Assembly: GCA_028695935.1 (NCBI GenBank)
Contig: JAQVHY010000013.1
Span: 1-38,747 of the forward strand
Length of the DNA: 38,747 bases
Reading direction: 5' to 3'
Origin: Desulfobacca sp.
GTDB lineage: Bacteria; Desulfobacterota; Desulfobaccia; Desulfobaccales; Desulfobaccaceae
Shown: piece by piece, positions 1 through 38,747 of the stretch
Numbering within the stretch: the first letter of the stretch is position 1
Layout of the letters: every line of letters begins with the position of its first letter
The notes under the pieces: model-generated
Databases searched by the model: none
Told to the model about the DNA's origin: nothing
Seen by the model: only the letters and a program-made list of their open reading frames with translations
Translations under genes and position numbers: made by a program

Positions 1-1
1 T

Positions 2-250
2 CCCAAAGGGGAACCCACAGCACTGGTGGTGGACGAGGCCGACACGGTCCAACAGCGGATGCTGACCCTTAATCGCACCATCGGCAATCAATGGCTGGTG
101 TCTTCGGGTTTAAAGGTTGGCGAGCGCGTGATCGTCGAGGGCATGATGAATGTCCGACCCGGCGTCGCGGTTAAGGTCATTCCGTGGAATAATCCCCAGG
201 CTGGTGTAGAAGTCCCGAACAAGAAACGCCCGTCCGCGCAGTCGAGCTGA
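2..250 (+). CDS. RND efflux periplasmic adaptor (MFP), C-terminal end only
   Basis: This is the last ~82 residues of a membrane-fusion (AcrA/MexA-type) adaptor that bridges an inner-membrane RND pump and an outer-membrane channel. The reading frame is open from base 2, so the start lies outside the window. The visible part begins with a P-x-G-x-P-TALVVD segment and continues through GLKVGERVIVEGMMNVRPG, the usual membrane-proximal end of the family (in AcrA, 'V..GL..GD.VIV.G...V..G'). The stop is 12 bases before the pump start, with GGAGG between them, so the genes are one operon. Identity as an adaptor is supported by the motifs and by the two downstream partner genes; the substrate cannot be read from this fragment. 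Confidence 0.9.
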   Translation, partial: PKGEPTALVVDEADTVQQRMLTLNRTIGNQWLVSSGLKVGERVIVEGMMNVRPGVAVKVIPWNNPQAGVEVPNKKRPSAQSS

Positions 251-262
251 CGGAGGCCGTAG

Positions 263-3200
263 ATGTTATCGAACTTCTTTCTAGACCGTCCGGTCTTTGC
301 CTGGGTTATCGCGATCATCATGATGCTGGCGGGCGGGTTGGCGATCTATAATCTGCCCATCTCCCAATATCCACCCATCGCCCCACCCTCCATCGCCATT
401 GACGCCTTTTATCCCGGGGCCTCGGCCGAAACCGTGGAAAACAGCGTGGTGCAGATCATCGAGCAGAAGATGACCGGTTTCGATAAGTTGCTGTACATGT
501 CGGCGACCAGCGATGCGTCCGGAGCCGGGAGAATCGAGCTGACTTTTGCTCCGGGAGCCGATCCGGACCTGGCCTGGGCCATGGTGCAGAACAAGCTCCA
601 GTTGGCCATGGCCAGTTTGCCTGACGTGGTGCAGCGCCAGGGCGTCAAGGTCAGCAAATCAACCAAAAACTGGCTCATCATTGTCGGTCTGACCTCGGAA
701 GATAGCAGCATGGATGAATTTGACTTGGCGGACTACGCCCAGGCCAACATCGAACAGGTGCTGGCCCGGGTACCGGGAGTGGGTGAAGTGGAAACTTTCA
801 CTTCCCAATATGCCATGCGGCTCTGGGTGAACCCGGATAAGCTGACCGATTACCGGCTGACCATGGAAGATGTCATCCAGGGGGTACAGGCTTACAACGT
901 GGAGGTTTCCGCCGGCCAGTTCGGCGGGATTCCGGCAGTTGAAGGCCAGCGGTTGAATGCCTCGATCATTGTCCAGAACCTACTCAAGACCCCGGAAGAG
1001 TTCGCCGCTATCCCTCTGCGCGTCAATTCGGATGGCTCCATTGTGCGCGTGCGCGACGTGGGACGGGTGGAGCTGGGCACCGAGCGGTACGGCGCCAACG
1101 TGCTTTACAACAACCAACCGGGGGCCGCTCTGGCCGTCCGGCAGGCTGCCGGCGCCAACGCCCTGGAAACCGCCGACGCTGTCAAGGCCAAGATGGCAGA
1201 ATTGTCCAGATATTTCCCTCCGGGCATGAAGGTCATCTATCCCTATGACACCACGCCCTTTGTGAAGGTGGCCATAAACGAGGTGGTCTGGACCCTGTTC
1301 GAGGCGATTCTACTAGTATTTCTGGTGATGTATCTTTTCCTGGGAAACCTCCGGGCTACGCTGATTCCCACCCTGGCGGTGCCGGTGGTGATTCTGGGAA
1401 CCTTTGCGGTACTGGGATTGTTCGGGTTCTCGATCAACATGCTGACCATGTTCGCCATGGTACTGGCCATCGGTCTTTTAGTGGACGACGCCATCGTGGT
1501 GGTGGAAAACGTGGAACGGGTGATGAGCGAGGAGGGGCTGCCGCCCAAAGAGGCGACCCGCAAGTCCATGGGCGAAATCACCAGCGCCTTGATCGGCATC
1601 GGGCTGGTGCTGGCCGCGGTGTTCGGCCCCATGGCGTTTTTCGGCGGCTCCACCGGGGTCATCTACCGCCAGTTTTCGGTAACCGTCATTGCGGCCATGC
1701 TGCTGTCGGTAGTGGTCGCCCTGATCCTGACCCCGGTGCTCTGCGCCTCGCTCCTCAAGCCGGTGACCAAGGGGCACGAGGCCCCAGAGACCCGCTTTTT
1801 GCTCTTTCGACTGTCCCAGCGTTTTTTCCGCTCCTTCGATCGGGCGTTTCTGTGGACCAGAGACAAGTACCAGGCCCTGGTCGGGCAAATCCTGGCCCGG
1901 AAGCTCCGCTACCTATTTATTTATTTGCTGATCGTGGCGGCTTTAGTATTTCTGTTCCAGCGCATGCCTACCGCCTATCTCCCCGATGAAGATCAAGGTA
2001 TCATGTTCGTCCAAGTGTGGCTGCCCACCGGTTCGACCCTGGAGCAGACCCATGAGGTCCTGAATCAGGTCCGCAGCCATTTTCTAGAGGATGAAAAAGA
2101 GGCAGTGGAGTCTATTTTTACGGTCGCGGGCCGGGGTTTTTCCGGTGCCGGGCAAAACGTCGGGCTGGGGTTCGTCAAGCTCAGGGACTGGGACCTGCGC
2201 CCCGGGGCGGATCTGAAGGTGGACGCCCTGGTAAAACGCGCCATGGCCAAGTTCTCCCAGCTCCGTAACGCCAAGGTGTTCGCGTTCCCGCCACCGGCCG
2301 TCCTGGAGCTGGGACGGGCCGGCGGCTTTGACTTTCAATTACAGGACCGGGGCGGACTGGGGCACGAAGCCTTGATGGCCGCCCGCAACCAACTGCTCGG
2401 CATGGCGGCCCAAGACCCGAGGCTGGTGCGCGTCCGCCCCAGCGGGCTGGAAGATGTGACCCAATATCGCATCGACGTGGATTGGGAAAAGGCGGGAGCC
2501 CTAGGGGTTCCGATCAGCGCCATTCATAACACCATTGCGGCGGCCTTCGGCAGCGCTTATGTAAACGACTTTATCCAGGGCGGGCGGGTCAAGCGGGTCT
2601 ATGCCCAGGCCGATGCGCCCTACCGCATGCTGCCTAACGATCTGGAGCGGCTCTATGTGCGCAATGCCGCAGGGACCATGACGCCGTTCACCTCCTTTGC
2701 CACCGGCCACTGGTTCCAGGGCTCGCCGCTCCTGGAGCGGTTTAACAGCTTCCCGTCGTTAAATATCTGGGGTGAACCGGCTCCCGGGAGAAGTTCCGGG
2801 GAGGCCATGCAGGCCATGGAAGAGATCGTCGCCAAGCTGCCCAAGGGCGTTGGTTTTGACTGGACCGGCATTTCCTACCAGGAGCGCATGGCCAAGGCCC
2901 AGACCGGACTGCTCTACACCTTTTCGATTATCGTGATTTTTCTCTGCCTGGCGGCCCTGTATGAGAGTTGGACCATTCCTATCACCATCCTGCTGGCCTT
3001 ACCCCTCGGGGTCATCGGCGGCGTGGTGGCCTCATCGCTGCGGGGACTGCCCAACGACGTCTACTTTCAGATCGGGCTGCTCACCGTTTTAGGGCTTACC
3101 ACCAAGAATGCCATTTTGATCGTGCAGTTCGCCATGGCCAAAGTGGACGAAGGCATGGGCTTGATCGCGGCCACGCTTGAAGGAGCCAAATTACGGCTGC

Positions 3201-3451
3201 GCCCCATTGTCATGACTTCGCTGGCCTTCGGTTTTGGCGTGCTGCCGCTGGCCCTGGCCAGCGGCGCGGGCGCTGGCGCGCAAAAGGCTATCGGCACCGG
3301 CGTTCTAGGCGGCATGGTGACTGCTACCTTCCTGGCGATTTTCTTTATCCCCCTCTTTTTTGTGATGGTGGTGCAACTGTTTGCCAAAAAGAAAGTTCCC
3401 CAATCGGCAGAGCCCGATTCGGACCTGGTAACTCCTTCAGAGGCGCAGTGA
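263..3451 (+). CDS. RND multidrug efflux pump, AcrB/MexB (HAE1) type
   Basis: Inner-membrane proton-driven pump, 1062 residues, the normal length for the HAE1 family. It begins with the typical N-terminus (FFLDRPVFAWVIAI) and first helix. The TM4 motif LLVDDAIVVVENVER carries the paired Asp of the proton relay, and TTKNAILIVQFA carries the matching TM10 lysine. Periplasmic porter and docking domains fill the two large loops (about residues 35-335 and 570-865), and the last helices end near residue 1035. SD GGAGG lies 6 bases before the ATG. It is followed after one base by the outer-membrane factor, so a complete tripartite pump is encoded. HAE1 pumps export hydrophobic drugs, dyes, bile salts or solvents; the specific substrate is unknown. 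No local regulator (TetR/MarR) is visible in the window. Confidence 0.96.
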   Translation: MLSNFFLDRPVFAWVIAIIMMLAGGLAIYNLPISQYPPIAPPSIAIDAFYPGASAETVENSVVQIIEQKMTGFDKLLYMSATSDASGAGRIELTFAPGADPDLAWAMVQNKLQLAMASLPDVVQRQGVKVSKSTKNWLIIVGLTSEDSSMDEFDLADYAQANIEQVLARVPGVGEVETFTSQYAMRLWVNPDKLTDYRLTMEDVIQGVQAYNVEVSAGQFGGIPAVEGQRLNASIIVQNLLKTPEEFAAIPLRVNSDGSIVRVRDVGRVELGTERYGANVLYNNQPGAALAVRQAAGANALETADAVKAKMAELSRYFPPGMKVIYPYDTTPFVKVAINEVVWTLFEAILLVFLVMYLFLGNLRATLIPTLAVPVVILGTFAVLGLFGFSINMLTMFAMVLAIGLLVDDAIVVVENVERVMSEEGLPPKEATRKSMGEITSALIGIGLVLAAVFGPMAFFGGSTGVIYRQFSVTVIAAMLLSVVVALILTPVLCASLLKPVTKGHEAPETRFLLFRLSQRFFRSFDRAFLWTRDKYQALVGQILARKLRYLFIYLLIVAALVFLFQRMPTAYLPDEDQGIMFVQVWLPTGSTLEQTHEVLNQVRSHFLEDEKEAVESIFTVAGRGFSGAGQNVGLGFVKLRDWDLRPGADLKVDALVKRAMAKFSQLRNAKVFAFPPPAVLELGRAGGFDFQLQDRGGLGHEALMAARNQLLGMAAQDPRLVRVRPSGLEDVTQYRIDVDWEKAGALGVPISAIHNTIAAAFGSAYVNDFIQGGRVKRVYAQADAPYRMLPNDLERLYVRNAAGTMTPFTSFATGHWFQGSPLLERFNSFPSLNIWGEPAPGRSSGEAMQAMEEIVAKLPKGVGFDWTGISYQERMAKAQTGLLYTFSIIVIFLCLAALYESWTIPITILLALPLGVIGGVVASSLRGLPNDVYFQIGLLTVLGLTTKNAILIVQFAMAKVDEGMGLIAATLEGAKLRLRPIVMTSLAFGFGVLPLALASGAGAGAQKAIGTGVLGGMVTATFLAIFFIPLFFVMVVQLFAKKKVPQSAEPDSDLVTPSEAQ

Positions 3452-3452
3452 C

Positions 3453-4862
3453 ATGATCCGGAAAATACTTTCTCTATTGACCCTAATGGCCGTTTCCCTG
3501 ACGGGCTGCACCATGATCCCGGAATATACGCGGCCCGCGGCACCGGTTCCCCAGGACTGGCCTAGCGGTCCGGCATACCAAGAGAGCCCGGCCACGCAAA
3601 AGGCGCCGGTGGCTACGGATCTTAACTGGCGGGAATTCTTCGCTGATCAACGACTGCAAACCATCATTGAGACGGCCCTGAACCATAACCGCGATCTGCG
3701 GGTGGCCGCTTTAAATGTGGAAAAAGCGCGCGCCTTGTACCGCATCCAGCGCGCTGAGCTGTTACCGACATTGGAGGTTGGGGCCAGCGCCAGAAAGGAA
3801 CGCGTCAAGATCAGCGGTACCCAAGGTATGGTGAATCTGGAGGAGTACAGCGTCAATCTGGGCATTAGTTCCTGGGAGATTGATTTCTTTGGCCGCATCC
3901 GGAGCTTGAAAAAACGGGCCTTAGAGGAATACCTGGCCACCGAACAGGCCCGCCGCAGTGCCCAGATCTTGCTGATCTCCGAAGTGGCCAACGCCTATCT
4001 GACCCTGGCCGCGGATCGGGAAAACCTCCAACTGGCCCAATCCACCTTAGAGGCCCAGCAGGCGTCCTACGACTTAATCAAACGGCGCTTTGAGGTGGGG
4101 TTCGCGCCGGAGCTTGATCTGCGTCAGGTGCAGACCAGGGTGGACGCGGCCCGGGTGGACGTGGCGCGCTACACCGAACTGGCGGCTCAAGATGAAAATG
4201 CCCTGAACCTGCTGGTCGGCTCACCGGTCCCCGAGCATCTGTTGCCGGAGGCCCTAAGCGTCGTCGCGGCCTTACCGGACGTGTCGCCCGGGACGTCCTC
4301 CGAGGTGCTCCTGCGGCGACCCGATATTCTGCAGGCGGAAAGCTTACTCAAGGCCGCCAACGCCAATATCGGCGCGGCCCGGGCGGCTTTCTTCCCCCGC
4401 ATTTCGCTGACCTCGGCGATCGGCACCGCTAGCGGCGACCTATCGGGGCTGTTCAAATCCGGTTCGTTCATCTGGAGCTACGCCCCCACGATGGTGATGC
4501 CGATTTTTGAAGCCCGCACCTGGCCGGCCCTCAAAGCCACCAAAGTGGAAAGGGAGATCGCCTTGACACAATACGAGAAGGCGATCCAGGGAGCCTTCCG
4601 GGAGGTGGCCGATGCCCTGGCCCGCCGAGGAACCTTGGGGGATCAGATGGCGGCGCAACAATCACTGCTGGAGGCTACTGACAAGGCCTACCGGCTCTCC
4701 AATGCCCGATATCAAAAGGGGATCGATATCTACCTGAACGTGCTGGATGCGCAACGCTCACTCTACGCCGCCGAGCAGGGACTCATCGCCATCCGTCTGG
4801 GCAAACTCGCCAATCAGGTGCGGCTTTATGCCGTCCTGGGCGGCGGCGGCGACTCAAACTAA
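3453..4862 (+). CDS. RND efflux outer-membrane lipoprotein, NodT/OprM family
   Basis: Outer-membrane channel of the tripartite pump, 469 residues, a typical OprM/NodT length. The N-terminus is a lipoprotein signal: a short basic start (MIRKIL), a hydrophobic core and the lipobox L-T-G-C with the acylated Cys at residue 19. Family landmarks follow, including 'W..FF.D..L..LI..AL..N.DL..A' near residues 50-75 and the 'LLRRPDI..AE..L.AANANIG.ARAAFFP.ISLT' segment near residues 280-320. The C-terminal repeat ends in 'Y..LG'. The ATG lies one base after the pump stop, so the genes are probably translationally coupled. It has the two-repeat (TolC-like) organisation expected of the family. It is the last gene of the operon; no clear terminator follows, only a weak ACAG/CTGT hairpin just past the stop. 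Confidence 0.95.
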   Translation: MIRKILSLLTLMAVSLTGCTMIPEYTRPAAPVPQDWPSGPAYQESPATQKAPVATDLNWREFFADQRLQTIIETALNHNRDLRVAALNVEKARALYRIQRAELLPTLEVGASARKERVKISGTQGMVNLEEYSVNLGISSWEIDFFGRIRSLKKRALEEYLATEQARRSAQILLISEVANAYLTLAADRENLQLAQSTLEAQQASYDLIKRRFEVGFAPELDLRQVQTRVDAARVDVARYTELAAQDENALNLLVGSPVPEHLLPEALSVVAALPDVSPGTSSEVLLRRPDILQAESLLKAANANIGAARAAFFPRISLTSAIGTASGDLSGLFKSGSFIWSYAPTMVMPIFEARTWPALKATKVEREIALTQYEKAIQGAFREVADALARRGTLGDQMAAQQSLLEATDKAYRLSNARYQKGIDIYLNVLDAQRSLYAAEQGLIAIRLGKLANQVRLYAVLGGGGDSN

Positions 4863-5071
4863 TACAGTTTTCTGTTGAAATGCTTAATATAATCAATGTG
4901 TTAAGTGATAAGTTTGTTGAATTTGAATGGTAACTTGGTATAATTTGCGATCAAAAGAATATTTTTAGGGGGATGATCTATCATGCCCTTAAGCTCGCAA
5001 TAAATTGCATTCCGACAATAAAGGGGAAAGAGCTTTTTGAAAGGAGCTTGGTGCCATCCCAAAATAACTAT
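4863..5071 (+). promoter_or_regulatory. Convergent intergenic region with a plus-strand promoter-like sequence
   Basis: This 209-base AT-rich gap lies between the convergent efflux operon and response-regulator gene. On the plus strand TTGAAT (4917-4922) and a perfect TATAAT (4939-4944) are 16 bases apart. AGGGGG follows at 4967-4972, then an ATG at 4973 that opens a frame running antisense into the regulator, and an ATG at 4983 that opens a 6-codon frame. No known gene lies downstream on this strand, so the transcript, if real, would be a short RNA or antisense to the 3' end of the regulator. This is a pattern match only. Confidence 0.3.
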
Positions 5072-6460
5072 TTAATTTGCCTCACTATTTTCCCGTTCCA
5101 GGCCGGGATCCAGGCCGTAGGCCCGCATTTTTTTATAGAGGTGGGAGCGCTCCAGGCCGATGGCTTCGGCGGTAAGGCTGACGCTGCCCTGATGTTCGGC
5201 CAGTTTGCGCCGGATGAATTCCCGCTCAAACCGGGCCCGGGCCTCCTTCAAGGAGCTGAGCTGAAAGAAGGGCCAGCCCTCCTCCGGGTCCGATCCGACC
5301 TGACGGAGCTCCCGCGGCAGGTGCTCGACATCGATGACCCAGCCGGGGCTGAGGATGGCCAGGCGTTGGATACAGTTTTTCAGTTCCCGCACATTGCCCG
5401 GCCAGGGCTGATTCTGGAGGATTTCCACCGCCTCGGGGGTAATGATCTTTTGTTGACCCTCGGGTTCGGCGGCCAGTTCCTTTAAAAAATATTCAATCAG
5501 CAGCGGAATATCCTGGCGGCGTTCCCGGAGGGGGGGCACCTCGATGGGGATGACATTGATGCGGTAGTACAGGTCGGCCCGAAAAGTTCCCCGTTCAATC
5601 TCCTCTTCCAGATTTTTGTTGGTGGCGGCGATCACCCGCACGTCCACCTGGATGGGGCGGCTGCCCCCCACCCGTTCAAAGCGTTGTTCCTGGAGAATAC
5701 GCAACACCTTGGCCTGGGTTTTGAGGCTCATATCGCCGATCTCATCCAGGAACAGGGTGCCTTCGTGGGCCTGGTCGAACTTCCCCCGGCGTTTAGTGGC
5801 GGCGCCGGTAAAGGCCCCCTTTTCGTGGCCGAAAAGTTCGCTCTCAATCAATTCTTCGGGGATGGCGGCGCAATTGACTTCGACAAAGGTCTTATGGCGG
5901 CGTTTACTGTGGCGATGGATGGCCCGGGCGACCAACTCCTTGCCAGTGCCGTTTTCGCCGGTGATCAGCACCCAGGCATTGGTGGGCGCGACGATCTTGA
6001 CCTGTTCGCGGAGGGTCTGGATAGCGGGGCTTTTGCCGATAATTTCCTGAGTGGGCGTGGCCTTCTGACGCAGCCGGAGATTTTCCTCGGTGAGTCGGGC
6101 CATTTCCAGGGCATTGCGCACCGTCAGGATAATTTTGTCCGCGTGCGGGGGTTTTTCAATGAAGTCATAGGCCCCCAGACGGGTGGCCTGTACCGCGTTT
6201 TCGACGCTGCCATAAGCGGACAGCATCACCACTGGTAATAAGGGGTAGTTTTCTTTGAGTTGCTTCAAGATTTCCAGGCCATCCTGACCGGGCAAGGCAA
6301 TATCCAGCAGCACCAGGTCCGGTGATTCTTCGGCGACCAGATTGTGCGCGGTTCCCCCCTCCAGGGCGGTCAGCACTTCGAAACCCTCATCCTGCAAAAT
6401 CCCGGAAACGGTGCTCAGGATATTGGGTTCGTCGTCCACTACCAGGATAGTTTTGGCCAT
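5072..6460 (-). CDS. NtrC-family sigma-54-dependent response regulator
   Basis: Transcription activator of 462 residues from the ATG at 6460; the frame also allows a TTG three bases upstream. The receiver domain (about 1-120) shows the acidic pair in VVDDEPN, the phospho-acceptor Asp in LVLLDIALPGQDG and the conserved Lys in IEKPP. The AAA+ domain (about 140-375) has Walker A (GENGTGKE), the sigma-54 contact loop GAFTGA, Walker B (GTLFLDEIGD) and the arginine finger region (FRADLYYRINV). A Fis-type helix-turn-helix closes the protein (SLTAEAIGLERSHLYKKM). It is the last gene of a three-gene operon, 6 bases after the NtrY-like kinase stop. Target genes are unknown; I saw no convincing -24/-12 promoter in the window. 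Confidence 0.96.
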   Translation of the reverse strand: MAKTILVVDDEPNILSTVSGILQDEGFEVLTALEGGTAHNLVAEESPDLVLLDIALPGQDGLEILKQLKENYPLLPVVMLSAYGSVENAVQATRLGAYDFIEKPPHADKIILTVRNALEMARLTEENLRLRQKATPTQEIIGKSPAIQTLREQVKIVAPTNAWVLITGENGTGKELVARAIHRHSKRRHKTFVEVNCAAIPEELIESELFGHEKGAFTGAATKRRGKFDQAHEGTLFLDEIGDMSLKTQAKVLRILQEQRFERVGGSRPIQVDVRVIAATNKNLEEEIERGTFRADLYYRINVIPIEVPPLRERRQDIPLLIEYFLKELAAEPEGQQKIITPEAVEILQNQPWPGNVRELKNCIQRLAILSPGWVIDVEHLPRELRQVGSDPEEGWPFFQLSSLKEARARFEREFIRRKLAEHQGSVSLTAEAIGLERSHLYKKMRAYGLDPGLERENSEAN

Positions 6461-6466
6461 CAACTT

Positions 6467-8704
6467 CTACCGGATAAGGGGGAGTTCAATAATGAAACGG
6501 CTCCCCTGGGGGTAATTATCCTCCACCCGGATACTGCCCTGATGTTCAGTGATGATGGATTGCACAATGGCCAGCCCCAGGCCGGTGCCGCTCCGTTTGG
6601 TGGAAAAATAGGGTTCAAAGACTCGGGGTTTGTCGCGGTCGGAAATCCCGGCGCCGTTATCGGCGATCACCAGCTCCACCCGGTTGTGATCCAAATCCTG
6701 GCGGCTGCTGAGGTGAATGGCCACCGATTCGGACCGGGAGGCCACCGCATTATCCAATAGATTCATCAACGCCCGTTTAATCTGTTCCCGATCCAGCGGG
6801 ACGGCGGCCAATGAGGTATCGGGTTGAAATTCCAGGCTGATCTGGGATTGCACTTCTTGGTACAGCATCATGGTTTCATTAATCAAGGCATTGAGGTCAC
6901 AGGGGGCCAGGGTAAGCTGGGGGAAGCGGGCAAACTGATGAAATTCATTGACCAAATTTTTCAGCTCCTCCACCTGTTTGATGATCATTTGGGTGCATTC
7001 CCGGAAAATCTGGCCGTCCGTGCCAAACCGATCGGCATAGCGTCGCCACAGACGTTGAGCCGATAATTGGATGGGGGTCAGGGGGTTTTTGACCTCATGG
7101 GCAATGCGGCGGGCGACCTCGCGCCAGGCCGCCAAACGTTGGGCCCGCTCCAGTTCAGTTAAATCTTCGAATACCACCACCACGCCCAGATAACCGCCCT
7201 GATCATCCTTTAATACCGTGGGTTTAATCAGCAAAGACAGGGTTCGATCCGGTAACTGGAGATGCAGTGATTTTTCCAGGCTGCCGCGGCTGGAGCGCCG
7301 GGCCTCGGCAATGACCTCGGCCACCTTATCAAACTGGTCCGCCGGCAATAACTTCCGGCCATCGTGCCCTAAAACCTCATCGGCCCGCACTCCCAACATC
7401 ATCTGAGCCGAATCGTTGATGGTGGTTATGCGGTTATCGGCGTCTAACGAAATGACCCCGCCCGCCACGTTTTTCAGCACAATCTCCATATATTGTCGCC
7501 GGGCTTCCAATTCTTCATTACTCTGGGACAGTTGTTGATTGGCGGCGGCTAACTGGGCCCGACTGTGCTGAAGATCCTGGGTCATTTTGTTAAAGGATTG
7601 GACCAGAAAGCCGATCTCATCCCGGCCCTCCAGATCAATGTGGATATTATAGTCCCCATCGGCGACCTTGAGGGTGCCTTCGGCCAGTTGCTGAATCGGG
7701 GTGGTGATTTCTTTGGCCATATACAGGGCCAGCCAGATAGCCGACATAATTACCAGCAGGGTGACAATCAGCAAGGCGATATAATGGCTGACCCGCACCG
7801 GCCGCAACAATAGCTGTAGATCTCGGAGGTCTGATACCCCCCGGGCAATTCCGGCAATCTGGGTGGGCAGGGGTTTGGGAATTAACTGACTAACTACCAG
7901 ATAAGCCGCAGGAATTTCGTTTATAGGATTAGACCCCAAAGGTGTTAAACCTTGCAGGACCTCGCCTTGATCGGTTATCTGCCGGTAGACCTGGGCCGCT
8001 TCTTGGCCGGCGGCGGACTGTAAAAGCTCGTTGTCGGTAGGAGGCAACTCCCCTCCGGGGGACGGAGGCGATTGACTTAAGAGGTTGCCTTGTTGATCAA
8101 AGATCTCGATGCCGGTAAGATGATACTCGGTCTGAGCTTGAGCCAAGAATGCGGCCAACGCCGGGGCCTGTTCTGGGGCCAGTAAGCCCTGGTCGTTAAT
8201 TTCGCGTGCCAGGACCCGGCTGCAGGCATGCACCTTACGCTCCATGCCCTGATAATATTCCTGGCTTAGGGCCAGAGCATTTTTGAGGGATTGCTCTACC
8301 CGGGTATCTAGTTGGTATTCCACCCGATTGGCAATAAACTGAAAAGCTACAAAAGACATCAGCAAGGTCGGCAACAGCGATAGGGTAACAAAAGTCAGCA
8401 CTAAACGCACCCGCAGCCGAGAGCCGAATATTCTTTGGCGGCGCTCCAAAAACAGTTTGGACAGATTGCGGAAAATTAAAAAGATGAGCAACAACAGGAG
8501 GATAGTATTGATATTGACCAGGCCGAAGGCCAACATGCTGCCGGTCACCGGCTCGCCGCCGCGGCTTACCAGTCGGACCTCCAGATAGGTAATGATCACA
8601 ATTAATAAGAAGATGATAAATATGATGACCCGTTCCCGCCGCCGCCGTTGGTATTCCTTTTCCTGGGAGGGGGGACCGGCGTTAGAAGGAGTGGGGGTTG
8701 GCAT
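6467..8704 (-). CDS. NtrY-like membrane sensor histidine kinase (HAMP-PAS-HisKA-HATPase)
   Basis: Sensor kinase likely to phosphorylate the NtrC-type regulator encoded next to it. The N-terminus is basic, with three hydrophobic helices (about residues 25-110, NtrY-like), a periplasmic stretch to about 300, and a fourth helix (HYIALLIVTLLVIMSAIWLALYM). HAMP follows ('ITTPIQQLAEG..KVADGDY'), then a coiled segment, a PAS domain (NVAGGVISLDADNRITTIN), the phospho-acceptor box AHEVKNPLTPIQ, and the ATPase N, G1 and G2 boxes (LLDNAVAS, DNGAGIS, GTGLGLAIV). I chose the ATG at 8704 (AAGAGA ahead of it, 10 bases after the previous stop). A GTG at 8725 in the same frame overlaps the upstream gene but has no ribosome site. 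The signal is unknown. Confidence 0.93.
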   Translation of the reverse strand: MPTPTPSNAGPPSQEKEYQRRRRERVIIFIIFLLIVIITYLEVRLVSRGGEPVTGSMLAFGLVNINTILLLLLIFLIFRNLSKLFLERRQRIFGSRLRVRLVLTFVTLSLLPTLLMSFVAFQFIANRVEYQLDTRVEQSLKNALALSQEYYQGMERKVHACSRVLAREINDQGLLAPEQAPALAAFLAQAQTEYHLTGIEIFDQQGNLLSQSPPSPGGELPPTDNELLQSAAGQEAAQVYRQITDQGEVLQGLTPLGSNPINEIPAAYLVVSQLIPKPLPTQIAGIARGVSDLRDLQLLLRPVRVSHYIALLIVTLLVIMSAIWLALYMAKEITTPIQQLAEGTLKVADGDYNIHIDLEGRDEIGFLVQSFNKMTQDLQHSRAQLAAANQQLSQSNEELEARRQYMEIVLKNVAGGVISLDADNRITTINDSAQMMLGVRADEVLGHDGRKLLPADQFDKVAEVIAEARRSSRGSLEKSLHLQLPDRTLSLLIKPTVLKDDQGGYLGVVVVFEDLTELERAQRLAAWREVARRIAHEVKNPLTPIQLSAQRLWRRYADRFGTDGQIFRECTQMIIKQVEELKNLVNEFHQFARFPQLTLAPCDLNALINETMMLYQEVQSQISLEFQPDTSLAAVPLDREQIKRALMNLLDNAVASRSESVAIHLSSRQDLDHNRVELVIADNGAGISDRDKPRVFEPYFSTKRSGTGLGLAIVQSIITEHQGSIRVEDNYPQGSRFIIELPLIR

Positions 8705-8714
8705 GCTGGGTCTC

Positions 8715-10562
8715 TTAATGGTCACAAGGCAAAATTACCGTAAAGGTACTCCCCTGGCCGACAGTGCTCTCCACGGTGATGGTGCCCTGGTGATCTTCGA
8801 CGATTTTGTTGATCACTGATAAGCCTAAGCCGGTCCCCGCCTTTTTAGTAGTAAAAAATGGATCGAAGATATCCCTCAAGATTTCCGGCTGGATACCTTT
8901 GCCATCATCCTGCACCGCAAGGTGGAGGTTCTCATCTTGGAACCAGGTGGAAACCAGGACATGACCTTGCCCTTCGGTGGCTTCGATGGCATTTTTGATC
9001 AGGTTGATTAATACCTGTTTGATCTGATTCGCATCCAAGCGAGCCGGCGGCAGGTCTGGCTTCAGAGAGGTCTTCAGCTCCACCCCGGAGTCGTGGGCCG
9101 CCTCTCGCATCAGCTCTTCAACTTCATGGACAATATCATTAAGGTTGACCGGTTGTCTAGCGGGCGGCTTGGGCCGGGTGAAATCCCGCAAATCGCCTAA
9201 AAAATTCTCCAGTCGGGCTACTTCGTCGCCCATGATTCTGAGCTTTTCGCGATCCTTTTCCTTAAGCTGGGGAGTACGTTCCAACTGGCGAGCAAAGCCA
9301 CCGATTACCATCAGAGGATTTTTGATCTCATGGCTGACATAAGCCGCGGCCTCGCCCACTGCGGCAAAGCGCTCGGAACGCAACAGCCGTTCATGATTCT
9401 GTCGCAGGGCCTCGGTCTTTAGTTCCACTTCCTTGGCCAGGGCCTTGTTCCAGGTGATGACCGTCCCGATCAGCACCCCGCTGATTCCCAAGATCAACAG
9501 GAAAAAAAAACCCGACAGGATACCTTCCTGAGCCTGAAAATTCCTAATCAGACCATAGACCTCTTCCACCGGGGCCACTACCGCCACGCCCCATAGATTA
9601 TGCTCCTGGTCCTCAACCGTAATTACCCCGCGAATCAGTCCCCGGTTAAAACGGATGGGGACATAGGCCACCAACTTTTTGATCCGACCGAGCCGCTCCC
9701 GATGCCAGCCGGACTCATACCAGTCCGTTCCCTCTTCACCCTTGAGCAGTCTAGCCTGGATTTCCTCGAGTCTTTCAAAGGGTAAATCCGGAGCTCGCTG
9801 TTGCCTAACTTGGACGGCATTTTTTCCTAAAAAATCAGGTTCATAATGGGCCAGAAAGGTGTTGTCGCCATCAATGATCCAGGTGTAGCCGGTCTGGCCG
9901 GACTGGACATCTTTGGTGGCTTCACGGCAAATATAATAGGGGTCGAAGATCAATTCAATGGTGCCCGCAAATTGCTTGCCTTGGCCCTGGTGAACTTCCG
10001 AGGAGCCAGCCTGTGGAAAATACAGAGGCGTTAACATGCCCATTACTTTGCGGCCGGCCCGGGGGGAATCAGGCCATGGAAAGCTGGTAGTCAGGTACAG
10101 CTTCCCTTGATACTGGGGATCTTGAGCCCAATTCTGGTATTTAGGGTCTAGTGTACGGGTCTGGACCGGTTGGTAATGCGAGTCTTGGCCATAAAAGTAC
10201 TCCAATTGGCCGTTAGCGTCGTATTTCCGCACTTCAATGATGCCAAAAGTTTGCAAATGGGTGAAATGCTGCTGCAGATAGGCCCGGAGCACTCCCAAGG
10301 AGCGCAATTCCGTCTCATAAAAGTGGGCATAACTGAGCAGTTCGGTTTCCAGGTAATCAAAATAGAATTCAATACTATCAGCGATTTTCCGGGCCAGGGT
10401 CAGTTGCTGTTGATTAAATTGCTCGGTGACCAGGTTTTCCACCCGCTGTCGGATCCGCTGTCCGAGAAAGAAAAAGGAAGAGGAGATCACCAGCGCGGTA
10501 ATGATAATGCTCAGGATAAGAGTGCGGATGCGGATCTGACTTAAGCGGAATAACGGAGTCAT
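8715..10562 (-). CDS. Cache-type sensor histidine kinase
   Basis: Second sensor kinase of the operon, 615 residues. One helix near residues 12-32 and another near 350-370 (GFFFLLILGISGVLIGTVITW) bracket a ~310-residue periplasmic domain. That domain contains Cache-like features, including SGQTGYTWIIDGDNTFLAHYEPDFLG (residues split here by position, about 225-250). The cytoplasmic part has no obvious HAMP or PAS. It runs through a short coiled segment into HisKA (SHEIKNPLMVIGGFARQLE) and HATPase_c (NLIKNAIEATEGQG, DDGKGI, GTGLGLSVI). Double-Cache domains usually bind small organic ligands (amino acids, carboxylates), so this is the likelier ligand sensor of the pair. It is the first gene of the operon and has a good upstream promoter, though the ribosome site is weak. 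Confidence 0.93.
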   Translation of the reverse strand: MTPLFRLSQIRIRTLILSIIITALVISSSFFFLGQRIRQRVENLVTEQFNQQQLTLARKIADSIEFYFDYLETELLSYAHFYETELRSLGVLRAYLQQHFTHLQTFGIIEVRKYDANGQLEYFYGQDSHYQPVQTRTLDPKYQNWAQDPQYQGKLYLTTSFPWPDSPRAGRKVMGMLTPLYFPQAGSSEVHQGQGKQFAGTIELIFDPYYICREATKDVQSGQTGYTWIIDGDNTFLAHYEPDFLGKNAVQVRQQRAPDLPFERLEEIQARLLKGEEGTDWYESGWHRERLGRIKKLVAYVPIRFNRGLIRGVITVEDQEHNLWGVAVVAPVEEVYGLIRNFQAQEGILSGFFFLLILGISGVLIGTVITWNKALAKEVELKTEALRQNHERLLRSERFAAVGEAAAYVSHEIKNPLMVIGGFARQLERTPQLKEKDREKLRIMGDEVARLENFLGDLRDFTRPKPPARQPVNLNDIVHEVEELMREAAHDSGVELKTSLKPDLPPARLDANQIKQVLINLIKNAIEATEGQGHVLVSTWFQDENLHLAVQDDGKGIQPEILRDIFDPFFTTKKAGTGLGLSVINKIVEDHQGTITVESTVGQGSTFTVILPCDH

Positions 10563-10603
10563 CTTGATAGGCCTGTCTTGGTCTTGAAAGTATTTTTAAC
10601 GAT

Positions 10604-10632
10604 ATCTTACCATTACCCTTATTTTAGTGCAA
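10604..10632 (-). promoter_or_regulatory. Sigma-70-type promoter for the two-kinase/NtrC operon
   Basis: On the minus strand TTGCAC (10632-10627) and TAAGAT (10609-10604) are separated by exactly 17 bases, about 40 bases upstream of the first kinase ATG at 10562. Spacing and hexamers fit a housekeeping promoter. No sigma-54 element is visible, so the operon does not appear to be directly autoactivated. Confidence 0.55.
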
Positions 10633-11032
10633 GCCGATCGCTGATTTATCTCAATCCGGGAGGTCAATTATTAATATTTATACTCCAAAACTACCGGTGA
10701 TTCTTGATTAGCCTGACAGACTAATGGTCAGGAGGTAAAAATCCAAACAACCCGAAGAAGCACCTTGGCGGATGACTGACCCAAAAGATGATTTACTAAA
10801 ATAATTAGCAACTTAAAACCAATTAATTTGATAGTGATTATATATGGTTAGAGATTACCCGCTTTCAGGTGGTCTCAACCATGACCGACATTAAGCCCCA
10901 AGAGGGATTCACCTGTTTACCGGCGTCGATCAGGATCTTGATCAAGGCCCTGACCGATGTCTGGCGTCATCGCCATCAACCGGGCTGCTGCTGGTTGATC
11001 ATTATGCAGATGGTCACCTCAAGGGCCAAAAC
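10633..11032. other. Gene-free stretch upstream of the IS remnants
   Basis: No intact gene can be supported here. The plus strand has a short frame (10869-11051) with no recognisable domain. A frame entering from 10987 reads into the IstB remnant but shows no IstB similarity before position 11033. The AT-rich part (10660-10860) resembles ordinary spacer DNA. The stretch is probably decayed insertion-sequence flank. Confidence 0.4.
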
Positions 11033-11134
11033 TTTGGCGAGCCTACTCTGACGGCGGCCCGGTTGGATCGCCTGACCCACAAGGCCTACATCATTACCTG
11101 AAATTGGGAGAGTTACCGGCTCAGAGAAAAGTTG
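11033..11134 (+). pseudogene. IS21-family IstB ATPase, C-terminal remnant
   Basis: The plus-strand frame from 11033 reads FGEPTLTAARLDRLTHKAYIIT, then a TGA stop at 11099-11101, then NWESYRLREKL. IstB helper ATPases of IS21 elements end in a closely similar way ('FGD..L..ALLDRLTH..HI...NGESYRLR..'). The in-frame stop falls where family members have the residue before N-G-E-S-Y. Only about the last 35 residues survive; no Walker motifs and no IstA integrase are seen nearby. This is a dead fragment, marking an old insertion. Confidence 0.6.
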
Positions 11135-11200
11135 CAAGGCAAAGTTATTGCCTCTGGCCAGGGAGTGCAAGTCCGACAGAAGACCGTCCGACCAAATTTA

Positions 11201-11220
11201 TGTGGGGGCGTGGCCCCACA
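11201..11220. repeat. Perfect 7-bp-stem GC hairpin between the two IS remnants
   Basis: TGTGGGG (11201-11207) and CCCCACA (11214-11220) form a perfect stem around a 6-base loop, followed by more C-rich sequence. It sits at the junction between the IstB and IS630 remnants. It has no U-tract, so it is more likely an IS-end or REP-like palindrome than a terminator. Confidence 0.45.
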
Positions 11221-11272
11221 CCCCCGGAGTTCAATGCTTTGCAGGCCACCAGAGAGATAGGAAAGGAAATGG

Positions 11273-11448
11273 CCGGGGAACCATTTCCGCCAGCCATGCC
11301 GTTTCAGTAACCTATATACCGTGGTTTTATGAACTTGATGGCTTACCCGTCTTTCCAGCGTTGCCTTGATCTCGGCGACCCTTGCCACCTGACCGGTAAG
11401 AGCTTGCCGCCGGAAGGATTCCGGCACGCCATCCCTCTTCCCAACTTA
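11273..11448 (-). pseudogene. IS630-family transposase, N-terminal winged-helix remnant
   Basis: Read on the minus strand from just after a TAA, the frame gives VGKRDGVPESFRRQ, then a segment with A-E-I-K-A-T-L-E-R-R-V and HKTTVYRLLKRHGWRKW. This is the second helix-turn-helix and wing of IS630-type transposases ('..I...LE.R.GH.VH.TTVYRLL.RHGWRK..PRP'). After WFPG the similarity ends. The frame continues to 11113 without any DDE-domain sequence, so the catalytic half is missing. Frame start and end are both damaged; it cannot encode an active transposase. Confidence 0.65.
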
Positions 11449-11558
11449 AATGGCCTGTATTTGCTAATTTTGCCCATGACCGCCCCCTTTAATATTTGGG
11501 GTAGCGTTGTAATGGCTCGTTCTTTAAATAGCCTGACAAATCAACCAAAAATGCCTTA

Positions 11559-11831
11559 TCAAGGCCGGGCGCGGGTGCGGATCTTGAAAAAGATAGCGGT
11601 CCCGGAGCAGGCCATACCTAGCAGTCCTAATCCCAGCAAGGTCCGATACCATTTTGCCATATCACCGCCTCCGCGGTGGATTGCCGCCATCAACATATGC
11701 ATTTCGACCCCGGTATGAAAAAGCAGTCCTTCAAAGCTTAGCCATAAACCGCTGCTGGCCTGGAGGATAATCAACAGAGCCAGAATTATTCCCATGGTGC
11801 GATGCCATTTACGCAGCTCGGCTTCTTGCAC
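11559..11831 (-). CDS. Small two-helix membrane protein, PepSY-associated TM-like
   Basis: A 90-residue protein with a GTG start at 11831 and AAGGAG 6 bases ahead of it. Helix 1 is about residues 12-34 (IILALLIILQASSGLWLSF) and follows the pair R-K-W-H-R. Helix 2 is about 63-84 (LLGLGLLGMACSGTAIFF). The loop between them carries four possible metal or haem ligands (H39, H45, H52 and nearby Met). The W-H-R...G-L-W-L pattern recalls PepSY-associated transmembrane proteins and small cytochrome-b-like helices, but no PepSY domain is present. It stands alone between IS debris and the YeiH-like gene. The function is not known; haem or iron involvement is a guess. Confidence 0.6.
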   Translation of the reverse strand: MQEAELRKWHRTMGIILALLIILQASSGLWLSFEGLLFHTGVEMHMLMAAIHRGGGDMAKWYRTLLGLGLLGMACSGTAIFFKIRTRARP

Positions 11832-12059
11832 GTATTTCTCCTTTACTAAAGGGCCTATTGCAAAATTACTGACTTCATTAAGCCCCAGTCTTTAGTCAGA
11901 GCGGCACCGCTTGGAAACCTGTGGCACCGGAGTTTTTTAGCAATTTGATCACAATTCCGCCTTAATGAGACTTTGTCTAGCGGCTTTATGAGAAAATTAT
12001 TCTTTAGTACATCAGATTGATTAAATTCGGGTACCCCCCCCATCCGGCCTCGGCCCCGA
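11832..12059 (-). other. Spacer between the YeiH-like gene and the small membrane protein
   Basis: No gene is supported in these 228 bases. The sequence GGGCCTATTGCAAAATT at 11850-11866 resembles the end of some IS4/IS5-type elements, and a 62-codon minus frame (11855-12043) has no recognisable domain. The stretch may be a decayed insertion. No clear promoter for the downstream small gene was found. Confidence 0.25.
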
Positions 12060-13421
12060 TTAATACATATACTCCATGACCCTCATCCAGTAGCTCTTAA
12101 AGACCACCGCGGACAGGAAATAGCCCAGCGGCACATTGATGGCCACCCCGATGGTAAAGGCCCACATCGGCGCCCAGCCGAACTGGGTCAGCTCTTTAAA
12201 TCGGGTCGTATAACCGATGCTTAGAAAGCAGAACAGGAAGGTCCAGGTGCGCAGGGTTTTGATCGGCTTGATCACCATGGGGCTGATTGAGTCAGAATAA
12301 AGCTCGGCCCCGTAAGAGACGCCGATAACGAACATGATCAATGATGCAATAAAAAAGCCGATAACGAATTTCGGAAACCGCTGCCAGATTTCCCCGACTC
12401 CGATCTGGGCCGCGCCGACTTCGCGCTTTTCCCAATAAACCACAGAAATGATAGCCAGGGCCAAGGAGTAGATGCCAATGAAGATATCCCGGCCAATGAC
12501 CTTCATCAGGGTGAAGGAGCGAATGGCGGCCTCATGACCGATAGCCACCGCGGCGGCAAAGCCGGCCGCATCAGCAAATTCCGAGGTGCCGATCCAGGCC
12601 CCGGACACCCCCGGATGCAATGCCAAGGCCCGACAAAGAATGGGCAGGACGTAAATCATCACTAAGGCCCACAGAGCCACCAAAGAGATCCCTACCGACA
12701 TATAGTCTTTATGGGCCCGCACCGCCCCGCCGACGGCAATGGTCGCGGACACCCCGCAGACCGAGGCCCCGGCCCCCAGACAGGCTCCGAAATGGGGTTC
12801 CAGTTTGAAAAGGCGGGTGGCGGCCAGATAAACGGTCATAAAGGTGGTTACCGCCACTATGGTGGCCTGTAAGATGGCAATCCCGCCCGAGTAGATAATC
12901 AGGGTAAACGGCAGGGTAGCGCCCAACAGGATGATGCCGGTTTTGATGTAGTATTCCACCCGAAAGGCGGCCTCCATCCAGCGGGGGAATAATCCCAGGT
13001 TGCCTAAAATTAACCCGACGGCCAGGGCCACCAAGGGCGCCTCCAGGTTGTTTTCCTTAAAAAACTTGGAGTTGGAGACCACATAGATGATCAGACACAT
13101 AATATAGAGCAGAGTAAAGCCCCGGACATAATCGATGATATCCACCTTCATGATCCCGCAGCTCATGGTAAAGATGACCAGCCAGATAATAAAATTGATC
13201 ACATACCAGGGCCACCGGGCCGCGAAGTCGGCGCCCACCTGGCCGAGCGAGGTCCAATTGCTAGGGGGCGAAACCGCGGCCAACTTGATGCTGGCCCCGC
13301 CCCAATAGAACAGTAGAGCAATGGCAATCAGTCCCAACGCCAGGTAAATAGCCCAGTAATCTTCTTTCAGAAGCCAGATCGGCAGCTCTCTGTCCACCCG
13401 GCCCTCATTTTCTACCGCCAT
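12060..13421 (-). CDS. YeiH/UPF0324-family putative sulfate/anion exporter
   Basis: Integral membrane protein of 453 residues. The core (about 125-440) has the family landmarks: APLVALAVGLILGN, then YYIKTGIILLGATLPF, the Cys-rich ACLGAGASVCGVSATIAVGGAVRA re-entrant region (cut here by description at residues ~215-238) and a later SEFADAAGFAAAVAIG segment. The family is annotated as putative sulfate exporters, but substrates are poorly proven. Compared with the ~340-residue YeiH proteins, this one has about 110 extra N-terminal residues with three added helices, a form I associate with anaerobic sulfur-metabolising bacteria. The ATG has GGAGG 7 bases upstream. It has its own promoter and is not part of the nuo operon, from which a terminator separates it. 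Confidence 0.85.
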   Translation of the reverse strand: MAVENEGRVDRELPIWLLKEDYWAIYLALGLIAIALLFYWGGASIKLAAVSPPSNWTSLGQVGADFAARWPWYVINFIIWLVIFTMSCGIMKVDIIDYVRGFTLLYIMCLIIYVVSNSKFFKENNLEAPLVALAVGLILGNLGLFPRWMEAAFRVEYYIKTGIILLGATLPFTLIIYSGGIAILQATIVAVTTFMTVYLAATRLFKLEPHFGACLGAGASVCGVSATIAVGGAVRAHKDYMSVGISLVALWALVMIYVLPILCRALALHPGVSGAWIGTSEFADAAGFAAAVAIGHEAAIRSFTLMKVIGRDIFIGIYSLALAIISVVYWEKREVGAAQIGVGEIWQRFPKFVIGFFIASLIMFVIGVSYGAELYSDSISPMVIKPIKTLRTWTFLFCFLSIGYTTRFKELTQFGWAPMWAFTIGVAINVPLGYFLSAVVFKSYWMRVMEYMY

Positions 13422-13454
13422 TGACCTACCCTCCCCTAAACCATGCTTTTGGTC

Positions 13455-13468
13455 AATTTTTAAAAATT
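13455..13468. promoter_or_regulatory. 14-bp perfect AT palindrome before the YeiH-like gene
   Basis: AATTTTTAAAAATT is a perfect palindrome lying between the predicted promoter (13499-13528) and the YeiH-like start codon (13421), inside the 5' leader. It could be an operator or simply AT-rich leader DNA. Confidence 0.3.
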
Positions 13469-13498
13469 TGGATATCTATCTGTGTTTTCATCCGGTAA

Positions 13499-13528
13499 TA
13501 TATAAGACCCAGTAAAATTTTTTGTCAA
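13499..13528 (-). promoter_or_regulatory. Promoter of the YeiH-like transporter
   Basis: On the minus strand a perfect TTGACA (13528-13523) is followed after 18 bases by TATATA (13504-13499; a 17-base spacing gives TTATAT). It lies about 78 bases upstream of the ATG. Confidence 0.6.
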
Positions 13529-13569
13529 GCAAATCAGCTCTCCCCTGAAATTTGACCAAATTTTAACCA

Positions 13570-13605
13570 AAACAGGCCCTGAAGGTTTCCCTCCAGGGCC
13601 TGTTT
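13570..13605 (-). terminator. Terminator of the nuo operon (bidirectional shape)
   Basis: AAACAGGCCCTG (13570-13581) pairs perfectly with CAGGGCCTGTTT (13594-13605) around a 12-base loop. T-rich tracts follow on both strands (TGTTTTATTT on plus, GTTTTGGTTAAAATTT on minus). It lies 63 bases past the nuoN stop and just upstream of the YeiH-like promoter. A second, weaker 7-bp hairpin (13620-13626 with 13639-13645) lies between nuoN and this terminator. Confidence 0.85.
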
Positions 13606-13668
13606 TATTTCTCCGGAGAGAGGAGAAGGTTGGTGATCTCTCCTCAGCTCGATATTGTCAGCGTTTAA

Positions 13669-15126
13669 TTATAAACCAACAAAAATCTTGACGCTATTCA
13701 GAGCCAGCTCATAAAGTGGTCCAGGGAATACCCCGATCGCCAACACCCCGGCCGCGGTTACCAAGACGGCTGAAGAGATAGCCGGGGTCATAGTCACTGG
13801 ACCCAGGTCAGCTTCGGCCGGGCGCATATACATCAGCACGGTAATCCGTAAATAGTAAAAAACCGAGATCAAACTATTCATCACGCCGATGATCGCCAGC
13901 CAGATATAGCCCGCTTCCACTGCCGCGGAAAATACGTAAAATTTGCCCACAAAGCCAGCCGTAGGAGGGATACCCGCCAGGGCAAACATAAAGACGCTCA
14001 TGGCTGCGGCCAAGGCCGGGTACTGAAATCCTAAGCCACAGTAGTCATAAATATTTATATAATCGTCTTTTTTTCGAGCTACCAAGATGACGATGGCAAA
14101 GGCCCCCAGATTCATCAGGGTATAAGCCACCAGATAATACAGGAAGCTGATGGCACCCAACTGGTTAGCGGCTACCAGCGCTACCAGCAGGTATCCGGCA
14201 TGTGCAATGGATGAATAGGCCAACATGCGTTTAATGTTGGTTTGGGCTATAGCTACCACATTCCCCAGGGTCATGGTGGCAACGGCCAACCCCCACAACA
14301 ACATGTTCCATTCCATCTTGATCTCGGGGAACACCAGGAAAAAGATGCGCACCAGGGCGGCAAAGGCGGCAGCTTTAGTGCCCACCGACATAAAGGCGGT
14401 TACTGAGGTAGGCGCCCCTTCATAGACATCCGGGGTCCACATGTGGAAGGGGACCGAAGAAACCTTAAAACCGAAGCCGACGATCAACAGCCCCATACCA
14501 AACAGCAGCAGGGGATTAGTGCCCACCCCGGCCTTGATAGCCTGGGCCAAATCATCCAGAAACAGACTGCCGGTCGCCCCATAGAGCATGGCCATGCCAA
14601 ACAGTAAGAAAGCCGAAGAGAAGGCCCCCAGAATTAGGTACTTGAGCGCGGCTTCGTTGGATTTGACGTCTTCCCGGAATAGCCCGGCCAGGATGTAGAT
14701 GGCGATGGATAAAATTTCCAAACCCAGGAAAATCAAAATCAGATGACCGCCGGCCGCCATGAGCATCATGCCGATAGTCGCAAAGATCAGCAGGGTATAA
14801 TACTCTTCCAGGTTGCGGTGATAATCTTCCAGATACTTGATAGAAATCAGGATGGTCAAGCCCGTGGCCAAGAGGAATATTAGGTAAAAGAAGAAAGCAA
14901 AATTATCGACGTAGATCATCCGGGCAAAATCTGTGCCACTTCGGTTCCACAGCATTGTGGTCTGGACCGCGGCAATTACCAGGGCGATCAGACTGAGGTA
15001 GGGAAAGTAACCTTTTTTGCCTTTTGGGGTCAGCGCGTCCATCAACAGGAGCAGCAGCCCGGCCACAGTTAAGGTCAGCAGCGGCCCAATATTGCTTAAG
15101 GTAATGCTGGGAATGCTGATGGTCAT
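13669..15126 (-). CDS. nuoN: NADH-quinone oxidoreductase subunit N
   Basis: Antiporter-like membrane subunit of complex I, 485 residues with about 14 hydrophobic helices. Family segments include SNEAALKYLILGAFSSAFLLFGMAMLYG (residues ~150-178), FKVSSVPFHMWTPDVYEGAP with the conserved Lys and the proton-path helix (~222-240), and NIKRMLAYSSIAHAGYLL with the Lys of the second half-channel. It couples quinone reduction to proton transfer together with NuoL and NuoM. Its ATG overlaps the nuoM stop in an ATGA arrangement, so translation is probably coupled. It is the last gene of the operon, ending before a strong terminator. Confidence 0.97.
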   Translation of the reverse strand: MTISIPSITLSNIGPLLTLTVAGLLLLLMDALTPKGKKGYFPYLSLIALVIAAVQTTMLWNRSGTDFARMIYVDNFAFFFYLIFLLATGLTILISIKYLEDYHRNLEEYYTLLIFATIGMMLMAAGGHLILIFLGLEILSIAIYILAGLFREDVKSNEAALKYLILGAFSSAFLLFGMAMLYGATGSLFLDDLAQAIKAGVGTNPLLLFGMGLLIVGFGFKVSSVPFHMWTPDVYEGAPTSVTAFMSVGTKAAAFAALVRIFFLVFPEIKMEWNMLLWGLAVATMTLGNVVAIAQTNIKRMLAYSSIAHAGYLLVALVAANQLGAISFLYYLVAYTLMNLGAFAIVILVARKKDDYINIYDYCGLGFQYPALAAAMSVFMFALAGIPPTAGFVGKFYVFSAAVEAGYIWLAIIGVMNSLISVFYYLRITVLMYMRPAEADLGPVTMTPAISSAVLVTAAGVLAIGVFPGPLYELALNSVKIFVGL

Positions 15127-16658
15127 CTTATATCCCCCTTAATCACATCAACTAATGCCACTTTTGGTGCTTTAGCCCGTTCCATCTGGGCCACAAAGTT
15201 TGCCGTCGAAGCCTTGGTTTTATCCAGGAAGGTGTTGGGGTAAACCCCGATCCAGACGATAAATAGTATCAATGGGGCTAAATAAGCGATTTCCCGCATG
15301 CTCAGATCCGGCAAGTTGCGGTTTTTCTCATTGGTAACCACCCCGAACATCACCCGTTGGAACATCCACAACATATAACAAGCCGCAAAAATCACTCCTG
15401 AAGCAGCTAAAATCGCGTAAATCTTATTTACCTTAAAAGCTCCCAACAGAATCAGGAATTCACCTACGAAGCCATTAAGTCCTGGAAGCCCGATGGACGA
15501 CAAGGCCACGACCATAAAGATCGCCGCATAGATCGGCATGGGAGTAGAAAGGCCGCCAAACTCGGCGATTAGTCGGGTATGGCGCCGTTCGTAAATGATA
15601 CCGACGATCAAGAACAAGGCCCCGGTAGACAGGCCGTGGTTAATCATCTGAATAATGCCGCCCTGGACGCCGGCCATATTGTAGGTAAACAGACCCAGCA
15701 TCACAAAACCCAAATGGCTCACCGAAGAGAAGGCGATCAGCCGTTTGAGATCTAGCTGCATCATGCACACCAGGGCCCCGTAAATGATCCCGATGATGGC
15801 CAAGACACTGAACAGCGGCACAAAATACCAGGCGGCTTCCGGGAATAATGGCATATTAAAGCGAATAAAACCGTAGGTTCCCATTTTCAGTAAGACCGCG
15901 GCCAGCATCACGCTGCCGACGGTAGGGGCTTCGGTATGGGCGTCCGGCAACCAGGTATGAAACGGGAACATCGGCACTTTGATGGCAAAGGCCAAGGCAA
16001 AGGCCAGGAACATCCAGAACTGCATCTGGAAGGGGATTTGTAGGCCATAGATCTTCAGCAGGTCAAAGGTGTAGACCCCGGTAACCTTGTGATGATAGAA
16101 ATACAACACCAGGATGGCCACTAACATCAGCAGGCTGCCGAACATGGTGAACAGAAAGAACTTGACCGCGGCATAAATCCGCCTAGCCGGCGCGCCCCAG
16201 ACCCCAATCAACAGATACATGGGGATCAGCATGACTTCCCAGAAAATATAGAACAGGAACAGATCCAGGGCACAGAAGACCCCGATCATGCCGGTTTCCA
16301 GGAACAGCAGGCAGATCATGAATTCCTTAACTTTGTCCTGGATGTCTTTCCAGCAGGCCATGACGCAGATGGGGGTCAAAAAGGTCGTCAGCAGTACTAA
16401 TAAGAGCGAAATGCCATCGATACCGATATGATAACTGATGCCATAACTGGGGAACCAGTTAAGGCGCTCCACAAACTGCATGGCCGCGGTATCCGAATTG
16501 AATCGGAACCATATAGGCAAGGAAAAGATAAATTCGAGCACTGCCACCACCAGGGTAGTCCATTTAATCACCCACTGGTTTTCCCGACTCAGCATGGTGA
16601 TCAGCACCACCCCCAGCATGGGGAAGAAGATCAGGATAGATAAAATCGGCAAATTCAT
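15123..16658 (-). CDS. nuoM: NADH-quinone oxidoreductase subunit M
   Basis: Antiporter-like proton-pumping subunit, 511 residues. Landmarks are the conserved Glu in the fifth helix region (FYIFWEVMLIPMYLLIGVWG), AFAIKVPMFPFHTWLPDAHTEAPT with the central Lys and broken-helix motif (about 215-240), and LKRLIAFSSVSHLGFVMLG. The order after nuoL and the overlap with nuoN match complex I operons elsewhere. AAGGAG lies about 7 bases before the ATG. No odd features; helix count and length are normal. Confidence 0.97.
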   Translation of the reverse strand: MNLPILSILIFFPMLGVVLITMLSRENQWVIKWTTLVVAVLEFIFSLPIWFRFNSDTAAMQFVERLNWFPSYGISYHIGIDGISLLLVLLTTFLTPICVMACWKDIQDKVKEFMICLLFLETGMIGVFCALDLFLFYIFWEVMLIPMYLLIGVWGAPARRIYAAVKFFLFTMFGSLLMLVAILVLYFYHHKVTGVYTFDLLKIYGLQIPFQMQFWMFLAFALAFAIKVPMFPFHTWLPDAHTEAPTVGSVMLAAVLLKMGTYGFIRFNMPLFPEAAWYFVPLFSVLAIIGIIYGALVCMMQLDLKRLIAFSSVSHLGFVMLGLFTYNMAGVQGGIIQMINHGLSTGALFLIVGIIYERRHTRLIAEFGGLSTPMPIYAAIFMVVALSSIGLPGLNGFVGEFLILLGAFKVNKIYAILAASGVIFAACYMLWMFQRVMFGVVTNEKNRNLPDLSMREIAYLAPLILFIVWIGVYPNTFLDKTKASTANFVAQMERAKAPKVALVDVIKGDIR

Positions 16659-16674
16659 CAGTCAGCTCCTTCTC

Positions 16675-18582
16675 CTAGCGCCCGAGATAGTAACCGGCGA
16701 TAATAAAAACTCCGATCAAGATTGCCAGAGCATAGTTCTGCACGTAGCCGGTTTCTAGTTTGCGGATATGATAACTCAACCATTCAATGACTCCGGCGCT
16801 GCCATTCACGGCGCCATCCACTACCTGTTCATCCACACCCTTCCACAGGAAATCGGAACCCACTTTGATGGGATTGACCACGGTAGCGGCATAGAGTTCG
16901 TCCACATAGTATTTGTGATAAATCAGATCATAAAGTAACGGTATTTTTTCGGTCACGATCTGGGGCAGTTCCGGTCGCTTAATATACATGCGGTAAGCGG
17001 TGTTGATGCCCAACAAGGCAATGATGACGCTCACTACCATCATAGATACTTCAAAACTGATGGGATAGTGAATTTCAGGCCGATGCACATGGGCGATGGC
17101 CGGGGCCAGAAAGTCATGGAAGACATTGGCACCCTCAATGATGGGAATCCCCACAAAACCACCGATGGTCGATAAGACCGCCAAGGCAATCAGCGGCAGG
17201 GTCATCACCGGCGGTGACTCATGGACATGATGCAGGACTTCATGGTCCACCCGGCTTTCGCCATGGAAAGTCATGAAGATCAGCCGGAACATATAAAAGG
17301 CGGTCATAAAGGCCGCGGCCGCGGCAATCAGCCAGTAGAGAATATGACCATCCACCAAGGACTTATAAAGAATCTCGTCCTTGCTGAAAAAACCGGCAAA
17401 GGGGAAGATTCCGGCAATGGCCAGGGTGGCCATAATAAAGGTCCAGTAAGTAATGGGCAAGTGCTTTTTGAGGTCACCCATATGCCGCATATCTTGTTCC
17501 CCACTCATGGCGTGGATAACGCTGCCGGAACCCAAAAAGAGCAGGGCTTTGAAAAAGGCATGGGTCATGAGATGGAAAATCCCCGCGACAAAGGCCCCCA
17601 CGCCGCAGGCCAAAAACATATATCCTAACTGACTGACCGTGGAGTAAGCCAGGACCCGTTTGATATCATTCTGAGCCAGACCGATTGAAGCCGACAGAAT
17701 CGCGGTGGCAGCCCCCACAATAGCAACGACCGTTAATGATACCGGAGCCAGCACATATAGGGCACTACATCGGGCCACCATGTACACGCCCGCGGTAACC
17801 ATGGTAGCGGCATGAATCAGGGCGCTGACCGGGGTCGGGCCTTCCATGGCATCCGGCAACCAGACGTAGAGCGGCAATTGGGCGGATTTCCCGGTAGCTC
17901 CGACAAACAGCAATAAGGTAATCGCGGTAATCACCAGGCTGCCGACTTCAAAATTGGTGCCCGCGATAGAAAAAACTTCCCGGAAATTGATAGTGTTAAA
18001 GGTCCAAAAGATCAGAAAGATGCCCAACAAGAAGCCGAAATCACCGATCCGGTTGACTACAAAGGCTTTTTTACCGGCATCGCTGGCCGATTGTTTTTCA
18101 TACCAGAAGCCAATCAACAGATAAGAACATAACCCCACGCCTTCCCAGCCCACGAACATCAATAAGAAGTTGTTGGCGGAAACCAGAACCAGCATGGCGA
18201 AGACAAAGAGGTTGAGGTAGGAAAAATACCGCGGGTAGCCTTCATCATCATGCATGTAGCCCACAGAATAAATGTGGATAATGAAGCTAACCCCTGAAAC
18301 TACCAGCATCATGATCAAGGACAGCGGATCGACTAAAAAGGCTGCCAGGGCATTGAAGTTTCCAGAGCTGATCCAATTATAAACCACCACTTCGACCGGT
18401 TTGGCATCGGCTGGCAGTTGCAGATATTCCCGGAATATCAAAATGACAATCAGAAAAGGAATGCCGATAACCGAGCAGCCGACCAGACTGACGAGCCATT
18501 TGGGGACTCGCTTCCCCAGCAAGCCATTAAACAAAAAACCCAGAATCGGCACCAAAGGCACCAGCCAGACATACTCTATCAT
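16675..18582 (-). CDS. nuoL: NADH-quinone oxidoreductase subunit L
   Basis: Largest antiporter-like subunit, 635 residues. It carries FVGWEGVGLCSYLLIGFWY (conserved Glu), GKSAQLPLYVWLPDAMEGPTPVSALIHAATMV (Lys and His of the proton path; residues ~225-260) and NDIKRVLAYSTVSQLGYM. The C-terminal part beyond ~residue 490 contains the long lateral amphipathic helix that runs along NuoM/NuoN, followed by a final membrane helix (YALAILIGVFIIAGYYL). A perfect AAGGAG precedes the ATG. It lies 10 bases after the nuoK stop. Confidence 0.97.
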   Translation of the reverse strand: MIEYVWLVPLVPILGFLFNGLLGKRVPKWLVSLVGCSVIGIPFLIVILIFREYLQLPADAKPVEVVVYNWISSGNFNALAAFLVDPLSLIMMLVVSGVSFIIHIYSVGYMHDDEGYPRYFSYLNLFVFAMLVLVSANNFLLMFVGWEGVGLCSYLLIGFWYEKQSASDAGKKAFVVNRIGDFGFLLGIFLIFWTFNTINFREVFSIAGTNFEVGSLVITAITLLLFVGATGKSAQLPLYVWLPDAMEGPTPVSALIHAATMVTAGVYMVARCSALYVLAPVSLTVVAIVGAATAILSASIGLAQNDIKRVLAYSTVSQLGYMFLACGVGAFVAGIFHLMTHAFFKALLFLGSGSVIHAMSGEQDMRHMGDLKKHLPITYWTFIMATLAIAGIFPFAGFFSKDEILYKSLVDGHILYWLIAAAAAFMTAFYMFRLIFMTFHGESRVDHEVLHHVHESPPVMTLPLIALAVLSTIGGFVGIPIIEGANVFHDFLAPAIAHVHRPEIHYPISFEVSMMVVSVIIALLGINTAYRMYIKRPELPQIVTEKIPLLYDLIYHKYYVDELYAATVVNPIKVGSDFLWKGVDEQVVDGAVNGSAGVIEWLSYHIRKLETGYVQNYALAILIGVFIIAGYYLGR

Positions 18583-18592
18583 GGCCTGCTCC

Positions 18593-18898
18593 TTACCACT
18601 TCATGAGATTAAGTTCATCAACATTAACGGTGGCTTTATTACGGAAAATGGCGACAATTAGCGCCAGTCCGACGGCTACCTCGGCGGCGGCCACCGTCAT
18701 GACAAAAAAGACAAACATCTGCCCATCTATGGCCTGGTAGTGATCGGCGAACCCGACCAGGGACAGATTCACGGCGTTGAGCATCATTTCAATACACATA
18801 AAGATAATGATGGCATTGCGCCGGATCAGGACCCCGATAACTCCGATGGCGAACAGGGCGCTGCTGAGAGCTATGTAGTATATCAAGGGCACTACCAT
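18593..18898 (-). CDS. nuoK: NADH-quinone oxidoreductase subunit K
   Basis: Small membrane subunit, 101 residues and three helices. The conserved Glu in helix 2 ([18 protein letters not shown]) and the helix 3 segment [20 protein letters not shown], with the second essential Glu, are both present. These form part of the central hydrophilic axis carrying protons. It is preceded by a 79-base spacer from nuoJ, longer than other gaps in the operon and with no gene inside. GGGAG lies ~10 bases before the ATG. Confidence 0.96.
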
Positions 18899-18977
18899 TT
18901 CTATTTTTCTCCCCTCAGTTCCAGTGAACTATTTCTTAACTGGGGTTAAGCCAAGCCTGAGAATACGCCCGATTAAC

Positions 18978-19475
18978 TCAATCTAGTCTGGCTCGGGCCA
19001 GAATAACCGCCCCGATTAAGGCCACTAATAACAGTACCGAAGTAACTTCGAAGGGCAGTAGATAATCGGTAAACAATGAACGGGCCACTGCCTCGGTGCT
19101 GCCAAATCCGGGTACCATTTCTTTGGCAGGTCCCAGATTGATTCGGGTGCAAGTATAAATCACCAACAGAGCTGTCACCCCGGCCAGAGCCGCGCCGCTG
19201 ATCTTCTGGGCTAAGTGCTGTTTTTCCCCGCCTTCTTCTGGCTGACGTAAGTTAAGCAGCATGATCACGAACAGGAAAAGTACCATGATCGCCCCGGCGT
19301 AAACGATCACCTGAATGGCCGCAATAAACTCGGCATGGGCCAGCAGATAGATCCCTGCCACCGTAAAGAAGTTAAGGATCAGGTATAAGGCGCTCCGCAC
19401 CGGGTTAACCTGGATAACTACCAGAACCCCCGAAATCAGGGCCACCGCGGCCAGAATTAAAAATAACACTTGCAT
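18978..19475 (-). CDS. nuoJ: NADH-quinone oxidoreductase subunit J
   Basis: Membrane subunit of 165 residues with five helices. It carries NPVRSALYLILNFFTVAGIYLL and the highly conserved VIVYAGAIMVLFLFVIMLLN segment containing the pi-bulge helix (residues ~57-75) that changes shape during turnover. The C-terminal helix is 'LLPFEVTSVLLLVALIGAVILAR'-like. GGAG stands ahead of the ATG. The spacing to nuoI is 33 bases. Normal length for bacteria. Confidence 0.96.
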   Translation of the reverse strand: MQVLFLILAAVALISGVLVVIQVNPVRSALYLILNFFTVAGIYLLAHAEFIAAIQVIVYAGAIMVLFLFVIMLLNLRQPEEGGEKQHLAQKISGAALAGVTALLVIYTCTRINLGPAKEMVPGFGSTEAVARSLFTDYLLPFEVTSVLLLVALIGAVILARARLD

Positions 19476-19508
19476 TCTCTAAACTCCTTAACCCCGAATC
19501 TTGAGGAA

Positions 19509-19913
19509 TTAAGACTTAGCTCTCAGCTTCTCCAGATCATAGATCAATACCCGTTTATCATACTGGGCCAACTCATATTTATTGTTCAGGGCAATGGCCG
19601 CTTTGGGACAGGCTTCCTGACAGAAGCCACAGAAGATGCAACGGGTCAGGTCAATGACAAACTCCGCCGGATATTTTTCGTGGTTCGGACCTTCGGCTGG
19701 GGTGATCTTGGTAATCGCCCGGGACGGGCACACCGTCATACACAAGGTACAGGCCACACACTTGAGGCGGCCATCCTCATCCACCTGTAATTCCGGATGA
19801 CCCCTAAATCTTGGATAAACCTGGCGTTTCTCTTCCGGATATTGCAGGGTAATCGGCTTGGAGACACAATGCCTTAAAGTGGTAGCTAAGCCTTTGATTA
19901 AGGGATAAATCAT
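19509..19913 (-). CDS. nuoI: NADH-quinone oxidoreductase subunit I (2x[4Fe-4S] ferredoxin)
   Basis: Peripheral-arm subunit carrying clusters N6a and N6b, 134 residues, shorter than many NuoI proteins (~150-180) but with all ligands. The first motif is CVACTLCMTVCP and the second CIFCGFCQEACP, each C-x2-C-x2-C-x3-CP. The N-terminal amphipathic helix that rests on NuoH (LIKGLATTLRHCVSKPIT) and the 'YPEEKRQVYPRFRG' lead-in are retained. The shortness is in the C-terminal tail. AGAGG precedes the ATG. It passes electrons from NuoG to NuoB. Confidence 0.96.
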   Translation of the reverse strand: MIYPLIKGLATTLRHCVSKPITLQYPEEKRQVYPRFRGHPELQVDEDGRLKCVACTLCMTVCPSRAITKITPAEGPNHEKYPAEFVIDLTRCIFCGFCQEACPKAAIALNNKYELAQYDKRVLIYDLEKLRAKS

Positions 19914-19923
19914 GGTTTTACCT

Positions 19924-20949
19924 CTAGAGATACATCATGACGACGCCGGTTAAGAGGATATTAAATAACGCCAGGGGGATAAGGACCTTCCAGCCAAAGT
20001 ACATCAGTTGGTCAAACCGGAACCGGGGATAGGTCCCACGAACCCAGATAAATAAGAATATCAAGGCAAAAGTTTTTATTAAGAACCAAACAATGGGGGG
20101 CAAAAACGGACCTTGCCAGCCGCCCAGAAACAGGGTTACGGCCAGGGCACTGGCGATAATCATATGGCCGTACTCACCCAGCATCAACAGCCCCCATTTC
20201 ATGGAGCTGTACTCGGTCTGGTAGCCCGCCACCAGTTCATTTTCACACTCAATCAGATCAAAGGGAGTCCGGGCACATTCGGCAAAAGCCGCACACAGAT
20301 AAAGGAGGAAGCCGAGTGGTTGGTAAACAATAAACCACATACTCTTCTGAGCTTCAACAATGGTTACCAGGCTCAGGCTGCCGGCCACCATCAGCACTCC
20401 GATCACTGACAGCCCCAAGGCTACTTCATAGCTGACCATCTGCGCGCAGAGCCGTAGGCCGCCCAACAAGGAGTACTTGTTGTTGGAGGCCCAGCCGCCG
20501 ATTACCGCGCCATAAACCGCCAATGAAGAGATGGCAAAGATATACAGGAGGCCAATGTTGACATCGGCAATAACCCCTCGGTTGAGCGCAGCCACGGTTA
20601 GATCTACCTGATAGCCATAAATGGTCAGGCTATCGGGGAGGATGCGATCAGCAAAAGGAATCGCCGCAAAGGGCATAAAGGCGGTGATGGCCACAATCAT
20701 GGGCGCCAGTACAAAGAGCGTCTTATTGGCATGCGGCGGGGTAAACTCTTCTTTAAACAAGAGTTTGATCATGTCAGCCAGAGGTTGCAGCAACCCCCAG
20801 GGACCTACCCGGTTAGGACCATAGCGTAATTGGATAAACCCCAGGACCTTGCGCTCCATCAATACCACATAGGCAATGGTAGTGAGGAAAACCACCAGGA
20901 CCAGGGTAATTTTGACAACCATCAAGCCTACGAGCACCGGCAGGTTCAT
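19924..20949 (-). CDS. nuoH: NADH-quinone oxidoreductase subunit H
   Basis: Quinone-chamber membrane subunit, 341 residues and about eight helices. It contains ERKVLGFIQLRYGPNRVGP-type sequence (residues ~32-50), AFAECARTPFDLIECENELVAGYQTEYS (acidic loop linking the quinone cavity to the proton path) and the C-terminal RFRFDQLMYFGWKVLIPLAL. These are all diagnostic. It starts 3 bases after the nuoG stop, so is likely coupled to it. Confidence 0.97.
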   Translation of the reverse strand: MNLPVLVGLMVVKITLVLVVFLTTIAYVVLMERKVLGFIQLRYGPNRVGPWGLLQPLADMIKLLFKEEFTPPHANKTLFVLAPMIVAITAFMPFAAIPFADRILPDSLTIYGYQVDLTVAALNRGVIADVNIGLLYIFAISSLAVYGAVIGGWASNNKYSLLGGLRLCAQMVSYEVALGLSVIGVLMVAGSLSLVTIVEAQKSMWFIVYQPLGFLLYLCAAFAECARTPFDLIECENELVAGYQTEYSSMKWGLLMLGEYGHMIIASALAVTLFLGGWQGPFLPPIVWFLIKTFALIFLFIWVRGTYPRFRFDQLMYFGWKVLIPLALFNILLTGVVMMYL

Positions 20950-20952
20950 CTT

Positions 20953-23598
20953 TTAACCCTTCTGAAGCTGTACGCGGCAAAGGTTAGAATTGGAAGTCAG
21001 GAGATTGGCCGGCGTATCACTAAAGTGATCCGCCAGGAACACCACCCCCCGGGGTATCTCTACCGTCACGGCAATGGGGACGGTAATCTCCCCCTGAGTC
21101 GAACTGATCTTGACCGGCTCGCCCTCATTGACCTTCAGGGCCTGGGCATCGGCCGGGTTGATTTTTAGTTCCGCCCCCGGCATTATGGTTTGCGGACCGT
21201 GGGCATGAGTCGTATAAGAACCGGAATGGGCCAGAGTTTTGCCCACTATTAAGGTATACTTGCCTTCTCCGGGAATGCTGATCTCGGTCGAGAAGGGGAC
21301 AAATTTTCCGTTTAGCGAAACGCTGATCTTCTTATGAGGCCAGCGATGCCCTTCCTTGATTCCGGCCCAGATCGGCATCAGTTGCACCATCTCGGCGAAA
21401 ATGGCCGGAGCACTGCCATATTTCATCGGATATCCCAGGCGCTGGCTCAATTCGGTAATGATCTGCCAATCAGGCCGCGTCCCGTTGGGCGACAAAGCCG
21501 CCTGCAAGCAGCCCAAACGCCCATCAGTACTGGTATAAGTCCCGTCTAGTTCGGCGTGGATGGCGACCGGTAATACCACATCGGCCAACCGCGCGGTGTC
21601 GGTCAGGAAGGCATCTTGGACGACCATAAATCTGACCTTCTGGAGCAGCCTTTCGGTCCGCTGCCGGTTGGGCAGTAATCGCACCAGATCACCCCCTAAC
21701 AGGTATAAGGCTCTCGGGGCCTCTGGTTCATTGTTTTCAAGCTGATCGAGCATTTCTTCCAATGTTACCCCTGGCTTATCCGACACGGGCTTTCCCCACA
21801 GTTTGGCAAAGGCTCCGCCGCCCTCGGCCAGCGACTGGTAACCCGGCAAATAATTGGGCATCACCCCCACATCGCAGACGCCGCGGGTGTTATTCTTTTC
21901 GGCGATCGGATAGAGGGCGCTGCCTTTGTTACAGGGCTGACCGATCAACAGGAACAGATCGGCTACGGCGATGACATTATCCTGCCCCTGTTCCTGAGCC
22001 ATGAGGTCGTGACCGAAGATGATCGCCGGAGCTTGGGCCTGAGCCAAAAGTTTTCCTGCCTGGCGCAAGTCGGCATCTTTTACTCCAGCCTGTTTGGCCA
22101 CCTTGGAAAGTGAGGTCTTAAGCAGGGTCTTCTTAAAGTCTTCGAAACCTTCCGCCTCTAGATGAGGGCTATATCCCGGTTGGGCTTCCAGCACCGCTTC
22201 CATTAAACCGATCAGCAGCAGGCGTTCACTACCCGGCTGATAGCGCAAATTAAGATTGGCATAGCGGTCAAATTTGGTCTTGCGGGGATTGGCCACCACC
22301 AGCCGGAAGTTTTCATTTTTCAGGGCGTCCATAATCCGCCAGCCATAGGTGGGCATTTCAGGGGTGACATCAGCCCCCACGATCAGAATTACATCGGCGT
22401 GGCTGAGATGATGGGCATTGCCTAATACAAAGGGGAAACCGCTACCCTTGGCCTCTTCTTGAACTTCCCAAGGGCTTTGATAAACACCTTTCTTGACAGA
22501 TCCGAGAGCCACCCCGGAAACCTGGGCTTCGCCGAACACCGCGGCGATTCCCGCCAGGGCGCGAGCGAAATTATAACGCGCCGGACTGTCCAGGTTATTA
22601 TGTCCCAGACCAGCGCGGATAAGTTTCTGGAATAAGAAACTGGCTTCATTGGTAGCCCGCGGGGAGCCGATGCCATACAGCGCGTCCGGCCCGGCATTAT
22701 CAATTACTTCTTTTAATCCGCGGGCCGCATAATCCAAGGCCTCGTCCCAAGTAGCTGCGACCAACTGCCCATCCTTCTTGATCAGGGGTTGGTGTAAGCG
22801 TTCGGGGGCCTCCAGCACACCGAACCCAAAACGGCCGCGACCGCAAAGCAGCAATGAGCCTTGGCTACGCACCCGGTGGATATGGCCGTTTTTGGTATGC
22901 ACTTCATAATTACAGCCGCCCCCGCAATAGGGGCAGACAGTCTTGGTCTTGGTCAACTCCCAGGAACGGGCCGTATATTTAAATAATTTATTGATTAAGG
23001 CCCCGACCGGGCAGATATCGATGCAGGTGCCACAGAATTCACATTCCAGGGGAACATGGCCGCAGCCCAGTTCGGTAAAATAACCCCGACTTTCAAAGTT
23101 GATGGCACTAGCCCCAACTCGATCCCGACAGACCCGCACACAACGGCCACAGGTAACACAGCGGGTGGCATAGCGTTCGATCAGCCGCGATTCGTAATCA
23201 ATATGCGGCGGTACTTTTACCGCCTCGTAATCAACGACATCAATGCCCAATTCATGGGTCAGGTCTTGGAGGAGACACTCTCCCGCCTTGTCACACCAGG
23301 GGCAATCCAGAGGATGGTTGACCAGGATAAATTTCACCAGTTCTCGGCGTAAATCCTGCAAACGCTCGGACTGGGTAATCACCTCCATACCCTCGGCCAC
23401 CGTCGTAGTACAAGCCGGTTGTGGTCGCGGTGGCCCCGGCTTTACCTCTACCACACAGATCCGGCAGGAGCCGATTGCTTTGATGGCGGGATGGTAGCAG
23501 AGATGCGGGATATGGATGCCGTTCGCTAAGGCAGCCTCCAGAATCGTCTTACCTTTTTTCACCTGCAGGGCTTTACCATCGATCGTCAGGTTGATCAT
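20953..23598 (-). CDS. nuoG: NADH-quinone oxidoreductase subunit G (Fe-S/molybdopterin-fold)
   Basis: Large peripheral subunit, 881 residues. The N-terminal [2Fe-2S] ligands are C34, C45, C48 and C63. The His-Cys [4Fe-4S] motif follows (HPLDCPWCDKAGEC), then two ferredoxin motifs (CVTCGRCVRVC and CEFCGTCIDICP). A molybdopterin-oxidoreductase-type cluster motif comes next (CPYCGGGCNYEV with a later LLCGRGRFG). The rest is the oxidoreductase fold with a C-terminal MopB dinucleotide-binding-like domain (about 770-880). The CPYCGGGC/GRGRFG region resembles formate dehydrogenase alpha subunits, but there is no active-site Cys/Sec motif, and context makes NuoG certain. Like other NuoG proteins it probably lacks a cofactor. 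Confidence 0.95.
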   Translation of the reverse strand: MINLTIDGKALQVKKGKTILEAALANGIHIPHLCYHPAIKAIGSCRICVVEVKPGPPRPQPACTTTVAEGMEVITQSERLQDLRRELVKFILVNHPLDCPWCDKAGECLLQDLTHELGIDVVDYEAVKVPPHIDYESRLIERYATRCVTCGRCVRVCRDRVGASAINFESRGYFTELGCGHVPLECEFCGTCIDICPVGALINKLFKYTARSWELTKTKTVCPYCGGGCNYEVHTKNGHIHRVRSQGSLLLCGRGRFGFGVLEAPERLHQPLIKKDGQLVAATWDEALDYAARGLKEVIDNAGPDALYGIGSPRATNEASFLFQKLIRAGLGHNNLDSPARYNFARALAGIAAVFGEAQVSGVALGSVKKGVYQSPWEVQEEAKGSGFPFVLGNAHHLSHADVILIVGADVTPEMPTYGWRIMDALKNENFRLVVANPRKTKFDRYANLNLRYQPGSERLLLIGLMEAVLEAQPGYSPHLEAEGFEDFKKTLLKTSLSKVAKQAGVKDADLRQAGKLLAQAQAPAIIFGHDLMAQEQGQDNVIAVADLFLLIGQPCNKGSALYPIAEKNNTRGVCDVGVMPNYLPGYQSLAEGGGAFAKLWGKPVSDKPGVTLEEMLDQLENNEPEAPRALYLLGGDLVRLLPNRQRTERLLQKVRFMVVQDAFLTDTARLADVVLPVAIHAELDGTYTSTDGRLGCLQAALSPNGTRPDWQIITELSQRLGYPMKYGSAPAIFAEMVQLMPIWAGIKEGHRWPHKKISVSLNGKFVPFSTEISIPGEGKYTLIVGKTLAHSGSYTTHAHGPQTIMPGAELKINPADAQALKVNEGEPVKISSTQGEITVPIAVTVEIPRGVVFLADHFSDTPANLLTSNSNLCRVQLQKG

Positions 23599-23652
23599 CT
23601 TCTATTCCTAACTGTCAGGCCGCTAGTTAATTTATAATGTTCTAAAACCTTC

Positions 23653-24843
23653 TTACCGGTCCACATCGGCCAGGACAATATCCATCGTCCCGATGAGGGC
23701 GATTAAATCAGAGAGCAGCCGGCCCTTGGCCAGCTTGCCCAGGGCCGCCAGATTGGCAAAAGACGGGGCCCGAATCTTTACCCGTAGCGGATGCCCGGTA
23801 CCGTCACTGGCAATATAGAACCCTAGTTCGCCTTTGGGAGCCTCGATAGCCTGATAAACTTCCCCAACCGGCGGTATGACCCCTTCTTCAATAATCAAAA
23901 AATGGTTAATCAAGGCCTCAATGTTGTTGTAAACCCGTTCCTTGGGGGGCAAGGCCACCCGGGGATCAGCCACATTGATGTCTCCGGAGGGTAGATTTTC
24001 CAGAACCTGGCGGACGATGCGGTTACTCTGGCGCATTTCCTCCATGCGCACCAGATAGCGGTCATAGGTATCGCCATTGCTGCCCAAGGGTACCACAAAG
24101 TCAAAATCTTCGTACCTGGAATAAGGGTTATCCCGACGCAGGTCCCAATCCACTCCGGAGCCGCGGGCCATGGGGCCGGACCAGCCCCAATCTAGCACCT
24201 CATCCGGGCTCATCACCCCTACCCCTTTGGTGCGGGCAATCCAGATGCGATTGTGAGTTAAGAGATTTTCATAGTCCTCAATCTTCTTGGGGAAAGTCTC
24301 TACAAACTCCCAAACCTGGTCAGTAAATCCTTCCGGCAGATCCGCGGCCAATCCACCAATACGAAAATAACAGGGGAACAGCCGACCGCCCCAAACCATT
24401 TCGAAGAGGTCCATGAGCTTTTCGCGTTCACGAAAGGCGTAGAATAACGGGGTCATGGCGCCGAGATCATGGCCGTGAGTGCCCAACCAGAACAAATGGC
24501 TGGAAATCCGGGTCAACTCGGCAATCATCACCCGGATATATTGGCCCCGTTTCGGAACCTCAACGCCCAGGAGTTTTTCTACCGCGAGCACAAAACCCAG
24601 GTTATTGGCCGAACCCGCCAGATAATCAATCCGGTCGGTTAAGGGCAGACACTGGTGATAAGTGCGGAACTCGCACATCTTTTCGATACCACGGTGCAAG
24701 TAGCCGATATCCGGATCGGCTTTGACAATGAGCTCACCGTCCAGCTCCAGCACTACCCGCAACACCCCGTGGGTACTGGGATGCTGGGGACCCAAATTAA
24801 GGACCATGGTTTCGGTCTGAGGCATAGTTTGCGCGCCGTTCAT
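23653..24843 (-). CDS. nuoD: NADH-quinone oxidoreductase subunit D (49-kDa)
   Basis: Quinone-site subunit, 396 residues, separate from NuoC (unlike the E. coli NuoCD fusion). It shows LGPQHPSTHGVLR with the quinone-site His, the following GYLHRGIEKM, and TDRIDYLAGSANNLGF. The C-terminal IGTMDIVLADVDR is the standard end of the family. Hydrogenase-type Ni ligands are absent, as expected. The ATG at 24843 has AGGAAAG upstream; a second ATG 18 bases in is possible. It lies 12 bases after the nuoC stop. Confidence 0.97.
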   Translation of the reverse strand: MNGAQTMPQTETMVLNLGPQHPSTHGVLRVVLELDGELIVKADPDIGYLHRGIEKMCEFRTYHQCLPLTDRIDYLAGSANNLGFVLAVEKLLGVEVPKRGQYIRVMIAELTRISSHLFWLGTHGHDLGAMTPLFYAFREREKLMDLFEMVWGGRLFPCYFRIGGLAADLPEGFTDQVWEFVETFPKKIEDYENLLTHNRIWIARTKGVGVMSPDEVLDWGWSGPMARGSGVDWDLRRDNPYSRYEDFDFVVPLGSNGDTYDRYLVRMEEMRQSNRIVRQVLENLPSGDINVADPRVALPPKERVYNNIEALINHFLIIEEGVIPPVGEVYQAIEAPKGELGFYIASDGTGHPLRVKIRAPSFANLAALGKLAKGRLLSDLIALIGTMDIVLADVDR

Positions 24844-24855
24844 GGTTTCGCTTTC

Positions 24856-25314
24856 CTATAACCCCCGCACAGGGATTTCTTTACGTAAAGGGAAATATGA
24901 TTCGCATTCTGGCGGCGTTAATATCCGCCGTAAATCCGGGTGACCACGGAACTGAATACCCATCAGATCATAACATTCGCGCTCATGCCAGTTAGCCGTA
25001 GACCACACCGGCACCACCGAATGAATGCTGGGGTAGGCATCATCGGCCAGAAAGGCCTTCAGGGCTACCCGATTTTTGTTTCGGTGCGAATAGAGGTGAT
25101 AGACCACCGCAAACCGGGGACTGGCCGGCAGGTAATCCACCGCCGCCACCGACGACAGATAACGGAAAGAGGTTTCACGGTCATCCCGCAACAGAGTGCA
25201 GATTTCGACTATTCTCTCCGGTTTGATAATGATCGTGGTGTCCCCGCGGAACTCATAGATTTCCACGATTTCATCCGGGAACTGGGCCTGGACTTTTTCT
25301 ACCGCCGCGCTCAT
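24856..25314 (-). CDS. nuoC: NADH-quinone oxidoreductase subunit C (30-kDa)
   Basis: Peripheral-arm structural subunit, 152 residues. It has the family ending [26 protein letters not shown] (the conserved '[18 protein letters not shown]' motif) and the following ESYFPLRKE. The N-terminal half is the usual poorly conserved part. Its ATG overlaps the nuoB stop by 4 bases (ATGA), and nuoD follows. It holds no cofactor and packs against NuoD and NuoI. Confidence 0.96.
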
Positions 25315-25826
25315 GCCGCCTCCTGCCGAGCTTGCACTCTTTCCCGATATTGCTTGGTTAAGAAGGGGTCTTTAAGGATCTGCTCGTGCAATTTCAGGAT
25401 GCCATAGAGTAATCCTTCGGGGCGGGGTGGACAGCCCGGCACATAAACATCAACCGGCAGATATAAATCAATCCCCTGCACCACCGCATAGCTATCAAAG
25501 ATGCCCCCCGACGAAGAACAAGCCCCCATGGCAATCACCCATTTCGGTTCGGTCATCTGCTCGTAGATGCGCACCACCGCGGGCACCATTTTTTTGGTGA
25601 CCGTCCCGGCGACGATCATCAGATCGGCCTGGCGGGGCGAGGCCCGAAAGGCCTCCATGCCAAACCGGGCAATATCAAAGCGATTGGCCGCGGTGACGAT
25701 CATTTCAATAGCACAACAGGCCAGACCAAAAGTACAGGGCCACAGCGAATTCTTCCGCCCCCAGTCCACCAACTTCTCCAGGGTAGTTGTCAGGACATTA
25801 TTTCCTAAATGCTCTTCTACTCCCAT
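25311..25826 (-). CDS. nuoB: NADH-quinone oxidoreductase subunit B (PSST, cluster N2)
   Basis: Subunit holding the terminal cluster N2 beside the quinone site, 171 residues. All four ligand cysteines are visible: the tandem pair in [14 protein letters not shown], one in [13 protein letters not shown] and one in [11 protein letters not shown]. Conserved [13 protein letters not shown] is also present. Its ATG lies 10 bases inside the nuoA 3' end, suggesting coupled translation. Normal length. Confidence 0.97.
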
Positions 25827-26173
25827 TCCAAGGCCCCCTTACCCCAAACATAGGCCAACCCCACCATCAGGATGAGGATAAAAACTCCCATTTCGATCAG
25901 GCCAAATAACCCCAGCGGTTTAAATATCACTCCCCAGGGATAGAGGAAGATCGCTTCAATATCGAACACCAGGAAGAACATGGTGATGACATAGAATTTG
26001 ACCGCATAACGGTGTCGGGCATCGCTGATCGGCACCATACCACACTCATAAGGCAGATCCTTAACCGCGGTATGGGTTTTCTTCCCCAGTGCCTCGGAGA
26101 GGGCGACAATCAATACCGCCAATCCGATCGAAATGATCAGATAAACCAGGATTGGTAAATAACTAATGAGCAT
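25817..26173 (-). CDS. nuoA: NADH-quinone oxidoreductase subunit A
   Basis: Small membrane subunit, 118 residues and three helices. The loop motif [10 protein letters not shown] (conserved Cys of ND3/NuoA, near the quinone cavity) and the second-helix segment [21 protein letters not shown] are diagnostic. A perfect AAGGAG lies 8 bases before the ATG. It follows the NuoEF fusion gene after 33 bases, so the standard A-B-C-D block begins here. Confidence 0.97.
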
Positions 26174-26206
26174 TCTGGTGCTCCTTTAATCCGCGGGTCT
26201 TTCTAA

Positions 26207-28051
26207 TTATTTCTTGATCTTACAGACCCCGGCCGGGCAGTGGCCCGCAATATGGGCCAGGTATTCGTCACGGAAACGCTCAATGGTAGTTTTGATAAAA
26301 AAGATCGGACTCATCGCCAAGGCGCAGTTGGCGGTATCGGCCATTACCTGGGCGACATGGATCATTTTATCCAGATCCGCTTCCTCGCCCCGCCCCCTGG
26401 CAATCTTGCAAATCAGATCGTAGAGAATCCGGGTACCCCGCCGACAGGGGAGACAGAAGCCACAGGACTCATGCTGGAAAAACTTCAGGATACAGCGGAC
26501 TACATCAATGATGCAGGTGTTCTCGTCCATGACCAACATGGTGCCCGAGCCCAAGGCCCCTCCGGCTTTGGCCATGGCGGCATATTCCATCGGGGTGTCA
26601 AGCTGCTCGTCGGTAAGGAACCCGAACGAGGTGCCGCCGGTCTGACAGGCCTTGAACTTCTTGCCGTCCCGGACCCCCTCGCCATATTTTTCGATCAACT
26701 CCCTTAAGCTCATGCCCAGATTGGCTTCCACCACCGCCGGGCGCTGGACATTTCCGACGACCTGGAAGATCTTGGTCCCGGCGGCGTCTTCGGTGCCTTT
26801 CTGCTTATACCATTCCCCGCCATGCAGGATAATCGACGGCACGCTGGACAGGGTCTCGACATTGTTGACGATGGTTGGTTTACCCCAGACGCCCACTACC
26901 CCTGGGAAGGGTGGTTTGACCCGGGGATTACCGCGCTTACCTTCGATCGATTCGATCAGCGCGGTTTCTTCGCCGCACACATAGGCCCCGCCGCCGGTCT
27001 GGACTTCGATAGTAAAATTGAAATCGGTGCCCAAAATACTTTTGCCCAGATAACCCTGCTGGGTGGCCTGATCAATGGCGTTTTGCAGCCTGAGCATGGA
27101 GAGATAATATTCACCCCGCACATAGATGTAGCCATGCGAGGCCCCCACCGCATAACCGGCGATGGCCATGCCCTCCAACACCCGGTGGGGATCGCCTTCC
27201 ATGATATAGCGATCTTTAATGGTGCCCGGCTCCCCTTCATCCGCATTACAGACGATATATTTCGGGGTGTTGGGATTGGGCAGGGTAAAGGACCACTTCA
27301 GCCCGGCCGGGAAGCCGGCCCCGCCCCGGCCTCTGAGACCGGAGGCCTTGGCTTCATTGACCACCTCTTCCGAGGTCATGGTGGTCACTGCCTTTTTCAG
27401 GGCCTCGTAACCGCCGCGGGCCAGATAGTCCTCAATTTTCATGGGGTCAATCTGGTCGACGTTCTGGAACAGGATCAATTCATCGGGACTGGGCGGGTAG
27501 GCACTTAAAGGGTTGGTAGTGCGGGGCAGGGTCCGGTAATCCACGGTTTTCCCGGCCCGGTAATCGGCAATGATCTGTTTCACCCGATCGGCGGTCAGAT
27601 TGCCGAACACCACCTCATTGATCTGCATGGCCGGGGCCACTTCGCATACCCCCAGACAGGCAGTCAGCTCCAGGGTAAACAGGCCGTCTTCAGTAGTCTG
27701 CCCCACTTTAATGCCCAACTCGGCCTTTAAAATGTCCAGGATATTATCGGCCCCACAGATATGACAGGGAGGTGATTCGCACATCCGGATGATATATTGG
27801 CCCCGGGGCGAGGTCGAATACATCGAGTAAAAGCTCAACACCCCATAAAGATAGCCATAGGGGATCTCCAGCTCCTGGGCGACTAACTGTAGGGCTTCCA
27901 GCGGCAGCCAGTTATGACAGATGTCTTGTACCGCATGCAAGATCGGTAATAGTTTGCCCCGCACCTGACTTAATCGGGCGCAAACCTCTTTTATGCTGCT
28001 CACCTGCTCGGGGGTCAATTCGGCGCTTACCGGCCTTTTCAATTCCACCAT
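26207..28051 (-). CDS. nuoEF: NuoE-NuoF fusion: NADH-oxidising module of complex I
   Basis: A single 614-residue protein joins NuoE (about 1-155) and NuoF (about 180-614). The NuoE part has the [2Fe-2S] ligands as C-x4-C (CESPPC) and C-x3-C (CLGVC). The NuoF part has the FMN/NADH site (GLRGRGGAGFPAGLKW, NADEGEPGTIKDR, GAYVCGEETALIESIEG) and the N3 [4Fe-4S] ligands (ESCGFCLPCRRGT and a Cys in TANCAL). It ends in H-C-P-A-G-V-C-K, which in HndC/HoxF-like relatives begins an extra ferredoxin domain, here cut short. ATG at 28051 is preferred (GAGG upstream); a TTG at 28066 extends the frame without a ribosome site. First gene of the operon. The fusion and its position ahead of nuoA are unusual. 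Confidence 0.95.
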   Translation of the reverse strand: MVELKRPVSAELTPEQVSSIKEVCARLSQVRGKLLPILHAVQDICHNWLPLEALQLVAQELEIPYGYLYGVLSFYSMYSTSPRGQYIIRMCESPPCHICGADNILDILKAELGIKVGQTTEDGLFTLELTACLGVCEVAPAMQINEVVFGNLTADRVKQIIADYRAGKTVDYRTLPRTTNPLSAYPPSPDELILFQNVDQIDPMKIEDYLARGGYEALKKAVTTMTSEEVVNEAKASGLRGRGGAGFPAGLKWSFTLPNPNTPKYIVCNADEGEPGTIKDRYIMEGDPHRVLEGMAIAGYAVGASHGYIYVRGEYYLSMLRLQNAIDQATQQGYLGKSILGTDFNFTIEVQTGGGAYVCGEETALIESIEGKRGNPRVKPPFPGVVGVWGKPTIVNNVETLSSVPSIILHGGEWYKQKGTEDAAGTKIFQVVGNVQRPAVVEANLGMSLRELIEKYGEGVRDGKKFKACQTGGTSFGFLTDEQLDTPMEYAAMAKAGGALGSGTMLVMDENTCIIDVVRCILKFFQHESCGFCLPCRRGTRILYDLICKIARGRGEEADLDKMIHVAQVMADTANCALAMSPIFFIKTTIERFRDEYLAHIAGHCPAGVCKIKK

Positions 28052-28141
28052 CTTAGCTAGCCTCAACCGGGAGAATGGTTATCTAATGAAAAAATCCACA
28101 ATCCTACCAACCAAACCAACTTATAATCCCAAGACAGGTAG

Positions 28142-28170
28142 TTTTTACGATCATCTGGCCTTTTTGTCAA
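28142..28170 (-). promoter_or_regulatory. Promoter of the nuo operon
   Basis: On the minus strand a perfect TTGACA (28170-28165) is followed after exactly 17 bases by TAAAAA (28147-28142). This leaves a leader of about 85 bases before the nuoEF ATG. The -10 is weak (4/6) but the -35 and spacing are ideal. No palindromic operator is evident. Confidence 0.55.
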
Positions 28171-28428
28171 GAATATTTTGTGACCAGAAGTTTTTTTTTA
28201 AATTTTCCTTAAAACTCTAAGAAGTTACGCTGCGAAGCCCTAGGAACCGGCCTGGTCCCAGCCAAATTCCGCCTCAAGCCAAAGCGTATGACAGTGATTT
28301 AATAAATAAAACAGGAACATATTATTTTTTAACTTAAAAAATTGATTCCACCCCCTTCCTCCGGAAACCTGAAGACCCCCGCAAATTACTAAATATTTCC
28401 TGGCTTAATTAAAATCTGCCTTATTTTT
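28171..28428. other. Gene-free spacer upstream of nuo
   Basis: These ~260 AT-rich bases hold no supported gene on either strand. No strong hairpin was seen. Part of it is probably the upstream promoter region of nuo and the 3' untranslated region of the divergently spaced, co-directional DUF218 gene. Confidence 0.4.
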
Positions 28429-28484
28429 AAACCTCAAACCTCAAACCTTGAACCTTGAACCTTGAACTTTGAACTTTGAACTCT
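28429..28484. repeat. Eight tandem 7-base units next to the DUF218 stop codon
   Basis: Eight consecutive heptamers run AAACCTC, AAACCTC, AAACCTT, GAACCTT, GAACCTT, GAACTTT, GAACTTT, GAACTCT. They drift by one base at a time along the array. The array abuts the stop codon (28487-28485) of the minus-strand DUF218 gene. It is a short microsatellite-like tandem repeat, prone to length change. Confidence 0.85.
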
Positions 28485-29039
28485 TCAAACCCGTCCCCCG
28501 CCGAGCAACTGTTGCCCCAGCAGTTTGACCCAGGCGCCCCCTTCCCGCAACACCAGCTTGCTCAGCCGACCGTAGCGCCGTCGTCGCCAGTAATCGGCAT
28601 AAAGACCGGGGACCGGCAAGGGGTGGAGGTACAACTGGTGGTCGGCCACCTGGCGGGCGAACAGATAGGCGGCCCGGTAGATATGCAGGCTATCGGTCAC
28701 CAGGCCCGCCTGGGTAAAACCCTTGTCTCTCAACAAGCGCACGGTGTTCTTGGCCGACTCCGCGGTGGTCAGGCTACCTTCCTCATAGAGCAGGCGCGCT
28801 GCCAGGTGCTGGCGGGTGGAGGCATCCCACTCGGATTCCGCCCAGCCCAATCCCCAGGTCGCCAGGGCCCGGGCTTCCGAAGTCGGGGTGCCGGGCTGCT
28901 GGCCGCCGCTCAGGATCAGGTAGCTTTGGGGATAATGCTCCACCGCTAAGCGCAGGGCATGGCTCACCCGAAACCGCGCCACCCGACCGGGATAGCCGTC
29001 CTTCCCGATCAGGCAACCCAAGATGATCAGGGCGTCCAT
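28485..29039 (-). CDS. DUF218/YdcF-family protein
   Basis: A 184-residue soluble protein of the YdcF/SanA/ElyC superfamily. It starts with a beta strand ending in a small-residue turn (DALIILGCLIG), then R..HAL.LA, LILSGGQQPG, E-A-R-A-L..., a later 'TTAESAKNTVRLL' block and LVTDSLHIYRA. These are the conserved positions of the fold (S-G-G, T-x-E-N/S-A, V-T-D-x-x-H-x-x-R-A). Family members act in envelope or polysaccharide-linked processes, but no biochemical role is settled. AGAGG precedes the ATG. There is no signal peptide or membrane helix, unlike SanA/ElyC. It is the last gene of the accessory cluster, 76 bases after the HEPN gene. Confidence 0.85.
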   Translation of the reverse strand: MDALIILGCLIGKDGYPGRVARFRVSHALRLAVEHYPQSYLILSGGQQPGTPTSEARALATWGLGWAESEWDASTRQHLAARLLYEEGSLTTAESAKNTVRLLRDKGFTQAGLVTDSLHIYRAAYLFARQVADHQLYLHPLPVPGLYADYWRRRRYGRLSKLVLREGGAWVKLLGQQLLGGGRV

Positions 29040-29115
29040 ATCGCCTCTAATCCCTCTTTAACTTTCGATGTAATGAGTAGAACCAAACTTTCCCAAAGTG
29101 TTTAAGATTAATTTT

Positions 29116-29508
29116 TTAGCGGGTTCGGCTCCTTAGAAATTCTTCGGTCATGGATAGGAATCTCTCAGCCTTAGCTTGTAAATCTTGAACCGCGCTATCA
29201 TCGATGCCGGTCAAAATTTCGTAGTCACTGATTTGCCGTTTTTCAAAAGCCTCTCGCAGCCATTGATGCAGCTCTTTGGGCATCAGGCCAGCTTTAATAA
29301 AAAGCCGGGCAAATGCCGAAATAACCGCCCGGTGGCTGGAAAAGGCTTTACCTTCGCCCAGTAATAGGGCTTCCGCAGCATAAAACATAGCATAATAAAG
29401 CCTGGAGATAGCAGAATCATAATCATGCTGAATCCTCAAGATTTCCGCAGAATCAAGATAACGGCGTGATTTCCCCAGCAAGCCGTTGATTTCCTCAGCC
29501 AAGGTCAC
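29116..29508 (-). CDS. HEPN-domain protein (partner of MNT nucleotidyltransferase)
   Basis: A 130-residue all-helical HEPN protein starting at the GTG at 29508, which overlaps the upstream stop as GTGA. The longer frame from 29568 would overlap the MNT gene by 64 bases and lacks a rationale. The body shows SAISRLYYAMFYAAEALLLG, a second helix block SSHRAVISAFARLFIKAGL, and the closing EKRQISDYEI with the conserved Arg and D-Y. In two-gene MNT-HEPN modules the HEPN protein is the toxin-like (often RNase) partner and the MNT protein its inhibitor, in several cases by nucleotidylating it. A canonical R-x4-6-H is not obvious here, so RNase activity is uncertain. Confidence 0.85.
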   Translation of the reverse strand: MTLAEEINGLLGKSRRYLDSAEILRIQHDYDSAISRLYYAMFYAAEALLLGEGKAFSSHRAVISAFARLFIKAGLMPKELHQWLREAFEKRQISDYEILTGIDDSAVQDLQAKAERFLSMTEEFLRSRTR

Positions 29509-29840
29509 AGTAGGATTCCTTCCCGCCGGATATTCTTGAAGAGTGGACTTTGTCGGTTCTGCAGCCACGCTTCCGGGACCGGGAAAACCGCGATCAAAAG
29601 ATCATACCGCAAGCACAGATCGGAAACTAGCTCACTGAGCCGGTTGATCTCAGCGCAGGGGTTAACTTCACCTTTAAGGACAATCAGGAGGTCGACATCG
29701 GAATCAGCACGGTAATCGCCACGCGCATGAGAGCCATAAAGATATAGGCCACGGAAGCGAGGGCCGTAAATCTGCTCTAAAGATAGCCGCAGTTCCGCTA
29801 ATGCCTGCTGTACTGCTTGGGGAAGTTCACCTTTTAGCAC
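29505..29840 (-). CDS. Minimal nucleotidyltransferase (MNT), antitoxin-like
   Basis: A 111-residue protein with the polymerase-beta-type nucleotidyltransferase signature GSHARGDYRADSDVDLLIV: G-S, then D-x-D in the first metal-binding strand. Further conserved acidic residues follow ('DLCLRYDLLIAVFPV'). GTG start at 29840 with GGGAG 10 bases upstream. The gene ends in GTGA overlapping the HEPN start, which is the usual MNT-HEPN toxin-antitoxin layout. It probably modifies or binds its HEPN neighbour. The gene lies 37 bases after the KptA-like gene. Confidence 0.88.
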   Translation of the reverse strand: MLKGELPQAVQQALAELRLSLEQIYGPRFRGLYLYGSHARGDYRADSDVDLLIVLKGEVNPCAEINRLSELVSDLCLRYDLLIAVFPVPEAWLQNRQSPLFKNIRREGILL

Positions 29841-29877
29841 ACCGCTAGTTCTCCCGGGTAATGGACGCCGGAATGGG

Positions 29878-30633
29878 TTAACGCGGCTGGCGGCGGCGCT
29901 GACGCCGTTCGGCCCGCGCCTGCTCTTTCCACTCCGGTCCTTTTTTCCGCCGCTGCTCTTTGCTGCGGTTTACCGGCCTACCTTGAATATCCAGTAGCAC
30001 TGATCCGGGGATGGCAGTTGTATGCCTGAGTTCTTCAGGGGTAGAAGGTTTCGGGGCCGGTTTCTTCGCTTCTTCTTTCGGACAGGGTGGTACCTGGAGG
30101 AAATTCAGCGGGATCGCGGTGGTTAGAAATAGCTCTTCGCCATAGCGGTAAAATTGGCTACCTACCGCGGCCGCGGCCTGGGCCTGGACCGTGACCAGCA
30201 CTGCCTGGGGATCGCGGCGCTGACCGATGCGCTGGGCCATCTCGACATTTCGGGCCAGGATTAGTTGACCGTCGGGCGTTGGCCGCAGTCCCTGCTGGGC
30301 CACCACGGCATGGGACTTGCGGGTAATCGCCCGATAGAGCAGGGCGGGCGGCCACTCACTTTCCGCGGCGCGGCAGAGCGCGGCACCAGCAGGTAGGCTT
30401 CGGATAAGATTAGCGGAAATTTCAAAACGGCGCGGAGTAAGAAGGTAAACCGCGTCCTGCAGATGCGAACGCCGGACAAACCCCCAGCCCGGCTCCTCGC
30501 TCAAGGCCCGGAGCAGCTCTTTAATAGGCAGCCAGCCTTGGGCGTCCAACACCAGGCCGAACTCATCCGGCCGATGGCTGAGGATGTAAGTCAACATCCG
30601 GCCCAGCGATTCTAACCGTTGTGGCGGCCGCAT
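29878..30633 (-). CDS. Divergent Tpt1/KptA-like (RNA 2'-phosphotransferase fold) protein
   Basis: A 251-residue protein; the ATG at 30633 has GGGAG six bases upstream (a GTG at 30645 is in frame). Residues ~1-185 align by eye with KptA/Tpt1: L-T-Y-I-L-S-H-R-P-D-E-F-G-L-V-L-D-x-x-G-W, then RRFEIS, and LLYRAITRKSHAVVAQQGLRP. The fold normally uses NAD+ to remove a 2'-phosphate from RNA. Several signature residues differ: the RH dyad is S-H, the QGHS segment is gone, the H-G-T of the NAD site is R-A-I, and the R-x-H-V-H-L-S motif is lost. A Lys/Arg-rich tail (~185-251) is added. It may bind NAD or RNA without the classic reaction. It lies 10 bases below the nuclease-like gene. Confidence 0.75.
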   Translation of the reverse strand: MRPPQRLESLGRMLTYILSHRPDEFGLVLDAQGWLPIKELLRALSEEPGWGFVRRSHLQDAVYLLTPRRFEISANLIRSLPAGAALCRAAESEWPPALLYRAITRKSHAVVAQQGLRPTPDGQLILARNVEMAQRIGQRRDPQAVLVTVQAQAAAAVGSQFYRYGEELFLTTAIPLNFLQVPPCPKEEAKKPAPKPSTPEELRHTTAIPGSVLLDIQGRPVNRSKEQRRKKGPEWKEQARAERRQRRRQPR

Positions 30634-30655
30634 TATAGCTCCCACAATTTTATTT

Positions 30656-31651
30656 TTAAGCCTCAGAAACAGAAGACAATAAGCTAGAAAGAGCCTTTAT
30701 TTCGTCCTCTAGCAATGCCGTTATTTTCCCCACCCGATCATCTGAGAGGAGTATATGTTGCTCAATATTTGATAATAAATAAGAATCCATTGTGTCAATT
30801 TTTTTATGCAATTGTCGAAAACCCGCCGTCAATCTATCATCCCATTTTGTATCAACTCCAAAACAGAGAGGGACGGCGTTTTTCTCCCAGTAAGCCTGCC
30901 ATAGTCCAAACCAGAGGACATTTAGATTATTAATTTGCACATAAAACCCAAATTCACCATTATTCCACCATTCTTTATTAAAAGATCTATTTACCTGATA
31001 AGTTTTCTCAAGCTCAGATTGTACTTGCTTAATTAGGTTAAGTATTGCTTTAATCCCCCTAGCAGTTTCCGATTTATACATGACTTCGATCTCCTCATAT
31101 TTGAGTCTTAAGATGGGCTTTTCGAACCATTTGTGCAGAAGGCGGTAAAAATCGTTTATGTAAGTATTCATACTTGGCAAGCCGCATTTATCCAGCCGGC
31201 TTAACAAGTCTTCCCAGAAACAAATTGTTATAATGACATCCTGATTTTTATTCCTCCAGGCAGATATCCGGTCTCTTAATTCGGCAAGATGCCGGTAGCA
31301 CCTTGGCAAAAAGACTACTAATATACGTTCTCCTGCGAATTGTGAACCACTTAGGGAATCAAGGTAGATTTCAGGTTGAGCGTCTGTCAACTGGGTGTAG
31401 AGGGAAGTTTTTACTTCTACAAGAAGGCTTAGTTTTTCATTCAACACGGACAGGTCTGGTCTTACACCTCCAATGTTCTGCTGTAAAAACATGTCCTCCC
31501 AATCGACATGTTCTGCCCCGAATTTTCCGTTTGTGAGAAAGCCTATAAGTTCATTCCTGAATAGAGGATAGGCGGATAAAGCATATAAAAACCTGGTTAC
31601 CTCATTTTCACTTGAGATAATTTCTGCCAAGATGTTAGGTGAGTTACCCAT
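30656..31651 (-). CDS. Putative PD-(D/E)XK-type nuclease, otherwise unknown
   Basis: A 331-residue protein from the ATG at 31651, which has GGAG 8 bases upstream. TTG 31684 and ATG 31675 extend the frame but have no ribosome site. The likely catalytic core is R-P-D-L-S-V-L-N-E-K-L-S-L-L-V-E-V-K-T (D then E-x-K, residues ~65-85), preceded by S-E-N-E-V-T-R-F near the N-terminus as in PDDEXK_4-like proteins. The C-terminal ~180 residues are largely helical with no recognised domain. Coding DNA here is visibly more AT-rich than in the nuo genes. It is first in the accessory cluster. I do not recognise a named family; nuclease activity is inferred from one motif. Confidence 0.65.
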   Translation of the reverse strand: MGNSPNILAEIISSENEVTRFLYALSAYPLFRNELIGFLTNGKFGAEHVDWEDMFLQQNIGGVRPDLSVLNEKLSLLVEVKTSLYTQLTDAQPEIYLDSLSGSQFAGERILVVFLPRCYRHLAELRDRISAWRNKNQDVIITICFWEDLLSRLDKCGLPSMNTYINDFYRLLHKWFEKPILRLKYEEIEVMYKSETARGIKAILNLIKQVQSELEKTYQVNRSFNKEWWNNGEFGFYVQINNLNVLWFGLWQAYWEKNAVPLCFGVDTKWDDRLTAGFRQLHKKIDTMDSYLLSNIEQHILLSDDRVGKITALLEDEIKALSSLLSSVSEA

Positions 31652-31930
31652 AAATAAATCTCCATTTCTAGCCATAAAAATCAAGTTTTTTTGGTTTGTT
31701 AGTTGAGATATTGGGTTTAGCCTTATCGCTAAGCCTATGGTTTTATTAGATCACGGGTTGTGTAAAAACATATGGTACTGGTACTACAGTTTATTTTATA
31801 AATCAATCACCAACTAAAAATTGTATTATCTGAGTTGGGAGTAAACCTTGGTTTCACCTATATAGGTTGGATAAGCATAGCAGGTTCTTATAATTTGTTA
31901 AAACTGAATTATGTTTGAATAATGTAATAA
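31652..31930. promoter_or_regulatory. AT-rich gap before the nuclease-like gene, with palindromes
   Basis: About 250 bases without a supported gene. It contains an inverted repeat TTAGC/GCTAA (31717-31732, 6-base loop) near the nuclease-like gene and a perfect 12-bp palindrome ACCTATATAGGT (31856-31867). These could be an operator for the accessory cluster or the 3' end of the TonB receptor transcript. No clear promoter hexamers or terminator were identified. Confidence 0.35.
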
Positions 31931-34036
31931 TTAAAATTTAAAGTCCAAATTAAACCGGACATTGCGGCCCGGCTGTTCGTTGAGCCAGGTGACCTCAGAG
32001 AGATGGTCATGATAGCTTTTATCGGTCAGATTAGCCACCATCAGGGTCAGATGCAGATGTTGGCGATAGGTGGCGGCAGCCGACCAGGTAAAAGTGGTAT
32101 AGCCCCCGGTAGGCTCTTCCCAGGGTGCGACCTTACCCTGGCGGGCCGCGGTCAGTCCGGCTATTTCGGTCCACAGTTCCCAGTCCGGTTGAATTTTTCG
32201 CTCATAGCGCAGGCCATAATTACTTTTTAAGGGCGGTAGATCCGGGAGATCAGTGGAATGGGTCTGGTCCTTACCGCGCACGTAACTGAGATTGGCAAAC
32301 AGGGCAACACCGGACCCCAGGTCAAACTCCCCCTCGGCTTCGACCCCATAGAGCAAGGCCCGGCCCACATTCTCCCAGTTGGCGATTTCCAGGCCGCTGG
32401 CCGGGTCAAAAATGCCGGTACGGCGTTTAATGATATAATCGGCAATTTCGTTGCGGAACAGGCTCAAGGTGCCCTGAAAACGGGAAAATCTGGCCTTCAA
32501 GCCGAGATCCAGGTTGAAGCTGGTTTCGGGCTTGAGATTGGGATTGCCGATATCTACGGTCTCCTGATGGGGGCCGTAAAAGAAGCGTTCAAGCAGCGTC
32601 GGAGCCCGAAAGGCCCGACCGACATTGGCGACCAGGTTGAGGTGGGGGTTCAACCGATATAACCATCCCAGGTTGCCGCTCACCGCGGTGTCATCCTCGG
32701 TAGTGGCCCGGACCGGATGTAAGTCCAACTCCCCACAGGCCGACCGGATCCAGTCAAACCGGGCTCCGGGGGTCAGAGACAGGCGTGAGTTCAGGCTGAT
32801 GTCGTCCTGAACATACAGACCAACGCCGGTGCGGTCGGCATCGGGAATCACTCCGGGGAGGGGCCGGGGCAGCCAACCACCCGGAGTAATCAGCCAGCGG
32901 TCCCGGGTCGAAGTGACATCTTCCCGGAACCATTGCAGGCCGGTGGTGAACCGGTGTCGCTCGCCCCAGGTAACGTTGGCCTGGGGCTGCAAGTTCCAGG
33001 TATTGATGTCCAGAAAAACCTCTTGAGCCACGGTCGGCGGGGCCGGGTTGAGGAGGTGCATATGCCGTTGATGGCGCTGAAACGCCGCGTCAATCTTGAT
33101 CTCCGGGCAAAACTCGGCAATCTCATAGCGGCGATAAGTCCCCTGGGCCATGACCTGGACTTCGTCTTGAAAATAACTCTCTTGGGCCGTGCGATTCGGC
33201 ACCCCGATATCGGCTTGAGTACCCCAGGCCGACAAGGCCAGTTCGCTCTGCGGCCAGGCCAGATTGCCGCCGCCACTTAAGGTAAAACCCCGGTAAAAGC
33301 TGTGCGGCAGGTTGCCGCTGGGGGTTTTGATATCACCGGTATTACGATAGACACTGTTAAAAAACAGATTGACGTTATTATATCCGGCCTGCAGATTAGC
33401 GGTGTGCTCCAGGCCGTCGTTGGCACTGTTGACCCCGCCCCCTAAGGAGAACTGCGCGCGCCCTCCGGGGCGCTCCTCAACTTTGGCCTGGCGGGTAATG
33501 AGATTGATCACCCCTCCCAAGGCGTCCGAGCCATAAAGCACCGAGCCCGGGCCCCGCACCACTTCGATGCGCTCGATCTGCTCCGGATCGATGGACAGGC
33601 GATGATTGCCCCCGCCCCGCTGTTCCGATAGCCGGATGCCATCCACCAGGACCAACACCCGGTCGTCAAAGAGGCCCCGGATCATAGGCCGGACTATACC
33701 GGGGCCGGTGGTGGAGGCATCTACTCCGGCCTGCCGCTTGAAGAGGTCGGCCATCGAAATGGGCTGCTCACGTTCGATCTGCTGCCGCAAGATGACATTA
33801 ACCGGCAGCGAGGTGTCAAAGGCCGGGGTTTCGGTGCGGGTCGCAGTGACCACCACCGCTTCCAGTTGCACCGTATCGGCCTTTTCCGGTTCGGCGACGG
33901 ATACGGCTGATTGCTCATCTTGATGGCTATCTAAGCTGATAATTTCGGATTCGGCATAGACCGGGAGCGGCCCGCACCATAGGCCGATAATGATCAGGGC
34001 CACTATTACCTTATGCTGGTTAAGAATGGCGAACAT
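31931..34036 (-). CDS. TonB-dependent outer-membrane receptor
   Basis: Outer-membrane receptor of 701 residues. A signal peptide covers about 1-28 with cleavage at V-Y-A-E. A TonB box lies in QLEAVVVTATRTE. The plug domain (about 60-170) has the 'VVRGPGSVLYGSDALGGVINLIT' signature. The 22-strand barrel follows and ends in Phe (NFRFNLDFKF-type end). It is the last gene of a metal-uptake unit and has a perfect AGGAGG before the ATG. Given the linked Zur-like regulator and ZnuABC, the likely cargo is zinc or a metal complex. It is not obviously His-rich like ZnuD, so the substrate is an inference; cobalamin or siderophore use cannot be excluded. Confidence 0.93.
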   Translation of the reverse strand: MFAILNQHKVIVALIIIGLWCGPLPVYAESEIISLDSHQDEQSAVSVAEPEKADTVQLEAVVVTATRTETPAFDTSLPVNVILRQQIEREQPISMADLFKRQAGVDASTTGPGIVRPMIRGLFDDRVLVLVDGIRLSEQRGGGNHRLSIDPEQIERIEVVRGPGSVLYGSDALGGVINLITRQAKVEERPGGRAQFSLGGGVNSANDGLEHTANLQAGYNNVNLFFNSVYRNTGDIKTPSGNLPHSFYRGFTLSGGGNLAWPQSELALSAWGTQADIGVPNRTAQESYFQDEVQVMAQGTYRRYEIAEFCPEIKIDAAFQRHQRHMHLLNPAPPTVAQEVFLDINTWNLQPQANVTWGERHRFTTGLQWFREDVTSTRDRWLITPGGWLPRPLPGVIPDADRTGVGLYVQDDISLNSRLSLTPGARFDWIRSACGELDLHPVRATTEDDTAVSGNLGWLYRLNPHLNLVANVGRAFRAPTLLERFFYGPHQETVDIGNPNLKPETSFNLDLGLKARFSRFQGTLSLFRNEIADYIIKRRTGIFDPASGLEIANWENVGRALLYGVEAEGEFDLGSGVALFANLSYVRGKDQTHSTDLPDLPPLKSNYGLRYERKIQPDWELWTEIAGLTAARQGKVAPWEEPTGGYTTFTWSAAATYRQHLHLTLMVANLTDKSYHDHLSEVTWLNEQPGRNVRFNLDFKF

Positions 34037-34336
34037 TGCCCTCCTCCTCTAAGGCTGAGGCTGACCAAAGAAATGGCGGCTCAGATGGCACAGATTTCGG
34101 GAAGCCAGCTAGACCAAGAAGCCGTTAACCAAGTCTAAGGGGTTCCGCACTAATCCGGTTTTTTTGGGCTTTAGGGGTTAGGCTAGGGTCCACCCGGAAA
34201 CCCACGTCCCCCTCCCCCCAACCCCCTCCCACCAGGGGCGGGGGAGTTTCTGTATAGAAGCTTCGGACCAATCTGCTCCTTCAAACCGGTGTTAATCTCC
34301 CACCAGGGGCGGGGGAGTTTCTGGATGGCAACTAGG
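34037..34336. other. Spacer between the Cys-rich ORF and the TonB receptor
   Basis: No gene is supported in these 300 bases. The AGGAGG for the receptor is at its lower end. The middle holds a pair of identical 27-base direct repeats (see separate entry) and runs of G and C. It may contain a receptor promoter, but I could not identify hexamers. Confidence 0.4.
34226..34323. repeat. Two exact 27-base direct repeats with internal CTCCC/GGGAG dyad
   Basis: Copies at 34226-34252 and 34297-34323 are identical and 71 bases apart. Each contains CTCCC ... GGGGGAG, so each can fold into a short hairpin, and each is followed by TTTCTG. This looks like a REP-like dispersed repeat of the genome rather than a binding site, but two close copies upstream of the receptor leave a regulatory role open. 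Confidence 0.7.
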
Positions 34337-34792
34337 CTAAGCCAGGGAAGCGCGCGGCGGGGCCCGAGGGATCGGGCAGACAAAGTACGGAGAGACAATT
34401 ATGGTTGAATAAAACGGACCAATCTGGTCAATGACGATCCATTGCGGGGTTAAACCCAGGGGGGGACCGGAGTCCTGGCCTAAAAAATGTTGGAAAAACG
34501 CACAGGCCCGACATTTACGGGAATGCGGGCGGACCGGCTGAGCTGGATTATGGCAGGTCGGAGCGGCAAATTGGCTTTTAGGGTTGGATGGACAAATTAC
34601 TGTCCGGGGGCCTTGATTAAGATTGCCGGGGATCGATTTCCGGCAGGTGCCATAATGATTGCTGGCTCGCTGACAGGTGTGTAAGGTGTGGAAGACGGCG
34701 CTGATCAGCGGTAAATACAGGGCCAGAAGCAGCCCTAATATTGGGATTCTTAGTTTAGGACTGCGCTTCGGTGTGGTTTTTGGGAAGGACAT
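34337..34792 (-). CDS. Cys-rich membrane-anchored small protein in the zinc-uptake operon
   Basis: A 151-residue protein whose ATG lies 7 bases after the znuB stop, in the gap between ZnuB and the TonB receptor. The N-terminus is basic followed by a hydrophobic helix (LGLLLALYLPLISAVF, about residues 18-35). The rest faces outward and carries paired cysteines: H-T-C-Q, Y-G-T-C, C-R-A-C-A-F-F-Q. It closes with P-I-P-R-A-P-P-R-A. The C-x2-C-A-F and terminal R-A-P-P pattern resembles DUF2946-like short proteins found beside metal transport genes. It could be a periplasmic metal binder. The ribosome site is weak, and the function is unknown. Confidence 0.55.
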   Translation of the reverse strand: MSFPKTTPKRSPKLRIPILGLLLALYLPLISAVFHTLHTCQRASNHYGTCRKSIPGNLNQGPRTVICPSNPKSQFAAPTCHNPAQPVRPHSRKCRACAFFQHFLGQDSGPPLGLTPQWIVIDQIGPFYSTIIVSPYFVCPIPRAPPRASLA

Positions 34793-34799
34793 CAGTCAA

Positions 34800-35618
34800 T
34801 TAGCCTATCGGACGCTGCCTTGTCCGCCTCACCAGCGTAGAAATCATAAATAATAGTGACAGCAACAGTACTACCGCCGCGCCGGAGGGCCAATCCACCT
34901 GATAGGAGAAATACAGACCCCCTAAGGTCGAACCCAAGGCGCTGGCCATGGCGACCACTATCATGGTGCGCACCTTTTGGGTCAGTTGGCGGGCAATGGC
35001 CCCGGGGATAACCATCAGGGCGGACACCAGGATGATCCCCACCAGGTAGATGGAGACAATGATGACCAGCGCCATGATGACCAGAAACAAGCAGCGCAGC
35101 GCTTCCACCGGCACGCCGCTGACCCAGGCCATTTCTTCGTCAAAGCTCAAAAACACCAGTTCTTTGAAGATGGCCGCCATGGTGGCCAGCACGGCCAGGG
35201 TAATGATCAGAATCTGGATTAATTGCACCTGGCCGATGGCCAGGATGTTGCCAAACAACACCCCAAAGACATCGACATTGTAAGTCGGCGAAAAGTGTAA
35301 AAAGACCACCCCCAGGGCCATGGCCGCGGCAAAGAAGATGCCGATGGCCGCGTCTTCCTCCAGACGGCCCTGGCTGCGGACCCATTCGATGAGCAGCGCC
35401 ACCAGGACCGCAAAACCCACCCCGGTCCACAGGGGATCGACTCCTAACAGGAAACCCAGTGCCACGCCGCCGAACGCCGAATGTGAGATGCCCACGCCAA
35501 TAAAAGCCATACGGCGCAGAATGACAAATACCGACAGCAGCCCGCCGATCAGGCTGAGCAGGGCTCCGGCCAGCAAGGCCCGTTGGAAAAAGTCCAGATG
35601 CAAAAGGTCAATCATCAT
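34800..35618 (-). CDS. znuB: Zinc/manganese ABC transporter permease
   Basis: Inner-membrane permease of 272 residues, ABC-3 family, with about eight helices. It has the typical GALLSLIGGLLSVFVILRRMAFIGVGISHSAFGG-type N-terminal block (residues ~18-52) and the cytoplasmic coupling segment 'LFLVIMALVIIVSIYLVGIILVSALMVIPGAIA'. Its ATG overlaps the ZnuC 3' end by 11 bases; a second ATG follows immediately. The ABC-3 family moves Zn2+, Mn2+ or Fe2+. Zinc is favoured by the linked Zur-like regulator but is not proven by sequence. Confidence 0.93.
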   Translation of the reverse strand: MMIDLLHLDFFQRALLAGALLSLIGGLLSVFVILRRMAFIGVGISHSAFGGVALGFLLGVDPLWTGVGFAVLVALLIEWVRSQGRLEEDAAIGIFFAAAMALGVVFLHFSPTYNVDVFGVLFGNILAIGQVQLIQILIITLAVLATMAAIFKELVFLSFDEEMAWVSGVPVEALRCLFLVIMALVIIVSIYLVGIILVSALMVIPGAIARQLTQKVRTMIVVAMASALGSTLGGLYFSYQVDWPSGAAVVLLLSLLFMISTLVRRTRQRPIG

Positions 35619-36384
35619 GCACTCGGACCACGCGATGCGGAATTTCTCCGTGAAAGAGAAACTCTACACTACAACCGAAGGTGTTCTCCAAGGCAATACG
35701 ACCGATCGGCGGGGACTGGTGGACGTGAATGCGTCGGTTAATACAGATGATATCATCGACGTGGCTGGCTACCGCGCCGATGTCATGCGACACCATGATT
35801 ACCGTAAGGTTCAGTTCGAGTTTGACGTTATTGATCAGTTCATACAACTCATCTTGAGAACAGACATCCAAAGAAACGGTCGGCTCATCCAACAACAGGA
35901 GACGTGGTTCGGCCGACAAGGCTCGGGCAATGAACACCCGCTGTTGTTCGCCGCCGGAAAGCTCCCCGATCGGTCGATCGGCCAGATGGGCAATCCCCAC
36001 CCGGTCCAAATTTCGCAGGGCAATTTCCTTATCGGTTGCCCCGGGCCTTTTAATCAACCCGATATGGCCATACCGTCCCATCAGCACGACCTCCAGCACC
36101 GATACCGGGAAATGGGGATTTCCCAATGGCCTCTGAGGCAAGTAACCCACCAGATGTCTCATCCGCCTTAGCTTGTGCGGGGTTTCGCCAAAGACCAACA
36201 CTTCGCCGCGGCTAGGTTTCACCAGTCCCAGGATAACCTTTAATAAAGAGCTTTTCCCCGCGCCGTTAGGGCCTAATACCCCCACGAACCGACCGGCTTG
36301 GATCTCTAAGTTTATGTTCTCCAAGATCAGCAGATGATTAAATTTGAGATATAGATTTCGGATCTGAACTGCCTCGCTTCCCAT
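35608..36384 (-). CDS. znuC: Zinc/manganese ABC transporter ATP-binding protein
   Basis: ATPase subunit, 258 residues. Walker A is GPNGAGKSS (about 37-45), the signature is LSGGEQQRVFIARAL, and Walker B is LLLLDEPTVSLD. The H-loop is VSHDIGAV, and the Q-loop is GYLPQR. The ATG at 36384 forms TGATG with the znuA stop, so the proteins are translated in a coupled way. A TTG one codon upstream is less likely. The C-terminal extension is short. It powers ZnuB. Confidence 0.94.
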   Translation of the reverse strand: MGSEAVQIRNLYLKFNHLLILENINLEIQAGRFVGVLGPNGAGKSSLLKVILGLVKPSRGEVLVFGETPHKLRRMRHLVGYLPQRPLGNPHFPVSVLEVVLMGRYGHIGLIKRPGATDKEIALRNLDRVGIAHLADRPIGELSGGEQQRVFIARALSAEPRLLLLDEPTVSLDVCSQDELYELINNVKLELNLTVIMVSHDIGAVASHVDDIICINRRIHVHQSPPIGRIALENTFGCSVEFLFHGEIPHRVVRVHDD

Positions 36385-37355
36385 CAACGTAGGGCCTGTG
36401 CCATGATCGAGAGGTTATAGCGCATTAGTTCAAGGTAATCGGTCCCGTAGGGTGGCCGGCCGCCCAGCGGATCCAAGAGCAGCACCTGGACCCCGGCCTC
36501 GCGGGCGATCACCTCGGCTATCCGGGGACTTAATTGGGCTTCGGCAAAAACCGCTCGCATCTCATAGCGGTGGATAGAGTCAATAATATTTTGGATCTGA
36601 CGCGGGCTGGGCTCCCGACCCGGGGCGATTTCAATGACCCCTACTTCCTGAAGATTATAACGCTGCGCAAAATATGTGAAGGCGGGATGGAAACAGACAT
36701 ATTGGCGATGGGTAAAACTCGCCACCGTATTCTTTATGTCGTTATGCAATTCTTCCAACCGGTGGAGGTAATTAATCAGATTGGCTTCATAATCCTGACG
36801 ATGGCTAGGATCAATGATGATCAGGGCCTGGGCGATGTCCTGGCAAATGCCTTTGGCCAGCACCGGATCCAACCAGACATGGGGATTGCCCTGTTCATGC
36901 GGGTGAGAATCCCCTTGCCTGATCAAGGCAATGACCCGCGCGGCTTCAACGACCACTAAATTTCTGGGGTCACGGCTGTCCAGAAGACGCTTGACCCAGG
37001 GATCTAACCCGGCCCCCACATAAACCAAGGCCTGGGCCTGCTTAACCGTACCAATTACTGAGGGCGGTGGTTCAAAGATATGGGGACTGGCCCCGGGGGG
37101 CACCAACACCTCCACCTGAACCCGCTCCCCTCCCAGGTTCTGGCAGAAGTCTGCCAAGGGAATGATACTGGCGACGACGATAATCTTCCCTGGCGCTTTT
37201 ACCCCCCAGACCTTCGGGGGAATAAGGACCAACAATGTCATCAAGAGCAGGATCAACCCCCAAAAAACTGAGATCCTAAGAGAGGAAAAGCGTTTTTGGT
37301 TTAGGAAAAATCTTAATGAGCCGGGCTTTGAAAGTTTAGTTTTTTTACCCCACAT
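36384..37355 (-). CDS. znuA: Zinc/manganese ABC transporter substrate-binding protein
   Basis: Cluster-9 metal-binding protein, 323 residues. After a long basic N-terminus it has a signal/anchor helix (about 30-50). The visible metal ligands are His in GASPHIFEP, His in NPHVWLDP, His in FHPAFTYFA and Asp near the C-terminal VLLLDPLGG, the expected three His plus one acidic residue. The loop before the second His is only mildly His-rich (GDSHPHEQGNPH), far less than in classical ZnuA. Linked to its own permease, ATPase and Fur-type regulator. Zn2+ or Mn2+; context favours zinc. Confidence 0.92.
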   Translation of the reverse strand: MWGKKTKLSKPGSLRFFLNQKRFSSLRISVFWGLILLLMTLLVLIPPKVWGVKAPGKIIVVASIIPLADFCQNLGGERVQVEVLVPPGASPHIFEPPPSVIGTVKQAQALVYVGAGLDPWVKRLLDSRDPRNLVVVEAARVIALIRQGDSHPHEQGNPHVWLDPVLAKGICQDIAQALIIIDPSHRQDYEANLINYLHRLEELHNDIKNTVASFTHRQYVCFHPAFTYFAQRYNLQEVGVIEIAPGREPSPRQIQNIIDSIHRYEMRAVFAEAQLSPRIAEVIAREAGVQVLLLDPLGGRPPYGTDYLELMRYNLSIMAQALR

Positions 37356-37373
37356 CTTTATATTACCGCATGA

Positions 37374-37817
37374 TTATACTTTTTTTGGGGTTAGCGCCTG
37401 GCATTTCGGGCAGATGCCCTCCACGCGAATTTCCACCCGAAGCGCGCCCGGACCCAAAACCTCTTTCAGTTCCTCACATAAATGATCGAGGGAAATCGAC
37501 TCCAGGCACTGCACCTCGCCACAACGGCGGCACTGGAAATGCGGATGCGGGGGGTGGTGCTCACACGCAAGTTCGTAAAAGGTCGATCTACCCTCGGGGT
37601 TGATTTTGCGGATAATCCCCAAATTGCAAAAATCGCCTAAAATGCGATAGATCGTCACCTTGTTGACTGAACGCTCGGTCCTGATCAAGGCCAGAATTTT
37701 CTGGACCGGCAAAGCTTGCGGCGCGGCCCCCAAGATCTCCAGGACCCGCAGGCGTAAGGTTGTGGGCCTGAGCTGATGACGGCCCAGTAGTTGTCGGAAA
37801 TTACACCATTGGCTCAT
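37374..37817 (-). CDS. zur: Fur-family metalloregulator, probably Zur
   Basis: A 147-residue Fur-family repressor. The winged-helix part has RPTTLRLRVLEILG and KVTIYRILGDFCNLGIIRKI. The dimerisation half has the HHPPHPHFQCRRCGEVQC metal site and a second C-x2-C (ICPKCQAL), the structural zinc site. It is the first gene of the znu operon, 18 bases upstream of znuA, which favours a zinc-responsive Zur over iron-responsive Fur. The likely operator lies between its own promoter and start codon, so it would repress the whole unit when zinc is sufficient. Choice of Zur over Fur is inference. Confidence 0.88.
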   Translation of the reverse strand: MSQWCNFRQLLGRHQLRPTTLRLRVLEILGAAPQALPVQKILALIRTERSVNKVTIYRILGDFCNLGIIRKINPEGRSTFYELACEHHPPHPHFQCRRCGEVQCLESISLDHLCEELKEVLGPGALRVEIRVEGICPKCQALTPKKV

Positions 37818-37821
37818 TTTT

Positions 37822-37832
37822 CAACTAAGTTG
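37822..37832. promoter_or_regulatory. 11-bp palindrome, candidate operator of the Fur/Zur regulator
   Basis: CAACTAAGTTG is a perfect 5-1-5 palindrome placed between the -10 element and the regulator start codon at 37817, about where transcription should begin. A repressor bound here would block the whole znu operon. It is shorter than, and not identical to, classical Zur boxes. Confidence 0.4.
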
Positions 37833-37833
37833 C

Positions 37834-37862
37834 AAAATAACCTAAATTGCTCAGATAGTCAA
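37834..37862 (-). promoter_or_regulatory. Promoter of the zur-znu operon
   Basis: On the minus strand TTGACT (37862-37857) and TATTTT (37839-37834) are separated by exactly 17 bases, about 17-45 bases upstream of the regulator ATG. It also lies inside a weak 61-codon frame (37825-38010). Confidence 0.55.
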
Positions 37863-38312
37863 TGCGGTCGGTAAAATTTATAAAATAACGGATAGTTGAT
37901 CCTTCGATGGGGTGCCGATCACGGCGCCAGAAAATCAGGGGATCGATCTGGACAGTATCGGGATCGCCAGAGGCAAAAATAAAAAGATAATTTGGGGTGG
38001 GAGTAGGCAATTAACTCAAGCTAGGGCCATATATTAGGTTTTAGGGTTATGCAACTATCTGACTGGTAATATTCCAGATTTGTCCAGGCAACCTCTCCAT
38101 CAAGGGATAATATCCTTTGACCAAAAAGGAATCTGGAAATCCTCACACTATCGAGCCAGTAATATAATCATCAAGCGCGCCCGCCTGAGGGCGGATAAAT
38201 TTTCCAAAAGTCAAGCCCCGCCGGTTCTGAAATCCCTTCCTAACATGGAATTTCTTCGGGAGAAGGGATAATCCTTAAACATGGCAAGTGATATTCTATT
38301 TTAAATTCTCCA
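37863..38312. other. Gene-free stretch between the zinc regulator and the PEP-CTERM remnant
   Basis: No gene is supported in these ~450 bases. Two short TTG-initiated frames (37825-38010 minus, 38080-38271 plus) have no ribosome site and no recognised domain. The sequence is AT-rich and lacks clear repeats. Confidence 0.4.
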
Positions 38313-38346
38313 TAAAAAAGGGCAAGGCCCGTAGCTGATCTTGCCC
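38313..38346 (-). terminator. Rho-independent terminator after the PEP-CTERM gene
   Basis: On the minus strand GGGCAAG (38346-38340) pairs with CTTGCCC (38326-38320) and is followed directly by a T-run (38319-38314). This lies 25 bases past the stop of the PEP-CTERM frame. Confidence 0.85.
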
Positions 38347-38371
38347 TAAATAAAACTTTATTGCAGGTTTT

Positions 38372-38740
38372 CTATCTCATCCTAAACCTTCTCCACCCGA
38401 TCAGGCTCATAAGACCAGAACCCATGAGCCAGACAGCGCCGGGAACAGGAGTAGCAGTAAGATTGCCGTAGTAGAGGTTGTCAAGCCCCCACCCAAAAGG
38501 GGGTTGATTAAAGGTAACGTTAATTTTGGCGATGGCGGTATTGGTGATCATGCCAAAGAAGTCCAGTGTATCAATGTCCGTATCAGAAGCTACGCTTTCA
38601 ATGATGTTGTTCAGATTGTCATACCTAAATTGATCGATTATTATCTTGATCTCTAGCAAAAACCATGATAACCTATAGATATTATTGAGCAATAAACCAT
38701 TATAGACTTTGCTCCAGCAAACCCCACGGGTGAGAGGTTA
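38372..38740 (-). pseudogene. PEP-CTERM protein, C-terminal part (5' end missing or broken)
   Basis: The frame ends in P-V-P-G-A-V-W-L-M-G-S-G-L-M followed by IGWRRFRMR, the PEP-CTERM sorting tag: Pro-rich motif, hydrophobic helix and Arg cluster. Before it stands LDFFGMITNTAIAKI and GWGLDNLYYG, typical of the last strands of these exported proteins. Such proteins are anchored and processed by exosortase. No signal peptide is encoded: the frame is closed by a TAA near 38740 and only TTG codons could start it (38692). So it is either a truncated gene or one broken by a frameshift just beyond the window. The gene's own terminator is intact. Confidence 0.7.
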
Positions 38741-38747
38741 TCAGGGT

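Follow-up and report, generated by a model that had tools for sequence, protein, structure and literature searches.

A tailed KptA/Tpt1-like protein of Desulfobacca with a degenerate active site belongs to a family in which catalytic residues were repeatedly lost

Introduction

Why would a bacterial lineage keep an RNA 2'-phosphotransferase homologue whose catalytic residues are largely gone? The question is raised by a gene in a 38,747-nucleotide stretch of DNA from Desulfobacca sp. (contig JAQVHY010000013.1, assembly GCA_028695935.1), which we call the window and in which an initial annotation, made from the sequence alone, had described a KptA/Tpt1-like protein with most signature residues replaced and a basic C-terminal tail. 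The role of bacterial KptA/Tpt1 is itself a long-standing question. Bacterial Tpt1 homologues are prevalent, it is not obvious which reactions they perform where a fungal-type ligase is lacking, and loss of KptA in E. coli has no phenotype (PMC6333775). One 2'-phosphate of tRNA, that of 2'-phosphouridine-47, is made by ArkI-type tRNA kinases (PMC9095486). The phylum studied here has kept the gene and repeatedly discarded its catalytic residues, which bears directly on this question.

The active site is best described in CthTpt1, whose numbering we use for catalytic positions, with the numbering of the window protein given separately. In this enzyme, the tetrad Arg18, His19, Arg68 and Arg121 contacts the 2'- and 3'-phosphates, the splice-junction base is sandwiched between Lys11 and Arg68, His101 and Thr103 contact the adenosine ribose of NAD, and the NAD phosphates are caged by Arg121, Arg139 and Arg140 (PMC6333775). 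In Runella Tpt1, Ala at the equivalents of Arg18 or Arg68 cuts or abolishes activity, and combined Ala replacement of the His101 and Thr103 equivalents leaves the enzyme severely defective and is lethal when assayed in yeast (PMC6333775).

Results

The window gene encodes a KptA/Tpt1 homologue

The gene lies on the minus strand at 29878..30633, the ATG-to-stop ORF originally delimited, and encodes a tailed, catalytically degenerate KptA/Tpt1-like protein of 251 residues. A Shine-Dalgarno-like GGGAG, recognised by eye at 30639..30643 (minus strand), stands about 6 bases upstream of the ATG (30633-30631), and an alternative GTG at 30645, which would give a form of 255 residues, overlaps this Shine-Dalgarno-like stretch. 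Pfam PTS_2-RNA (PF01885) matches residues 10-176 of the GTG-start form (E 2.4e-15, 57.5 bits against a cut-off of 26) and CthTpt1 (6ede) matches the window protein with E 3.7e-24, bearing out the proposed KptA/Tpt1-like scaffold; homology to KptA/Tpt1 is thus far above chance. By the NCBIfam equivalog models for RNA 2'-phosphotransferase (NF002012-NF002015) the protein remains below the cut-offs, the best model giving 80.3 bits against 239. This ORF is the single KptA match in its own genome.

The AF2 model (pLDDT 87.2, pTM 0.73) is predicted to adopt the two-lobe fold of Tpt1, in which, as in CthTpt1 (6ede/6e3a), a winged-helix RNA lobe is joined to an ART-fold NAD lobe, and Foldseek placed Tpt1 structures first (6ede, E 2.5e-16, probability 1.00, 33% identity). 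From the CthTpt1 lobe boundary (PMC6333775) and Foldseek, the La-like winged-helix RNA lobe corresponds to residues 1-84 (30382..30633, minus strand), and the CthTpt1 match, AF2 and Foldseek place the degenerate NAD+ lobe at residues 85-180 (30094..30381, minus strand). Foldseek also returned matches of RNA-lobe length to La-module (LARP1) structures (probability up to 0.99, E 0.07), and a resemblance of the CthTpt1 RNA lobe to human La has been reported (PMC6333775). The likeness to the LARP1 La module is structural and limited to the N-terminal lobe, with no sequence relation and a different second domain; the window protein is not a La protein.

Overlay on Tpt1 crystal structures, proposed earlier as a check, showed that the fold is kept but that global superposition is poor (TM 0.53, rmsd 11 A). 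We attribute the lobe orientation to a limit of the modelling, because a relative with an intact active site (L139), modelled identically, gives the same picture (TM 0.54, rmsd 11.2 A), and lobe rearrangement was consequently dropped as a mark of lost function. The ART-fold proteins PARP10 and PARP14 are among the weak Foldseek matches of the L139 model and absent from those listed for the window model, a difference weakly compatible with an eroded NAD lobe in the modelled window protein.

Most catalytic residues are replaced, and the loss is selective

Alignment showed that Ser19-His20 (30574..30579) replaces the catalytic Arg18-His19, PAGA at residues 81-84 (30382..30393) replaces YGHS, Arg101-Ala102-Ile103 (30325..30333) replaces the NAD-binding HGT, and DGQLILA at residues 121-127 (30253..30273) replaces RQYVHLS, the RxHVHLS segment, turning the tetrad Arg121 into Asp (all on the minus strand). 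The four changes first read by eye (RH to SH, an absent GHS segment, HGT to RAI, and the lost R-x-H-V-H-L-S) were all recovered. That most signature residues are replaced also holds, but the dyad His is retained, together with Arg69 (30427..30429, minus strand), the equivalent of tetrad Arg68 that is gone from about 80% of degenerate members, and Arg139-Arg140 (30214..30219, minus strand), the equivalents of the NAD pyrophosphate cage, which most family members keep. Arg12 sits at the position of CthTpt1 Lys11. The tetrad of the window protein accordingly reads Ser-His-Arg-Asp, against Arg-His-Arg-Arg in 11/11 tail-less KptAs compared; Arg and Ile stand where HxT (His101, Thr103) binds NAD, and AGA stands in place of a GHS loop that is invariant in tail-less members and in the tailed ones taken to be active. 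Since mutation of the Runella equivalents cuts activity and three of the four of those residues are missing here, it is, by analogy, well supported that the window protein no longer carries out the canonical removal of tRNA 2'-phosphate.

Aligning the homologues, another of the suggested checks, revealed that the replacements are not specific to the window but class-wide and largely phylum-wide. We compared 11 tail-less KptAs, 15 tailed members with a complete site (tetrad plus H101/T103, hereafter intact) and 114 tailed members without one (broken, or degenerate). Position 18 is Arg in all tail-less and all intact tailed proteins, and Arg or Lys in 2% of the 114 degenerate members, in which the Arg68 and Arg121 positions are each Arg or Lys in 18% and GHS is gone. 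In the same 114 proteins, Lys or Arg occupies window positions 12 (99%), 38 (98%), 78 (94%), 135 (87%) and 139 (89%) and tail positions 236 (95%) and 240 (91%), with an identical Arg139 in 88% and Arg140 in 65%. The loss is therefore selective, as catalytic residues went while other basic residues stayed. A basic residue occupies positions 38 and 54 in 93-100% of the intact tailed proteins and 78-98% of the degenerate ones, compared with 27% and 0%, respectively, of the tail-less KptAs. One group of families (f71/f91/f38: L101, L103, L108, L113, L184, L190, L191, L112 and relatives) keeps Arg121 and has lost HGT and the rest of the tetrad. The dyad His is not conserved in Desulfobaccia either, several members of the class having Arg at that position, and no new constellation of His, Cys, Ser or Glu in the pocket is common to all degenerate clades. 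The degenerate members are KptA/Tpt1 proteins by homology but, on these alignments, appear to lie outside the functional definition of the family, and many proteins that score above the KptA cut-off of Pfam probably lack RNA 2'-phosphotransferase activity.

The intact-site tailed members are presumably catalytically active. One of them (L043, from genome G138) has an open frame extending to 370 aa and ending in a hydrophobic stretch, which may reflect a fusion or a frame error.

The basic tail is older than the losses

The C-terminal tail covers residues 181-251 (29881..30093, minus strand) by profile, conservation and model, and carries a net charge of +11. It is Lys/Arg-rich, as first described, but 71 residues long instead of about 65, with PGS at 209-211 and a Trp-Lys/Arg-rich segment at 235-251 that is predicted to be helical; in the AF2 model a helix spans 234-248, with block pLDDT up to 89. 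Among 129 family tails, the median length is 69 aa and the median net charge +11, and WK or WR occurs in 108. With a profile built from degenerate tails, those of mixed families being left out, and 3000 shuffled tails as the null, 13 of the 15 intact-member tails score above the best shuffled tail (16.3 bits) and those of L042 and L034 fall below it. The profile matched only KptA-like ORFs among the loci examined, and a search of the PDB gave no convincing relatives of the tail. Judged by these profile scores, intact and degenerate members have homologous tails, beyond what composition alone would produce.

The initial annotation had treated the tail as an addition accompanying the altered active site. 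This is not borne out, since this same tail is also found in relatives whose active site is intact. It therefore predates the losses and becomes the strongest candidate for the function that preserved the protein. The window protein shares with the intact tailed KptAs of the phylum (for example L139, L157, L142 and L031) this tail and the extra basic positions, and all belong to one clade supported at 100/100; unlike the window protein, these relatives have a complete RHRR tetrad, HGT or HAT, and YGHS. With its PGS and WK/Arg-rich segment, its Lys38 and its place in that clade, the window protein belongs to this tailed KptA subfamily.

In Desulfobaccia the gene is present in 29/29 genomes, in single copy in each and with the tail, and Desulfobacca sp. 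4484_104 carries a relative 88% identical to the window protein. Our survey covered one phylum, in which a family profile of 46 members finds matches in 135/395 Desulfobacterota genomes, nearly always single-copy and tailed (two genomes have a second, partial match), and the Pfam KptA model in 99/395. Most profile matches are full-length and include the tail; the count of 135 slightly overstates the tailed proteins, because a few matches are partial and one (L047, genome G219) is a tail-less canonical KptA. Plasmid matches, from many phyla, and phage matches extend no further than about residue 176-198 of the query proteins and so leave out the tail; the plasmid matches came from a tailed query with an intact active site.

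Purifying selection on the protein, with at least three losses of the active site

For the main tree we used 52 rows, blanked the active-site columns and rooted on the tail-less KptAs. All tailed proteins form one clade (support 100/100) apart from the tail-less KptAs, with intact tailed members branching near its base. The degenerate proteins fall in family f11 (L049, L050, L052), in family f39 (L058) and in a large clade that includes the window protein, with L118 of uncertain place. Constraining the degenerate rows to form one group carries a cost of 84.7 log units (AU p = 0.00018), which rejects a single dead clade, and at least three active-site changes are forced on the 52-row tree; a quick tree of 132 rows gives the same outline. 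We read these changes as losses because the outgroup is intact, and regaining six residues would be much less likely.

Family f11 offers a graded series, from RHRR in L142 through LHRR with the loop shortened by 4 residues (L049) and QHRH (L050) to VHKK with YS (L052), and the tail is present at every step. The genomes are drafts, so substitutions seen in a single assembly could be errors, yet the changes recur in several. By the Nei-Gojobori method, with some dS values near saturation, dN/dS in 16 degenerate pairs ranges from 0.07 to 0.39 for the core and from 0.04 to 0.44 for the tail; the intact pair L157/L139 gives 0.13 in both, and the f11 pair L049/L050 gives 0.20 in the core. The degenerate copies are thus under purifying selection, and its action across lineages supports a retained role and not a pseudogene.

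Gene neighbours are lineage-specific

Across the loci sampled, no conserved gene neighbour or operon is shared between families, and neighbours are lineage-specific only; in Desulfobaccales, DUF218 and the nuo operon commonly follow the KptA-like gene. In the window, an MNT nucleotidyltransferase and HEPN pair resembling HepT/MntA toxin-antitoxins lies directly downstream (29116-29840, minus strand; HEPN E 6.7e-16, MNT PADLOC PDC-S09 E 9.8e-35), its MNT ORF staying below the NCBIfam MntA cut-off. Directly upstream, and ending 22 bases before the KptA-like ATG, is a 342-aa ORF (30656-31684, minus strand) with a PD-(D/E)XK-like motif, GVRPDLSV...LVEVKT, seen by eye, for which we found no Pfam family and no counterpart in the related loci examined. 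The HEPN/MNT pair is present in one same-genus locus (L127), absent from another (L128) and found in no other locus searched, and it is a recent insertion or loss. PADLOC has no match for the KptA-like protein itself.

An RtcB RNA ligase gene lies 53 bases upstream of one degenerate tailed KptA (L121, genome G104), on the same strand, the only such case among the sampled neighbours; RNB and PolyA_pol neighbours are likewise single cases. RtcB is present in 38/41 genomes, a co-occurrence that is uninformative because it is frequent with both intact and degenerate KptA.

Discussion

Inactivated copies kept under selection throughout the phylum probably have a job other than the textbook reaction. 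From its sequence, we regard the window protein as a probable pseudoenzyme of the KptA/Tpt1 family, for which non-catalytic binding of RNA or of a ribonucleoprotein is the likeliest job, a reading that we favour with modest confidence. Alignment and tree show that a phylum ancestor with an intact site gained the Lys/Arg-rich tail and the basic RNA-lobe positions Lys38 and Arg54, and that at least three losses of the active site followed, with purifying selection still acting on fold, basic patch and tail. Arg12, Lys38 and Arg78 of the La-like winged-helix lobe may contribute to RNA or ribonucleoprotein binding, as may the basic rim of Arg135, Arg139 and Arg140 and the arginine-rich tail helix, and the protein might act as a scaffold or chaperone-like factor on such a particle. 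The altered or binding-only role first suggested stands in that the canonical reaction is very probably lost and a role retained, but not as binding to 2'-phospho-RNA, which is unlikely because the lost residues are the ones that hold the 2'- and 3'-phosphates; with the residues recognising it mostly gone, the 2'-phosphate is an unlikely selector of the bound RNA. Counting against RNA binding, the gene neighbourhoods offer no conserved gene that would suggest an RNA process, the basic tail could bind an acidic protein, DNA or a membrane instead, and the retained Arg139 and Arg140 would also suit a role in nucleotide binding or altered chemistry.

Those two arginines are the starting point of two other explanations. 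If they still caged NAD+, the protein could, even lacking the Tpt1 tetrad, pass ADP-ribose on to some other target, an idea that gains from the frequency of Arg139 and Arg140 among degenerate members, from the Arg121 of the f71/f91/f38 group and from other Tpt1/KptA proteins that ADP-ribosylate 5'-phosphate ends (PMC11833690). We nevertheless think it unlikely, given that the HGT that binds the adenosine ribose is lost in nearly all members, that its double Ala mutant is severely defective (PMC6333775) and that the degenerate clades share no pocket constellation for new chemistry. A sensor whose degenerate pocket takes up a nucleotide or a molecule resembling ADP-ribose, with the tail relaying the signal to a partner, would likewise account for the basic cage and for a tail conserved independently of catalysis; it is about as unlikely, since no partner gene is conserved and the adenine- and ribose-contacting residues are mostly unconserved. 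That the protein is a working RNA 2'-phosphotransferase, its catalytic residues relocated or dispensable, is very unlikely: the window copy still has His20 and Arg69 and the modelled fold is intact, but Arg18, Arg121, H101 and T103 are missing jointly, and position 18 almost never holds a basic residue in degenerate members.

The remaining explanations are scarcely credible. A decaying, functionless gene would fit the lost residues and the wide sequence variation between families, but not the low dN/dS, the intact ORFs, the presence throughout the class or the several independent lineages. Equally remote is membership of a HEPN/MNT toxin-antitoxin or defence island, to which the genes on either side in the window might point; the pair occurs in 1/2 same-genus loci and the upstream ORF in none, while the KptA-like gene is found in the whole class, and this distribution contradicts such membership.

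With RNA or ribonucleoprotein binding thus preferred, a broader proposal can be made more tentatively, namely that the conserved role of KptA in this phylum may lie in an RNA or ribonucleoprotein function that depends on the tail, with enzyme activity as a dispensable partner. If true, this would explain why catalysis was repeatedly lost and the protein retained, and would indicate a second, non-catalytic function in the still-intact tailed KptAs. The pseudoenzyme ADPRHL1 similarly keeps its fold and has lost its catalytic residues (PMC10601310), but it is an animal ADP-ribosylhydrolase, whereas the window family derives from a bacterial RNA phosphotransferase and lost catalysis repeatedly. 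In the open-access PMC literature, to which our search was confined, we found no account of a tailed KptA or of a degenerate or repeatedly inactivated one.

The occurrence of intact and broken tailed copies within single families amounts to a natural experiment that could separate catalytic from non-catalytic roles. At the level of the class, R88, H108 and Y164 (window numbering) vary little or not at all among the 28 Desulfobaccia rows, though not across the family, and could mark a class-specific surface.
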